Source of the DNA: Haladaptatus cibarius D43
GTDB lineage: Archaea; Halobacteriota; Halobacteria; Halobacteriales; Haladaptataceae
DNA length: 64,000 nt
Direction of reading: 5' to 3'
NCBI RefSeq assembly: GCF_000710615.1
Contig: NZ_JDTH01000010.1
Location: 1-64,000 of the forward strand
Shown: positions 1 through 64,000 of the stretch, piece after piece
How positions within the stretch are numbered: the stretch's first letter is position 1
Layout: the number at the start of each line of letters is the position of its first letter
The notes under the pieces: generated by a model
What the model saw: the letters and a program-made list of their open reading frames with translations, nothing else
Databases searched by the model: none
What the model was told of the DNA's origin: nothing
Made by a program: the position numbers and the translations under genes

Positions 1-102
1 CGGGTCATTTATCCGAGCATTAATGGCTAGAGCTTATGTAGTTATACTCAAAAGTACAATCATTGCCACTGAAATTACCACAAACAGCATGGGAGGTGAT
101 GT

Positions 103-927
103 GTGAAGATGCGCTTATTGGTTGACTTGGTTGCACAAGCTGACGCTGCACCAGATACGAACTATCACGATAAGATTCGCGGTCGAATATGGCGTTCCCT
201 CCGAGGAACGAAGTTCGATGATGAACACGGGAACGGTAAACCACTCGGGTTTTCATACTCGAATATCTTCCCCTGGGGGTCGATGACAGCAGGAGATAAA
301 CGCCAGTTCCTCCTCGCGTCGACCCGGGAGGATCTTCTCGCGGCAATCGCGAAGGATTTCCGCGACAACAGGGAGTTCAACATTGGCGACCGACCCTTCG
401 AGATTGAAGACTTGCGGGCACTCGATGTCGATGTCGGCGAACCGGGAACACGAGGTGTTATCGAGACCGCAACCGGTGTCGTTGTCCGGTTGTATGATCA
501 CCACCGCGAAGAGTACGGTATCGACGGCGAAGGTCACGACGGAACGCCGACGTACTGGCAACCCGAACACACGATCGAACCGTTCCGAGACGCAATCGTC
601 GATAATCTCCAAGAGAAACACGACCGCTTTGCGCCGGAATATCGTCCCGGCCCCGCGGAGGTCGATGGCTCATTGTTCGAGGGCTATGACTTCCTCAAGA
701 CATACGCACTTCCGGTAACGGTTACGACGGGAACAGAAATCGAGATAGTGGTGAGCAAATGGCGATTCGATTATCGCGTGCGTAATGACACACACAGACA
801 TCATCTCAATCTGGCGCTCAACACCGGTATCGGCGGTCGGAACGGTCTTGGATTCGGATTCGTAAACATCGTCGAGAAAACGACGCCGGACAGAAGCGAA
901 TTGGAGGGAGAGAATGCTTTCGCCTGA
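103..927 (+). CDS. cas6: Cas6 crRNA endoribonuclease (type I-B)
   Basis: Processes the CRISPR transcript by cutting within each repeat to give crRNAs. The protein is 274 aa from the GTG at 103; an ATG at 109 is an alternative start. A strong ribosome-binding site (GGAGGTGAT, 92-100) lies close upstream and fits the ATG slightly better. The C-terminus has the glycine-rich loop GIGGRNGLGFGF typical of Cas6, and the N-terminal part has a Tyr-His pair (about 21-22) and a His at about 42, in the region where haloarchaeal Cas6 keeps its catalytic His. It is the first gene of the cas operon and overlaps cas8b by 14 nt. The identity rests on the G-loop, length and position. No disruption is seen. Confidence 0.93.
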   Translation: MKMRLLVDLVAQADAAPDTNYHDKIRGRIWRSLRGTKFDDEHGNGKPLGFSYSNIFPWGSMTAGDKRQFLLASTREDLLAAIAKDFRDNREFNIGDRPFEIEDLRALDVDVGEPGTRGVIETATGVVVRLYDHHREEYGIDGEGHDGTPTYWQPEHTIEPFRDAIVDNLQEKHDRFAPEYRPGPAEVDGSLFEGYDFLKTYALPVTVTTGTEIEIVVSKWRFDYRVRNDTHRHHLNLALNTGIGGRNGLGFGFVNIVEKTTPDRSELEGENAFA

Positions 928-3028
928 GGAGTTCGAAAAGCAGTATCCCGAAAACGAACTGGCCGAAGAACTCCCCGACAAGCCGATTTCCTCGCTTCGG
1001 GACATCCAGTACCTGTACGGTAAGCTTTACACCCTCGCAACCGCAGGTGGCGGGAAGTACGCGTCCTATCTCACCCCGGATTCGGCTCGCGATTTCGTGG
1101 ACGAAGAAGATAGTCTCGTCGTCGTCCGAATCGACGTCTCGGGAGACGAACCGCGATTGGAAACCAGCGACCGGCGTGGCCCCGTGTGGATTACGAAGTA
1201 CACGAAAGAGCTAATCCCGAAGGTTGCACACTGTAAATACCCCGCGGCACGGGGTATCGACCACAGTGTCTCCCATCAGGCGGGCAAGAACAGCGACCCA
1301 GAAAAGCTCGCCCGATACGCGACGGAACGACTGACGAAATGGGCGACGGACGACGTGGTACAGTCGGTTGCCGACGAGCACGAAGATGGCTGGATTATCG
1401 ACGCACTCGCCGACCTCGGAGCGGACGAATCAGTTCTCGACACCATCGAGGAGAGCGTTACCACGCAACTCGAAGGCTCGACTTCGGCACTGTTGACGGT
1501 ACAGGTAAAAACAGAACCTGACGGTGAATACCAGTGGCCGGGCGACGCCGACCTCGACGTGTTCATGGCCGGAATGCGCCGTCGAAAACTGTCAAAACTA
1601 GTCTCGAAGGGACAGGCGTCTGATTCGTCGGGCGAAGCGACCGACCTCGTGACTGGTGACCGAACTCGAACCGTGGGAACAGCGGAAGACCCGCTGAACT
1701 ACTTCCTCGGCAAACAACTGGAGAAATTCCCCGGACTCGACCCAAATGAAGCGTGGCGAACGCATCCGATTTCGGAGGACGCTGCGATTACGCTCATGAA
1801 CGCAGAGACGTTTGTTGACGCTTGTACGTACCGAACATTCGGCGCGAACGTCTACTACCTGCCATACTTCTTCGGTACTCCGAAACCAGAGAAGACGTAC
1901 TCTCTGTACGGAATGTTGTACGATGTCGCAACTGCAAGCGATACATCGGAACGCCTCACACCCGTTGAGCACGTCTATCGAAAGCGAGAGACCGAACCTA
2001 TCGAAGACCGACTTCGATTCTACATCTCGGCGATAATGCCGCATCAGATGTCGCGGTACGACGTGTTCGGTGAAACGATGAATGGTCTGATTCAGTACCC
2101 GGCTAGCCTTCAAAGTGCACACCGAACGATACTGAAAACGACAGTATTCCGCGATAGCAGGGAGCGAACCGCCGCACTACCCACCCACGAGAATTGGTCA
2201 CTGCTCGTTGGAGAAGACTTTCTCGGAACAGTCGCCTCAGGATGGTACTTCTTACAGACTTTTCCTGAAGGAGACGACGACACGCATGCGAGTGCGGACG
2301 ACCGTCGAATTCAGGCACTCGTGGCCGTCCTTTCCGGAGAGGCAATACCCGTCTCGATGCTCTTAGAAGCGTATGTAGAGCGGATTATCGATGAGAGCCG
2401 AGACGACGAAAACGGATTTCCCGGCCTTCGAGTCGCCGCTCAGTACGCGCAGCTCTGTGCGCTCGCACACGCCGACCACGATTTCCTCGAAGTCAGAGAC
2501 GAGAACGACACACTACAGCAGATTACGAACCCACCAACCTACAAATCACGAACTATGAAATCAGGACGAGAAATAGCCATTCCAGACGGCGGATTCGCTG
2601 GAGAAGAGAAAATAGAAACGTTCATCGAAGACACACCTGCGCTTGCCGAGAACGACGAGCGATGTGCCTCGTTCCTCCTCGGCGCGCTCGTCGGCGCTGT
2701 CGGTAACTATCAGGAGTACGTACAAGAGCGTTCGACGACACTCGTTGACCAATTCCCGGTAAAAGCAGTCACCCGAAACCGCGTAAAGAAAGTCGCAGAG
2801 GATGCCATCGAGAAGGCCGTTACGTACACGCGCCAAGAAAAAAAGGAGGGGAGAGTCTATCCCGGAACGAAATTCGACTACATCGTCGAACGGCTCCGAA
2901 AGACCATCATCCAACCCGACCCCGACGACTGGACTATCGACACGGACGATCTCCGGTTCTACTACGCTCTTGGCGTCACCTACGGCATGAACGACCGGCC
3001 AGTCAAGACGAACGGTGCAGATAAGTAA
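914..3028 (+). CDS. cas8b: Cas8b, large subunit of type I-B Cascade
   Basis: Large subunit of the interference complex, which in type I systems recognises the PAM and recruits Cas3. The protein is 704 aa, the usual length for haloarchaeal Cas8b (Csh1/TM1802-type). It starts at ATG 914 inside the end of cas6, with GGAGG at 904-908 as ribosome-binding site, so it is translationally coupled to cas6. The family is divergent and I see no short diagnostic motif and no clear four-Cys zinc finger. The call depends on length, acidic haloarchaeal composition and the fixed place between cas6 and cas7. The frame is intact. Confidence 0.9.
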   Translation: MLSPEEFEKQYPENELAEELPDKPISSLRDIQYLYGKLYTLATAGGGKYASYLTPDSARDFVDEEDSLVVVRIDVSGDEPRLETSDRRGPVWITKYTKELIPKVAHCKYPAARGIDHSVSHQAGKNSDPEKLARYATERLTKWATDDVVQSVADEHEDGWIIDALADLGADESVLDTIEESVTTQLEGSTSALLTVQVKTEPDGEYQWPGDADLDVFMAGMRRRKLSKLVSKGQASDSSGEATDLVTGDRTRTVGTAEDPLNYFLGKQLEKFPGLDPNEAWRTHPISEDAAITLMNAETFVDACTYRTFGANVYYLPYFFGTPKPEKTYSLYGMLYDVATASDTSERLTPVEHVYRKRETEPIEDRLRFYISAIMPHQMSRYDVFGETMNGLIQYPASLQSAHRTILKTTVFRDSRERTAALPTHENWSLLVGEDFLGTVASGWYFLQTFPEGDDDTHASADDRRIQALVAVLSGEAIPVSMLLEAYVERIIDESRDDENGFPGLRVAAQYAQLCALAHADHDFLEVRDENDTLQQITNPPTYKSRTMKSGREIAIPDGGFAGEEKIETFIEDTPALAENDERCASFLLGALVGAVGNYQEYVQERSTTLVDQFPVKAVTRNRVKKVAEDAIEKAVTYTRQEKKEGRVYPGTKFDYIVERLRKTIIQPDPDDWTIDTDDLRFYYALGVTYGMNDRPVKTNGADK

Positions 3029-3051
3029 CCCGAAACAACCCAAACATACCA

Positions 3052-4098
3052 ATGACAAACGACACAAACTCCGTCGAGAACCGCTCCGAAATCGTCTTCC
3101 TGTACGACGCCGTGGATGCGAATCCGAACGGAAACCCATTGAGCGGCGCGAATCGGCCACGAATCGACCCGCAAACGCGACAGGCAATCGTCACCGACGT
3201 TCGGTTCAAACGCTACCTTCGCGACCAATTAGATGACGACGGTCACGGAGTGTATATCCGAAACGTCCACGAAGACGGTCAGCAAGCGACGCGCGAAGAC
3301 CTCCTCAAAGCAAGATTGAAAGAGGTCGATTTGGACGAGACGGACGATGAAGACCTCGCAGACGAGGTCTTCGGGACGTTCCTCGACAATAGTTCCGACG
3401 TTCGGTACTTCGGTGCGACGATGAGCGTCGATACCGACCACGAGTACGCAAAGCACCTTCCCAACCACTTTACCGGCCCCGTCCAGTTTTCCCCCGGGAA
3501 GTCGATACACGCTGTCACCGAGAACGAGGAGTACGACAGCCTCACGAGCGTCATCGCAACACAAGACGACAAGGCCCAAGGTGGATTCGACTTGGACGAC
3601 CACCGCATCCAGTACGGACTCATTCGATTCCACGGCCTCGTAGACGAACACGGCGCTGAAGACACGAACCTCACGACCGAAGATATTGAACGACTGGACA
3701 CGCTTTGTTGGCGTGCAATCAAGAACCAGACTATCAGCCGAAGCAAAGTCGGACAGGAACCGCGTCTTTACCTGCGCGTCGAGTACGACACCGACAGTTT
3801 CCATCTCGGCGGTCTGGACAAAGACCTCGAACTTGACGGTGACCGAACGAAACCGGACGACGAACTTCGAAACGTTCGCGACCTCACCCTCTCGGTCGAT
3901 GCACTCATCAGTCGCCTCGAAAAGAACGCGAACCGTATCGAGAGAATCCACGTCGTCGCAAGCGATGTTCTCCCCGTTTCGTACGGCGACGAAGTCGGTG
4001 ACGCCGAACTTCTTTACGAAGCACTCGAAGATGCGCTCGGTACGGAATCGGTTCGCGTCGTGGACGTGTACGAAGAACACCTGGCAACCCTTCCCTGA
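3052..4098 (+). CDS. cas7: Cas7, Cascade backbone subunit (Csh2-type)
   Basis: Backbone subunit that polymerises along the crRNA in the type I-B effector complex. The protein is 348 aa and starts at ATG 3052, 23 nt after cas8b. The N-terminus reads EIVFLYDAVDANPNGNP, which is the first strand and DANPNGNP signature of the Cas7/Csh2 family, followed by the TDVRFKRYLRDQL helix. No frameshift. It lies between cas8b and cas5 as in other haloarchaeal I-B operons. Confidence 0.95.
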   Translation: MTNDTNSVENRSEIVFLYDAVDANPNGNPLSGANRPRIDPQTRQAIVTDVRFKRYLRDQLDDDGHGVYIRNVHEDGQQATREDLLKARLKEVDLDETDDEDLADEVFGTFLDNSSDVRYFGATMSVDTDHEYAKHLPNHFTGPVQFSPGKSIHAVTENEEYDSLTSVIATQDDKAQGGFDLDDHRIQYGLIRFHGLVDEHGAEDTNLTTEDIERLDTLCWRAIKNQTISRSKVGQEPRLYLRVEYDTDSFHLGGLDKDLELDGDRTKPDDELRNVRDLTLSVDALISRLEKNANRIERIHVVASDVLPVSYGDEVGDAELLYEALEDALGTESVRVVDVYEEHLATLP

Positions 4099-4100
4099 CC

Positions 4101-4904
4101 GTGACACAGGATACACTCTCCGCGTGGGACGATCTCCCATCGGACAGCGATAGCGTTCCACCCCGATGTCTCTCGGTTACAGTTCGTGGGCCGTGGGGAC
4201 ACTTTCGGCGTATCGAGGGGAACATCGTCAAGCAAACCTATCGTATTATTCCTCGGACAACAGTTGCAGGTTTGCTCGCCGCCGTCCTCGGAATCGGTCG
4301 AGACGACTACTACGACCTGTTCGCACCGGAGGAGTCGGCAATCGCCATCGAACCCATCGAACCACTTCGAACGGTGAACATGCCGATGAACACACTGTCC
4401 ACCGCAAACGAGGCGATGCAGTCGCTGAACTCGCGTGGAAAGGTGAGCGTGAAGCTTCCCGACCCAACTAAGCTTCGCCAGCAACACAACTACGAAGTGC
4501 TCGTTGACCCCGCCTATCGACTCTACGTCTGGTTCGCGAACGACGACCGTTTCGGGGAGCTAGCGGCGATGTTGGAGGATGGTCGGTCACACTACGTGCC
4601 GAGTTTGGGACTCTCGGAACACCTTGCAGAACTCGATTACCACGGCATCAGTGAAGTCGAAACAGGGCCGACGGAAGGACTCGTTTCGGTCGATTCGGCG
4701 GTGCCAAACGCGGTCGAGCGAGTGATTCCCGAGAAGGAAGCGCGGTGCCAAGTCGAAGAATCACCCGCGTTCATGACCGCCGACGCAGGTGGTCGAACCA
4801 CAACCGGTTTCACCAGCTATGCGTACAACCCCGACGCTGGCCCGCTGACGGTTCGAAATCCCGAAACAGCCATCGTTGACGGGAAGACGGTGATGTTCGT
4901 CTAA
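4101..4904 (+). CDS. cas5: Cas5, Cascade subunit (type I-B)
   Basis: Cas5 caps the 5' handle of the crRNA in the interference complex. The protein is 267 aa from the GTG at 4101, two bases after the cas7 stop. The N-terminal strand CLSVTVRGPWGHFRRIEG and the following TYRIIPRTTVAGLLAAVLG match the RAMP-type Cas5 start (a strand, then a P-[ST]-T-x2-G-[LM] helix). It ends two bases before the cas3 start codon. GTG is the only start that uses the intergenic spacing. Confidence 0.94.
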   Translation: MTQDTLSAWDDLPSDSDSVPPRCLSVTVRGPWGHFRRIEGNIVKQTYRIIPRTTVAGLLAAVLGIGRDDYYDLFAPEESAIAIEPIEPLRTVNMPMNTLSTANEAMQSLNSRGKVSVKLPDPTKLRQQHNYEVLVDPAYRLYVWFANDDRFGELAAMLEDGRSHYVPSLGLSEHLAELDYHGISEVETGPTEGLVSVDSAVPNAVERVIPEKEARCQVEESPAFMTADAGGRTTTGFTSYAYNPDAGPLTVRNPETAIVDGKTVMFV

Positions 4905-4905
4905 T

Positions 4906-7539
4906 ATGTCGTCCGAGTACGAAGAGCGATACTCGCACCCCGAAGAGGATGAAAAATCGGCAGTCTATCTCATCGACCATCTCCAAGACGTTCGGAACCG
5001 AGTTGAGTGGGCTGTTCCGGAAGACGCCGTAACACCGGATGGAGAGTCGCTCGTGGACGTTATGAAGAAACTCGCACTCGTCCACGATTTCGGGAAGGCA
5101 ACGACGTATTTTCAGCAGCACATCGATGTCCTGCCCGGAAAACCAGACTTTCGGCAATTTCGGTATCACGCACCAATCGGTGCATTCGCGGCATACTACG
5201 TTCTCAAAGAGACAGGACATTCGGTACAGACGTGTCTGGCCGGATTCGTTGCGGTAGCGAAACATCACGGTCGACTTCCGGCGGTTACGGAGTACATTTT
5301 CGACCGAACAAAAGATGTATTCGAGAATCGGGATGAAAATAGTGAGTCCGAAGTTCTCGACCCAATCGAGATACAGGTAAACGACATCCATAAAAACGCG
5401 CCTCGGCTCGCAGAATACGTTTTTGTAGAAGCAACTGGGAAAGAAGATTCATGGTTGAAGTTTGCGAAAGCGTGTGTTAATGAAAACTCACTGTTTGAAG
5501 AGGTCGCTCATCACGTCTCGAAAAACGGAGACCGGGCTTTCACGAATCCCGAATTTCTCTCAGACGAGTTCTACGGACTCGTTCTGGAGTGCTGGGGGTC
5601 GCTGGTTCTCGCGGACAAGACGAGTGCCGCAGGTGCGCCGGAAACAAAATCGGTGTACGAGCCGGAAACCCCAGAAATGGAATCACTCGACAGCTACATC
5701 GAAGAAATCGAAGTTCGCTCGAATGCCGACAAGAACGGGAGTCGAACGGAACTGCTCAACTACTATCGCTCTACAGCCCGCGAAGACATACTCGGGAGCG
5801 TTTCCGAATTTGTCGAGAGTGATTCAGATATTGCGACGATTACCCTGCCAACCGGGATGGGTAAGACACTTAGTGGATTGAGCGCCGCACTCGCAATTCG
5901 TGACGCCACGGACGGCGACCGAGTAATCTACGCACTGCCGTTTACGAGCATCATCGATCAAGTCGCAGAAGAGGCCAGAGAGGTGTTTCCCACAGACGGA
6001 GTGGACGGGCTCCTCACAGTCCACCACCACCTCGCTGACACTCGATTTGCTCCGAAAAACGATGTAGACGAAAATAACGAGTACGATTCAGCCGATCTGA
6101 ACGACGACATTGCAGGAATGCTCGGCGAGAGTTGGCGCGGGGGACTCACCGTAACGACGTTCGTGCAGCTGTTTGAAAGTCTTGCGGGCCCACGAAACAC
6201 CCAATCGATGAAGCTCTCGGCGCTTCGTGGTAGCGTCGTCGTCCTCGACGAACCCCAGTCGCTTCCACTCGACTGGTGGAAACTCGTCCCACGACTGGTC
6301 GAAGTGCTCACCGAGCAGTACGGTGCAACCGTGATTGCGATGACCGCAACTCAGCCGGAGTTGTTTGAGAAGGAGATGTCGCTCGTCAGCGACGTAGATC
6401 AGTATTTTTCGGTTGCCGAGCGCGTTCGATACCGGCTTCACGATTCAGTTGAGCGGTTTCTTGCCGGAGGTGAGACGCCACTCGGCTACGAACGTGCGGC
6501 CTGCGAACTCACAGACAAGGTTCGAGATGGAACATCGACCCTCGCAATCTGTAACACTATCGACAGCGCGCGTTGCTTGACAGAGACAGTTACCGACCGC
6601 ATCGAGACGGTAGACATCGCAGAAGAGTACCTCAACGCTCTCGAAGCGGACGTGTCGAATCCAATCGCGCAAACCGTTTTGCGAGTGTGGACTTCGAATG
6701 GGCGTCCCTTCGTTCATCTCTCTACTCGGCTTCGGCCAACGGATCGGTTAGCTCTCATTCGCATCGTCAAAATGCTTCGTGAGAAAGGGGTGCAAGTCGT
6801 CGCAGTAACCACGCAACTCGTCGAGGCTGGCGTTGACCTCAGCTTCGAAGCGGTCTACCGCGACCTCGCACCAGTTGATAGCATCGTTCAGGCCGCTGGT
6901 CGGTGTAACCGGTCGTTTGAACAGGAGTACGGCGATGTTACGGTCTGGTGGCTAGCAGAGCCAGACGAGCAAGAATCCACGCCAGCAGTTGCCGTCTACG
7001 ACAAGGGTGGAGAAACGCTGCTCCCGGTCACTGCTGCAGCACTCGAAGAAGTGAGGGATGGCGGCCAGTTGACGGAAACAGACGTTTCTCGGAGAACGGT
7101 AAAAAGCTATTATGAGCGCCTGCACCACGACAAGGATGTTGGTCGGGCAGAGTATGCAGAGTACGTCGATACCGCCGATGCGGAAGCACTCGGTCAACTC
7201 TCACTTATTGATACCAATCGGAGTATCGACGTAATCGTTTGTCTCTCGAAAGACGACGAAGACCTCGTAGACGAACTTGAAAAAGCGTACAACGACTATG
7301 ACTTCAACCGAGTCAAGGAGTTAGTCGACGAGACGAAACCGCTTCGCGTTTCGATTCCGATTTATGACGATGATTCGAACGAATCTGAGCAAGTCACCAA
7401 CCTCCCGCCGCTTGGAGGCCGAGAGGAGGAAAACGACGTTCGTGTACTTCGGCCGGGAACCTACCAGTTCGAAGAGTACTTCGACGCAACCACCGGATTT
7501 GTCGTCCTCGACCCGAGCGTGGAGGACAGGTTCCTATGA
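4906..7539 (+). CDS. cas3: Cas3 helicase-nuclease
   Basis: The interference nuclease: an HD nuclease domain fused to a superfamily 2 helicase that unwinds and degrades target DNA after Cascade recruits it. The protein is 877 aa. The HD motif is LALVHDFGKA (His-Asp about 60-61), with further His residues at about 71 and 125. The helicase shows Walker A LPTGMGKT (about 313-320), motif II VLDEPQ (about 447) and motif VI QAAGRCNRS (about 663). The start is ATG 4906 and the end overlaps the cas4 start. All key motifs are present, so interference should be functional. Confidence 0.96.
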   Translation: MSSEYEERYSHPEEDEKSAVYLIDHLQDVRNRVEWAVPEDAVTPDGESLVDVMKKLALVHDFGKATTYFQQHIDVLPGKPDFRQFRYHAPIGAFAAYYVLKETGHSVQTCLAGFVAVAKHHGRLPAVTEYIFDRTKDVFENRDENSESEVLDPIEIQVNDIHKNAPRLAEYVFVEATGKEDSWLKFAKACVNENSLFEEVAHHVSKNGDRAFTNPEFLSDEFYGLVLECWGSLVLADKTSAAGAPETKSVYEPETPEMESLDSYIEEIEVRSNADKNGSRTELLNYYRSTAREDILGSVSEFVESDSDIATITLPTGMGKTLSGLSAALAIRDATDGDRVIYALPFTSIIDQVAEEAREVFPTDGVDGLLTVHHHLADTRFAPKNDVDENNEYDSADLNDDIAGMLGESWRGGLTVTTFVQLFESLAGPRNTQSMKLSALRGSVVVLDEPQSLPLDWWKLVPRLVEVLTEQYGATVIAMTATQPELFEKEMSLVSDVDQYFSVAERVRYRLHDSVERFLAGGETPLGYERAACELTDKVRDGTSTLAICNTIDSARCLTETVTDRIETVDIAEEYLNALEADVSNPIAQTVLRVWTSNGRPFVHLSTRLRPTDRLALIRIVKMLREKGVQVVAVTTQLVEAGVDLSFEAVYRDLAPVDSIVQAAGRCNRSFEQEYGDVTVWWLAEPDEQESTPAVAVYDKGGETLLPVTAAALEEVRDGGQLTETDVSRRTVKSYYERLHHDKDVGRAEYAEYVDTADAEALGQLSLIDTNRSIDVIVCLSKDDEDLVDELEKAYNDYDFNRVKELVDETKPLRVSIPIYDDDSNESEQVTNLPPLGGREEENDVRVLRPGTYQFEEYFDATTGFVVLDPSVEDRFL

Positions 7540-8090
7540 CCGACTCCGACCCCGTTGACTTGCTTCTCCAAACTGCTCGGGACGAAGCAGGGCCGGAAGA
7601 GTTCCGAGTGACTGGCGTGATGATGCAGTACTACGTCGTCTGTAAACGGGAGCTCTGGTTTCACAGTCGCCACGTTGAGATCGACCGCGGTAACGCGGCA
7701 GTCGTTCGCGGGACACACGTTGACGAGACTGCGTATGCGGACAAGCGCAAACACGTTTCGATTGATGGTACCATCGCCATCGACGTGTTGGACGATGGAC
7801 GTGTGATGGAAGTCAAACCGTCGTCGTCGCTCGTCGAACCTGCAAAACTACAGTTACTCTACTATCTCTGGTACCTGAAGCACGTCGTCGGTGTAGAAAA
7901 GTCGGGCGTCCTTGCCCATCCAACCGAGCGAAAACGAGAAGGTGTAGAACTCGGTGAAGAGGAATCGGAACAGGTTGAAGATGCGATTCGTGGCGTGTAC
8001 AATGTCGTCACGAGCGATTCACCACCACCGGCAACCGAGAAACCAGTCTGTGAATCGTGCGCGTACCACGATTTCTGTTGGAGTTGTTAA
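7536..8090 (+). CDS. cas4: Cas4 exonuclease, spacer acquisition
   Basis: Cas4 is an iron-sulfur PD-(D/E)XK nuclease that trims prespacers and helps choose PAM and orientation. The protein is 184 aa and starts at ATG 7536, an ATGA overlap with cas3. Cys36 (CKRELWFH) and the three C-terminal cysteines of CESCAYHDFC (172, 175, 181) can hold the Fe-S cluster; a further Cys is the last residue (184). The nuclease core shows H61 (GTHVDE), D83 and E92-V-K94. The frame is intact and one base separates it from cas1. Confidence 0.94.
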   Translation: MTDSDPVDLLLQTARDEAGPEEFRVTGVMMQYYVVCKRELWFHSRHVEIDRGNAAVVRGTHVDETAYADKRKHVSIDGTIAIDVLDDGRVMEVKPSSSLVEPAKLQLLYYLWYLKHVVGVEKSGVLAHPTERKREGVELGEEESEQVEDAIRGVYNVVTSDSPPPATEKPVCESCAYHDFCWSC

Positions 8091-8091
8091 T

Positions 8092-9084
8092 ATGGATAGA
8101 AATTACCACGTATTCAGCGATGGGCGTCTTGAACGGCACAACGACACTGTACGACTCGTCACGCTTGATGATGAGAAAAAATTCCTTCCGATTGAGAAGG
8201 CAGAGGCCGTCTACCTTCACGGGCAGATCGACTACAACACGCGACTCGTCTCATTTCTCAATAAACACGGTGTCGCTCTCCACATCTTTGGCTGGAACGA
8301 CTACTACGCAGGCTCGGTCATGCCAAAGCGGGGGCAAACCTCCGGAACAACGCTAGTCGAGCAGGTTCGCGCATATGACGACCTGGAACACCGCGTTGAC
8401 TTAGCGCGGAAATTCGTCGCTGGAAGTATCCACAATATGCGAACAAACGTCTCGTACTACAACACGCGCGGTCACGACTTCGAGAGTGTTCTCACCACGC
8501 TCGAAGAGACACGCGACCGGCTTGAGGAGACGACCGACGTAGCGGAGACAATGGGTGTCGAAGCAACGGCGCGTCGTGCCTACTATTCGACGTTCGATGA
8601 TATCCTTCCCACTGGATTTGTGTTCGACGGCCGCCGCTACAACCCGCCAGACAATGAGACGAATAGCCTCATCTCGTTTGGAAATTCCCTCGTCTATGCG
8701 AACATTATCTCGGCTATTCGTGCAACGGCGCTCGACCCCGCGGTGAGCTATCTTCACGAACCCGGCGAGCGACGGTACTCACTTGCTCTCGATATCGCGG
8801 ATCTATTTAAGCCCCTTCTCGCTGACCGGGTTATCTTCCGACTTCTCAATCGAAATCAGCTCACGACAGACGATTTCGAAACCGACCTCAATTCGTGTTT
8901 GCTGAACGAACGGGGTCGGGAAACGTTCTCAAAAGAGTTCGAAGAGTCGTTGGAAGAGACGGTCGAACATCCACAGCTCAATCGGAAGGTGAGCTACCAG
9001 TATCTCCTTCGCTTAGAAGCGTACAAACTCAAGAAGCACTTGCTCACAGGGGAAGAGTACGTGCCGTTCAAACGGTGGTGGTGA
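8092..9084 (+). CDS. cas1: Cas1 integrase
   Basis: Metal-dependent integrase that, with Cas2, inserts new spacers at the leader end of the array. I place the start at ATG 8092, right after the cas4 stop, giving 330 aa; the open frame extends further upstream but only through cas4. The C-terminal half carries the catalytic set: Glu in GVEATARRAYY, His in YLHEPGERRYSLALDIAD, and Asp in DIADLFKP. The Cas1 start MDRNYHVFSDGRLERHNDTV is typical. The stop at 9084 is one base before cas2. Confidence 0.96.
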   Translation: MDRNYHVFSDGRLERHNDTVRLVTLDDEKKFLPIEKAEAVYLHGQIDYNTRLVSFLNKHGVALHIFGWNDYYAGSVMPKRGQTSGTTLVEQVRAYDDLEHRVDLARKFVAGSIHNMRTNVSYYNTRGHDFESVLTTLEETRDRLEETTDVAETMGVEATARRAYYSTFDDILPTGFVFDGRRYNPPDNETNSLISFGNSLVYANIISAIRATALDPAVSYLHEPGERRYSLALDIADLFKPLLADRVIFRLLNRNQLTTDDFETDLNSCLLNERGRETFSKEFEESLEETVEHPQLNRKVSYQYLLRLEAYKLKKHLLTGEEYVPFKRWW

Positions 9085-9085
9085 C

Positions 9086-9349
9086 ATGGTCTACGTCATC
9101 GTCGTCTACGATATGCAGGCAGATCGAACACGTCTCATGCTCAATTTCCTTCGGAAGTATCTCACGCATGTCCAGAATTCTGTTTTTGAAGGAGATATTA
9201 CGGAAGGCGATCTCGAAACTATTCAGAATAAGACGCGTGAGACACTCAAGGCCGACGAATCGGCGATTATCTATCGAATGAGTTCGGAGAAGTACGTTGA
9301 CCGAACAGTCGTCGGTGAGGATCCCACCGATGATGCACGATTTCTCTAA
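9086..9349 (+). CDS. cas2: Cas2, adaptation complex subunit
   Basis: Small dimeric ferredoxin-fold protein that bridges two Cas1 dimers in the adaptation complex. The protein is 87 aa with the N-terminal strand MVYVIVVYDMQADRTR, including the conserved Asp after VVY. It ends at the leader of the array, which completes the order cas6-8b-7-5-3-4-1-2. Confidence 0.95.
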   Translation: MVYVIVVYDMQADRTRLMLNFLRKYLTHVQNSVFEGDITEGDLETIQNKTRETLKADESAIIYRMSSEKYVDRTVVGEDPTDDARFL

Positions 9350-9451
9350 ATTTCCGTCGACCCCCCGGGGGTTTGGGGGTTACTGAGGGTCGACGGAAAC
9401 ACCCAAGTGTGAATGGCTTCAAGAGCGACTGAGTGCCCAGAAACGGGTATG
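9350..9451 (+). promoter_or_regulatory. CRISPR leader with long inverted repeat
   Basis: Short stretch of 102 bases between cas2 and the first repeat. It carries a perfect 13-bp inverted repeat (TTTCCGTCGACCC at 9351-9363, complement at 9387-9399) around a 23-base loop rich in C and G runs. Being next to cas2 and at the end opposite the degenerate repeat, this is the leader, so it should hold the array promoter and the site that Cas1-Cas2 recognises. The role of the inverted repeat is inferred. Confidence 0.8.
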
Positions 9452-10335
9452 GTTACAGACGAACCGTAGTCGGGTTGAAGCCATCGGCGTCCGTGAGCGT
9501 GATGTCCGTCTCGTGGAAGTTACAGACGAACCGTAGTCGGGTTGAAGCCCCAACTACCGGAGTGGTAGTTTTCTAGCGAAACGGTTACAGACGAACCGTA
9601 GTCGGGTTGAAGCTGGTTCATTGCGCTGATGGCGATGGTCGGTGGATGCGTTACAGACGAACCGTAGTCGGGTTGAAGCAGCATACCCGAGTCACTGAAA
9701 CATCGCTTGGACGTGGTTACAGACGAACCGTAGTCGGGTTGAAGCCGGCGCTGGCGTCGGACAGCCCCCGCTCTGGGCGTGTTACAGACGAACCGTAGTC
9801 GGGTTGAAGCCTCCCGACGAGCAGTTCGAAAGCGCGCCCGGACTGTTACAGACGAACCGTAGTCGGGTTGAAGCGTAGATCGGGAGGAAAAGGCGGGCGT
9901 GTCGCCTGCGGTTACAGACGAACCGTAGTCGGGTTGAAGCGATGCCAAGGCTGGCAACGAAGGTGATCAGGATCACGGTTACAGACGAACCGTAGTCGGG
10001 TTGAAGCCACATCAACGGTGCCGAACTCGTCTTTGTCACGCCGGTTACAGACGAACCGTAGTCGGGTTGAAGCTACCGATAACGTATGCTGTTGGAGTAA
10101 GTGTATTCCGTTACAGACGAACCGTAGTCGGGTTGAAGCTCTGGATTGTCGCGGCGATGTGCCACCTGCTCGGGGTTACAGACGAACCGTAGTCGGGTTG
10201 AAGCTCAGGCTCACTCGTGCTGATGACCCGTCCCCGCTGGTTACAGACGAACCGTAGTCGGGTTGAAGCTCCGTGAGACCATCAGTCGATGGCCCGGCCG
10301 AGGGCGTTACAGACGAACCGTAGTCGGGTTGAAGT
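9452..10335 (+). CRISPR. CRISPR array, 14 repeats and 13 spacers
   Basis: Direct repeats of 30 bp (starting GTTACAGACGAACC, ending CGGGTTGAAGC) begin at 9452, 9519, 9584, 9650, 9716, 9781, 9845, 9911, 9978, 10044, 10110, 10175, 10240 and 10306. The first 13 copies are identical; the last ends in T instead of C, as expected at the leader-distal end. Spacers are 34-37 bp and all different. The repeat is of the haloarchaeal type I-B kind, matching the adjacent cas genes. Transcription should run rightwards from the leader. Confidence 0.99.
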
Positions 10336-10622
10336 TGAGTTTTTTGTCCCCATGTTGGATTTGCGACGACTGTCCTAGCTTTCGGCTTGGATGTACCGCT
10401 CAGTGGATAGAGGTCGGCGGTGATACCGATGTTGAGATAACAGCTCCTGCGAAGATCATCGTCGAAGCAAAAAGTCGAGGGAGTTCAATTGGTGTTCGGA
10501 GTCTTAAAGCAACTCGAATCGAAGGCCACAGAGATAGTCGTAGAGCAGATCACACAATTGTCGTGTGCCCTCACTTCCCACTCAGGGAATTACTCGTTAG
10601 TTCATATAGAAAATATAAATAA
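10336..10622 (+). pseudogene. Remnant of a PD-(D/E)XK nuclease-like gene
   Basis: An open reading stretch continues directly out of the last repeat. From about 10417 it reads GGDTDVEITAPAKIIVEAKS, then SIGVRSLKATRIEGHRDSRR and ADHTIVVCPHF. The D-x(n)-(I/V)EAK pattern, followed by a helix and a strand (ADHTIVV), resembles a restriction-endonuclease-like core. There is no start codon of its own, since the frame comes from the repeat, and the sequence turns AT-rich and stops at 10622. I read it as the middle of a broken nuclease or related gene. The family is an inference. Confidence 0.42.
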
Positions 10623-10670
10623 TTAGGATAAGTATTTTTATTTATATTTATGAAAATTACTATTAATATA

Positions 10671-10877
10671 TTATCCATCACAAATTTCCTCAACAACAAG
10701 TTCGTAGACCTTTGGGAAGTTTGCCTCAAGGAAATCAATATCATCACTGAGTCGTTTTTTGATGCGGTTTCTGACAGTTGATTCGACTTTGTACCGATAG
10801 TTATCAGAAACATCAGCGTTACCTCCGATAATTTCTCTTTCTCGGTCAGTGAGGAGAGCACGGCCTTCGTCGCTCAT
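10671..10877 (-). CDS. Small conserved haloarchaeal protein
   Basis: About 68 aa from the ATG at 10875-10877 (MSDEGRALLTDREREIIGG); an in-frame ATG at 10904 would add nine residues. The charged sequence with SDNYRYKVESTVRNRIKKRL looks like a short helical protein of a type I recall from many haloarchaea, with no function known to me. It is transcribed towards the array, away from the block at 11155. The intergenic region in front of it contains three TACT-N6-AGTA boxes that may control it or its divergent neighbour. Confidence 0.7.
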   Translation of the reverse strand: MSDEGRALLTDREREIIGGNADVSDNYRYKVESTVRNRIKKRLSDDIDFLEANFPKVYELVVEEICDG

Positions 10878-10947
10878 GTTTGGTGGTGTTTCGTCTGCTC
10901 TCATATATTCCTCCGTATTGTAGGTGGATTCACCCCTACAAACACCT

Positions 10948-11011
10948 TACTCTTGGAAGTATATACTCTATGAAGTAATCATTAAGAGGTTAGAGGATAC
11001 TCTATAAAGTA
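10948..11011. promoter_or_regulatory. Three TACT-N6-AGTA boxes (operator candidate)
   Basis: Three copies of a 14-bp imperfect palindrome: TACTCTTGGAAGTA (10948-10961), TACTCTATGAAGTA (10964-10977) and TACTCTATAAAGTA (10998-11011). The first two are 16 bp apart and the second and third 34 bp apart. They lie between the divergent genes at 10877 (-) and 11155 (+), so they could bind one regulator acting on either side. Function is inferred from repetition and position only. Confidence 0.55.
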
Positions 11012-11154
11012 AGAAGCGTGGATTCTGGTACAGAAACCAGACGGCGCTGGAGACGCCGCCCGCGCTTCTGCGCTCACAGAAGCATGACTAGCAATACCCC
11101 TGCCGTAGAAAAACGCATCGACTACCAACCACCATTTTTCCGAGGACACCACTA

Positions 11155-11649
11155 ATGGCGTCCTCCGACGAGAAACCCAACGGCGGGCTGCTCTCCCTCG
11201 AGGCCCAATTCGGCGAAAAAGTCTTCGAACCCGTCAAGCGCCTCGAACCCACACCCGAAACCGCCACTCAAGACCCAGACCAACCCACGCCCGACACCGA
11301 CGAGGCGATCACTCGCGCGTACCTCGTCGAACTCCGCGTGGGCTTTCAAACCCGAACCAAAACCACCAGCCAAGCGCCCTCCCTGTACTGCATCTACGCC
11401 ACGCCGGACTGCCAACGTTTCTTCGAACGTCGCCTCCACATCGACTATGACGAGGGCGGCTTCCAGATTCCCGAGGACACCGACACCTACCGCTCGGTCG
11501 CCACCACCAAAACGGGCAATCCGAACCTCCCCTCGACACCACCGGGCGAAACCCACGCAGAAACCCGCACCCACTACCAGTCCATCCTCGAACGGTGCTA
11601 CGGGATCGACGCCACCACCCACACCACCACAACTGAGGTGCGCGCGTAG
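11155..11649 (+). CDS. Unrecognised plasmid-type protein, 164 aa
   Basis: I do not recognise this protein. It is Pro/Thr-rich at the start and end, with a compact middle (ITRAYLVELRVGFQTRT, SLYCIYATPDCQRFFERRLH). Two cysteines lie in CIYATPDC. There is no signal peptide or membrane segment. The start at ATG 11155 is the first in frame. The region is GC-richer than its surroundings, which together with the next genes suggests a block with its own history. A 7-bp stem (11702-11708 with 11717-11723) follows the stop. Confidence 0.6.
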   Translation: MASSDEKPNGGLLSLEAQFGEKVFEPVKRLEPTPETATQDPDQPTPDTDEAITRAYLVELRVGFQTRTKTTSQAPSLYCIYATPDCQRFFERRLHIDYDEGGFQIPEDTDTYRSVATTKTGNPNLPSTPPGETHAETRTHYQSILERCYGIDATTHTTTTEVRA

Positions 11650-11910
11650 ATGCACCCCACCGAACGCCCTTTCCAGAGAGCGCTAGCTGTCGGCACACAA
11701 CCTCACGACAATTCGTTCGTGAGACAGAATGCATTCCTATCAGAATTAGCACTTATATGCGTAAAGTATATCCACCTAGTCGCGAAGCTGCAACCAAGGC
11801 GTACGAGCCTGAATCGCCAGCGGGCGTATCCTTATCGACCACGACGCAGCCACGACGTACCGCACTCCACGAGCACCAGCCACCGGCAACGCCACACTTG
11901 GTTCCCACCC
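11650..11910. other. Intergenic with hairpin and TATA-like promoter
   Basis: Holds a CTCACGA/TCGTGAG stem with an 8-base loop (11702-11723), then an AT-rich TATA-like stretch (ACTTATATGC, 11751-11760; AGTATAT, 11766-11772). This is a plausible terminator for the gene at 11155 followed by the promoter of the overlapping operon that starts near 11911. A 60-codon frame beginning at 11757 overlaps the TATA-like box and is probably not a gene. Confidence 0.4.
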
Positions 11911-12027
11911 ATGAAACTCACACCACGGAACCCCAGTAAGCGACGACGACTCCAGCCCGACCTCACTCCTGAACACACGACCCTCACCACACCTGACGAG
12001 GACCCAGACAACTGGAGGCGAGCGTAA
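11911..12027 (+). CDS. Small basic protein, 38 aa, start of overlapping operon
   Basis: A short frame starting MKLTPRNPSKRRRLQPDL and ending DPDNWRRA. I do not recognise it. The support is the arrangement: its stop overlaps the next start as TAATG, and the following two junctions are ATGA overlaps, so four frames are chained. The Arg/Lys-rich start could bind nucleic acid, but this is speculation. No clear ribosome-binding site precedes it. Confidence 0.45.
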   Translation: MKLTPRNPSKRRRLQPDLTPEHTTLTTPDEDPDNWRRA

Positions 12028-12464
12028 TGGCCCACCACGATTGTGAGCCACCGCGCAAACCAACACAGGACACCGACCACGAGTGGTCACCAGACGACGA
12101 AATCACGGCAGCCGAAATCGAAGAAACATTCGATCAGTGCCCCCACTGTGGCACGTACATCGTTCAATGCGATGGGTCACACTCCTGCATTCCAGCCGAC
12201 TACCAGCCCCATGCAGACGAGCCGGAACGTCGCCGTCGCATTGAGGCCAGCCCCTTCCCTGACGACGAGGAGGTGCTCGTCCTCGATCAGCCGACGAGCA
12301 GGGCCTACGCCTACCACGAACCCAACAACGAGAACAAACCACTCTGTTGGCCCCACACTGACGGCACATTTGCCACCCTCTCACGAGCAGCAGCACACGA
12401 CCAACTCCAATCGCCCTGCCAGCGCTGTGAGCGCATTCGGCAAAAACGGGAGGCAGACCAATGA
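12027..12464 (+). CDS. Putative zinc-ribbon protein, 145 aa
   Basis: I do not recognise the family. The sequence shows CPHCGTYIVQCDGSHSC (about residues 38-54), a CxxC pair followed by two more Cys and a His, and a second Cys set near the end (PLCWPH, SPCQRC). This suggests zinc binding and possibly nucleic-acid contact. It starts in a TAATG overlap with the 38-aa frame and ends in an ATGA overlap with the next gene. It is rich in His, Pro and acidic residues. Confidence 0.65.
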   Translation: MAHHDCEPPRKPTQDTDHEWSPDDEITAAEIEETFDQCPHCGTYIVQCDGSHSCIPADYQPHADEPERRRRIEASPFPDDEEVLVLDQPTSRAYAYHEPNNENKPLCWPHTDGTFATLSRAAAHDQLQSPCQRCERIRQKREADQ

Positions 12465-12793
12465 CCGACCGAGAGACGGTTCTCGGACTCGCGTGCACGG
12501 ATCCAATCCAAATCCGTACCAAGCATCGCACGTTGACGGGCATCGTCTATCAGTGTGAGTACCATGAACCCGAACTCACCTGCCGCGGCCCCGAGCCCGG
12601 TGAGCACGTGCTGTACGTTGCGACACCGACCCACGATCTCTACCGCCTGCAGTACCGTTACTACGACGAGATCGAGCACACCGAGGCCACACTCGAACAC
12701 TACGATCTCTCACCGAGTGGGCGCTACACCTGGCTTCGGACGGGTGCCCGTGTCGAGTGCATCACCAACCCGAGAGGAGGTGAGCAAGCATGA
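12461..12793 (+). CDS. Unrecognised protein, 110 aa
   Basis: Starts in an ATGA overlap with the upstream zinc-ribbon gene and ends in another with the next one. The sequence is a run of probable short strands (IQIRTKHRTLTGIVYQCEYH, EHVLYVATPTHDLYRLQYRY, RYTWLRTGARVECIT), suggesting a small beta-barrel domain. No family is recognised. Tight coupling implies it is made in step with its neighbours. Confidence 0.62.
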   Translation: MTDRETVLGLACTDPIQIRTKHRTLTGIVYQCEYHEPELTCRGPEPGEHVLYVATPTHDLYRLQYRYYDEIEHTEATLEHYDLSPSGRYTWLRTGARVECITNPRGGEQA

Positions 12794-14001
12794 GTACCCA
12801 CGAGCATTCAATCGTGCCGAAGCCACTGAACCCACGTGATCCGGAAACACTTACCCGACGCCTCTCGCCAGGTGACCACGTTCGTATCACGACGACCGAC
12901 CTGCCGCGAACGATCTGCACGGTCAGTGAGACGAACCCACCGACGAGCCACGCACCGCAACTCGTCCTGACGGCACCGCCGATCACCACGACTGCACAGA
13001 ACGACGTCCAGCAAGCCACCTTCCACTGCACTGCCAGCCACTCCAATTCGCCCATGACTGTTCTCGAGTACACCCACACCGCTAGCGACACGACTGCCCG
13101 CTGTATCGGTTCGCTCACCACGATTGCTCACCTCCCGCGGCTCTCAAACCAGGAGACGACACTGCGGCCACAGTGGAGGTGTCTCGCGATGAGTAACACC
13201 ACCGCTTCCGGAGTATCCAGTACCCTCGATGCAGACGATATCTCGGCCGGTAAACTCGCCAAACACGTCCAGTTGCTCACCGACCGAATCGACGACCTTG
13301 AACAAGAAGTTGCCATGAAAGACGAACGAATTGATGATCTCGAACACCGGGTTGAGGAACTCGAAGACTATCGCACAGAGGCGGCGAAAGAACGTGCCCA
13401 AGATCGACAAAAGCTCAGTCGTCTCGAAGAGACGACCGAGACTATACAGACAGATGTCGACGACCTCGCCGAAGCTGAAGAGAAGAACAGTCGCGTACGG
13501 GCGTCGGTCTCGCGGCTAATCAATCTCGTGCGCGATTACGAGACCGAAGAGAGTGTTGACGACGATTCGCCGAATCTCGTTGCGGAAGCGTCGAATGCCG
13601 GTCGACAACTCTTCGAGACAGTGCAGCGTTCAGAACAGAACACTGAACTCGTCAACTTCCGCGAGAAGCGTGCCGAGAGTCAGCAAGTCGAGGACAAGTA
13701 TCTCAACGTGCTCGAGCACGCCAAGAACGTCGCCAAGACGAACGACGTGATGGTTGCACGGTTAGGCTATCGGGAAGTCGCGACCCACTACGGCTGTGCG
13801 TACAAGAACGACGGCTATCGCGTCATGGAGGAAATGGCCGAACGTGTCCCCGGTGTGACCTACAAAGAGTCACGGACGCTGTGTGTAGACGACGCGATGG
13901 GTGTCGGTAGTCACCACATCGAGATCGCGTTCGCACATCCCGATTTAGCCGGATGGATGCGCGCCCACGAAGCCAACGCGGAACGAAACGGAGGGCGCTA
14001 A
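12790..14001 (+). CDS. Coiled-coil protein with N-terminal extension (possible fusion), 403 aa
   Basis: The first ~133 residues are Thr/Pro-rich with probable strands (LSPGDHVRITTTDLPRTICT) and resemble the preceding gene in style. From residue 134 there is a second start, MSNTTASGVSSTLDADDI, then a coiled coil of about 100 residues (LTDRIDDLEQEVAMKDERID, DLEHRVEELEDY) and a compact C-terminal part (VMVARLGYREVATHYGCAYK). The internal ATG at 13189 has its own ribosome-binding site GGAGGTG (13175-13181), so a shorter 270-aa product is likely to be made as well or instead. Function unknown; haloarchaeal plasmids carry similar coiled-coil proteins. Confidence 0.7.
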   Translation: MSTHEHSIVPKPLNPRDPETLTRRLSPGDHVRITTTDLPRTICTVSETNPPTSHAPQLVLTAPPITTTAQNDVQQATFHCTASHSNSPMTVLEYTHTASDTTARCIGSLTTIAHLPRLSNQETTLRPQWRCLAMSNTTASGVSSTLDADDISAGKLAKHVQLLTDRIDDLEQEVAMKDERIDDLEHRVEELEDYRTEAAKERAQDRQKLSRLEETTETIQTDVDDLAEAEEKNSRVRASVSRLINLVRDYETEESVDDDSPNLVAEASNAGRQLFETVQRSEQNTELVNFREKRAESQQVEDKYLNVLEHAKNVAKTNDVMVARLGYREVATHYGCAYKNDGYRVMEEMAERVPGVTYKESRTLCVDDAMGVGSHHIEIAFAHPDLAGWMRAHEANAERNGGR

Positions 14002-14459
14002 TTATAGCGTTGTAATCACGGGGTTCGAAGAACCCCCACTCGGGCGGCACCACCATACGAGATTCACACCGCGTTGTCGGTGACACATGGTGGTAGTAAT
14101 CGGTTGGTTACGGTGGAGTGCGTCTTTTTCTGCGTCTTTTTCTGCGAAACAGAGGGGGTCGCGTTCGCGATCCCCCTCTATTACAACGGTATAATCGACT
14201 ACCATGAGAACGACAAATGACAACAATGTAGCGAAGTATCGAGGACAAAATCTTCGCCCTAATGCGTTTCTCTGAACCGATTTTCGAAGCCACTTCTCCA
14301 CTCGGCTGCCATTACCTCGCCCTCAAACGCTGCTAACAGCTTTCACAGGAAACGATTGACTGCTATCCCGTCCACGAGTACCATAGCATATAGAAACCAT
14401 TTATATCGACGTAGTTTGCTCCGAGCTAATACCTTACATGACCACTACATCCATATCAG
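14002..14459. other. Intergenic: two hairpins and a 12-bp tandem repeat
   Basis: No gene seen. A 7-bp perfect stem GGGGTTC/GAACCCC with GAA loop (14020-14036) sits 18 bases after the stop of the coiled-coil gene and may end its transcript. A 12-bp unit (CGTCTTTTTCTG) is repeated exactly in tandem at 14121-14144, directly followed by a strong GC-rich stem-loop (14151-14179; AGAGGGGGTCGCG with its near-complement). A TATA-like TTTATAT stretch at about 14399 may serve the next gene. Confidence 0.6.
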
Positions 14460-15857
14460 ATGATGGCAACCAATGCTCTTTCAGTAGAAAACACGCGCGA
14501 CATTGAATCATTTGTGAGTGAATGGGTTCGTGACGAAGGTGTTCCTGGTGTAAGTGTAGCGATTGTCGACGACACGGATTGTCTCTATACCGATGGGTTT
14601 GGGGCACGTAACCTAGAAACAAACGCACCAGCGACGCCAGAGACGCTCTATGGCATCGGCTCTTGCACCAAGTCAATTACCACTGTAGCGATTTTACAAC
14701 TCGCTGAAGACAGCCAGCTCACACTTGATGATCCAGTTGACGACTACCTTCCATACCTCCGTGAGGTCAACGCGGACTCAATCAGGATCCATGAGCTGCT
14801 CACGCATTCGTCGGGAATGCCCAGCGATGGCAGTCTTTCAGCCCTCATCACACGACTCACAGGCCGCAGTGACCAGGATCCAGATCAGCCATTGAGCAGT
14901 GATGACGATTTTCGACGACACATCGAGGGATCTGTCGATGAACGACTGACTGATCGTGACCGGTTTTTCTACTATAACACGGGCTATTATCTCCTCGGCA
15001 AGGTCATAGAAGCAGTCACCGAGCAACCGTATGCAGAGTATATTCGCGACCAGATTCTCGAACCACTGGCGATGACTCAGTCGTTATTTTCCGAAGCAGA
15101 CTTTGAGACGGTTGAAGATCGAATGACACCGTATAACCAAGAGGATGGAACAGCTGTCGAGGGCAAGTTAGCTTTCGATGAACGACTGTATGCCGCGGGC
15201 GGAATGATTAGCTCGGTCAGAGAGATGGCAAACTACCTTCAGATGTTCCTACGGGAAGGAACGTTTGACGATCACGAGATACTCTCATCGGAATCGATCG
15301 AATCGATGACCAAGCCGTATGCAACACGTGAGGAGTATCTCGACGAACGCGAACAGGGTTATGGGTATGGCGTCGCTGTCGAGTCATTTCTTACCGACAC
15401 ACTGGTTAACCACGGTGGGATGATGGGAACGACCACAGCCTGGTTTGGCTATTTGGTTGATGCTGGAATTGGTGTCGTAACGATGTGCAACACTGCTCCC
15501 GAGAAACGTCCCTCTGATGTAGGAAAGGCGCTTCTCGCCATTGTACAGGATGAATCGCCAGCAACAGTGGTGCCAACGTATATGCTTGAGCAGAAAGCAG
15601 AACCATTACTTGGAGAATATGCATCGTATCATGGTATCCGAACGGCAACCGTCTCAAAGAGGAGTGGCGGCCTCCATATTTCATTTGACGATCCAGGATG
15701 GTCAGCTGATCACTACGTCTATCCCGAGCGACTACAACCGGACGACTATCAGTACTCATTTGTCACCGACACTGGAAAGCAGGTGCCAGTAGAGTTTCGC
15801 ATTGACGATGACGCAGTGAGTATGCTGTTTCAGCGGTGGCAGCTCCACAAAGAGTGA
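14460..15857 (+). CDS. Serine hydrolase, beta-lactamase/DD-peptidase family
   Basis: A 465-aa member of the class C beta-lactamase-like family of serine hydrolases. The nucleophile motif SxxK is SCTK (68-71, in YGIGSCTKSITTV), the YxN motif is in FYYNTGYYLLG (about 170), and the third motif is VNHGGMMG. A C-terminal extension of about 100 residues follows the catalytic domain. No signal peptide is visible, so it is probably cytoplasmic and may act as an esterase or peptidase rather than on peptidoglycan, which haloarchaea lack. The substrate cannot be told. Confidence 0.85.
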   Translation: MMATNALSVENTRDIESFVSEWVRDEGVPGVSVAIVDDTDCLYTDGFGARNLETNAPATPETLYGIGSCTKSITTVAILQLAEDSQLTLDDPVDDYLPYLREVNADSIRIHELLTHSSGMPSDGSLSALITRLTGRSDQDPDQPLSSDDDFRRHIEGSVDERLTDRDRFFYYNTGYYLLGKVIEAVTEQPYAEYIRDQILEPLAMTQSLFSEADFETVEDRMTPYNQEDGTAVEGKLAFDERLYAAGGMISSVREMANYLQMFLREGTFDDHEILSSESIESMTKPYATREEYLDEREQGYGYGVAVESFLTDTLVNHGGMMGTTTAWFGYLVDAGIGVVTMCNTAPEKRPSDVGKALLAIVQDESPATVVPTYMLEQKAEPLLGEYASYHGIRTATVSKRSGGLHISFDDPGWSADHYVYPERLQPDDYQYSFVTDTGKQVPVEFRIDDDAVSMLFQRWQLHKE

Positions 15858-16136
15858 CAGTGGCAGCAGAATTCGGCACGATTCATCGGTTTCCCGATTC
15901 AGATTTCCGGCTCTGTTTAAATCCTCATCAGCTGATAGAATTGGTCTGCTGAATACAGAGGATACATGCAGCAGAGCATTATCTACAGGAGAAATAGACC
16001 TAGTTCACATAACGGCGGTCCCCTCCGGCGCCGTGGCTGCCTTCAAGAAGGCGCACAACGTAGATACATACCGTCTGATAAGGTTCCGGCCCTTCTATCG
16101 TCTATATTGAATAGTCGTGATGAACAAGAGGATTCT
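15858..16136. other. Intergenic, no gene seen
   Basis: Contains a small GCCTTC-AA-GAAGGC stem near 16040 and short GC-rich stretches. The frame that leads into the next gene is open from 15966 but codes a low-quality sequence, so it is treated as untranslated. Confidence 0.4.
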
Positions 16137-16691
16137 ATGACCAACCTCATCTACTTCATCAATTCATCACTCGACGGCTACATCGCCGACGAGAACGGTA
16201 ACTTCGACTGGTCAGAACCATCCGAGGACGCGCATGCCTTCTTCAACGACCACCAGCGATCGGTCGGCACCTCCCTTATTGGCCGTCGCATGTATGAGAC
16301 GATGCAAGTGTGGGACACCTTTGTTCTCGACGACCTCTCCGAGGTAGAACGCGAGTTCGCCGAGGCGTGGGGGGATACCGACAAGGTCGTCTATTCAACC
16401 ACTCTGGACACCGTGCCGGAACCGCGGACCCACCTGGAGCAGACGTTCGACCCCGAGGTGGTACAAGCCATGAAAGACCAAGCCGACCGCGACCTGTCCA
16501 TCGGTGGCCCCAGTCTCGCTTCCGAGGCCATCCGCGCAGGTCTGGTGGACCGGTATGTACTGCGCTTGGTTCCGACGATCGTCGGTGGGGGAACCCGAGC
16601 CCTCCCCGACGCAACGCGGGTCGACCTCGCTCTCAACACGACACGTCGTTTCGAGGACGGCTCCGTCCTCGTCGACTACAGCCTCCGATGA
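16137..16691 (+). CDS. Dihydrofolate reductase family protein
   Basis: A 184-aa protein of the DHFR/RibD C-terminal fold, NADPH-dependent reductases of uncertain substrate. MTNLIYFINSSLDGYIADEN is the typical N-terminal strand and loop, SLIGRRMYETM carries the GRxTYE-like helix, and DLSIGGPSLASEAIRAGLVD with VGGGTRALP gives the cofactor-binding GG and the end of the domain. I take ATG 16137 as start because residues upstream do not fit the family. It has no operon partner. Confidence 0.86.
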   Translation: MTNLIYFINSSLDGYIADENGNFDWSEPSEDAHAFFNDHQRSVGTSLIGRRMYETMQVWDTFVLDDLSEVEREFAEAWGDTDKVVYSTTLDTVPEPRTHLEQTFDPEVVQAMKDQADRDLSIGGPSLASEAIRAGLVDRYVLRLVPTIVGGGTRALPDATRVDLALNTTRRFEDGSVLVDYSLR

Positions 16692-16897
16692 CCAGATCAC
16701 CCCTAACCAGGCAGCGGAATAGATCGACCGAGAAGTCACCGTCAGGAGAGTGCGGTTTGATTCTGACGACACTGTTCACATCTTCTATTTGCGAGATGTT
16801 ACAGGAGAGATCCACCTTTCCGTGTTCTGTATCGTTTGCACTCGTCCGGGATGGAACCAACGTAAGTATATTAGTCATCGCTCGCAAACACTAACCC

Positions 16898-17332
16898 ATG
16901 AAGCGGACGATCGACACGGACATCGACGGCATTGATGTCACTCGGCTCCAGTCATATCTTTCCCAGACTGAAGTCACGTTCGCTCTTTTATTTGGCTCTC
17001 ATGCCCGTGAGACGGCAACACCGACATCCGATGTGGATATTGCACTCCACTTCCCGGATCAACTTGACGCCCGTGAGCGGTTTCAACGACGGAATCGAAT
17101 CGATGCTGACCTCCAAGCGTATGCCGAAGGTTTTGTCGACGTAAGCGACATCGAACAGCTCCCATTGAACGTCGTTCATTCAGCAGTCCGTGATGGAATA
17201 CTCCTCGTCGGGGATGAAACAGCCGTAGACGACTATCGCGAACAAATCGAACAAGAGTACGGTGCAACCGCTGATGAGCGAAAGCGAGAACGTCAGGAGT
17301 TCATCGACCGGCTTGCGAGCGGTGACGTCTGA
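16898..17332 (+). CDS. mntA: MntA-type nucleotidyltransferase antitoxin
   Basis: A 144-aa minimal nucleotidyltransferase. The signature GSHARETATPTSDVDIALHF (GS...DxD) holds the catalytic aspartates. In MntA-HepT pairs the enzyme adds AMP to a Tyr of the HepT toxin and silences it. The next gene starts at the base following its stop codon and encodes HepT, so the two are a bicistronic module. The N-terminus is somewhat longer than in the smallest members. Confidence 0.88.
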   Translation: MKRTIDTDIDGIDVTRLQSYLSQTEVTFALLFGSHARETATPTSDVDIALHFPDQLDARERFQRRNRIDADLQAYAEGFVDVSDIEQLPLNVVHSAVRDGILLVGDETAVDDYREQIEQEYGATADERKRERQEFIDRLASGDV

Positions 17333-17764
17333 ATGGTTGATGAGGAGATTTTCGTCGATAAGCTCCAATACATCAACCAATATACCGGCGATTTGCGGCA
17401 GATGCGTGGACAATCACGAGACCAGTATCTGAACGATATGGTTCGGCAGCGGGCAGTCGAGCGAACGCTGATGAATCTCATCCAAGCGTGTATCGATCTC
17501 GCCCAGCACATCCGTGCCACAGAGGATTTCTCATCGAGTGAAACGGCAAAACAAGAGATACAGGCCCTTGGTGAGGCAGGGATCATCACGAGTGAAACAC
17601 AGATGAAGCTGGAGGAAGCCGTTGGGTTCCGCAATATCCTCGCCCATCGTTACGGTGACGTTGATCAGGAAGTCGTATTTGACGTCCTTCAAGACGATCT
17701 CCAGTGGTTTGAGCGGTTTCAACAGGAGTTGGCACAGTGGTTCCAGCAACAGAACAGCACATGA
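17333..17764 (+). CDS. hepT: HepT-like ribonuclease toxin
   Basis: A 143-aa all-helical HEPN ribonuclease. The motif RNILAHRYGD (R-x4-6-H-x-Y) holds the catalytic Arg and His and the Tyr that the antitoxin modifies. It starts at the base after the mntA stop. HepT-MntA modules stabilise plasmids or act in abortive defence in other prokaryotes; which applies here is not visible. Both genes look intact. Confidence 0.88.
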   Translation: MVDEEIFVDKLQYINQYTGDLRQMRGQSRDQYLNDMVRQRAVERTLMNLIQACIDLAQHIRATEDFSSSETAKQEIQALGEAGIITSETQMKLEEAVGFRNILAHRYGDVDQEVVFDVLQDDLQWFERFQQELAQWFQQQNST

Positions 17765-17777
17765 ATCAACACCTAGA

Positions 17778-18161
17778 TCAGTCGTTCCGTAGTTCGTCGA
17801 GAGCGATGATCACATACAACAGTCCGACCAACCGGGTCCCGACGTAGACCCACGGTTTCCAACGGCAGTCGCTGGCATCAGTGTACGCAAGCTCGGCACC
17901 ATACTCGACATAGGCACGTGGGAACGCCAACGCAAGCAGTCCGATCACACCTAGAAAACGCTTGAATGCAGCATACGAGCGGTCGCTTCGCCACATGGAA
18001 ATTACGATGAGAAGTCCTTCGATCCGCGCACCAGGAATGACCCACGACTGCAATTCACAATCGTCAGAATTCTCGAGTGCGAGCTGCTCAGCACGGTCGA
18101 GAAGTGCGTTTGGGGACAGTAGTTCGATGATGCCGATGGCTGAAAGGAGCAGTTGGAGCAT
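17778..18161 (-). CDS. Membrane protein with internal tandem duplication
   Basis: A 127-aa haloarchaeal protein with about four hydrophobic segments. The two halves resemble each other: LLSAIGIIELLSPNAL, then DDCELQSWVIPGARIEGLLI in the first half match FLGVIGLLALAFPRAY, then SDCRWKPWVYVGTRLVGLLY in the second. This indicates an ancient duplication giving a two-fold membrane protein. Function unknown. It converges on hepT with 13 bases between stops. Confidence 0.65.
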   Translation of the reverse strand: MLQLLLSAIGIIELLSPNALLDRAEQLALENSDDCELQSWVIPGARIEGLLIVISMWRSDRSYAAFKRFLGVIGLLALAFPRAYVEYGAELAYTDASDCRWKPWVYVGTRLVGLLYVIIALDELRND

Positions 18162-18219
18162 GAGTTGAGAGTTAGGTATCCGACAAGATAAACTTCATCG
18201 GATAACGAGGATGCCTTTG

Positions 18220-18456
18220 CTATTTAGATCCGTAATCGGTGAGTCGAAGCTTTCCCTCAACTTCGTAGAGATGGCCCTTATTGTACAGCCGTTCGATGAT
18301 ATCTTCGGCAGTAGGTGGCTCGAGATCCTCTTTCTCAGCTAAAACAGCATAGGCTTGCTCGTAGGTGAGTTCACCACCGGGTGGGGTTGTGCTCGCAAGT
18401 GCCTCAAGGGCTTCTTGTGCAAGTGGAGTGAGTGGCGACGTCTCGTTTGGACCCAT
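18220..18456 (-). CDS. Small winged-helix-like protein, 78 aa
   Basis: Starts at ATG 18456 (MGPNETSPLTPLAQEALEAL) and runs through TYEQAYAVLAEKEDLEPPTA to LYEVEGKLRLTDYGSK, a pattern of helices followed by a short beta wing. Function is not known to me; it could be a small DNA-binding protein. A frameshifted relic of a second copy, including the sequence GTCCGAGGGTTTAC upstream of the start, lies at 25631-25835. Confidence 0.65.
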   Translation of the reverse strand: MGPNETSPLTPLAQEALEALASTTPPGGELTYEQAYAVLAEKEDLEPPTAEDIIERLYNKGHLYEVEGKLRLTDYGSK

Positions 18457-18468
18457 TCGTACGACCAA

Positions 18469-18783
18469 ATTCGAGGACGCGATAGGTAAACCCTCGGACA
18501 GAGTCTACTCATGATACTACTTAGCTCATCGTGACAAGGGGAAAAGCAGACAACATGGGAGCATGGGTTGGGATGAACACAAGAACCCACGTCACCTGCT
18601 GGGTTACGCTGACTGCAGTCTACGCTTCGTACGTGATGGATAAAGAGTTCAGCCAACCAGAGTGGAAGTGAAACTGAAGACACGGGAGGATTCGCGGCAT
18701 CAGCGCTTCTCACGAACAATGTCGAGCCGGAGCGCATATGCTAAGGCGAATATTCTTGAGTTAGCATAATATGCTAACCACCA
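18469..18783. other. Intergenic with a possible 38-aa ORF
   Basis: Includes the upstream region of the gene at 18456, a 38-codon frame 18555-18671 (starts MGAWVGMNTRTH) that I cannot support as a gene, and, at its right end, the palindromic operator described separately. Confidence 0.35.
18735..18777. promoter_or_regulatory. TATGCTAA palindrome, operator candidate
   Basis: A perfect inverted repeat TTAGCATA-A-TATGCTAA (18761-18777) ends six bases before the start codon at 18784, and a third half-site CATATGCTAA lies at 18735-18744. The location over the start region of a gene with an AbrB-like C-terminus fits an autoregulatory site; this is inference. Confidence 0.5.
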
Positions 18784-19203
18784 ATGCCCAACACAATCAA
18801 ACGGTCTGGCGATGGGCTTGCTCTCCAAGTCACAAAGCCTGCCAGAACCGCTAGACTCGTTGAAGAAACTGACAACGAGTCCGCCCGCCTAGCAGACATT
18901 CGCGTGTTTGCATTCGGCGGTCTCCTCCTCGTCATCGATATCGACCGCATCAATGACGAGAATATCGTCGAGCTCGCAACGTCAGCCGCTTTAGACACCG
19001 TCTCGATCCACCGAGTCGCAAACGCCTCACTCCAAATCGCAGGCAATGGATATCAGGTGCAACTGCCGGGTGCTACAGATGCAGGATTCCACGCTGGTGA
19101 TCGAGCGCCCTGTACGCCAGCGCCGAATCTGCTCGTGATTGCGGCAGAAGGATCGGGACGAGTGGCAGCAGATATAGTGACGATTCGAAAAGAACAGGTG
19201 TGA
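18784..19203 (+). CDS. Haloarchaeal protein with AbrB-like C-terminal part
   Basis: A 139-aa protein. The first two thirds (VTKPARTARLVEETDNESAR, VFAFGGLLLVIDIDRINDEN) are not a family I recognise. The C-terminal stretch GYQVQLPGATDAGFHAGDRA, then PNLLVIAAEG follows the pattern of a SpoVT/AbrB swapped-hairpin domain (x-V-x-L-P...GF-x-x-G-D...G-L-L-V-I). With the palindrome next to its start codon, a self-regulating DNA-binding protein is plausible. It lies beside the replication origin, which may be a functional link. Confidence 0.6.
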   Translation: MPNTIKRSGDGLALQVTKPARTARLVEETDNESARLADIRVFAFGGLLLVIDIDRINDENIVELATSAALDTVSIHRVANASLQIAGNGYQVQLPGATDAGFHAGDRAPCTPAPNLLVIAAEGSGRVAADIVTIRKEQV

Positions 19204-19301
19204 AATCGTCCGCTCTCGGTTAGTATATTATCTTAACGAATAGACGGATCCAGCCGGTCAATCGAATTGGTAATGGTGGTCGATCTTGAGAAAGCACCCC
19301 C

Positions 19302-19323
19302 ACACCGGATTTCAAATGAATTC
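19302..19323 (-). repeat. ORB-like box 1 (inverted)
   Basis: The complement of this stretch begins GAATTCATTTGAAATCCGGTG and is followed by GGGGG, matching the boxes on the other side of the AT-rich region in opposite orientation. Confidence 0.8.
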
Positions 19324-19758
19324 GGCTCCAAAGGAAGGGAGGGTTCGAAGAATAGAGGTGATAGCGTGAGTACTCAAAGAGAAGATTCACGTAATAGGAC
19401 GGCTATATCCCATGAATTTCAAGCAATTGAGTTCATTTGCAGCACAACCTCTCTATTCGCACTATTATATATATTACTATAACGGTAAAGTAGTAGTAGT
19501 AGTAAGAGTGCAAGAAACTCGGTTTCCAAAGGTACAACCAATATGAAGAGTGACCGATTTCTACAAACGACCTATTTATATATTGGATGCTGAACTGCCA
19601 TTGCAATCGTAGATACTCGTCCTTTCTATCGTGGTTCATCGAGTAACACCGAATTTCAGATGATTTTCCAACAACAGTACTTCTACCGGCTGTTTAGCGT
19701 GGGTTCAGATAGTCCCGTCCTTTTTCCCCATAGTTATGTACCCGCTTGAATCGTGCCT

Positions 19759-19780
19759 GAATTCATTTGAAATTCGGTGT
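19759..19780 (+). repeat. ORB-like box 2
   Basis: TTCATTTGAAATTCGGTGT core, followed by a GGGGG run; one mismatch from the consensus. Confidence 0.8.
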
Positions 19781-19820
19781 GGGGGCGTCGAGTATCCTCT
19801 ATCTTGTCATACCCTACCGA

Positions 19821-19842
19821 GAGTTCATTTGAAATCCGGTGT
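19821..19842 (+). repeat. ORB-like box 3
   Basis: TTCATTTGAAATCCGGTGT core followed by GGGTGGGGG. Confidence 0.8.
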
Positions 19843-19887
19843 GGGTGGGGGTTAGCCAACCTCTCCTACACCATCTGTTTTTACAGG

Positions 19888-19909
19888 GAATTCATTTGAA
19901 GCCCGGTGT
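19888..19909 (+). repeat. ORB-like box 4
   Basis: TTCATTTGAAGCCCGGTGT core; two mismatches and no G run after it. Confidence 0.75.
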
Positions 19910-20017
19910 CAGACGAACGGGTGACAATTTTTGTTTGGTTCATAGAATTTCCAACAACAGCGACCTGCTTTCGACACGAATCGATGCAACTGACGTGCCT
20001 GGGGAAAGAACTAAGGT

Positions 20018-20039
20018 GAATTCATTTGAAATCCGGTGT
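20018..20039 (+). repeat. ORB-like box 5, flush with orc1 start
   Basis: TTCATTTGAAATCCGGTGT core whose last base is immediately followed by the ATG of orc1 (20040). Binding of the initiator here would cover its own translation or transcription start. Confidence 0.8.
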
Positions 20040-21419
20040 ATGGATTCAGGCACAGCACAGGTGAAAACACTCGGCGAGTATGCAGCCGAGCATGGGGCTG
20101 TTGCCCATTCTCGCTCTAAGGCTCGCGATGATCCTCTTTCCGTGCTTGACGAGGATGATCCTATTTTCGCCAACGAAGATTTACTTCGTATTGACCACAT
20201 CCCCGAGCATGACAAAATCGTCGGTCGAAACGACCAGATTGAAACCGTCGCTCGGCGACTCAAACCGACAATCACGGGGGGATCTGGAAAAGGAACGCTC
20301 CTTCTTGGCAAGTCTGGTTCCGGAAAAACGCTTGTCACCCGATATGTGAGTCGGGAGGTCGAAGAACGCGGTGCAGAGAATGACACCCGAATCGGTCGGG
20401 CAATTATCGACTGTGCCCAACGCCGCTCGGAAGTTCAGACTGTCATTCATCTCTCAAAAAGTCTGAACGATCCGCAGCAAACAGGAATTACGATTCCACA
20501 CTCGGGAATCGCGACGGGAGCATACTACGACCGTTTGTGGAGCGTCATCGACAAACTATACGATGCGATCATTGTCGTTCTCGACGAGATCGATCGGCTT
20601 GCACCGCCCGATGATGCCCGGAATATCCCACCAGAGGAAGCGGATGACAGCAAACTCCTCATGCAGCTTTCTCGAGCTGGAGAGGAGAATGACGTTGATG
20701 CTAGTATTACTGTCGTTGGCATCAGCAACGATCTCAAATACGGTGACCGATTGGACACCCGTGTCGAGAGTTCGTTTGCTCCCGATGAAATTGTTTTCCC
20801 TGCCTATGATGCAAATCAATTGGGAGATATTCTAGACCGACGTCGGGATGCCTATCACAAAGGCGTCCTTTCGGAGGACGTGATCCCGTTGTGTTCTGCA
20901 TTTTCTGCCCAGGAGCACGGGGATGCACGACGTGCACTTGATCTCTTTCGACTCGCTGGTGAAGTCGCTCGTGATGCCGATGGCGATCAGGTTTGTGAAG
21001 AACACGTTCGAGCTGCGAACGACGATGCTGAAGTCACACGCGTTCAAGATTTGATCAGGGGCTGTCCAACCCAGGCAAAGATCGCGATTGCTGCGCTTGC
21101 CGCCATGGATGAATTCACCAACCAATCCCATTTCAAGGCGACTGAGATGTACCAAGTCTACCGTGTATTTGCAGAGTCGATTGGCACGAACGTCCTTGGT
21201 CAAAAGCGTATCACCGATCAACTCCGTGAGTACGAAACGCTGAAAATCATCGACATGACCCGAACGAGTGATGGATACCGTGAAGGAACGTACCTAGAAC
21301 TCTCTCTGTTGGATGAAGCAAGCCTTCTGCTTCAGTCGATTGGACTTGATGATCAGTGTTCTCGAATCCCGATTGACACCAAAATGCGCCAGCAGATTGT
21401 TGGCCTCGTGGGACGCTAG
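20040..21419 (+). CDS. orc1/cdc6: Orc1/Cdc6 replication initiator
   Basis: A 459-aa AAA+ initiator that binds ORB elements and recruits the MCM helicase. Walker A is LLLGKSGSGKTLVTRY, Walker B is IVVLDEIDRL, sensor 1 is TVVGISNDLKY, and the C-terminal winged helix follows after about residue 360. I start it at ATG 20040 rather than at an upstream in-frame start, because the upstream frame runs through ORB boxes. It should initiate at the adjacent origin. The ORB box that ends at the start codon suggests autoregulation. Confidence 0.94.
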   Translation: MDSGTAQVKTLGEYAAEHGAVAHSRSKARDDPLSVLDEDDPIFANEDLLRIDHIPEHDKIVGRNDQIETVARRLKPTITGGSGKGTLLLGKSGSGKTLVTRYVSREVEERGAENDTRIGRAIIDCAQRRSEVQTVIHLSKSLNDPQQTGITIPHSGIATGAYYDRLWSVIDKLYDAIIVVLDEIDRLAPPDDARNIPPEEADDSKLLMQLSRAGEENDVDASITVVGISNDLKYGDRLDTRVESSFAPDEIVFPAYDANQLGDILDRRRDAYHKGVLSEDVIPLCSAFSAQEHGDARRALDLFRLAGEVARDADGDQVCEEHVRAANDDAEVTRVQDLIRGCPTQAKIAIAALAAMDEFTNQSHFKATEMYQVYRVFAESIGTNVLGQKRITDQLREYETLKIIDMTRTSDGYREGTYLELSLLDEASLLLQSIGLDDQCSRIPIDTKMRQQIVGLVGR

Positions 21420-21514
21420 CTTTTTGCCTATAGCTATTGCTTTCAGGTACTTTTCAGTCACACAATTTCCAGCTACAATGCGTCGTATAGCTTCAAAAAC
21501 TCAATAGAAGAAAA

Positions 21515-21925
21515 TCAACGCTCAGGACGAGGTGCAGTCTGATACCGTTCAATCGCGTCGGACTTCTCTACGCGAGCATATACTGTCTGTAACGTTTCTT
21601 CGGCCCGCAGTAACCCGTGTTCGCCGAGAAACGCTCGTCCCTCATCACTGACCCCGTAGAACTTGTATGGGAGATCATTCTGCCGTTGCTCGTCAGGGAG
21701 AAACACCTCTTCGACGACTCCCACATCAACGAGTTGCTGGAGGTGCTGACGGATCGTCGTCTGGCTCTTGCTCGGATTCACGTAGTCCAGTTCTTTCAGC
21801 GTTGGAAGCTGTGATGGGTGTCCGAGGATGTCCTGGATGAGCGAGAACCGCGTTTCTTGGGTGACAACGTTCAACCGTTTTCGAACGTTATCGAGGTTGG
21901 ATGACGTGTGACCAGACGTACTCAT
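21515..21925 (-). CDS. Winged-helix transcriptional regulator
   Basis: About 136 aa from ATG 21925 (MSTSGHTSSNLDNVRKRLNV). The sequence TRFSLIQDILGHPSQLPTLK, then NPSKSQTTIRQHLQQLVDVG and the wing YKFYGVSDEGRAFL make a winged helix of the ArsR-like type common in haloarchaea. It converges with orc1 (about 95 bases between stops) and diverges from the gene at 22045. Effector and target are unknown. Confidence 0.78.
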   Translation of the reverse strand: MSTSGHTSSNLDNVRKRLNVVTQETRFSLIQDILGHPSQLPTLKELDYVNPSKSQTTIRQHLQQLVDVGVVEEVFLPDEQRQNDLPYKFYGVSDEGRAFLGEHGLLRAEETLQTVYARVEKSDAIERYQTAPRPER

Positions 21926-22044
21926 ACTTGTTTCTTCGAGTAGTGCGTGCAAAAGCGTTTCGCCGAAATACGAATCGGTCTACTACGATGTGGTTGCTGA
22001 TGAAGTCGATGCATTGATACTCGACAATTGAGAGTACAAAGACA

Positions 22045-22623
22045 ATGAGCACGGAGGAACCTACTATAAAAGAATTTGCAGAGAGAGCCGAGGAGCATCT
22101 GCACAACACTTCGCTCACTCCCCAGGAATATGAAGACCTCAAACACAGCGTTGCAGAACTCTCCCCTATTTTCACAAATGAGTCCGCTTACTTTGTTCTC
22201 GGTAGCTACGGTCGGCCGGAGATATACCGGCTTCAGTTAGTTAAGGATCGTCTCAACCGGCGGAACGATTCCTATGCATTTCTTATGGTGGACATCCGGA
22301 GCGAATGGGTCAACACCTATGTCAAATTCCGCCTTCTAGCGGACTATTCCGACTACATTATCGGTATAACCGAACACGACCGTGGTGGTTTTCTTGTCGA
22401 ACAGGGGTACTTCACTGCTCTGGAGTCCTATTTCACGAAGACGCGAGTTTTCAAGCGTGAATATTCCACTCTGGCTCCCGATACAGTCGATACGAATGTC
22501 GATCTCGAGAAGCCATACAGTGGGATGCAGACTGCAATCTTCGACATGCTAAACGATGCAGGCCGCCTGTGTATCTGGCAGACCGAGGACGACCTTTTAG
22601 AATGTGCCGAAGGACTTCCCTAG
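22045..22623 (+). CDS. Unrecognised 192-aa protein, possible Rossmann-like fold
   Basis: I do not recognise a named family. The middle reads SAYFVLGSYGRPEIYRLQLV, DSYAFLMVDIRSEWVNTYVK, FRLLADYSDYIIGITEHDRG, GFLVEQGYF. The order of a glycine-rich first strand, a second strand ending in Asp, a helix with LADYSD and a strand followed by Glu-x-Gly loosely recalls nucleoside deoxyribosyltransferase or TIR-like folds, where a Glu acts on the N-glycosidic bond. This is inference from pattern only. It stands alone, divergent from the winged-helix gene and upstream of parA. Confidence 0.6.
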   Translation: MSTEEPTIKEFAERAEEHLHNTSLTPQEYEDLKHSVAELSPIFTNESAYFVLGSYGRPEIYRLQLVKDRLNRRNDSYAFLMVDIRSEWVNTYVKFRLLADYSDYIIGITEHDRGGFLVEQGYFTALESYFTKTRVFKREYSTLAPDTVDTNVDLEKPYSGMQTAIFDMLNDAGRLCIWQTEDDLLECAEGLP

Positions 22624-22766
22624 TGATTTGCTAATTCTCCTCTCTGGAATTGATTTTGATAGCAAGCGAGACGTGAGTTAGCGAGCCACTTGACTGCAAA
22701 CGTATTCTCGTCGTCGTTCGGGCTCATTCAGGACACAAAGGATTTGTCTGACATACTTTTATCCCA

Positions 22767-22773
22767 TCTTAGA
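22767..22773. promoter_or_regulatory. TCTTAGA site upstream of parA
   Basis: A copy of the 7-bp motif (complement TCTAAGA) 23 bases before the parA start codon. The same motif is strongly repeated downstream at 23650-24287, so the partition protein may also bind here and regulate parA. Confidence 0.45.
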
Positions 22774-22796
22774 AGGCATAACTAGAGTAGAGAAGT

Positions 22797-23570
22797 ATGA
22801 CGACTAAGATAGCTGTGAGTAATCAAAAAGGCGGCGCTGGAAAAACGACGACGTCGATTAACGTCGCAGGAGCGCTCAACCAACTGGGTTACAACGTTCT
22901 CTTGATCGATTTGGATCCACAGGGACATGCAACCGAAGGGGTCGGCTTAGAAGATGAATACGATGCAGACGTCATAAGTTTCTATGATGTCTTACCTGAT
23001 TTAGACGTCATAGACGAAACGTCACAACTGATTTACGAGCATTCTGAGATGGATGTCATCCCGAGCCATCAGGATATGATTAACATCGAGGATGCGCTGG
23101 CTGGCGTACCAAATCGTGAAAACCGCCTTAATATGGCGCTTGACAACCTCGGCGAGTACGAGTATATCGTCGTCGACTGCCCACCAAACTTGGGCGTCTT
23201 GACCGACAATGCGCTTCTCGCATGCGAAAATGTACTCATCCCAGCACAGACGAAGACGACGAGCATCCGTGCGCTTGAATTGTTGTTCAAACAAATCAAC
23301 GCTCTCGAAGCCGCTTTTGGTACGGAGATTAAAGAAGTGGGACTTGTCGCGAACGAAGTTGGGACGGACAACGAAGCAGACGAGATGATGGAGTGGTTCG
23401 AAGAAGTGTTCGAGGAAAGGGCACCAGTGTGGGAGATCCGAAAGCGAGTTGCACTACAGCGCGCGTGGAACACAGGGGTCTCGATTTTTGAACACGAGGA
23501 AGACTGCGACATGGAAAAGGTCTATCTGCAAATCGCTGAGTCGCTGGAGGGAATCGATGGCGAAAGATAA
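22797..23570 (+). CDS. parA: ParA/Soj family partition ATPase
   Basis: A 257-aa P-loop ATPase that moves or positions replicons. The deviant Walker A motif NQKGGAGKTTTSINVAGAL (about 9-27) and Walker B-like VVDCPPNLGVLTDNAL (about 122) are intact, and LLIDLDPQGHATEGVGLEDE is the switch region. It starts at ATG 22797 and overlaps the next gene by 14 bases, as parA genes usually overlap parB or a centromere-binding partner. A TCTTAGA site lies upstream. Confidence 0.94.
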   Translation: MTTKIAVSNQKGGAGKTTTSINVAGALNQLGYNVLLIDLDPQGHATEGVGLEDEYDADVISFYDVLPDLDVIDETSQLIYEHSEMDVIPSHQDMINIEDALAGVPNRENRLNMALDNLGEYEYIVVDCPPNLGVLTDNALLACENVLIPAQTKTTSIRALELLFKQINALEAAFGTEIKEVGLVANEVGTDNEADEMMEWFEEVFEERAPVWEIRKRVALQRAWNTGVSIFEHEEDCDMEKVYLQIAESLEGIDGER

Positions 23571-23985
23571 GACGAAGAACCGTGATCCATTCGGAAGTCG
23601 ATATTCTCAGAACGAAGAACCATCCGAGACGGAAACTCAAGATACTCCGTCTAAGACAGGTGAATCGGACAATCTCTCTAAGACTGGAAAGACTGACACA
23701 CCGTCTAAGACTTCTAAGAAGGATAATCCAGAACAGACAGAAAAGACAGGGGAAAAAGAGAAGACGTCTGTGAAGAACCGGCCGTCAGTGCTGATGTATC
23801 TCCCCGAAGAGCAGCACACTGAACTGGATATCCGATTCGACGAAATCAACGCGAGGTACAAACGTGAACATGGTGAGTCACTTCAGAAGAATCGCGACTA
23901 TTACCCGATTCTCATTGAACTCGCGATGGAGAAGACCCAGGAGATGGACGAGGATGAATTGCTTAGTCGTCTGAATCAGTCCTAA
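23557..23985 (+). CDS. Putative centromere-binding partner of ParA, 142 aa
   Basis: Starts at ATG 23557 inside the end of parA. It has a disordered Ser/Lys/Thr-rich first half (DTPSKTGESDNLSKTGKTDT, PSKTSKKD) and a compact second half (NRPSVLMYLPEEQHTELDIR, FDEINARYKREHGESLQKNR, DYYPILIELAMEK) that could be a ribbon-helix-helix or similar DNA-binding domain. It is not a classical ParB with HTH. The SKT units are encoded by TCTAAGAC, so the DNA of the linker itself carries the repeated site found downstream. The partner role is inferred from position. Confidence 0.7.
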   Translation: MAKDKTKNRDPFGSRYSQNEEPSETETQDTPSKTGESDNLSKTGKTDTPSKTSKKDNPEQTEKTGEKEKTSVKNRPSVLMYLPEEQHTELDIRFDEINARYKREHGESLQKNRDYYPILIELAMEKTQEMDEDELLSRLNQS

Positions 23986-24287
23986 CTCTCTTAGAGATTA
24001 TCTACTTAAGAGGTCATAGATTATTCCACCTATTGCGATAGAGAAGCCCTTCAATATTTCTAAGATAGATATGACCGTATAGACTTATTAGATCAAGTCT
24101 AGTTAAGTGGAGGTAACCGAGAACAACGTTCTCTACACTGCACGGATGGATGTGTTCATAGCTGTCTAAGATGGATATGCTAAGAAAGCTATCTGAACTA
24201 CTGCCTCATATTTCCAGTGGGTGAGTATTGATCTCAACATAGAATCCCGAGAGTCGTCGCCATCATATCTATCTAAACTATCTAAGA
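23650..24287. repeat. TCTAAGA repeat cluster, candidate parS centromere
   Basis: The 7-mer TCTAAGA occurs at 23650-23656, 23677-23683, 23704-23710, 23713-23719, 24059-24065, 24165-24171 and 24281-24287, with an inverted copy TCTTAGA at 23989-23995 and a near copy GCTAAGA at 24179-24185. Four copies are inside the gene after parA, the others in the AT-rich non-coding stretch behind it. The second group shares TCTAAGAT followed by (A/G)GATATG twice. By chance less than one copy would be expected in such a length. Position next to parA suggests a partition site. Confidence 0.65.
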
Positions 24288-24499
24288 TGTTGTGTTTCCC
24301 ACTGCTAATCTGCCGCAACCGACTAATCCGGGTTAGTATTATACCCTAACCTTTATCGCGAAGCTGAGCGAAGATAGAATCGTCAATCTGTGCAAACAAG
24401 TCATCTACACTAGCACTACCATCTGGTATAGAAACGGAGTCGATCCATGTGTTATTGGTACTCTTGTAAAAGAACAACCATTCGAAGAAGAACTGGTCA
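23986..24499. other. AT-rich intergenic behind the parA pair
   Basis: Non-coding. Up to 24287 it holds the downstream part of the TCTAAGA cluster, beyond which nothing is seen until the regulator relic at about 24500. Confidence 0.55.
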
Positions 24500-24864
24500 G
24501 GTAGTCCTCAGTTGCTTTAGTTGATTCAAAACTGCATCTTCCCAAGTGGTCAATTCGTGTTGTAACCAGTCTATAGTTTCTGCGAGTGGTTGAGCAACGT
24601 ATAGTTATTTAACGCCTCCATTCGAGTCGGTGCTGGGATATCGAGTCACCAATACCCACTCGGGGGTTGCAGTTGCTTCCCAATCGTACTCTGATCACGG
24701 TCAAGAATTTCAGCGATCTCAGCGATCGTACTGTGTGGATGGTCGAGAACAGTGAGGTATACACGGAATGCTGCTTTATGGACTCCGCAGACCGTAGCCA
24801 TCGTCTCCGTGAGCTCCAACTCGGATTTCTCATCCAGTAATTGCTCGAATCTCGGTTCGCTCAT
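24500..24864 (-). pseudogene. Decayed TrmB-like HTH regulator
   Basis: The N-terminal 65 codons are intact (MSEPRFEQLLDEKSELELTE, TMATVCGVHKAAFRVYLTVL, STIAEIAEILDRDQSTIG), a winged helix of the haloarchaeal TrmB/MarR-like type, and then the frame breaks at about 24664. A C-terminal piece is recognisable further on, on the same strand (ETIDWLQHELTTWEDAVLNQ, at about 24510-24590). The middle is missing or scrambled. It is the first of three relics in a row. Confidence 0.72.
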
Positions 24865-25053
24865 CTGGGAGTATTGTCCCCTCTGTCAACTCATTATCTT
24901 CTGTCTTCATATGTGAGAGGTCTAGCAATCGCTTATAGCTCTTTCTCACACACCGGTTAAATCAACGGAAACACACCTTTAGACGCTGTCAGCTCCGGTT
25001 TTAGCGGCTCAGACTTCGTGCGCTTTATTGCCGACCCAGAGTGAGAGTGTGGC

Positions 25054-25449
25054 GTGTCGCTTACCGAGCGCATCCGAGGACTCATCGAACTCACCCGCCC
25101 CAGCAACGCCATGGCATCTGGCGTACTCACGTTCACTGGTGCGTTCGTTGCCGACGGCGGGACTGTTCTTACTGATGGTGCCGCTGCTGGCGCAGCAGTT
25201 GCCACAACCATTCTGGCGACGGGTGCAGGGATGGCGATTAACGACTACTTTGACCGGGATATCGACCGGATCAACAACCCCGAGCGACCGATTCCACGCG
25301 GGGCTGTTGCTCCCCGGACGGTACTCGCGTTCAGTTTCGTCCTCTTCGCTATCGCTGGTGTACTCGCATTTATGCTCCCGATGTTGGCGACGGCCATCGC
25401 GGTCGTGAATTTCGTTGCCCTCGTGACGTACACGGAGTTACTAAAATAA
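25054..25449 (+). pseudogene. Truncated UbiA prenyltransferase
   Basis: 131 aa from GTG 25054 (MSLTERIRGLIELTRPSNAM). The first aspartate-rich motif NDYFDRDIDRINNPERPIPR of the UbiA family is present, and the sequence resembles digeranylgeranylglyceryl phosphate synthase, which makes archaeal membrane lipids. The family is about 280 aa; here the frame stops at TYTELLK and the second aspartate motif and C-terminal helices are lost. The intact essential gene is presumably elsewhere, so this is a transferred fragment or duplicate. Confidence 0.82.
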
Positions 25450-25630
25450 TAATAATTGAACAAAGACAATCTGCTTAGTTCACAACTTTATCCATCGAAC
25501 CCCTTACTAGATTGTAGTTATCATACCTCAGCAAACGGTGTGGTGCCTGTGCCAATCCTAACCCATTCTCCCACATCGCGTGCTCATTCCCCTTTGTTGC
25601 GCTACAGTGACTATCGATAAACGACATTCC

Positions 25631-25835
25631 GTCCGAGGGTTTACTTGGCCAGTACTCGAAGTACCTGACTAAATAGTCTCCAATGGCGAATCGCCACTCA
25701 CAGTCCTTGACGCACTCACGGCAGGTTCCGAGTGAGGGAGAGTTTTCCTATGAACATGTGTATACAGTTCTCGCAGAAAAAGAAGACCTTGAGCGCCCTG
25801 CTATCGAGGATATTAACGTGGATTCCCCTTTATGA
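25631..25835 (+). pseudogene. Frameshifted relic of the 78-aa protein at 18456
   Basis: The frame from 25682 reads NGESPLTVLDALTAGSE and, one frame over from 25737, GEFSYEHVYTVLAEKEDLER, PAIEDI. This matches NETSPLTPLAQEALEALAST and GELTYEQAYAVLAEKEDLEP, PTAEDI of the intact copy. The 14 bases GTCCGAGGGTTTAC (25631-25644) in front are also shared with the upstream region of the intact gene (18486-18499, other strand). A one-base frameshift and a lost C-terminus make it a pseudogene. Confidence 0.75.
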
Positions 25836-26099
25836 AGACCATCTCTCAGATGATGTCTGTGACAACACATTTCCGGTCACCCAACCACACGAAATGATAC
25901 ACCTCGTCAGTAGCAATACTCTTACTCCCTTTTCTGCTACGCTGGCCAATCCAGCTTCGGATTACAGCAGAATCATCCTCATACTAAGCTACAAGGTAGA
26001 ACACCAAATCAATCATTTCTATCTCGAAATACCGTTCGACAACAAATTCTATTGATCAATCCCACGCATCGAGCGTTTGGTCTCGTCGTCCACGTCGAG
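25836..26099. other. Intergenic, no gene seen
   Basis: AT-rich; nothing recognisable. An open stretch crossing it (25732-26055) has no family features. Confidence 0.4.
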
Positions 26100-28424
26100 C
26101 TAAACAGTATCTTCTATACTGCTGAGTACAGCATCGAGAGCTTCCAGAAGACGGTCTGCGTGATCTTTTTCAAATACTAGGGGTGGACGGATTTTCAAGA
26201 CGTTCTCGTGTTTCCCAGTCGAACCGATGAGAACCTGACGCTGACGAAGGCGATTAACTACTTCTGTAGCCTCACTGGTAGCTGGTGTCCATGTTTTTTT
26301 ATTTTGCACAAGTTCGATACCGACCATCAGCCCACTTCGACGGATTTCACCGATAAGATCGTGTTCTGCAGTTAGCTGCTCGAAGCCATCCTGGAGATAT
26401 CCGCCGACATCACTGGCATGTTTCAATAAACCCTCATTCTCAATGACATCGAGCACTGCGAGGGCGGCTACTGATGACACTGGATTTCCACCAAATGTGC
26501 TGAATATTCCGGGTTGCTCCCTGAGTGTCGAAGTAATATCCGACCGTGTTACAACCGCTGCGACTGGATGTCCATTGCCCATCGGCTTACCCATCGTGAC
26601 GATATCAGGAACGATATCCGCTGCCTCAAAACCCCACATATTCGAGCCAGTACGACCGAACCCTGCCTGTACCTCGTCGGCAATGACGTATCCGCCTGCT
26701 TCGTGCACTTGGTCAACCATCTGGCTTAATCTTTCTGTATCTGGTGGAAGAATACCAGCGCTAGCGAACAAGGGGTCGAATAGGAACGCAGCGATCTCTG
26801 TACCTCGTTCCTTAAGTGCTGCTAGCCCATCAGACATTGTGCCCGAGGTATTAGCACTGACAGACCCGTGATATCGAGAGTTATCAACTGGCGGTGAAAT
26901 CGTTTCAACGTGGTTTGGATGGCGTCCGTCTATCCAGTCCTCAGGTGACAATGTCGTCGTTGCGTCAGTGATTCCATGATAAGCGTGATCAGTTACAATG
27001 CCACCTTTCCGCCCCGTCGAGGCGGTTGCTAGACGCCAGGCGATATCATTCGCTTCGCTCCCCGAATTGACTAGCAAGACCCGGTCTAGTTCGTCAGGCA
27101 TCGTGTCTAAAATTCTCTCGGAAAGTGTGACGATAGATTCGTGCAAGTAACGAGTATTGGTAGTCAACTTACGAGTCTGACTTTCGATGGCGTTAGCAAC
27201 CGTTTCGTTGCCATGACCCACCACTTGGACATTGTTGTATGCGTCAAGATAGCGGTCGCCAGACTGGTCAAAGAGCCAAACACCATCACCAGCAACGAAA
27301 TGGACGGGTTCGTGATATGAAAGCCGTGCCGACCCGAGAACCTGACGGCGACGGGAAATCAGTTCGGATGTTTCGATTTGGGGGTATGGAACATTGCTTT
27401 CCAGTGCAGCTGTTCGCAGGAGCCGTTCTATCACATCTAAACCGGTTTCCTCTAGTGATATCAGCGAGTTCCACAATTCGTTTGCGTCGTCGGTGTTGTG
27501 CGCGTATTTCTCGCTTTTCCACGCGTGCATGAGTCCCCTAACGACCAGCCGTGTCAACACCAAGACTGGCAACAGACAGATCTCCTCTTCTTCTAACGGT
27601 GTAACACTGACGTATCCCCGGACTACTGACTCCGCTGCCGAAATCGAGTTCTCGTGACGATTCATCACGTTTGCAAGCACTACAGCGAGGTCACAAACGA
27701 GGGCCGTATAAGTGAGGTCACCGAAGTCTGTGATACCGCTTACCCTATTGTTGTCATCGAACAATACGTTATCCGGCCCGAGATCATTGTGAACCACTTG
27801 TGCACGGAGAGAATCGAATTCGGGTTCTACGCGTTCTTCGAATTGATCAAGAACCCTTTCAGCAGTATCGCGTCGCTGGTCATCACTGACGTTTTCGAGC
27901 AACGATCGGAAATCCGAAGCGTGTCGGAGATCCCATAAAATATCATACTGTGCTTCGGGGTGGAAAAAGCCGCGTAAAGCTTGTCCCATCTTCGCAATGC
28001 TCACACCATATGCGTACAGCGCATCGTCATCAAGATCCCCGAGCGAAACTTTCTGCCCCGAGACGTACGTGTACATCTGCACGAAATAAGTCTCGCCGTT
28101 CTCATCTACCGATGTCCATGGATCTCCATCGTTTGTTGGAACAATTTCCATTATCGGCAGATCGTGATCGGTACTCTGTATGTGCTGAATCGCTTGTGTG
28201 CGAAAGTTGAGTATCTCACGACCGTCCGCACGGTTGAAGATTTTGAGAACGAACCCATCTCCTTTGTCCGTCTCAATCCGAAAGTTCTGGTCTCGCTCTC
28301 CCCCCAGTTCCGATACAGTTCCGCTTTTCCCGAAGTTTCTCTTAGCGATTTCCGAAACTCTCGATGTATCGACTGCTGGTGGATCAGTAACAATCGGTTC
28401 GGAGCCTTGCAGATTATCGCTCAT
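26100..28424 (-). CDS. Kinase-class III aminotransferase fusion (phospholyase-like)
   Basis: A 774-aa two-domain enzyme. Residues ~1-330 are an APH-type small-molecule kinase (VVHNDLGPDNVLFDDNNR, then ITDFGDLTYTALVCDLAVVL with the Asp-x-x-x-x-Asn and DFG-like motifs). Residues ~350-774 are a PLP-dependent class III fold (IADEVQAGFGRTG, then VTMGKPMGNGHPVAAVVTR with the PLP lysine). Known relatives with this pairing phosphorylate an amino alcohol such as ethanolamine or 5-hydroxylysine and then eliminate phosphate and ammonia. I chose ATG 28424, with GGAG upstream, over the GTG eight codons earlier. The substrate is open. Confidence 0.85.
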   Translation of the reverse strand: MSDNLQGSEPIVTDPPAVDTSRVSEIAKRNFGKSGTVSELGGERDQNFRIETDKGDGFVLKIFNRADGREILNFRTQAIQHIQSTDHDLPIMEIVPTNDGDPWTSVDENGETYFVQMYTYVSGQKVSLGDLDDDALYAYGVSIAKMGQALRGFFHPEAQYDILWDLRHASDFRSLLENVSDDQRRDTAERVLDQFEERVEPEFDSLRAQVVHNDLGPDNVLFDDNNRVSGITDFGDLTYTALVCDLAVVLANVMNRHENSISAAESVVRGYVSVTPLEEEEICLLPVLVLTRLVVRGLMHAWKSEKYAHNTDDANELWNSLISLEETGLDVIERLLRTAALESNVPYPQIETSELISRRRQVLGSARLSYHEPVHFVAGDGVWLFDQSGDRYLDAYNNVQVVGHGNETVANAIESQTRKLTTNTRYLHESIVTLSERILDTMPDELDRVLLVNSGSEANDIAWRLATASTGRKGGIVTDHAYHGITDATTTLSPEDWIDGRHPNHVETISPPVDNSRYHGSVSANTSGTMSDGLAALKERGTEIAAFLFDPLFASAGILPPDTERLSQMVDQVHEAGGYVIADEVQAGFGRTGSNMWGFEAADIVPDIVTMGKPMGNGHPVAAVVTRSDITSTLREQPGIFSTFGGNPVSSVAALAVLDVIENEGLLKHASDVGGYLQDGFEQLTAEHDLIGEIRRSGLMVGIELVQNKKTWTPATSEATEVVNRLRQRQVLIGSTGKHENVLKIRPPLVFEKDHADRLLEALDAVLSSIEDTV

Positions 28425-28834
28425 TTCGTATTCTCCTATTGATGACACTCATACCCTGAGATGCGAAGAGTGAGTGGTTAAAGGTTTGGTGAAGAAGGGG
28501 ACAGACAGAGCGACGAGTTGACTTCGCTTTCAGCACATGGAGACAAAACTAGGTCTGAAAGATTACTCATCCCATCCTCGGCGAAGGTACTACTTTCTAC
28601 ACGATACATTGATATATCGCAATCGTCGCTATGACAATGCTGAACTATTGTATTCTGACTACCAAGCCCAAATTGGTGTGTCGAGAGACATATATGCAGG
28701 GCAATAGAGAGTGACCAGGAGGCGAGAAATCATCTCTTTCGTATTGAATTCGAAACAACGCTAATAAGCGTAATAAAAAAGCTTGATATCCATCTGAGCG
28801 ATGGTCGGAGTATTGAACTAGATGACACCTTCTA
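28425..28834. other. Intergenic, no gene seen
   Basis: AT-rich non-coding stretch between the divergent fusion gene and the transporter relic; it should contain the promoter of the fusion gene. No repeat or RNA recognised. Confidence 0.4.
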
Positions 28835-29385
28835 CGTTGAAGATGGAACGTGGATCGAATCGATCACGATTTCCTGATCTGCGACGAACCTGTACCGATA
28901 CTCGACATGTCCTTGAAGGTGAATTTACTCAACCTTCTCTGTAGTCTTGACGACACTGAGAATATAGGCATTATCTACATCTCACACGGTCTTGCGAGTC
29001 TTTTGCAAGCCTCAGATCGACTGGTGATTATCTATCTCAGAAGTGTGATCGAATCGGCGATATCGATCGCATCGCCAATCAGCCGAGACACCCCCTACAC
29101 ACATTCACTGTTATCGGCAACGCCAGAGAAAGACTCCTCAATCGACCGCGATAGAGTCATCTTGTGGGTGAGCCACCAGATCCAGTGAACTTTCTATCGG
29201 AGTGAATCTTCGTGCAACGGTGTTCAAATGTGAAAGAAGAGTGCTGACAGGTTGAGCCGGACTTACCAAAACCGCTGAAAATGGACATAGAGCGGCCTGT
29301 TATTCCCCGAAAGGAGAAATAGGAGAAGTCACCGACGAACACCAATCGTCTGAATACGGCGAATCAAGTAGCGACTGACTCCAAG
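28835..29385 (+). pseudogene. Decayed oligopeptide ABC transporter ATPase (DppF-like), C-terminal half
   Basis: Reads DFLICDEPVPILDMSLKVNL (Walker B, with an Asp-Glu pair, and D-loop), IIYISHGLASLLQASDRLVI (H-switch), then DTPYTHSLLSATPEKDSSID of the oligopeptide transporter tail. After 29190 the tail continues in other frames (GVNLRATVFKCE; ENGHRAACY), with stops and a frameshift. The Walker A half is missing. It is a dead fragment related to the ABC systems that import peptides, such as the one starting at 61525. Confidence 0.8.
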
Positions 29386-29634
29386 ATCGGTTCGTTGAAA
29401 CAAGCACTGCAATCAAAGCGGATTACCTGTCGGAACAGCTGTGATTCCGAGTGTTTGGGAAATTGCGGTTCGAGATTCCACTGCAATTGTTGGTTTTCTT
29501 CGATAAACCGACTCGGTCGCTTGCGTAAAGCATGATTAAATTTTATTCACTCTTAGCCCAATATTTTGGTAGAAGTCCTACGCTTAAAGAGTCATAACGG
29601 AACACCACCGTGCAAAACGCTTTATTGAGGTAAC

Positions 29635-35835
<6,201 letters not shown>

Positions 35836-35998
35836 AATTACTATCTTTTGTTCGCTGTCGTGAAATAAGAGATGTGCATGGCAAGTCGATAGCCCCAAAT
35901 TATCCGATTATTATATACTATCGATGTGGGCTTTATCTGTATGATTTGTGGTCAATAAAGTATAGTATGTTGGCTTGTTAGTCTGAAACTGTAGAGCA

Positions 35999-36754
35999 AT
36001 GGTTGAGAGCAGAAGGCAGCTAGTCAACGGTACAGCCCTCCCCTTAGCGCGACAACTCCTTCGCAACGAGAAATCTGAGCTTCAGAGTGAGATCAAAGCT
36101 TTTGAGAACTTTTCCGATCGCCTCAGCCAGATTCCGCCACAACCATGTCGAACTGATGGTGGAACATTAACCAGTACTTTCCAATCCCAGCCTTCAACTG
36201 CACAGTCGCCACAAGAAGCTGTTCGAACTGCCTATCGCGACACGGTGTTATCTGTTGACCACTGGAAAAGCACTTATGGGGCTGAGACTGCAATCGATAG
36301 TATCGCACAGGAATTCGGACCTGATATAGCAACGTACCTTAGCGGTAGCTCGAGTATCTGGTCGCCCTTAGTCTGGAATCAGCTCCGCAATGCGAGTGAG
36401 GAGGTAGTCGGAAATCGACAACGAACCGTCCGAAAAATCACACAGGAGCTGTCACAACTTGATGATCTACAGAATTCGCTTCTGGAAATTGATGACGAGT
36501 TAGCTGCAATTGAGCGAGGTCACTTCTCGTTTACCGACCGAACAGATTGCCTTCGTACACTGCAGCGGGAACTCGATCAGTTGGTAGATGACCAGCAAAA
36601 GTATCTCCATCAACGTGAGTATACGAATGGAGATATCTTCTCAGCGTTTATCTATTCGGATCTCGACACAGACTTTCCAGGCCTCTCGGCCCTCGCGACG
36701 ACCCACAGGAAACTCGAACGAATCGAACTTCGCCACTGGTGTGGCCTGCTCTGA
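35999..36754 (+). CDS. Coiled-coil haloarchaeal protein, function unknown
   Basis: A 251-aa helical protein (LARQLLRNEKSELQSEIKAF, ITQELSQLDDLQNSLLEIDD, ELAAIERGHFSF) with two coiled-coil stretches and a conserved-looking ending FPGLSALATTHRKLERIELR. I recall similar proteins of about 240 aa in many haloarchaea without a known role. It starts at ATG 35999; a TATA-like stretch precedes it. Neighbours give no clue. Confidence 0.65.
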   Translation: MVESRRQLVNGTALPLARQLLRNEKSELQSEIKAFENFSDRLSQIPPQPCRTDGGTLTSTFQSQPSTAQSPQEAVRTAYRDTVLSVDHWKSTYGAETAIDSIAQEFGPDIATYLSGSSSIWSPLVWNQLRNASEEVVGNRQRTVRKITQELSQLDDLQNSLLEIDDELAAIERGHFSFTDRTDCLRTLQRELDQLVDDQQKYLHQREYTNGDIFSAFIYSDLDTDFPGLSALATTHRKLERIELRHWCGLL

Positions 36755-36941
36755 CGTTCACTTTAATAGTTAATCTTATCCGTGATATCCTCACGCAGAA
36801 CCACTGAGAAACCACACAGTAATGAAAATGGGCCGATTGGCTGTTGGTACAATGAGAATCAGCATTCTTTGGTATGAAACGGTTCATCGTATTTCAATGG
36901 ATACGTCCCCGCTATATCGAATCCAAGCGGGAGTCTCGATG

Positions 36942-37495
36942 TCAGTCCTCGGTTTTATCACCATTTTCGGCCCACTCCGCACGTAATAGGCCCTACAACA
37001 CCTCGCCAACGTATCCACCGCCTGCAATAATCGCACTGCGTTTCCGGCCTTCCTGTACGAATCCGAGTTTTTCGAGAACACGCTGTGACCCTTCGTTGGG
37101 GGCTAAGGCTTTTGCTTCGATGCGGTGCAGGAGTAGTTCGGTGAACCCATACTCTACGAGGAGTTCAGCCGACGCTGCTGCATGTCCGTTCCTTGATAGT
37201 CTGGAGAGATAAGGAATGCAAGATTTGCACACCGTTGATCATCTCGGAGGGGTACCAATCTTACACGACCCACCGGCTCGCCATCTGAACAAACTAACAA
37301 GTCCACTCGATCGTTGGTGTCGTGCTCCCGTTCCATCCAACTCTCGTAATCTCCGCGGGTGAAGGGTAATCGAAACTCGTGTATGTGACGACGTATCTCG
37401 GGATGGTTCATCCATCGCTTGACGATGTCGATGTCTTCACGCTCGATAGTTCTGAGTTCGATACGGTCTCCAGCGAGAAACAATGATTCTGGCAT
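36942..37495 (-). pseudogene. GNAT acetyltransferase, frameshifted
   Basis: The first part from ATG 37495 (MPESLFLAGDRIELRTIERE, HPEIRRHIHEFRLPFTRGDY) is a RimJ/RimL-like GNAT domain. At about 37195 the frame shifts; the rest (GHAAASAELLVEYGFTELLL, APNEGSQRVLEKLGFVQEGR) with the acetyl-CoA loop and the NxxS-helix continues in another frame, and a TAG stop at about 36993 precedes the last residues GLLRAEWAENGDKTED. Two lesions make it a pseudogene. Confidence 0.82.
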
Positions 37496-37743
37496 ATCTT
37501 CTGATTGTTGTATCGTAATAGTAGTAGCGTATTGTCTAACCATTCTTTTAGTTAGAGTCGCACTCTACAACTCATAGCATATCGTATTCATAAATGAATT
37601 TTTTGTTTATCTGTTCCAACGGATATCCTATATTTCGGCACGGAAATTATCGCTACCAAATAACTACGGCAGTACGAACCAATTATATTACTAGAATATT
37701 AAGAAAAATTTATCATTAGGTTGGGTAATAGACGTAACGTACC

Positions 37744-39303
37744 ATGACAGACAACGGTACGCAGTTCGATAGACGATCGTTTCTCAAACTAACTGGTTCG
37801 GTCGGTGCTGCGGCTGCAGTTTCGGGTATTACGGCTGCAACGCCCGGACGTGAACCTGGTTCTAAAGAAAACGAACTCCTCGTCGGCGTTTCACCTGCTG
37901 GTGGATCGCCGACTGACGTCGTGCAGGCGCATCTGCCTTCAACGGCACAAATTGTCCACTCAAACGACGTACTCGGCTACGTTGCTGTGCAGATCCCCGA
38001 CAATGATTCGGTAAAACAGCGGTTCTCCGACGCGGTTTCGAAAAACGAGTACGTTAAGTACGTCGAAGAAAATATGACCTATTCGACGTCACTAACCCCT
38101 AATGACCCCAAATACAGTACGGAGCAGTACGCCCCCCAGATGGTCAACGCCGACACTGCGTGGGACACCACGACTGGTTCATCATCGGTGACCATCGCGG
38201 TGATTGATACGGGTGTCCAGTACAATCACCCCGATCTGCAGTCAAATTTCGGATCGAATCCCGGCAAGGACTTCGTCGATGATGATTCTGATCCGTACCC
38301 CGATCGCCCGAGCGACGAAAATCACGGTACTCACGTCTCTGGTATCGCGGCGGCGGAGACTAACAACGGCACCGGCGTCGCTGGAATCAGTGAATCAAAC
38401 CTTATCAATGGAAGGGCTCTTGACGAAACTGGTTTTGGCTCCGTCGCGGATATTGCTGATGCCGTTCAGTGGGCGACAGACCAAGGAGCAGACATTATAA
38501 ACATGTCGCTTGGTGGTAGTAATCCGTCGGACACGATGCGAAACGCCGTCTCATACGCATACAACCGCGGAGTTTTCATTACGGCGGCCGCTGGCAATTC
38601 GTCCAAGGGATCCGTTGACTACCCTGCCGGGTACGACGAATGCCTGGCCGTCTCCGCACTGGATTCCGATGGCTCGTTTGCCCAATATTCGAATTACGGA
38701 TCGAAGGTAGAACTCACTGCGCCAGGAACGTGGGTGTACTCTACGACGACCGCGAGCCGTGGCAATTACGAAACACTCTCGGGAACATCGATGGCAACAC
38801 CGGTTGTCTCGGGGGTTGCTGGCCTCTCGCTCGCACAGTGGAGTGCTACAAACCGCGAACTCCGAGCACACCTCAAAAACACTGCTGTCGACATCGGTCT
38901 GCCGTCGAGCCAGCAAGGAAGTGGTCGCGTCGATGCTCAGAATGCCGTCACTAGTCAACCGCCAAACTTTAGCCGTACTGCTGACCGGACGAAATACAGC
39001 GGTTCGTTAGTCGATTACCTCGACAGTTCCTGTCACAGCCACACGTGGAAGCAGTCCAATCCGTCGCAAGTAATCGTGGAATTACTCATTTCAAAAGATT
39101 CAGCCGATTTCGATCTCTACGTCAACGACGGACAAACAGCATGCCCAACCACGAACAGCTATGATTATCGCTCGAAGTCGCTGGGGAGCATTGAATCCGT
39201 TACTATCGACAATCCAGACACGTCTACAGACCTTCACATCATGGCCGATTCGTGGCGTGGAGGCGGCAGTTACGAAATCGTCGTCACCGAATACACGGCC
39301 TGA
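37744..39303 (+). CDS. Halolysin-like secreted subtilase
   Basis: A 519-aa serine protease with a Tat signal (DRRSFLKLTGSVGAAAAVSG), an inhibitor-like propeptide, the catalytic triad in VIDTGVQYNHPDLQ (Asp), NHGTHVSGIAAAE (His) and SGTSMATPVVSGVA (Ser), and a C-terminal domain of about 120 residues (DFDLYVNDGQTACPTTNSYD) typical for halolysins. It would be exported folded and degrade proteins outside the cell, which can feed the peptide transporter at the right end. Start ATG 37744 is the only one in front of the signal. Confidence 0.93.
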   Translation: MTDNGTQFDRRSFLKLTGSVGAAAAVSGITAATPGREPGSKENELLVGVSPAGGSPTDVVQAHLPSTAQIVHSNDVLGYVAVQIPDNDSVKQRFSDAVSKNEYVKYVEENMTYSTSLTPNDPKYSTEQYAPQMVNADTAWDTTTGSSSVTIAVIDTGVQYNHPDLQSNFGSNPGKDFVDDDSDPYPDRPSDENHGTHVSGIAAAETNNGTGVAGISESNLINGRALDETGFGSVADIADAVQWATDQGADIINMSLGGSNPSDTMRNAVSYAYNRGVFITAAAGNSSKGSVDYPAGYDECLAVSALDSDGSFAQYSNYGSKVELTAPGTWVYSTTTASRGNYETLSGTSMATPVVSGVAGLSLAQWSATNRELRAHLKNTAVDIGLPSSQQGSGRVDAQNAVTSQPPNFSRTADRTKYSGSLVDYLDSSCHSHTWKQSNPSQVIVELLISKDSADFDLYVNDGQTACPTTNSYDYRSKSLGSIESVTIDNPDTSTDLHIMADSWRGGGSYEIVVTEYTA

Positions 39304-39349
39304 AGGTCGTTGTAATTCACACACTGGAATTGAGTGCGTGGGCAGTTAA

Positions 39350-40251
39350 TTGCCTGGTCGGAAATTCAGCCCACGATGGATAACAGAAGTCGAAGCAATC
39401 GACCAAACTTTTTTATCGTCATCAACCGTCGATGGATTTGTGGTTCACGAGACAGACAACGCAACCATCGCCGACGCTGTGGAGCGTGTGTTGATGGGCG
39501 ATCGGTTAGATCGACGGGACGGTTTGGCGCTCATCTCACAGCCAGTTGAGAAACTCGCAGTTGCCGCCGACTACGTACGGTCGCAGTTCGGTGACAACAC
39601 AGTTGATGCCTGCTCGATCGTAAATGCGAAAGCTGGTAACTGCGCAGAAGACTGCGGCTTCTGTGCGCAGTCTGTTCATTTCGACACCGGAACCGACACA
39701 CACGATCTGCTTGAACCCGAGGAGATACTTTCTGCTGCAAAGCGAGCTGAACGTGACGGTGCTCAGCGATTTGGTATCGTCGTCGCCGAGAAAGGGGTCT
39801 CCAAGGAAAACCGACCCGAAGAATGGAACGCAGTACTTCGGGCGATACGCTTCGTTCGTGATGAGACCAATGTGGCGGTCGACGCATCACTCGGGATTCT
39901 CACAGAAGAAGAAGCTCAAATCCTCGCCAACGAGGGAGTCAACCACTATAACCATAACATCGAAACCTCACCGCGATTTTTCCAAAAATCGTCGATACCC
40001 ATTCCTTCGAGGATCGCGTCGAGACCCTGAAAGTCGCCAAGAACGCGGGCATGGATCTCTGTGCTGGGGTTATTCTTGGGATGGGCGAAGCGCCAACCGA
40101 TCGCGTGAATGCGGCCATTGCGCTTCAGAATATCGGTATTTCCTCGCTTCCGGTCAATACCCTCAATCCAATTGAAGCGACGGCACTTAGCGAAGAGCTT
40201 GGGAACTCTGCGGACATTTCTACCGAAGAAATCATCAGAACATCTGTCTGA
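39350..40251 (+). pseudogene. bioB: Biotin synthase, frameshifted and truncated
   Basis: Radical-SAM biotin synthase that inserts sulfur into dethiobiotin. The cluster motif CAEDCGFCAQSVHF and EILSAAKRAERDGAQRFGIV are intact. Near 39980, in a T/C run (CGATTTTTCCAAAAATCG), one base is missing and the frame shifts; the protein then continues (VDTHSFEDRVETLKVAKNAG, LCAGVILGMGEAPTDRVNAA) to ISTEEIIRTSV and stops at 40251. The last ~100 residues with the final barrel strands are absent. It cannot give a full enzyme. Confidence 0.9.
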
Positions 40252-40406
40252 GAAAGTGGTGTTTAGCAGGATATGAGACAACTTCGACCCCGAATAATCC
40301 ATGTCCAAGACTGACAATTCGAGAAAATCGAGTTTCTCTTCCAGGAGTAAAAATCCGTGAAAATCCAGCCAATCATCTTTCAATACGAAAGAGGCTTGGA
40401 GAAGTG

Positions 40407-41096
40407 CTATCGTCGGTCCTGCAAAACTTCTAACTGACCACGATCGCGAACCGTTACCTTAGGTGTGAGAGTCACTGATGTGGTTGTCTCATACCGCTGT
40501 GTCCCGTCGCTAGAGTACTTGTAGGCGTTTGCGGTTGCAGTCTGTGACGGGAGTGTTGTGCCTTTTTCAGCACCGGTCGCAACTGAAACTTGTTTGTTTT
40601 CAACCGAGACACTCGCTGCTCTATCCCCGATGGTGAGGCGTAACTCGGGAACTCGAACTGAATCTGTCAAGGATAGAGTTTTAGTGGTTCGGAAATCCGA
40701 TGCAAGGTGAAGTGAAGGAAAGCTAGTTGATTTTCCTCCTATCGAAGCCCGCTCAGTAACGCTATCTTGCTCGACCACAGCTTGAGATTTTTGTTGGAAG
40801 GAGTTCGTGATCGCTTCCGAGGCAATAGATGGAACGAGGAGTTGTTGCTTTTCTTCGTTCACGATGTACCTCGGTGGTTCATCGTTTGCTACTTGCTTGA
40901 GGGTGACGTTCGGGTCTTCAGCCTCAACGTTAAACTTGATACCGGATTCGACAAGTCGAATAGTATTTCCAGCGGGTGCTGCTGCGACTGCACCAGTTCC
41001 GAAAATACCCATGCTTACAGCCGCCGCAGAAGTGGATTTGAGGACGGTTCGTCGTTTCATGCTATCGGTGCTCTTATCGTTGGTGTTGTTCGTCAT
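40407..41096 (-). CDS. Tat-exported protein of unknown function
   Basis: A 229-aa protein with a Tat signal (MKRRTVLKSTSAAAVSMGIF, AVAAAPAG). The mature part is Ser/Thr-rich with probable strands (TIRLVESGIKFNVEAEDPN, LSLTDSVRVPELRLTIGDR) and no family I know. It lies 14 bases downstream of the next gene on the same strand, so the two are likely co-transcribed and made as a pair. Confidence 0.68.
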   Translation of the reverse strand: MTNNTNDKSTDSMKRRTVLKSTSAAAVSMGIFGTGAVAAAPAGNTIRLVESGIKFNVEAEDPNVTLKQVANDEPPRYIVNEEKQQLLVPSIASEAITNSFQQKSQAVVEQDSVTERASIGGKSTSFPSLHLASDFRTTKTLSLTDSVRVPELRLTIGDRAASVSVENKQVSVATGAEKGTTLPSQTATANAYKYSSDGTQRYETTTSVTLTPKVTVRDRGQLEVLQDRR

Positions 41097-41110
41097 TATG
41101 GATCCTTCCG

Positions 41111-41791
41111 TTAGGCTGCGTCCGAGGTTGCTTTGATTCCGTCCCGTTCACATGTGTTCAGTGTTTCAGTCCACGTCGATGCCGAGTAGGAAGACGAGCA
41201 GGTGCCACTTTGTTGGGAATTCGGATACCCTGCCGCCATCGGTGTGGATGCGTTATTAGAGTATACAGATCCGAGATCATGCTCATCATTTCCGGGTATC
41301 ATGCTCTGGATGGTTGGGTTCGCTTCATTGATGTACGCGTGGAACACTTCCTGCACGGAGAGGCTCTTGTAGTAATCCGCACTTCCCCAGCCGAGAATCG
41401 CGTCTTGAGACCAATTCCACGCACCACCATCATTAGGGCTTTCAGCACGACCACCAATATTCTGAGAGCCAACACAAAGGTGGCACCCCCTAACATTCTC
41501 TTTGTTGTTCGGGCCACTGTAGTTAAGCCACTGGTTATACATCGTGAGGTTATCGCTGTCGTTCAAACGAGGATGCTCGTAACTGATCCAAACCTCGTAT
41601 TTGTAGCAGGTGTTATCATCCAGGAGCTGTTCTCCAACGTCCGTATGTGCGCTATTGAGGTCATTAGCACAAATACTGTCTTCGGACGCTGTATTTGGAT
41701 ATAGGACGACGATGTACTCTTCGGTGCTGCTGTTACCGGATCGCTCATTGCTTTGCAATAGCTGGTATGCCATGCAGTAACATTGTGGCAT
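41111..41791 (-). CDS. Unknown secreted-type protein, possibly metalloprotease-like, N-terminus lost
   Basis: A 226-aa sequence (EEYIVVLYPNTASEDSICAN, WNWSQDAILGWGSADYYKSL, SVQEVFHAYINEANPTIQSM, DEHDLGSVYSNNASTPMAAG) that recalls haloarchaeal exported proteins with an H-E-x-x-H-like helix, but here the position reads QEVFHAY, so the first zinc ligand is not present. No signal peptide precedes it, although its partner at 41096 is a Tat protein and the Cys pairs (CHLC, two more near the end) suggest export. The N-terminus is probably truncated. Family and function remain open. Confidence 0.55.
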   Translation of the reverse strand: MPQCYCMAYQLLQSNERSGNSSTEEYIVVLYPNTASEDSICANDLNSAHTDVGEQLLDDNTCYKYEVWISYEHPRLNDSDNLTMYNQWLNYSGPNNKENVRGCHLCVGSQNIGGRAESPNDGGAWNWSQDAILGWGSADYYKSLSVQEVFHAYINEANPTIQSMIPGNDEHDLGSVYSNNASTPMAAGYPNSQQSGTCSSSYSASTWTETLNTCERDGIKATSDAA

Positions 41792-41909
41792 CCCATAGAT
41801 ATTAAATTTATTTGCTAAATATTGTTATTACAATTTCTTGGAGGAACTCAATGCTGCCTATTGTATTCTATAACTACGTGGCAAATATATTGGTGAGTTT
41901 TAGATTTTT

Positions 41910-41926
41910 GTTCCTGATAGGGGAAC
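41910..41926. repeat. GTTCC-N7-GGAAC inverted repeat, copy 1
   Basis: GTTCCTGATAGGGGAAC. Shares the core GATAG with copy 4 at 47244. Confidence 0.6.
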
Positions 41927-42308
41927 GTCTTCATGTGAGGAATGTAATATAAAATGCCGCCATTTCGCCTATAAATCATAAGAAGCAAACGAATATTATC
42001 CCCCCATTACACAACTATGTATGTAATGGTATGCTCTATAGTATTCTATCTACACAATTTCTAGTATTCACGGGTGTTCCGTCTTACAGAACGGGTCGGA
42101 GTACTGTTATCATCGCAAATTAATTCTCAAAACTATAAACGGTTAATTTTCATACTTGTCTATCTATCTATCGAACAAATGGAAGTGGTTGGAAATTCGC
42201 CGCGTACAAACGTAACTGCATCAAACGCGATCAAAAGCTAGCTAGCTACTCTTGAGGCTATTCAGGAGAGTGTAAGGCAGTACAAGTGTGATGAAGTACA
42301 CCGCGTGT

Positions 42309-42325
42309 GTTCCTTTGTAAGGAAC
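42309..42325. repeat. GTTCC-N7-GGAAC inverted repeat, copy 2
   Basis: GTTCCTTTGTAAGGAAC, 7-bp arms with a 3-base centre. Confidence 0.6.
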
Positions 42326-42731
42326 GAAGTTCATAAAGGGTTTGTTACAACATTCACAACACAGTAGAAATAAATGCATTTACAAATTCCAGTTGTAGAA
42401 AGGGCTAAAACGAATGACCATGGAGTCATCGTTTGAAAAGTCCGACCCTACTGCGTAAACGTAATCATTAGAGTGAAGCTTGAGAGTGATCGAAGGTGAT
42501 TTCGAACCTCAGACAATAATGACTAAGCTTGAACAGCATACGATTTTTGCAGCCAAATATGTTTTTTGCAGTGAATCTTGTATATTCTGGCCTCGGAAAT
42601 TTTATGAATCTACGTTCCGATACAAGTTTGACAGAGGATATAGACCCAGAGAATGTCGGCTTCGGACGAAAGTAGAGTCTCATGAACTATTGATCACTGA
42701 AGATCCCCTCCATGCCAGAAATCCCATTACG

Positions 42732-43070
42732 ATGACCAACCCATCCGACAACACCCACGAGTCGAAATCCAGCCTCTCACCAGAGATTGCTTTCGGACTG
42801 CTAGCTAACGAACAACGACGTGCTGTCCTACAGTGGTTCACAAACGAAACCGTGGATGTCGTGAAAGTTGCCACGCTAGCCGATCACGTCCATGAGGAAA
42901 TAGATACGGTCGATACGCCACGTCAGGCACAAATTACCCTCACCCATTGCCACCTTCGGAAGCTTGCAAATTATGATATTATTAAATTCAACTCGGATGA
43001 TGGATTAGTTCGTTACCAATATTTTCCACAGATAGAGGCAATACTAATTATCGCCAATCAGTATGAGTAG
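42732..43070 (+). CDS. Haloarchaeal HTH protein (DUF7344-like)
   Basis: 112 aa from ATG 42732 (MTNPSDNTHESKSS). LSPEIAFGLLANEQRRAVLQ, then VVKVATLADHVHEEID and LTHCHLRKLANYDIIKFNSD form a winged helix of the type found in many haloarchaeal regulators. The open frame extends upstream to 42480 but that part has no family character. Target unknown. Confidence 0.72.
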   Translation: MTNPSDNTHESKSSLSPEIAFGLLANEQRRAVLQWFTNETVDVVKVATLADHVHEEIDTVDTPRQAQITLTHCHLRKLANYDIIKFNSDDGLVRYQYFPQIEAILIIANQYE

Positions 43071-43222
43071 CCCAAGTTCGTTCTCAAGAACTACCTAACA
43101 TCAATCGTGATTTTGTCGTGGTTGATTGGCCGTGTGGTTGAGGTCTAATAGTTTGGAGTTTACCAAACCAATACATCGCTATTCCACCATGAGATGGGTT
43201 TCACAACCCGTTTCTCCATATG

Positions 43223-43540
43223 TTACTGTTCTTTTTGCGTATCAACTTGATCTACAATCACCTTTCCCACACTGTCTACGATAACCTCACAACCTGCATA
43301 CTCAAACTTCACTAGCCCATCAGACCTCGCATCTCCTTCATGGGTCGGGGCAAAGAGGTTGTCCAATGCATCAGGGTCGATAATCTCATAGAGCGGAATG
43401 AGTTCCTGATACGGTCGGTTGACTTCGTCAGCTACTCTCATAACAACCTGTTTTGCGAGCGGTTTTGAGCGGTTACTCACTGGTTCATATGATCCGTTTC
43501 GACCAAAGGTTGGCGATGGTGTACTGTCGCGCTTATTCAT
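43223..43540 (-). CDS. HalOD1-type output domain protein
   Basis: 105 aa from ATG 43540 (MNKRDSTPSPTFGRNGS). The end LYEIIDPDALDNLFAPTHEG, then DGLVKFEYAGCEVIVDSVGK is the haloarchaeal output domain 1 signature, normally found alone or behind response-regulator receivers. Here it stands alone. The codons upstream of ATG 43540 in the open frame are not typical. Confidence 0.82.
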   Translation of the reverse strand: MNKRDSTPSPTFGRNGSYEPVSNRSKPLAKQVVMRVADEVNRPYQELIPLYEIIDPDALDNLFAPTHEGDARSDGLVKFEYAGCEVIVDSVGKVIVDQVDTQKEQ

Positions 43541-43951
43541 ACTGGCTCTCCATATTCTACTGGGGATTTTGTGTGGCACTTGCCGGTGTGACACGTGCAA
43601 CCATCTGTTATGGATTGCACCAGTTTAGGTGACAGCTCCACCCACAATAAATAGTTCGGTTACTTATTCGCCGAAGAGTATTTGAGAAGAAAAAGATAAT
43701 CCTTTAATTTTGAAACCCTACAGAGGGAGTCTGTGAAAGCGACAGTGTGAGTAGCAAGCAATAGAAACTAGATGGAAAAACACGCCATTGGCACCATTCG
43801 AAAAGAAAATTCCAACTAGTATTGAGCGAAGGCCACAGTGGCTTTTTAATCGGAACTAGCATGAGCGATCGGTGCTACAGTTGGCACACTGTCGTAAGTA
43901 GTGTTTGGACGATAAGAGTTAATTCGCATATATTCGTAGCGATGGCTGAGT
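43541..43951. other. Intergenic, no gene seen
   Basis: Non-coding stretch. A TATA-like box (GCATATATTC, 43927-43936) lies about 20 bases before ATG 43952 and would give a leaderless transcript for the next gene. Otherwise nothing recognised. Confidence 0.45.
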
Positions 43952-44249
43952 ATGTTACGCCGCGTTGAGAAGGAAGTGGATATGCTCCAACGACATTTGG
44001 AGGTTCTTCAAACAGTCCTTGAGAAAGAACTGATAGGAATCTTGAAGATGTCGAAGTTAATTGACTACCCACCGCATAAGGTGCGCTATTCATTACGGAA
44101 GCTTGAAGAAGAAAATTGGACCACACCCACTACACAAGGGGCAATTACAACTGATCAGATTGAGCCTTTTTATGACTAATATTGATGAGGGAGTAGATGA
44201 GGTGCATGAAAAGCTGGCCGGAATCGAGTTCGATTCAGAGAAGAAGTGA
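43952..44249 (+). pseudogene. Small haloarchaeal regulator-like gene, frameshifted
   Basis: From ATG 43952: MLRRVEKEVDMLQRHLEVLQ, then LIDYPPHKVRYSLRKLEEEN and TTQGAITTDQIEPF, typical of a small conserved haloarchaeal protein with a winged-helix-like core. At a run of T bases (about 44165-44173) the frame breaks; in the next frame the sequence goes on with MTNIDEGVDEVHEKLAGIEF. Rejoining gives a normal C-terminus of about 99 aa. It is a recent pseudogene or, less likely, a slippage product. Confidence 0.72.
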
Positions 44250-44345
44250 CTGGCTTCAGAGATTCTGGGAGCTCAGTAATCAAGTAAGAACAGTGAGCAT
44301 TAGTGGAAATGTGCTCGCTATATTGATTTGCTGAATAACGCTATC

Positions 44346-45278
44346 TTATGAGTTCCGATTAGTAGCAAATTGCTGTTCATAGCTTAGCTCCGTTTTATAG
44401 CCCGCTTGTACTAACGCATTTTGGGCGGATTCGAAGCTCTCCGTATCACTGACGCAGTCGCTCAAATCAGAAGTAGCTGAAACAACCGTTGGATCAAGAT
44501 AAAACGTAACCGTACTTGCAGGAGTCAGCTTAACTGAGCGGTCTCCATCACGAATCATTGTCTCTTTCAGTTTACCCTGGGCCACTTCGACAGGTAGCCT
44601 ACTTGCTTCTGTGGTAACCATCTCAAGTAATTCGTTCATCTCGTCAATAATTCGTGGAGTAAGACCCCAAGATCCGAGCAAACCATTTCGCTTTGAAGCA
44701 CGGGTGATTCCGGCAGCTATCTCTTCGTGTGTTAGTTCACCATCACTCCCATAGCCATACACACCAAGACAAGAATTAGTGTCGAGTTGGGTGAGTGCTG
44801 AGAGCATGACCGCATCAGTTAGCGGACTTTTTATCCCCGGTTCATCACCGGCAGCTAGAACGTCCCCGCCAGCATCAGTACCGACGACGAGGTCGATTCC
44901 GAGTATGTCGCATGCATCATCGAGGCCAGCCGCAACACCACACGCGCCACCGTCGATATCAATGAGCACGACATCCTCCTCATGATGGCATGCAACATGT
45001 GTCTCGGCGAATTCAATTCCATCTACTGTGCGTGTTTCACCAGTGGCGAGTGCAACAGTATCATTGAGTGGTTCTATGCCCTCAATCTCTTCGAAATGCC
45101 GAGGGCCAGGCCGTGGATCAACAACAACTCGTTCCCAAGCGACGCCACCAAGAATGACGTCTACTCCGTGTGCTTCAAGGAATCGAGCTGTCGGTATGGT
45201 ACTGACAACATCTCCACACCCACCAACACCGAATACAAGGGCCTTTTTGTGCTCAACTACTTCTTCAAGCGTCTCCAT
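44346..45278 (-). CDS. DUF1152 family protein
   Basis: About 310 aa from ATG 45278 (METLEEVVEHKKALVFGVGG). CGDVVSTIPTARFLEAHG, then DLVVGTDAGGDVLAAGDEPG and YGYGSDGELTHEEIAAGI follow the DUF1152 pattern, a Rossmann-like family of archaea with no firmly known reaction. It lies downstream of the second orc1/cdc6 on the same strand with 124 bases between. The open frame extends upstream but the family begins at METL. Confidence 0.83.
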   Translation of the reverse strand: METLEEVVEHKKALVFGVGGCGDVVSTIPTARFLEAHGVDVILGGVAWERVVVDPRPGPRHFEEIEGIEPLNDTVALATGETRTVDGIEFAETHVACHHEEDVVLIDIDGGACGVAAGLDDACDILGIDLVVGTDAGGDVLAAGDEPGIKSPLTDAVMLSALTQLDTNSCLGVYGYGSDGELTHEEIAAGITRASKRNGLLGSWGLTPRIIDEMNELLEMVTTEASRLPVEVAQGKLKETMIRDGDRSVKLTPASTVTFYLDPTVVSATSDLSDCVSDTESFESAQNALVQAGYKTELSYEQQFATNRNS

Positions 45279-45402
45279 ACACAGACTTTCTATACAAGCA
45301 AATATAATTGTTTCACCTATCGATTTGACTATTGAATAATTGTCAGTGAGTACTTCCTTATTTACTTGAGACAACCACTATTGTTTTCATCCAGTTCCTT
45401 TC

Positions 45403-46617
45403 TTAGCCATATTTTGATTTTATTGGGCTAACGATTGGCATGAGCCGGTCAATATCCATGAGTACATTGATAACAGTATTTGTGGAAGTATTCAACTGAT
45501 ATTCAAAATAGCTACCTTCCCGGTATCCATCGTTATGCTCCTTAAGTTCTAGCACACTACAGAGTGATAACTCTCGTAGATGGTCACGAATTCGACGTTC
45601 GACAAGCGGATCAAGATCAATTGCCTTCGCCATTCGTTGATATTCGGGATAGATTTCACGAGTTCGTGCTGGCGTATTATTTTGCATCTCCATTATTGTG
45701 ACTGCAGATAGTACCACATGACCGTGGGTAGTGAGATTCCGCATTCCTCGCTCTATTTGTTTTCGCCGAAGTATTGCTTCTGCTTCACGAACGTAGTGTT
45801 CATTAACGCGTTCGTCTCCACGTTCTAGTGCAACTTCGCCAGCTTTGTACAGGAGTCGGATGGCTTGCCGAGCACTACCGGTATCCTGTGCAGCAAATGC
45901 TGCACAAAGTGGAATCGTATCACACGTCAGTACATCTGGTTGAAAGGCGAACTTAGCGCGTTGATTAAGTATCGTCTGAAGCTCATTGGCATTATACGGT
46001 GAGAACTCTATTTCATCATCACACAATGTATCTTTTACTTTTGGGGACAAATTATCTCTGAATTCAAAGTCATTACTGATACCAACTACTCCCAATTTTA
46101 CATTTTCAACGTATCCGTTTGCTCGAGCACGGGGTAGCTCATAAAGAATATCATCATCAGTTCCGATATTGTCGATTTCGTCGAGAACGATAATCACTAT
46201 CCCTCCAATTCGCTCAAGCTCATCCCAGAGGAAGTTAAAGACAGTTTGCTGGGGGTATCCTGTAGTCGAGATCGGTCTATCTGATGGTCGCAGTTCGTTG
46301 ACGAGATGAGTTGCAACTTGATAACTTGAATTAAGAGAATTACACTGCAGCGTAACAGATGACACGTCCAAATCATCGAAACGGTCAGCATCACTCTCCA
46401 GTTGTTCAAGCAGCAACTCCGTTGCGACAGTTTTCCCAACGCCTGTTTTCCCATATAGAAATATGTTTTTTGGAGGAGCACCTCGAATTACTGGACTTAG
46501 GGCGGAGTGGTAAGCATTGAGCTCATTTTCTCGTTCCAGGAGTTCATTTGGCTGCCACTCATCTCGCAGTGCTTCCTCATTCTCGAAAATTTTTGCCGGA
46601 CGGTCGAAGGACTTCAT
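45403..46617 (-). CDS. orc1/cdc6: Second Orc1/Cdc6 replication initiator
   Basis: A 404-aa AAA+ initiator, clearly different from the one at 20040. Walker A is IFLYGKTGVGKTVATELLL, Walker B IVIIVLDEIDNIG, sensor 1 KLGVVGISNDFEF, sensor 2 DTGSARQAIRLLYKAGEVAL, and the C-terminal winged helix begins after about 300. It starts at ATG 46617 and the region in front of it holds an inverted-repeat origin candidate. Two initiators within 27 kb suggest either two functional origins or fusion of two replicons. Confidence 0.94.
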   Translation of the reverse strand: MKSFDRPAKIFENEEALRDEWQPNELLERENELNAYHSALSPVIRGAPPKNIFLYGKTGVGKTVATELLLEQLESDADRFDDLDVSSVTLQCNSLNSSYQVATHLVNELRPSDRPISTTGYPQQTVFNFLWDELERIGGIVIIVLDEIDNIGTDDDILYELPRARANGYVENVKLGVVGISNDFEFRDNLSPKVKDTLCDDEIEFSPYNANELQTILNQRAKFAFQPDVLTCDTIPLCAAFAAQDTGSARQAIRLLYKAGEVALERGDERVNEHYVREAEAILRRKQIERGMRNLTTHGHVVLSAVTIMEMQNNTPARTREIYPEYQRMAKAIDLDPLVERRIRDHLRELSLCSVLELKEHNDGYREGSYFEYQLNTSTNTVINVLMDIDRLMPIVSPIKSKYG

Positions 46618-46661
46618 CAGCTGGTTGTTGGCTAATAGTCGCTTGCTGAATGGTAATAAAA

Positions 46662-46963
46662 ACCACGGTGTCCGGAGCGTCCTGAACAGACCTCGGCATC
46701 CTGAGCAAAACGGCTATTTAATACACTCCCCCTCCACACTGTCCTGAGCACTCGCATTCTAGTAGGACGGTGACTATCATCGAGTGAATTAACTCGGTAT
46801 CTATGACGGGATCTCTGTAGTACGGATCCGGTTTATTCTTAACCATGATAAGCATTTCCTTTATAGAGCAAGATTGTTTGGCTAGGTACCCTGGACTGAG
46901 TGCTCAGGACAAAGTGGGGGGTGTGTGTTATTTGCTCCGGACGGGACGGGGTGAACCGGACAC
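46662..46963. other. Origin candidate of the second orc1/cdc6: nested inverted repeats
   Basis: GTCCTGAGCACTC (46741-46753) is repeated as its exact complement at 46898-46910, and both are flanked on the outside by G/C strings (CACTCCCCCTCCACACT before, AAAGTGGGGGGTGTG after). A second, outer pair GTGTCCGG (46668-46675) and CCGGACAC (46956-46963) nests around it. The centre (46754-46897) has the TA-rich stretch CGGTTTATTCTTAACCATG. Facing boxes with G strings around an AT-rich core upstream of an initiator gene is the usual origin layout. Confidence 0.7.
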
Positions 46964-46971
46964 GGTTGTTT

Positions 46972-46988
46972 GTTCCTCAGCGAGGAAC
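46972..46988. repeat. GTTCC-N7-GGAAC inverted repeat, copy 3
   Basis: GTTCCTCAGCGAGGAAC, just outside the origin candidate. Confidence 0.6.
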
Positions 46989-47243
46989 GCCATTTCCAGG
47001 GGAGAACTTGAGCATGACACATTTCAATAATTTTGTTGACAAATATGACATCATTTATCTGGGGAAGATATAACTTGTACCTTCCACCTCTCACTTTTCC
47101 GGGCTAATACAAGAGGTTGAGTGCTCCCTTCCGTAGCTCCTACCTTCCATTACAAATGTAGGTGTGTAATAGATCTAAAATCAGAACGCTTTACAAATAT
47201 GGTTCTGTAATGATGATCTCGCCCAATTCGTTTCGGCGCATAT

Positions 47244-47260
47244 GTTCCCGATAGCGGAAC
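47244..47260. repeat. GTTCC-N7-GGAAC inverted repeat, copy 4
   Basis: GTTCCCGATAGCGGAAC, same core as copy 1. Confidence 0.6.
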
Positions 47261-47426
47261 GGATCTGGATATGGGTCGGTTCGGATGTAGTCTCAAATAT
47301 ATCATAAACAGGATGGCCTCCAAATAACTCTCCGTTCGGTAGTGAGGAACAGTGGTGCCTGTGGGAAGTACCCCGACTGTATTGGAGTGAGAGCTTTTTT
47401 CTGAATATGGTGGTGAAAATTAGGGC

Positions 47427-48542
47427 CTAACTCAACGGGCGCCAAGTTCGTGGGGAATCATTCAATCGGCGGCATCCATCCGTAGTTACGACAACCAGAT
47501 CCTCAATCCGAACCCCCCATTGATCTTTGAGATAAGCTCCTGGTTCAATACTAAATACCATTCCTGGTTGAAGTTCGGTCTCATTTCCGTTCACAATGTA
47601 CGGTGGCTCGTGGATATCTAGACCAACACCATGTCCAGTCCGATGGACAAACTTCTCTGCGAGCCCGTGTTGCTCAAAAACATCTCGGACGGCTTTATCG
47701 ACTTGGCTAGCAGTCACGCCCGGTTTAACCGTCTGAAAGCCGGCTTCAAGTGCAGCTCGAACGACATCATATACCTCGATAAATCCTATCGGTGGCTCAC
47801 CAGTAAATACGACTGTCCGCGTCTGATCACTCGGATAACCGTTAATGGTGACTCCGAAGTCGAGTACGACGGGATCACCGGCCTCGATAACACGGTCGCT
47901 TACTCGATGATGTGGGTGTGCACCGTTTTCCCCCGATCCAACAATCGTCTGAAACCCAAGTTCCTCTCCCTCTTGTGCAAGAAGGTTCTTTCTAATTTGC
48001 TTTGCAAGCTCTCGTTCAGTGAGTCCCACAGCATCAGAGCCAAGTGAACGAATTTTCTTGCTCACTCGATCTGCGATATTCGATGCGTGTTGGAGGTGTT
48101 TCAGCTCCGTTTCGTCTTTTTGCATGCGTAGTGGCGAAAGAACGTCCTCCCCGCGCGCGAAGGACGCATTTGGAAGATACTCTTGAATGTCTAAGACAAA
48201 CCGAGCCTGCATGGTATCATCGAGCAGCACACGGTCTCCATCCAGCGAGAGTTCATCAACTGTACTTTTGAGAATGGTAGCAGGCCCGGTATCGTCTGAC
48301 CAAGTTCGAATGTCTTCGATCCATGATTCAGTTTGGATTTGGTTTTCGTACATTTCGGGTACTACATACACCGGATCTCCGTCGCTGGGTACAAAACAGA
48401 GAAGATGGCGTTCCATTGGTTCGTCGGTAAAACCAGTTAGGAAATGGAGGTTGGAACTCATCGATAGGATTACTGCATCAGCATTTTGTTTTACGAGTTG
48501 TTCTTGGCAACGCTGCATTCGCTCTTCTAAATGTGCCTCCAT
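47427..48542 (-). CDS. Xaa-Pro dipeptidase-like M24 peptidase
   Basis: A 371-aa two-domain metallopeptidase that cuts X-Pro bonds. All five metal ligands are present: Asp in VVLDFGVTINGY, Asp in PSDQTRTVVF, His in TGHGVGLDIHE, Glu in SIEPGAYL and Glu in RIEDLVVV. It is cytoplasmic. It opens the catabolic island: releasing proline or hydroxyproline from dipeptides would feed the enzymes further right. Its right neighbour is the IclR regulator on the same strand. Confidence 0.92.
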   Translation of the reverse strand: MEAHLEERMQRCQEQLVKQNADAVILSMSSNLHFLTGFTDEPMERHLLCFVPSDGDPVYVVPEMYENQIQTESWIEDIRTWSDDTGPATILKSTVDELSLDGDRVLLDDTMQARFVLDIQEYLPNASFARGEDVLSPLRMQKDETELKHLQHASNIADRVSKKIRSLGSDAVGLTERELAKQIRKNLLAQEGEELGFQTIVGSGENGAHPHHRVSDRVIEAGDPVVLDFGVTINGYPSDQTRTVVFTGEPPIGFIEVYDVVRAALEAGFQTVKPGVTASQVDKAVRDVFEQHGLAEKFVHRTGHGVGLDIHEPPYIVNGNETELQPGMVFSIEPGAYLKDQWGVRIEDLVVVTTDGCRRLNDSPRTWRPLS

Positions 48543-48646
48543 ACTGGCTGGTTACTCACTCCCCCATCTTGAATCTCGCTATATTACAGAAAGGTTCTAT
48601 CGTTTAAAACACGGCTATATTTGAGAAATTAGAAAAGAGAAAGTAC

Positions 48647-49411
48647 TCAGCCATACGTGACATTTATTTCCACGACGTTCGCGGCTTGGAGGACAAGCTC
48701 CGGAATCACTTCTTCGAAGCGTTCACTTCTCATTCTCGTCGTAGGAGCGGCTACACTAATTGCTCCAAGCACCTCTTCATTTCTCCCGAGGACTGGTGCT
48801 GCGACGCATTGGAGCCCCTCAACTCGCTCCTGACCGCAATATGCGATGCCAGAATCACGAATGGTAGCTAACTCTTCGAAGAGGGTCTCACGGTCGGTGA
48901 TCGTGTTCTTAGTCGCTGCTGGGAGTCCATGTGTGTCCAAAATCTCGTGTACTCGCTTCTCGGGCAGATATGCGAGGATTGCTTTCCCAAGTGCGGTATT
49001 ATGGAGATATCGGCGCTTTCCAGTGTGCGTATCAAGTGTCACTGCCTTTTCTCCTCGTGCACGAAAGAGATAGACTCCTCGTCCGTGTTCTTCAACCATT
49101 AGGTTCGCGAGCTCGCCACTTTCTTCCGCTAAACTCTGTACTTCGGGCCGACCAACCTCGTATATCTTCCGCCGCTTTCGTGCATATTCACCAATCTCGA
49201 AGAAGCCGAGTCCGACAACGTAGGTATCATCGACCTTTGTCACGTAATCATGTTGGCGTAGCGTTGTGAGGTGATCATGAACCGTACTTTTTGACATCGG
49301 TAAGTGATCCGCCAGTTCCGTTACCCCTGCTCCATCAAGTTCTTTAAGTGCCTCCACAATCCGTATCGTGTTTTCGGTGGTTCGAAGGTACTCTTTTCGT
49401 CTCTTTTCCAT
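48647..49411 (-). CDS. IclR family transcriptional regulator
   Basis: 254 aa from ATG 49411 (MEKRRKEYLRTTENTIRIVE). The N-terminal winged helix (GVTELADHLPMSKSTVHDHL, TTLRQHDYVTKVDDTYVVGL) and the C-terminal ligand-binding domain (GKRRYLHNTALGKAILAYLP, VEGLQCVAAPVLGRNEEVLG, AISVAAPTTRM) are both typical. IclR proteins usually control the catabolic genes beside them, here the M24 and racemase-family genes, in answer to a pathway intermediate. Confidence 0.92.
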   Translation of the reverse strand: MEKRRKEYLRTTENTIRIVEALKELDGAGVTELADHLPMSKSTVHDHLTTLRQHDYVTKVDDTYVVGLGFFEIGEYARKRRKIYEVGRPEVQSLAEESGELANLMVEEHGRGVYLFRARGEKAVTLDTHTGKRRYLHNTALGKAILAYLPEKRVHEILDTHGLPAATKNTITDRETLFEELATIRDSGIAYCGQERVEGLQCVAAPVLGRNEEVLGAISVAAPTTRMRSERFEEVIPELVLQAANVVEINVTYG

Positions 49412-49504
49412 AGTTAGCAAGGTGTTGCATGTGAAGCTACAAATAGATTGTTCCGGGATGCCGAACAATATTGGTGAAAGTACGTATGATTTTCTCTCAG
49501 ATGT

Positions 49505-50542
49505 TTATCGAAGGAAAAACCCCTTGCCGAATGGATCTGCTGGATCAATGAAAAACTCGTGTTGACCTGTTATGTGCGCATATCCGCGAACCCTTGGATA
49601 GATCGCTGAATAGCCCTCGTAATCAGTTGCTTCTGTATACGACCCGACGAATTTCGAACCGACGATACTCTCAACTTCGAAAGTCTCATCAGGCGAGAGG
49701 GAACCTGCTGACGATTGAAGAGCGATACGGGCACTTACCCCTGTGCCAGTCGGACAGCGATCAACTTCACCGTTTGCAAATACACAGACGTTCCGACTGT
49801 CAGCATTCTCATCTTCTGGATCTCCCGTAAGTATTGTTCCGTAGAGGAATCCGAGATCGTCTGACTCTGGATGCTCAACCTTGACTTCTTTGGCGATTGC
49901 TTCTTTTATTGTTTGTCCGATTTCTACTATCTCCCCGAAATGATCCGCATTCAGCTTCACATCAAACTGTTCGGCATCACAGAACGCATAGAATGCTCCA
50001 CCAAATGCAATGTCGAATCGGATCGTCCCCCAGGGTGGGACATGGACTGTTTGATCTCGTGCGTAGACAAATGACGGAACATTTGTGAACTCCACTGATT
50101 CTACCACTCCCTTATGCCGATAAACGACCGCCGTTACGCGTCCAGCAGGAGTATCTATGACAATCTCATCATGATTGGGGGTGATTCCTAGTAAATTAGT
50201 ATCCGCGGCTATCTTCGCAAGCGCGATGATGCCATGTCCGCACATTGTACTGTACCCTTCATTATGGAGGAAGAGTACCCCAAAGTCTGCATCATCATCG
50301 TTTGGTTCGGTAACAACGGCCCCATACATATCCGCATGTCCTCGCGGTTCCCACATGAGTGCCCGTCGGTATTCATCTAGTTCCTGTTCCATATATCGCC
50401 GTTTCGCCCGAACTGTGGTACCTTCTAACGGGGGTAGTCCGTTGGTGATGACTCGAAGGGGCTCGCCACCCGTATGAGCATCAACGGTTTCAATTTCGGT
50501 CCACTCCTCCGGCGGTTGCCAGGTCGGATCGGTAGCATTCAT
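49505..50542 (-). CDS. Proline racemase family, probable trans-3-hydroxyproline dehydratase
   Basis: 345 aa from ATG 50542 (MNATDPTWQPPEEWTEIETV). The first active-site Cys is in YSTMCGHGIIALA. The second motif reads DRCPTGTGVSARIA. In proline racemases and hydroxyproline epimerases the residue before GTG is Cys (DRSPCGTG); here it is Thr, which in this family marks trans-3-hydroxy-L-proline dehydratases. It is divergent from the FAD enzyme at 50701, and its promoter region is shared. Alternative: a racemase with altered chemistry. Confidence 0.85.
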   Translation of the reverse strand: MNATDPTWQPPEEWTEIETVDAHTGGEPLRVITNGLPPLEGTTVRAKRRYMEQELDEYRRALMWEPRGHADMYGAVVTEPNDDDADFGVLFLHNEGYSTMCGHGIIALAKIAADTNLLGITPNHDEIVIDTPAGRVTAVVYRHKGVVESVEFTNVPSFVYARDQTVHVPPWGTIRFDIAFGGAFYAFCDAEQFDVKLNADHFGEIVEIGQTIKEAIAKEVKVEHPESDDLGFLYGTILTGDPEDENADSRNVCVFANGEVDRCPTGTGVSARIALQSSAGSLSPDETFEVESIVGSKFVGSYTEATDYEGYSAIYPRVRGYAHITGQHEFFIDPADPFGKGFFLR

Positions 50543-50700
50543 AATCGATCTTTCTCGTTTGGGGGTTCGTCGAGACGGATTCGACACGTTGCTCAGAATC
50601 AAACTTCCTCGCTAACTACTTATATCTATAGGTGACTGTGAATCATCATCTGGTTCCTCGAACCACACAATTATGTGTATTGAACTGGAATTCACCGCTC

Positions 50701-51858
50701 ATGCGGGTGATTATCATTGGCGGTGGCATCATTGGATTGGCGTCTGCGTATTACCTTAGACAACGCGAAATCGACGTCACGGTACTTGAGAAATCGACGA
50801 TCGGATCCGGAAGTACCGATCGGGCTAATGGCGGTATCCGAGCTCAGTTTTCATCACCGGTGAGTGCAGCCCTCTCAAAGGAGAGCATTAAGATATGGGA
50901 GACGTTCGATGAGGAATTTGACACCGATATTAGCTATCGTCGCCCAGGCTATCTCTTCCTTGCCCGGACGGAATCAACAGTTGAACGTTTTCACGAGAAT
51001 GTGCGACAACAGAACAAACTCGGTGTCGAGAGTGAGTTTGTGACTCCTGGTGAAGCTGAACAGCTGTGTCCGAAACTGAAATCCGACCAATTTCTCGGAG
51101 GAACGTACTGCCCTACTGACGGTTTCGCAGATCCCCATCTCGGATTGCAGGGATTCTCTATCGCTGCGAATGAGGCCGGTGCAGATATCCGAACAAACGT
51201 CGAGGTGACTGATGTGCTTCAGCGGGACTCAGACGGCAAGGTCACGGGAGTTCGGACGGATTCTGAGAAATTCAACGCTGACTACGTCGTAAATGCGACG
51301 GGTGCGTGGGCAAATGAAATCGGAGAAATGGTCGGACTCGATATTCCAATTTCACCGCGCCGCCGTCAACTCATGGTCGTCGATCCGGAGAATCCAATTG
51401 ACGATTCTGTTCCGTTCACGATTGACCTTGATCGAAGCGCTCACTTCAGACCCGAACGCGACGGTGCGGCTGTTGTCGGTGGCCATTTTTCCGATGTTGA
51501 CCCGGAAATGGATCCTGATGCCTATAAAGAGAAAATGGATTTGGATTGGGCTGCTAAAACGATTGAGGAGGCGTCGAAGTGTGCAGAGTATTTCGGCCCG
51601 GAGTCTCGTGTAAAGCGAGGTTGGGCTGGGCTGTACGCTGTGACTCCTGATCACCATCCAATAATCGAAGAATCCTTTCCTGGATTCATTAACGCTGCTG
51701 GATTCTCGGGACATGGGTTTATGCAAGCTCCAGCAACAGGACAGATCGTGGCGGAACTCATCGCTGATGGCGACGCCTCACTGATCGATATTTCACAGCT
51801 AACTGCCGAACGGTTTTCCCGCGGTGTGCATCTCGAAGAGGGCACCGTGATCAATTAA
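50701..51858 (+). CDS. FAD-dependent amino acid oxidoreductase (DAO family)
   Basis: 385 aa from ATG 50701. The N-terminal dinucleotide motif is MRVIIIGGGIIGLASAYYLR, followed by VTVLEKSTIGSGSTDRANGG, and the C-terminal FAD motif is GFINAAGFSGHGFMQAPATG. The fold covers sarcosine, glycine and D-amino acid oxidases and the FAD subunit of archaeal proline dehydrogenase. No oxidase-specific feature is evident, and EtfAB genes nearby suggest a dehydrogenase passing electrons to ETF. Substrate open; proline, hydroxyproline or an N-methyl amino acid are candidates. Confidence 0.87.
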   Translation: MRVIIIGGGIIGLASAYYLRQREIDVTVLEKSTIGSGSTDRANGGIRAQFSSPVSAALSKESIKIWETFDEEFDTDISYRRPGYLFLARTESTVERFHENVRQQNKLGVESEFVTPGEAEQLCPKLKSDQFLGGTYCPTDGFADPHLGLQGFSIAANEAGADIRTNVEVTDVLQRDSDGKVTGVRTDSEKFNADYVVNATGAWANEIGEMVGLDIPISPRRRQLMVVDPENPIDDSVPFTIDLDRSAHFRPERDGAAVVGGHFSDVDPEMDPDAYKEKMDLDWAAKTIEEASKCAEYFGPESRVKRGWAGLYAVTPDHHPIIEESFPGFINAAGFSGHGFMQAPATGQIVAELIADGDASLIDISQLTAERFSRGVHLEEGTVIN

Positions 51859-52113
51859 GTGACGATGACGAATCCCTGACGGTCAGAAGGGAGCTAGCTA
51901 TCTGGAACCCTCGAAAATAGTTCACCCATCCTAAATTATTTATACACATCTGCTTCCAAAAGACATGGGGACAGCTCAAGTAGACTCAGTCGAACCCACC
52001 CTCTCTTGGTTACCCCCTTTGAACCGTTGAAAATAGTAATTCTATACATTGATGGCATTCATGGGAACTCCATTGAATAATAGATTTATACCTCTGGACT
52101 GAAAATGCTCCAT
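51859..52113 (+). promoter_or_regulatory. Promoter of the aminotransferase gene
   Basis: A TATA-like ATTTATA (52083-52089) lies about 27 bases before ATG 52114, as for a leaderless haloarchaeal transcript, which supports that start over the ATG at 52105. A weaker TTATTTATAC stretch at about 51937 adds little. Confidence 0.45.
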
Positions 52114-53277
52114 ATGGTCAACATAGACCACTCTGCCAGCAGAATGGATCGGATTCCCTTCTCTGGAATACGGAAAATTTTCGAAGAGTGCGACCGACTC
52201 GAGCAATCTGGAACTGATGTTGTACACTTGGAAATCGGTCGTCCCGACTTCGATACGCCGAGTGAAATCAAGCAAGCTGGAAGTCAGGCACTTTCCGATG
52301 GACATGTCCACTACACCTCCAATTACGGAATTGCTCCGCTTCGATCAGCCCTTGCCGATAAGCTATCTGCTGAGAACAGGATCGATTATGAGCCAGAGAG
52401 CGAGATTGTCGTGACGACCGGCGCAACTGAGGCAATCTTTGTAACAATGCTCGCCCTAGTTGAAGAGGGTGACGAGGTACTAATTCCAGACCCCTGCTGG
52501 ACGTACGCCTCTAGTATTCGCATGGCCGGCGGTAATCCAGTCACTTACGAGCTAGACCCGGAAACAGGCTTTAAGCCAGACCTCGATTCACTGACGGAAG
52601 CAGTATCAGAGCGAACTAAACTGTTAGTTCTGAACAGCCCCCACAATCCAACTGGTGGTGTTGTAGACCAAGATACGTTGAACGCCATCGGGGACTTCGT
52701 GATCGACAATGACCTGTTGCTGCTCTCGGATGAGATCTACGAGAAAATCCGGTACGACGGTTCGGAGCACTTGAGTCCTGCCGCTGAAAATACCCTATTC
52801 AACCGGACGGTAACGATTAACGGGTTTTCCAAAGCGTATTCGATGACTGGATGGCGACTTGGTTATCTCGCAGCTCCAGCCGAACTCATCAACTCAATTG
52901 TCCGTGTTCGGCAGTATACGACAACCTGTGCGCCGTCGATTTCACAACATGCTGGCGTCCGTGCACTCCAAAGTGGTCTCCATGAACCGATGGTCAATGC
53001 GTTTGCACGTCGGCGTGAACGTATCATGGAGCGAATCGAAAACATTCCCGGGATGTCGTGTCCAACACTGTCGGGTGCCTTTTATGCCTTCCCGACAACA
53101 CCTGACGGGTATCCTGATGAAGAAGAGTTTGTTTGGTCGCTCCTCCGAGAGGCAGGTGTTGCATTTGTCCCAGGATCCGTCTTTGGTGAGTCGGGACATG
53201 GCCGATTCCGAATTGCCTATTCCAATTCGGTCGAACGAATTGACGAGGCATTCGATCGTCTTGAGGATTGGCTCTGA
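52114..53277 (+). CDS. Class I/II aminotransferase (aspartate-type)
   Basis: 387 aa of PLP-dependent aminotransferase fold type I. LEIGRPDFDTPSEIKQAG, HYTSNYGIAPLRSALADK and VTTGATEAIFVTMLALVEEG are family blocks; the PLP lysine is in NGFSKAYSMTGWRLGYLAAP, and the carboxylate-binding Arg is in GRFRIAYS. It would pass amino groups between glutamate or aspartate and a keto acid of the pathway. The ATG three codons earlier (52105) is also possible. Confidence 0.88.
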   Translation: MVNIDHSASRMDRIPFSGIRKIFEECDRLEQSGTDVVHLEIGRPDFDTPSEIKQAGSQALSDGHVHYTSNYGIAPLRSALADKLSAENRIDYEPESEIVVTTGATEAIFVTMLALVEEGDEVLIPDPCWTYASSIRMAGGNPVTYELDPETGFKPDLDSLTEAVSERTKLLVLNSPHNPTGGVVDQDTLNAIGDFVIDNDLLLLSDEIYEKIRYDGSEHLSPAAENTLFNRTVTINGFSKAYSMTGWRLGYLAAPAELINSIVRVRQYTTTCAPSISQHAGVRALQSGLHEPMVNAFARRRERIMERIENIPGMSCPTLSGAFYAFPTTPDGYPDEEEFVWSLLREAGVAFVPGSVFGESGHGRFRIAYSNSVERIDEAFDRLEDWL

Positions 53278-53435
53278 CTGAAACCTGGGGTATAAGCAGG
53301 AACTGTTAGCTGTTCCATTTCCGAAGGCCGATGAATTCACATCCTCTTTGTCATATTTTATCAATGTCACAAGCTACCATTCATCATTAACTATATGTAT
53401 GAACAAGTTATAGTGTTGGCTGGAGTAATGAAAGC

Positions 53436-54932
53436 ATGGTGCAAGCAGGCACAAATACAGTTATGGGCTTAGTTGGATACTTAATAGTAGTTATATTAAT
53501 AGGTTATTGGGGTTCGAAAAAAGTCGAATCGGAAGAAGACTTCTTTTTAGGTGGAGAGAAACTCCCTGGCTGGGCACTGGCACTCTCAGAGCGAAGTTCG
53601 GGGATGTCCGGATGGCTTCTTTTAGGTATGCCAGGATTGGCATGGGCGACTGGACTTTCCTCTGTTTGGGTTCTCGTAGGTGCATCAGGTGGTGCGATCA
53701 TTCAATGGGTAATCTACTCAAAGCCGTTTATGAACGGACGGAAGGAAACGGGGGCGATTACACCAATTGGACTTATTGCGGAGAAACTGCCAGGTGATTC
53801 ACCGATGATACGGCTGCTTCCTGCCCTCGTGACATTCGTATTCTACATGGGATACGTCGGGTCGCAGTTCCTCGCTGGTGGGAAGATTCTCCAGCAGATT
53901 TTCGGAATCACGCCTCTCACGGGACTGCTTATCGTCGCGGTCATGATTATCGCTTACTCCCTTGCCGGTGGCTTCCTGGCCGTCGTTTGGACCGATGCAT
54001 TGCAAGCATTGTTGATGGTGTTTACTCTCATCGTTTTGCCCGCGATACTACTCGTGAGCGTCGTTAGTGATCCCTCGCTTTCAGTCATGGGTAGCTTGGA
54101 AGCAGCTGGTGAGGGACGAGCGTCGTGGTTTGGAGGTAAGACCGGAGCAGCTGCACTGCTCCTCCTTGGCGCAAATCTGAGCTGGATTTTTGCTGACCTC
54201 GGTGGCTATCCTCACCTGGATGTCAGATTGATGGCGATGCCCAACAATGAGGAGCGAAAAACAGCGGTCATCATCGCAACCTTCTGGGGAATACTCACTT
54301 CCATTGGTGCAGTTCTCCTCGGCCTACTAACTCGAACCCTCCACGGTGCGCCCCAAGCGATTCAGGCCGACCGTGAGATGGTTCTCCCATTTATGGTTCT
54401 CGAACATACACCGGGACTCCTTGGTGGAATAATGCTCGCTGGTGCGCTCGCAGCGATGATGTCAACGGCTGACTCGCAACTCGTTGTCGCAAGTTCCGCT
54501 GCGGCACAAGACGTCTACAACAAAGTGGTTGCAAAAGAACGCACGTTCAGTGAGAAAACCCGACTTCGTATCTCACGAGCAGCAACGTTGATTGTTGGAC
54601 TTGTCGGTCTTACCATTGCACTCTCCGTTGAAGATCTCGTTTATACCTTGGTAAGCTACTCTGCAACGGGACTGTTCTCGGCTTTCGGGCCAGCGTTCAC
54701 CCTCCTGTTCTTCTGGCGGGACAATCTCTCAAAAGCTGGCGTTGCTGCAGCGTTCCTTGTCGGACCTGCAGTTACTATCCTGTGGACTGCATTAGGCTTC
54801 ACATCAATTGTTACGGTTCGCCTTGTTGCCCCCCCGATTGGTTTTGCAGCCGCTATCCTCGCGTCGCTGATTTGGCCACGTGAGGAAGTAACTGAGACGC
54901 CGTCACCCGAAACACCGACGGTGCAGGACTAA
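53436..54932 (+). CDS. putP: Sodium:proline symporter-like SSS transporter
   Basis: A 498-aa membrane protein with about 13 transmembrane segments. The start GYLIVVILIGYWGSKKVE, then the LALSERSSGMSGWLLLGMPG block of sodium-binding segment 2 and AYSLAGGFLAVVWTDALQAL are characteristic of PutP-type Na+/solute symporters. Uptake of proline or a related zwitterion (betaine, hydroxyproline) fits the surrounding genes. It is separated by about 160 bases from the aminotransferase gene. Confidence 0.92.
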   Translation: MVQAGTNTVMGLVGYLIVVILIGYWGSKKVESEEDFFLGGEKLPGWALALSERSSGMSGWLLLGMPGLAWATGLSSVWVLVGASGGAIIQWVIYSKPFMNGRKETGAITPIGLIAEKLPGDSPMIRLLPALVTFVFYMGYVGSQFLAGGKILQQIFGITPLTGLLIVAVMIIAYSLAGGFLAVVWTDALQALLMVFTLIVLPAILLVSVVSDPSLSVMGSLEAAGEGRASWFGGKTGAAALLLLGANLSWIFADLGGYPHLDVRLMAMPNNEERKTAVIIATFWGILTSIGAVLLGLLTRTLHGAPQAIQADREMVLPFMVLEHTPGLLGGIMLAGALAAMMSTADSQLVVASSAAAQDVYNKVVAKERTFSEKTRLRISRAATLIVGLVGLTIALSVEDLVYTLVSYSATGLFSAFGPAFTLLFFWRDNLSKAGVAAAFLVGPAVTILWTALGFTSIVTVRLVAPPIGFAAAILASLIWPREEVTETPSPETPTVQD

Positions 54933-55265
54933 TCGCCGCCGTATACTTCTCACCTCCGCTAAGCTCTCATAAGCCAGAAGCGGCCCAGTGCTACTATTGC
55001 TACACTAACCACGAGCAGAAGGATTTCCGTCGATGTCGGCTCTTCTATCGATTGGCCTTGCTCGACTCGAAGATGTCTGAAAAAACCGGAACTTGCTCAG
55101 TCGGAAATCGGAGTAGACAGAAGTGGTCATGCTTTGCTTCCAATGAACTACTCCACTATTATACTTCGTTATCCTCCATCAATTAGATGTGTTGATTAAA
55201 GTTAATATTTTGACACGAATTCACTCCGGCATCTTTATGAAGAGTTAGGAGGAAAATATGAACCG
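54933..55265. other. Intergenic, promoter region only
   Basis: No gene seen. An AT-rich stretch (GATTAAAGTTAATATTTTG, about 55193-55212) lies in front of the ALDH gene. Confidence 0.4.
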
Positions 55266-56864
55266 ATGAAGTCTGGTACCTTTGAGAACGAGCAAACCGT
55301 ACAAACACACCAGCAAAAAGGAACCACAGAAGAGTTCCATCAAGCGTACGAAGATGCTGTCGAAACCGTTCGTGATGAGCTTGGAGGGGAGTATCCGCTT
55401 TGGATTTCCGGCCAGCCGGTTGAGACCGATGACACGTTTACGGTTACCAATCCTGGTGATTTCGACCAAGTGATCGGAGAATTCGCCTCGGGCGAACCGA
55501 ACCATGTCGATCAAGCCGTTGAGGCTGCCTCCGAAGCATTCGACGACTGGCGAAACACTTCCTGGGAGAAGCGAGCCGAAATCTTCAACCAAGCAGCCGA
55601 CAATATTCATGACCGGAAGTACGAGCTCGTTGCGACAATGGCTCTTGAAAACGGGAAAAATCGGGGTGAAGCAATCGCCGAAGTTGACGAGGCCATCGAT
55701 TTCCTTCGATTCTACAGTCAGGAAATTGAAAGGAATAACGGTTACACGTTCGATAGAGGCGAACCAACACCGAACCAACACTGTACAAACGAACTTCTTC
55801 CATATGGTGTCTTCGGGGTTGTAACACCATTCAACTTCCCGTTGGCAATTCTGGCTGGAATGACGACCGGCGCAGTAATCACTGGAAACACTGCTGTCGT
55901 GAAACCGGCAAGCACGACTCCCTTGGTCGCGCATAAATTTATCGAAATACTGAATGATGCAGGGATTCCGGATGGTGTCGTAAATCTCGTTACTGGTGGA
56001 GGCAGCTCAGTCGGACAACCACTGATCGAGCATGAAGACGTCGTCGGCTTTGCCTTCACGGGGTCTCGAAAGGTCGGTCTTACCATTCAGGAGACTTTCC
56101 AGGAGATGGGAAAACGAGGGCCAGTTGTCGCCGAATTGGGTGGCAAAAACCCAGTCATTGTCTCTGATACAGCTGACCTGTCAAAAGCGGTGTCGGGAGT
56201 CAAGCTTGGGGCATTTTCTTTTAGCGGTCAAAAGTGTTCAGCGACATCTCGCGTCTATGTCCACGAAGATGTTATTGATTCGTTCACTGAGCAGTTGGTC
56301 GCAGAAACTATGGAGTTGACGATTGGCGTACCAGAAAACGAGGACACCGTAGTTTCACCGCTTATCGACGACAGTGCCTTGGATCGATATCACGAAATCT
56401 GCGACTTGGCACGGGCTGACGGTACAGTACATACTGGTGGTGAGCAGGTTGCCGACTCAGAACTACCCGAGGGTCGATACGTACAACCAACTGTCGTAAC
56501 GGATATTCCGCACGACCATGAGCTCGCAACGGAGGAACATTTCCTCCCGTTTGTAACTATCCATCCCGTCTCAAGTCTTGACGAAGCGATTACCAAGGCT
56601 AACGATAGTGACTATGCACTTTGTGCTGGTCTCTTCTCCGAGGGTCAGGAAGAAATCGACGTCTGGTTCGATCGAATCGAATCTGGAATGTGTTACGTGA
56701 ACCGCTCACAAAGTGCCACAACCGGAGCGCTAGTCCATGCACAACCCTTCGGTGGCTGGAAATTCTCCGGAACGACTGGTAAATTCGCTGGTGGCTATTG
56801 GTATCTTCCCCAATTTATGCGCCAACAGAGTCGAACAGTTGTCGGAGACGTTGGAAACCAATAA
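55266..56864 (+). CDS. Aldehyde dehydrogenase, P5C dehydrogenase-like
   Basis: 532 aa. Catalytic Glu in VVAELGGKNPVIV, catalytic Cys in FSFSGQKCSATSRVYV, NAD-binding VTPFNFPLAI and FTGSRKVG. The ending TTGALVHAQPFGGWKFSGTT, then GGYWYLPQFMRQQSRT resembles 1-pyrroline-5-carboxylate (glutamate semialdehyde) dehydrogenases. It would convert the semialdehyde made from proline or hydroxyproline into glutamate, matching PutP upstream. Other semialdehydes remain possible. Confidence 0.87.
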   Translation: MKSGTFENEQTVQTHQQKGTTEEFHQAYEDAVETVRDELGGEYPLWISGQPVETDDTFTVTNPGDFDQVIGEFASGEPNHVDQAVEAASEAFDDWRNTSWEKRAEIFNQAADNIHDRKYELVATMALENGKNRGEAIAEVDEAIDFLRFYSQEIERNNGYTFDRGEPTPNQHCTNELLPYGVFGVVTPFNFPLAILAGMTTGAVITGNTAVVKPASTTPLVAHKFIEILNDAGIPDGVVNLVTGGGSSVGQPLIEHEDVVGFAFTGSRKVGLTIQETFQEMGKRGPVVAELGGKNPVIVSDTADLSKAVSGVKLGAFSFSGQKCSATSRVYVHEDVIDSFTEQLVAETMELTIGVPENEDTVVSPLIDDSALDRYHEICDLARADGTVHTGGEQVADSELPEGRYVQPTVVTDIPHDHELATEEHFLPFVTIHPVSSLDEAITKANDSDYALCAGLFSEGQEEIDVWFDRIESGMCYVNRSQSATTGALVHAQPFGGWKFSGTTGKFAGGYWYLPQFMRQQSRTVVGDVGNQ

Positions 56865-57040
56865 TTGACACACCGGTATCGTAATCAAAGCTGAACGGTC
56901 GAACCCCAACGTCTTTTCTTTAACATCTGAAAACAGGTTAAAGAGCTCGCTATCCCCCAGTGCCTGTGTATCAGCGTGTACCGCAGATGGATTCCTGCAA
57001 CCGAACTACTAAATAGTGAGAGGACACCATTCCAACTGCT

Positions 57041-57832
57041 ATGACCCTTGGAATAGAGGACAATGTGGCGTTAGTTACAGCATCGAGCAGTGGCCTTGGC
57101 AGAGCGTCGGCCAGAGTGCTTGCTAAAGAAGACGCGAACGTCGTACTCAACGGCCGAAACAAGACCGACATCAATGAAGCAGTTAGCGCCCTCGATGGTC
57201 TGGGGAATGGCAAGGTTATCGGTGTCCAAGGCGACCTCACGGAAAAAGACGATATCAAGAACCTTGTTCAAACAACCGTCGATGAATTTGACCGGTTGGA
57301 TCATCTCGTCACCAGCGCTGGTGGTCCACCAAGCGGGCCATTCACGGAAACGACGGACGATGATTGGTATCACGCATTCGATTTGCTAGTCATGAGTGTG
57401 GTTCGTCTCGTTCGCGAATCGATTCCTCATCTTCAAGATGGTCAGGGCGGAACAATCGTCAATATCACATCTCGAAGTGTTAAAGAGGCTATTGACTCAC
57501 TTGTACTTTCGAACTCGGTACGAATGGGCGTTATCGGTCTCGAAAAAACGCTCTCGAAAGAACTCGCGCCTGAAATCCGGGCAAATGCTGTGCTACCTGG
57601 TCCACACGAAACAAGCCGGATTCAGGAACTCGTTGAACAATCTGTCGAACGGGGTGAATACGATTCCTACGAAGATGGACTGCAGGCACGTGGTGAAAGT
57701 ATCCCACTCGGACGGATTGGTGATCCGAACGAACTCGGAGAAGTCGTTGCATTCCTTTCTTCTCCCCGCTCGAGTTATTTAAATGGAGTCGCTATTCCGA
57801 TTGATGGCGGAGCAGGTGCTGCAAACCTCTAA
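57041..57832 (+). CDS. SDR-family protein lacking the catalytic Tyr-Lys
   Basis: 263 aa with the SDR cofactor motif VTASSSGLGRASARVL (about 11-26) and the NITSRS strand. Where SDRs have YxxxK, this has SNSVR in LVLSNSVRMGVIGLEKTL, so Ser and Arg replace Tyr and Lys. The C-terminal PIDGGAGA region is normal. A subgroup with this change exists in bacteria, so it may be a real but atypical oxidoreductase. Substrate unknown; it is beside the ALDH and a cupin. Confidence 0.86.
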   Translation: MTLGIEDNVALVTASSSGLGRASARVLAKEDANVVLNGRNKTDINEAVSALDGLGNGKVIGVQGDLTEKDDIKNLVQTTVDEFDRLDHLVTSAGGPPSGPFTETTDDDWYHAFDLLVMSVVRLVRESIPHLQDGQGGTIVNITSRSVKEAIDSLVLSNSVRMGVIGLEKTLSKELAPEIRANAVLPGPHETSRIQELVEQSVERGEYDSYEDGLQARGESIPLGRIGDPNELGEVVAFLSSPRSSYLNGVAIPIDGGAGAANL

Positions 57833-57952
57833 CCTACTTTCCTGCCGTCTGTTGTAATGCGATTAGATGGAAGTAGAGTATACTCCTTAGTGGAAGACAC
57901 GGCTCCTCCACAATATTAAAATAGCATGTACCCTATCTAATAGACGGAACAG

Positions 57953-58300
57953 ATGAAGTCTGTAAGCTTTAGTAACGCGGATACGTACGAACCTGACGAC
58001 GGATGGCAGCGTGTGTCACTTGCCGGTAGTGACCAATTCACGTTCGAGTGGTTTGAGAAACCTCCAGGTCATTCGTCCCCAATGCACGACCATGAGAATG
58101 AGCAGGTTTGTATCGTTCTCCAGGGTGAACTCACTATTCACACAGAAGATGACAAAACCACCCTCGAGCGGTTCGACTCTGCCTGGCTAGATGCGTGGGA
58201 ATCTCACCGTGTCGAAAATACCGGGGACGATCGCGCCGTCGCAATTGATGTCTTTGCACCCGGCCGAGGCTTCGAATTCTGGACCGACCGAGAAGACTAG
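57953..58300 (+). CDS. Cupin domain protein
   Basis: 115 aa single-domain cupin. The first metal motif is SSPMHDHENEQVCIVLQGE and the second is LDAWESHRVENTGDDRAV, where the metal His is kept. Small cupins act as isomerases, dioxygenases or ligand binders. It converges with etfA. The role in the pathway is open. Confidence 0.85.
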   Translation: MKSVSFSNADTYEPDDGWQRVSLAGSDQFTFEWFEKPPGHSSPMHDHENEQVCIVLQGELTIHTEDDKTTLERFDSAWLDAWESHRVENTGDDRAVAIDVFAPGRGFEFWTDRED

Positions 58301-58337
58301 TAGCGCATGATCTACTTAGAAAAATACATCACTGTTA

Positions 58338-59285
58338 TTATTCGAACTGGCTGATTAGCGACGGCACGACTTCGAAAAGGTCGTCAACGATACCATAATC
58401 TGCAATATCGAAGATAGGGGCATTTGGATCAGTATTGATTGCAACGATGGTGTCTGAACCCTTCATGCCTGCGACGTGCTGGACTGCTCCGGAAATTCCG
58501 ATGGCAAGATAAACGTCCGGGGTTACAACCTTGCCCGACTGTCCAACTTGTCTGCTATCTGGCAGCCATCCATTATCAACTATCGGTCGTGATGCTGATA
58601 GGGTTGCGTCCATCACTTCTGCAAGTTCCTGAATAAGAGTGAGATTATCTTCTTCCTCAATACCTCGTCCGATGCTAATGAGTATGTCTGCTTGTGAGAT
58701 GTCGACATCTCCATCCATGACATCAACGAATTTTTCGACAGCTACTGTGGATCTCTCGATATCGACAGGAAACTCACGCACAGTGGCAGAGCCTGACGAA
58801 TTTGCTTTTACCCACTCAGTACTTCGAATGGTTGCAACCGGGACACCATCTGTAACTACAATATCTGTTTCAACCTTCGATCCATGTCGCTCGCGTGTTA
58901 GCACGATTTTATCATTGGTTTCGATGCCAGTGACGTCTGTAACGATCGGTGTATCGAGTGTGCTTGCAACGGCGGGTGCATAGTCTAGGCCATTGACACT
59001 GTGCGGCATCACGACGCCAACCAAATTTCGCTCGCTGGCAAGCGAAACAATGCTTTGATGATAGATATCGTGGTTGAACTTCTCCCCTTCAGGAACCCAG
59101 TAAACCGTATCTACACCACTACGATTCAATTCACTCGCAAATTTCTTTGAATTCTCTCCAATGACTACGACCGCGAGAGAGGCATCGAGACCGCTGGCAA
59201 GCTCCTTACCTGCGGTTATTGCTTCAAAGCTTACATCACGAAGCTCTCCACCACGGTGTTCTGCGACTACCAGAACTTCACTCAT
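58338..59285 (-). CDS. etfA: Electron transfer flavoprotein alpha subunit
   Basis: 315 aa. The C-terminal FAD-binding domain ([60 protein letters not shown]) is complete. ETF takes electrons from flavin dehydrogenases and passes them to the respiratory chain. Its start codon overlaps the stop of etfB. With the DAO-family gene, a dehydrogenase-ETF chain is likely. Confidence 0.94.
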
Positions 59286-60070
59286 TATGCATCCACCCTC
59301 CTTTCTCGGAGGAGCTCGGCAAGTTCGGACGCTACTTCGTCTGCTTCTCCCTCAAAACGAACCATGTCGCTTTCACTCTCCGGTTTAACAAGGGATCGTC
59401 GCTCTAACTGTTGTGTAAAGTGATCCGAGTCAAGATCTAAATCCGCAAGGTCTATTTCCTCAATTTCCTTCCTCTTTGCCTGTCGAATGCCTCGAAGGCT
59501 TGCGTATCGGGGATCGTTTATTCCAGTTTGGATGGTAAGAACAGCTGGAAGCGGGACGGACGCTACCTCCTCAACGCCACCTTCAAGCTCCCGCCGAACA
59601 CGAGCAGTGTCCTCGGTGAGCTGAAGATGATTAACCACGGCAGCCCAATGGAATCCGATGCGCTCTGCAAGCATAACACCGGTTACGCCGAAACCGTCGT
59701 CGTCTGCCTGAACGCCAGTTAGAATCAGATCTGGCTTCTCGCGATCGACGATGGCTTCAAGTACGGTTGCACGTACACGCGCGTCAACGATATCTTGGCT
59801 GAAAATATCATCCCAGAACCGAATGGCTCGGTCCACATCTTTTGCTAACGCGAGACGGATTGTTTCCTCACATGTTTCTGGGCCGATGGTGGCGCTAACA
59901 ATTTCGACTTCTTCTGAACGTTCCTCACTAATTTGGACAGCCGTCTCGATTGCATACTCGTCCCACTCATTCAGCACATGCTCTTTGTACCGCTCCTTGA
60001 TCACTAAGTCGCTGATTTCGAAATCTTCAGCTAGCTCTGCAACCTCTTTGACCAATACTAACACCTTCAT
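59285..60070 (-). CDS. etfB: Electron transfer flavoprotein beta subunit
   Basis: About 261 aa from ATG 60070 (MKVLVLVKEVAELAEDFEIS), with LNEWDEYAIETAVQISEERS and SVPLPAVLTIQTGINDPRYA typical of EtfB. Overlaps etfA by one base. The extra upstream codons in the open frame (to 60103) are not family sequence. Confidence 0.93.
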   Translation of the reverse strand: MKVLVLVKEVAELAEDFEISDLVIKERYKEHVLNEWDEYAIETAVQISEERSEEVEIVSATIGPETCEETIRLALAKDVDRAIRFWDDIFSQDIVDARVRATVLEAIVDREKPDLILTGVQADDDGFGVTGVMLAERIGFHWAAVVNHLQLTEDTARVRRELEGGVEEVASVPLPAVLTIQTGINDPRYASLRGIRQAKRKEIEEIDLADLDLDSDHFTQQLERRSLVKPESESDMVRFEGEADEVASELAELLRERRVDA

Positions 60071-60198
60071 CTGTGGTCTTACTAAAGACAGCACTATAAG
60101 CACAAAAATATATTGTTAGCGCCAGAACTGGCTTCAATATCTGGGATCTATTGATGGTGACTAAATGATATGATTAGGGATGAGCTAGTTTATTCTGC

Positions 60199-61416
60199 TC
60201 AATATGAGATGATGTTACTCTCCAAATCTCTTGGGTAGTAGGTTATCGACTCGACACCGGATTCTGTAACAATGATAGTGTCTGAGTGCCGATAGCCGGC
60301 GACATCTGGAACGAACAGGGCGGGTTCAATCGTGTAGGCATGTCCGGGTTGGATAACCTCGTCGCTTCCTCTGTCGAGGAACCCGCGTTCGTGGACACCA
60401 AGGCCGATATTGTGCCCTGTATGATGCTGAGTGTATTCGAGGAGACCGTGCTCCTCGCAGTAATCATGAACGGCTTGGTCAACGTCGGCGACAGGAACAC
60501 CGGGATCACACGCCTCGATCGCGAGTGTCTGCATCTCAAGCATATGCTCGAAGTAATGTCGATGTTCGTCACTCACTTCTCCGATGAACATCGTTCGTTC
60601 GAGTTCGCTAATGTAGCCATCAACGTTTGCAGTCGCACCTGTGATAATAACGTCTCCATGTTCTAACCGGCGGTTTTCTGTTAACCCGTGGGGAAGGGCA
60701 GTGTTTGGCCCAGAGAGAAAACCACATGACGCCGGGAAACCGCCTCGAAGTCGTGATTGGTATCGCTCTCCAAGGGTGTCGAGCATTGCCATTGACGCAT
60801 CGAGGCTCGCCTTCTTTGCCACCCAGAGTTCATGTTTCCCTGGCTCGGCATAATCCTCAAGTTTTCGGTGAGCGAGATTCCCCCATTTTGCAGATTCCCG
60901 CATCAGACTCTGCTCGGTGGGTGACTTAGCTTTCCGATACTCTTTGATCCATTCCACCGTTTCAACAGTGACATCGGCGAACTCGTCAAGTGTTGGGCCA
61001 GAGTATCCCCAGTACCCAGGTGCACCGTTCATATCTGCGACAACGTGCTCGACATTGAGGTCAGAAAGCATCTCTGCAATGATTTCTTCCGGGGTTGCAG
61101 ATGGATGTTCATAGTAAGTCGCATCTGTCCCAGATCCCCCTGGATAATCGTAGTACCAATAGATTTCATCGAGAAGCGGGAATTCATCGCCATCGGTTCG
61201 ATCTAGCTCCAATCGTGGAACTGTGAGACTTACCTGGTCTTGTGTGACGGCGAGACAAACTGGTCGCTCTGTCTGCAAGTGATGGAACCCACTCAACCAA
61301 CCGATATCCACTGACGAAAAGAGGCAAAGGGCGTCGGCATTATTAGCCGCGAGATCGTCGCGAACGCGCGAGATGTGACTGTGGTACTCCGCTGTTGGAA
61401 CTCTCGTTGGAGCCAT
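60199..61416 (-). CDS. M24-family protein with lost metal ligands (creatinase/ectoine hydrolase-like)
   Basis: 405 aa of the same fold as Xaa-Pro peptidases, but the metal site is changed: VIITGATANVDGY (first Asp gone), ISELERTMF (second Asp is Glu), RHSDTIIV (last Glu gone), while HNIGLGVHE and TIEPALFV remain. Non-metallo members such as creatinase and ectoine hydrolase use a His and two Glu; here TALPHGL, SELERT and TIEP could supply them. It likely hydrolyses a C-N bond of a small molecule. Creatine, ectoine or another N-substituted compound are candidates. Confidence 0.85.
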   Translation of the reverse strand: MAPTRVPTAEYHSHISRVRDDLAANNADALCLFSSVDIGWLSGFHHLQTERPVCLAVTQDQVSLTVPRLELDRTDGDEFPLLDEIYWYYDYPGGSGTDATYYEHPSATPEEIIAEMLSDLNVEHVVADMNGAPGYWGYSGPTLDEFADVTVETVEWIKEYRKAKSPTEQSLMRESAKWGNLAHRKLEDYAEPGKHELWVAKKASLDASMAMLDTLGERYQSRLRGGFPASCGFLSGPNTALPHGLTENRRLEHGDVIITGATANVDGYISELERTMFIGEVSDEHRHYFEHMLEMQTLAIEACDPGVPVADVDQAVHDYCEEHGLLEYTQHHTGHNIGLGVHERGFLDRGSDEVIQPGHAYTIEPALFVPDVAGYRHSDTIIVTESGVESITYYPRDLESNIISY

Positions 61417-61524
61417 ACAGAAAGGCTATCAGGTAATATAATAAATGTTGGCCACTTTATTTCGACTCTAAATATCTACTATTACACATAAAGGTTATAT
61501 CTACTGAGTTTGTCATCGCCTATC

Positions 61525-63198
61525 ATGGCTAGTAAGCCACCGCATAACAAGCGGATAGACCGACGGGCATACCTATCAGCTCTTGGGATGGTTGGTGCAG
61601 GAGTTGCTACGGCAGGTTGCAGTTCGAACAACGGATCGGAGGATGATACGAACGGATCAAACGGAAACACGCTCATTGTCGGTCAGAATACGAAGATGTC
61701 CGGCGATGAACCACTCGACCCGCACCGTGCCACACGCATTGGTACACAGGAAGTGTTGTTTGCTATCAACGAGCCGCTCTTTCGTGTCAATCCGGATCTG
61801 AAACCAGTTCCTCACTTGGCAAAGAAATACTCGATGAACGACGATGCGACCGAATATACTCTTATCCTCGAGGAAGGTATCAAGTTCCATAATGGTGAAA
61901 AACTAACTGCAGAGGTCGCAAAATGGAATCTCGATAGGTTCGTCAGTGAATCTCCGATGGGATATCTCGCAGGAAACGTCTCCAAAACAGAGGTCACGGG
62001 GGATTACGAAATCACCGTCAAGTACGATAGCCCATTCCCCTTGCTCCCGAGAGGCCTTTCAGCATGGAATTCTGCTCTCGTCTCAAAGAAGGCAGTTGAG
62101 AAAGCGGGCAAAAAATATGGCCAGAATGTTATCGTGGGAACCGGCCCCTATAAGTTCAAAAACTGGTCTCGTGGTGCTTTCATCGAGACGGAACGGTTTG
62201 ATGAATATGACTGGGGACCAGATTGGGTTCAGAATACGGGTCCCGGAAAGGTGAAGAAATTCCGATTCGAATCCCATCCCGAACCGACGACCCTTCTCAA
62301 TGAACTTACTGATGGCGATGTCCATCTTTCGAAGTCCGTGCTTCTTTCTGACGCTAAAAAAGTGGAGCAGGATTCTAATACGGGGCTCAAGCGCAAAAAA
62401 TTCACCCGGCAGGCATATCTCTGTCCGAATACTCAGAAGGAGCCAATGAATGACGTGCGCGTTCGGAAAGCAGTTACACACGCGATAAAGAAAGATGCAG
62501 TTACTGAAGCAGCACTTGGTGGTGAAGGATACGATATTTGGGCGCTCATGCCACCAATGGCGAAAAATGCGTTGGATAAAGATCGTGCAAAGAGGACTGG
62601 ACAACAGTTCAACCCTGGGAAAGCCCGCAGCCTTCTTGAACAAGCCGGATGGACGAACTCGAAACAGGGTCAAGTCAGATCGAAAGGTGGGAAGAAACTT
62701 CAAATTGACTTTCTCACATTTACGATCTCTCGGGAGAAGAAAATCGGAACAACGATACAGCCGATGTTAGAGAAGGTAGGTTTCAAAACGAATCTAAAGA
62801 TTCTCGAAGCGGGGACACTCTACAAGAAACTTGAAGCTGGTGAACATGATTTGGTCGTGATGGGGTATGGCGGTCAGTATGCTCTTGAGACGCTTTCAGC
62901 GACTCTCACAAGCGCTCAAAGTGCTAAGAAGGGCGGAACGAACTACTCACTCTGGGAAAACAAGGAGTTCGACAATCTGCTTCAAAAAGCGCAGACGTCC
63001 ACGAGCGATGAGAAGCGTAATCAAGCAATCGTTGATGCTCAACTCGTCGTACAAGAACAGGCCCCTGTCGTACCAGTTTTGGCTTATAACAAGATTCTCG
63101 GCTACAAAAATTCGGTTAGCGGTATCGATACGATGACGAACGATCATCCATGGTGGCCGGTCAAAGAGTACCTTCGCCATCTCGAACTCGGACTCTGA
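61525..63198 (+). CDS. Dipeptide/oligopeptide ABC transporter substrate-binding lipoprotein
   Basis: About 557 aa from ATG 61525. N-terminus MASKPPHNKRIDRRAYLSAL with a twin-arginine and the lipobox TAGCS, so a Tat-exported lipoprotein anchored outside the membrane. The body (DPHRATRIGTQEVLFAINEP, YTLILEEGIKFHNGEKLTAE) is SBP family 5. The gene is followed after 11 bases by a DppB permease, so they form the start of an importer operon. A TTG at 61510 would add five codons. Confidence 0.93.
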   Translation: MASKPPHNKRIDRRAYLSALGMVGAGVATAGCSSNNGSEDDTNGSNGNTLIVGQNTKMSGDEPLDPHRATRIGTQEVLFAINEPLFRVNPDLKPVPHLAKKYSMNDDATEYTLILEEGIKFHNGEKLTAEVAKWNLDRFVSESPMGYLAGNVSKTEVTGDYEITVKYDSPFPLLPRGLSAWNSALVSKKAVEKAGKKYGQNVIVGTGPYKFKNWSRGAFIETERFDEYDWGPDWVQNTGPGKVKKFRFESHPEPTTLLNELTDGDVHLSKSVLLSDAKKVEQDSNTGLKRKKFTRQAYLCPNTQKEPMNDVRVRKAVTHAIKKDAVTEAALGGEGYDIWALMPPMAKNALDKDRAKRTGQQFNPGKARSLLEQAGWTNSKQGQVRSKGGKKLQIDFLTFTISREKKIGTTIQPMLEKVGFKTNLKILEAGTLYKKLEAGEHDLVVMGYGGQYALETLSATLTSAQSAKKGGTNYSLWENKEFDNLLQKAQTSTSDEKRNQAIVDAQLVVQEQAPVVPVLAYNKILGYKNSVSGIDTMTNDHPWWPVKEYLRHLELGL

Positions 63199-63209
63199 AA
63201 AATTCGACA

Positions 63210-64000
63210 ATGTATAAGTACATCGTTAGACGACTCCTCGTGACTATCCCCGTCATCATCGGCGTCACGATCGTTATTTCATCGATTGTGTACATGGCAC
63301 CAGGCAATCCGGCGCGAATTGCACTCGGTACGAACGCAGACGCGGAGGCAGTTGCAGATCTCGAACAAGAAATGGGATTGAATGAACCTCCTCACATTCG
63401 CTATCTTGACTGGATGTGGGGTGTCGTGCAAGGTGACTTTGGCGAGTCAATCCGTGGCGGTCGTGAAGTAACCGATATGATATCTGAGCGATTAGTTCCG
63501 ACATTAGAGTTAGCCCTCGTTGCAATGGTGATCACCTTCATTATCGCACTTCCGCTTGGCGTCATCAGTGCAGTCAAACAGTACAGTTGGGCCGATAATT
63601 TGTCGATGCTCTTCGCCATCTTCTGGATATCAATGCCGTCATTCTGGCTTGGGTTACTACTTATCTTGGTCTTCTCAGTCAGACTGGATCTGTTCCCAAT
63701 TTCCGGTCGAACCGGAGCGATATTCACACTAACTTGGTTGTCTTCCCTCGCACTGCCCGCTATCGCGACGGGAACCCGTCGTGCTGGCCTCCTCACACGA
63801 ATGACCCGGTCGTCAATGTTGGAGGTTCTCAATGAGGATTACATCAGAACTGCTCGTGGGAAAGGAATCGGTGAAAAAAGCGTCATTTATACGCATGCTA
63901 TGAAAAACGCGATGATTCCGATTATCACCCTTATTGGGCTCCAAATTCCACTAATTTTCTCCGGTACCGTCATTATCGAGACGGTTTTTTCGTGGCCTGG
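63210..64000 (+). CDS. dppB: Dipeptide ABC transporter permease DppB (partial, runs off the edge)
   Basis: From ATG 63210 (MYKYIVRRLLVTIPVIIGVT) to the window end; about 263 residues are visible. GNPARIALGTNADAEAVADL, then GDFGESIRGGREVTDMISER and the permease loop EDYIRTARGKGIGEKSVIYT (EAA-type motif) are typical of DppB/OppB. The stop codon lies beyond the window. It forms an importer with the lipoprotein upstream. Confidence 0.94.
   Translation, partial: MYKYIVRRLLVTIPVIIGVTIVISSIVYMAPGNPARIALGTNADAEAVADLEQEMGLNEPPHIRYLDWMWGVVQGDFGESIRGGREVTDMISERLVPTLELALVAMVITFIIALPLGVISAVKQYSWADNLSMLFAIFWISMPSFWLGLLLILVFSVRLDLFPISGRTGAIFTLTWLSSLALPAIATGTRRAGLLTRMTRSSMLEVLNEDYIRTARGKGIGEKSVIYTHAMKNAMIPIITLIGLQIPLIFSGTVIIETVFSWP

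What the first reader, a model, noticed from the sequence alone, without database searches (positions are those of the whole stretch)
23650..24287. Dual-use DNA: TCTAAGA iterons inside a coding linker next to parA
Four of the repeats lie inside the gene after parA, where they encode the SKT units of a disordered linker; the others lie in non-coding DNA behind the gene, and one copy is upstream of parA. The protein sequence and the putative centromere would be under joint selection. I know of no described archaeal case of a centromere written into the coding sequence of its own partition partner.
Basis: partly seen in the sequence, partly recalled or inferred. Interest (0 to 1): 0.72.

Follow-up and report, generated by a model that had tools for sequence, protein, structure and literature searches.

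The report
Partition iterons written inside coding DNA
On this salt-loving archaeon's plasmid, and on many related plasmids, what look like the DNA docking sites of a plasmid-sharing-out protein run in 9-letter steps through that protein's own gene, so its floppy linker appears to be spelled by the docking sites; this is sequence evidence only, with no binding experiment yet.

Summary
Nine TCTAAGA copies lie in 1.5 kb (22767-24287): four in the 142-aa gene after parA (three SKT, one SKK), four downstream, one in the parA promoter. It is the most clustered heptamer of the 114-kb contig outside repeat arrays.

The phenomenon is family-wide. A haloarchaeal parA-plus-partner operon occurs in 194 of 392 genomes searched. 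Each branch has its own word, and the word tracks a short predicted DNA-contacting strand in the partner (PSVLMYL: TCTAAGA; NVNMYL: TCAAAGA; GRTIYI: GAAACGA). Copies keep a 9-bp step even in non-coding DNA. They exceed synonymous-shuffle expectation inside linkers, and in some branches on the opposite strand or inside parA. In the largest branch, core codons show 5.5% synonymous difference against 18.4% for other linker codons.

Best reading: 9-bp iterons bound by the partner, serving as parA operator and centromere. DNA-level selection shapes the linker; the SKT residues are not specially conserved. Linker copies are optional.

A partition site inside the partner's gene is already known (SCP2 parT; Sulfolobus SegB sites within segAB), so this is a new variant. 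Binding, the ribbon-helix-helix fold and centromere function are inferred.

The parts
22767..22818 (.). Upstream iteron array in the 9-bp register (TCTTAGAAG GCATAACTA GAGTAGAGA AGTATGACG ACTAAGATA ...), starting between a TATA-like TTTTATC and the parA start and running into parA; likely operator and part of the centromere
   Evidence: One exact copy and near copies at 9-bp steps. The first 44 of the 45 bases 22767-22811 are identical in three orthologues. TCTAAGA stands at -26 or -30 from the parA start in seven PSVLMYL-type loci, three of them near-identical.
22797..23570 (+). parA, 257-aa small Walker-type partition ATPase (KGGAGKT)
   Evidence: Pfam AAA_31 E 4e-44; nearest solved structures are ParA/Soj proteins
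22972..23014 (.). Degenerate iteron array inside the parA coding sequence (TCATAAGTT TCTATGATG TCTTACCTG ATTTAGACG TCATAGACG)
   Evidence: Ties for the highest 9-bp chain score of the whole contig; P = 0.002 against synonymous shuffles of parA; nearly unchanged in two orthologues. Tentative.
23557..23985 (+). Partner gene, 142 aa: disordered Ser/Thr/Lys linker plus a C-terminal helical domain (from about residue 71) with PSVLMYL strand; start overlaps the parA stop
   Evidence: Family profile in 194 of 392 genomes; AlphaFold C-domain mean pLDDT 91.8; no Pfam, NCBIfam or PDB match
23650..23719 (+). Coding iteron array: TCTAAGA at 23650, 23677, 23704, 23713 in one 9-bp register, encoding SKT, SKT, SKT, SKK
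   Evidence: linker words beat the synonymous-recoding null for this locus, P = 0.003, the floor of 300 trials
23989..23995 (-). Downstream iteron, inverted orientation (TCTTAGA on the + strand)
   Evidence: kept in both orthologues
24050..24092 (.). Downstream non-coding iteron array around TCTAAGA at 24059
   Evidence: Chain score 25, above the maximum of 24 in 20 simulated contigs; exact core kept in both orthologues
24156..24185 (.). Downstream non-coding iterons around TCTAAGA at 24165, with a 6/7 copy at 24179 outside the 9-bp step
   Evidence: a copy is present nearby, inverted, in the more distant orthologue
24254..24287 (.). Downstream non-coding iteron array ending at TCTAAGA 24281
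   Evidence: core kept in both orthologues

Best explanation
The repeats are recognition sites for the 142-aa partner protein: a 7-bp core (TCTWAGA) repeated in a 9-bp step. Dimers of the partner would line up along them through an exposed strand (PSVLMYL), as ribbon-helix-helix centromere-binding proteins do. The copy between TATA box and parA start would make the operon self-repressing; the whole set (promoter, part of parA, coding linker, downstream DNA) would form the centromere that ParA moves. Because 9 bp equals three codons, arrays fit into a disordered linker with little cost and come out as tripeptide-like repeats (SKT here; PSK, ETN or TSK elsewhere). Shown from sequence: clustering, 9-bp step, excess over synonymous coding, slower synonymous change in cores, and match of word to partner type across families. 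Inferred: direct binding by the partner, the ribbon-helix-helix fold, autoregulation, centromere function.
For: Word tracks the partner's strand: TCTAAGA averages 2.9 copies outside plus 1.4 in the linker in PSVLMYL-type loci, and 0.0 in GRTIY (n = 44) and GTYxY (n = 28); without the three near-identical loci and with two later-fetched loci, P = 2e-9 against 115 other loci. Own-word excess against null, own branch: upstream 12/0.8, linker 15/3.2, downstream 14/1.2 for TCTAAGA; parA 38/12.3 and linker 30/6.3 for TCAAAGA; upstream 156/18 and linker 152/23 for GAAACGA; C-domain 11/1.7 for TCCAAAC; other branches at about null for nearly all of these. In non-coding DNA the partial matches peak at multiples of 9: at -9 and +9 or +9 and +18 in four branches. 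Linker recoding null: 14 of 48 clusters P < 0.05, binomial 6e-8. Synonymous difference core against other linker: 41/748 against 909/4950 (GRTIY), 19/122 against 419/1106 (NVNMY). In this locus downstream cores differ at 3/28 against 143/307 for other bases in the more distant orthologue, P = 1e-4. ParA is small and the partner is the only other gene of the operon.
Against: No binding or stability data. The strand-to-word match could reflect co-inheritance with any other gene of the locus. Ribbon-helix-helix not confirmed: no Pfam model above cut-off, no Foldseek or sequence match in the PDB. Two loci placed in the branch have no TCTAAGA (L004 PGVLMFL, L107 PHLMMYL), and a third near relative, L168 ALTMYL, has none either. 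The 9-bp step of exact copies upstream is clear only in the GRTIY branch (65/113), with few pairs in others. In the own branch core codons are only weakly slower (17/42 against 280/520). Loci within a branch are related, so counts are not fully independent; about two thirds of clusters are not individually significant. The SATIY branch shows its word but no 9-bp chain.
Confidence: 0.75

Rival explanations
1. The repeats are operators only: the partner is a transcriptional autorepressor, and the extra copies titrate it or are relics, with no centromere role.
For: A copy sits at about -30 from the parA start in most PSVLMYL loci; some loci have few copies beyond it (L139 has one).
Against: Most copies here lie inside or behind the genes, where an operator has no obvious role; downstream cores are kept in diverged DNA; the neighbour gene is a ParA ATPase, whose partners usually bind centromeres.
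Confidence: 0.12
2. Protein-first: the linker's tripeptide repeats are selected or expand for protein reasons, and the DNA similarity to outside copies follows from codon bias or tandem duplication.
For: A degenerate 27-bp tandem unit is visible here; low-complexity linkers expand easily; AAG and TCT are common in this gene.
Against: Same word in non-coding DNA and on the opposite strand of coding DNA; excess over synonymous shuffles; core codons slow at synonymous but not amino-acid positions.
Confidence: 0.08
3. The repeats bind another factor encoded on the plasmid, such as the Orc1/Cdc6 initiator, and mark a replication origin.
For: An orc1/cdc6 gene lies at 20007-21419, 1.4 kb upstream.
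Against: The word changes with the partner's strand across families; a separate repeat cluster lies at about 19.3-19.8 kb next to orc1.
Confidence: 0.05

Closest known systems
SegAB of Sulfolobales (PMC12284271, PMC5120986)
   Same: ParA-type ATPase gene overlapping a small archaeal partner with disordered N-terminus and DNA-binding C-domain; sites upstream of the operon and, in S. acidocaldarius, also within segAB
   Different: SegB sites are single 13-bp palindromes (TCTAGASTCTAGA) spread over the chromosome; no match within two mismatches in this window. Here 9-bp iterons cluster at the operon of a plasmid; no sequence match of the partner to any PDB chain
SCP2 ParA-ParT-parS, Streptomyces plasmid (PMC12260392)
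   Same: The partition site lies inside the coding sequence of its own binding protein
   Different: One 18-bp inverted repeat and a sliding clamp protein; here an array of short iterons and a small unrelated partner
pSM19035 delta/omega, Firmicutes plasmid (PMC4498918)
   Same: Small ParA with a small ribbon-helix-helix partner and arrays of short repeats that are both operator and centromere
   Different: Contiguous 7-bp heptads in promoter regions; here a 9-bp step, and copies also inside coding DNA
Par operon of haloviruses phiCh1 and phiH
   Same: Same operon: ParA plus a partner of this family; phiCh1 has the NVNMYL strand and TCAAAGA copies in linker, in parA and before parA
   Different: Word differs from TCTAAGA; the partner is annotated only as uncharacterised or hypothetical

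Membership tests
ParA plus small ribbon-helix-helix partner (type Ib-like) partition system | Small Walker-type ParA without an N-terminal DNA-binding domain | tested here: met
   257 aa, KGGAGKT near the start, AAA_31 E 4e-44 covering residues 3-175
ParA plus small ribbon-helix-helix partner (type Ib-like) partition system | Partner gene directly behind parA in one operon | tested here: met
   Partner start at 23557 overlaps the parA stop at 23570; a parA was recognised directly upstream of the partner in 129 of the 149 loci held
ParA plus small ribbon-helix-helix partner (type Ib-like) partition system | Partner has a ribbon-helix-helix DNA-binding fold | tested here: inconclusive
   Confident monomer model with an extended stretch before the helices, but no PDB or Pfam match; dimer not modelled
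ParA plus small ribbon-helix-helix partner (type Ib-like) partition system | Partner binds repeats and stabilises the plasmid | not testable with these tools
   Needs binding and stability assays
SegB family | Sequence homology to SegB | tested here: inconclusive
   No PDB chain matched by the family profile at E 10; presence of SegB in that library was not checked and SegB itself was not compared
SegB family | 13-bp palindromic site TCTAGASTCTAGA | tested here: not met
   No match within two mismatches in the window
pSM19035 omega-type heptad centromere | Contiguous 7-bp repeats | tested here: not met
   9-bp step; no chain of 20 or more at 7-bp spacing in 22.6-24.4 kb

The most novel reading that the evidence does not exclude
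A large, uncharacterised family of haloarchaeal plasmid and virus partition operons writes its centromere as 9-bp iteron arrays through its own coding sequences, so that the disordered linker of the centromere-binding protein is in part a translation of its own binding sites, with a strand-to-word recognition code that differs between co-resident plasmids.
Probability: 0.6. Interest if true: 0.85.

Novelty: new variant of a known kind. Interest (0 to 1): 0.72.

Why it matters
In the searches made here I found no described centromere for haloarchaeal plasmids. This gives candidate centromeres and a candidate recognition code for a widespread operon, testable by recoding without changing any protein. 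It also offers a case where a disordered protein region appears to owe its sequence to DNA-level selection, a caution for reading function from linker repeats.

Tried and rejected
Chance: rejected by clustering. Tandem duplication alone: cannot explain non-coding and opposite-strand copies. Conserved SKT residues: rejected, lost by amino-acid changes in orthologues. First recoding test used the linker's own codons in the null and was too conservative; redone without them. Whole-linker k-mer sharing gave a family-wide but diffuse excess. Folding the full-length protein gave low confidence; the C-domain alone was good but Foldseek found nothing. A first alignment used one locus in the wrong orientation and was redone. 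The viral-contig scan found no relative. Two paper searches for described haloarchaeal partition proteins and iterons gave no description of this family.

Full report
Observation. TCTAAGA occurs nine times between 22767 and 24287, and only twice elsewhere in the window. Window-wide the count is only weakly unusual (11 against 6.8 expected); the clustering is the strong part. On the 113,850-bp contig there are 14 copies, in the 3.93-Mb genome 89. After masking two repeat arrays it is the most clustered heptamer of the contig (P about 1.5e-17 before correction). Four copies lie in the 142-aa gene behind parA and encode SKT, SKT, SKT and SKK. The contig's codon use predicts TCTAAG for 5.8% of Ser-Lys pairs; here it is 4 of 4, although a degenerate 27-bp tandem unit makes the copies not fully independent.

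Anatomy. parA (22797-23570) is a small Walker ATPase. The partner (23557-23985) overlaps its end. The model of its C-terminal domain is confident (mean pLDDT 91.8, helices at about residues 84-105, 111-128 and 132-141) and starts with the stretch PSVLMYL. The topology would suit a ribbon-helix-helix dimer, but no Pfam, PDB sequence or Foldseek match supports the name, so it stays an inference. A 9-bp chain scan shows that the eight top-ranked stretches listed for the contig, and a ninth tied at score 22, lie between 22767 and 24289, two of them overlapping inside parA (22945-23016; core of the array 22972-23014); against synonymous shuffles of parA that array has P = 0.002.

Orthologues. Haladaptatus litoreus (94% protein identity) and a second relative (82%) keep the upstream copy and the downstream copies, one of them shifted and inverted in the second relative. 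In the second relative, downstream cores differ at 3/28 bases against 143/307 for the rest (P = 1e-4). In the linker the coding copies number 4, 3 and 2; cores show 0/13 synonymous changes against 25/102 in other linker codons (P = 0.03), and sites are lost by amino-acid changes (3/16 codons against 22/126). So the DNA, not the SKT residue pattern, appears conserved.

Family. A profile of the partner matched 194 of 392 genomes of the order. Of 149 loci held, 129 have a recognised parA, in 48 clusters. With synonymous recoding as null, 14 of 48 clusters have linker words that recur outside the linker at P < 0.05 (binomial 6e-8). Loci grouped by the residues of the strand carry different words: PSVLMYL TCTAAGA, NVNMYL TCAAAGA, GRTIYI GAAACGA, SATIY AATCAGT, GTYMYL TCCAAAC. 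Own-word excess over null stands in upstream DNA and in linkers; in NVNMYL also inside parA, in GTYMYL also in the C-domain, where the close-spaced copies are on the opposite strand. Other branches are at about null for nearly all of these words. Excluding the three near-identical loci and adding two loci fetched afterwards (L162, L164), TCTAAGA still separates its branch from 115 others (P = 2e-9). Two loci placed in the branch (L004, L107) have none.

The 9-bp step. Around non-coding copies, partial matches to the word peak at multiples of 9, with nothing comparable at intermediate offsets, in four branches. This is free of any reading frame. In linkers, spacings of exact copies are multiples of 9 in 10/10, 18/18 and 106/108 cases. 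Since 9 bp is three codons, such arrays come out as repeating amino-acid units.

DNA-level selection in coding copies. In the large GRTIY branch, among closest pairs, core codons differ synonymously at 41/748 against 909/4950 for other linker codons, while amino-acid change is alike (15.5% and 13.6%). NVNMYL: 19/122 against 419/1106. In the own branch the difference is small (17/42 against 280/520). Pairs share sequences, so no P value is given.

Function. The most economical mechanism is cooperative binding of the partner to the iterons, repression from the copy beside the TATA-like box, and a partition complex moved by ParA. No tool here can show binding. Rivals are an operator-only role, protein-first repeats, and another binding factor; each leaves some evidence unexplained.

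Known work. Sulfolobus SegB sites are mostly inside genes, including within segAB (PMC12284271); parS of SCP2 lies in the coding sequence of parT (PMC12260392); pSM19035 omega binds arrays of 7-bp repeats in promoters (PMC4498918). From my own knowledge, not checked here, a Bacillus subtilis parS lies in spo0J. The idea of a partition site in its partner's gene is therefore not new; arrays of 9-bp iterons that spell a linker, across a family with a changing word, are not described in the papers I found.

Noticed in passing
window about 8.8-10.8 kb and G000:C10 about 111.4-113.8 kb: Two CRISPR-like arrays of repeated words on the same contig; identity as CRISPR not checked.
   Followed up: no
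G000:C10 104.4-106 kb: A second clustered word, GACAGTC/GACTGTC, 9 of 18 copies within 1.6 kb.
   Followed up: no
window 19.3-19.8 kb: Clustered words CATTTGAA and GAATTCA just upstream of the orc1/cdc6 gene (20007-21419); possibly origin repeats.
   Followed up: no
L188 and L189 (phiCh1 NC_054954.1, phiH NC_052650.1): Both haloviruses carry a ParA gene with a partner of this family; phiCh1 has TCAAAGA copies in and around the operon.
   Followed up: partly
G000:C12:61742, C13:70991, C8:60048: Three further partner loci in the same genome, two of them read and of other branches; the de novo word scan of the C12 and C13 loci did not give TCTAAGA.
   Followed up: partly
L039, L111, L155 partner C-terminus: TCTTAGA at the end of the gene is made with the Leu codon TTA (ATC TTA GAC), an opposite-strand coding copy.
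   Followed up: partly
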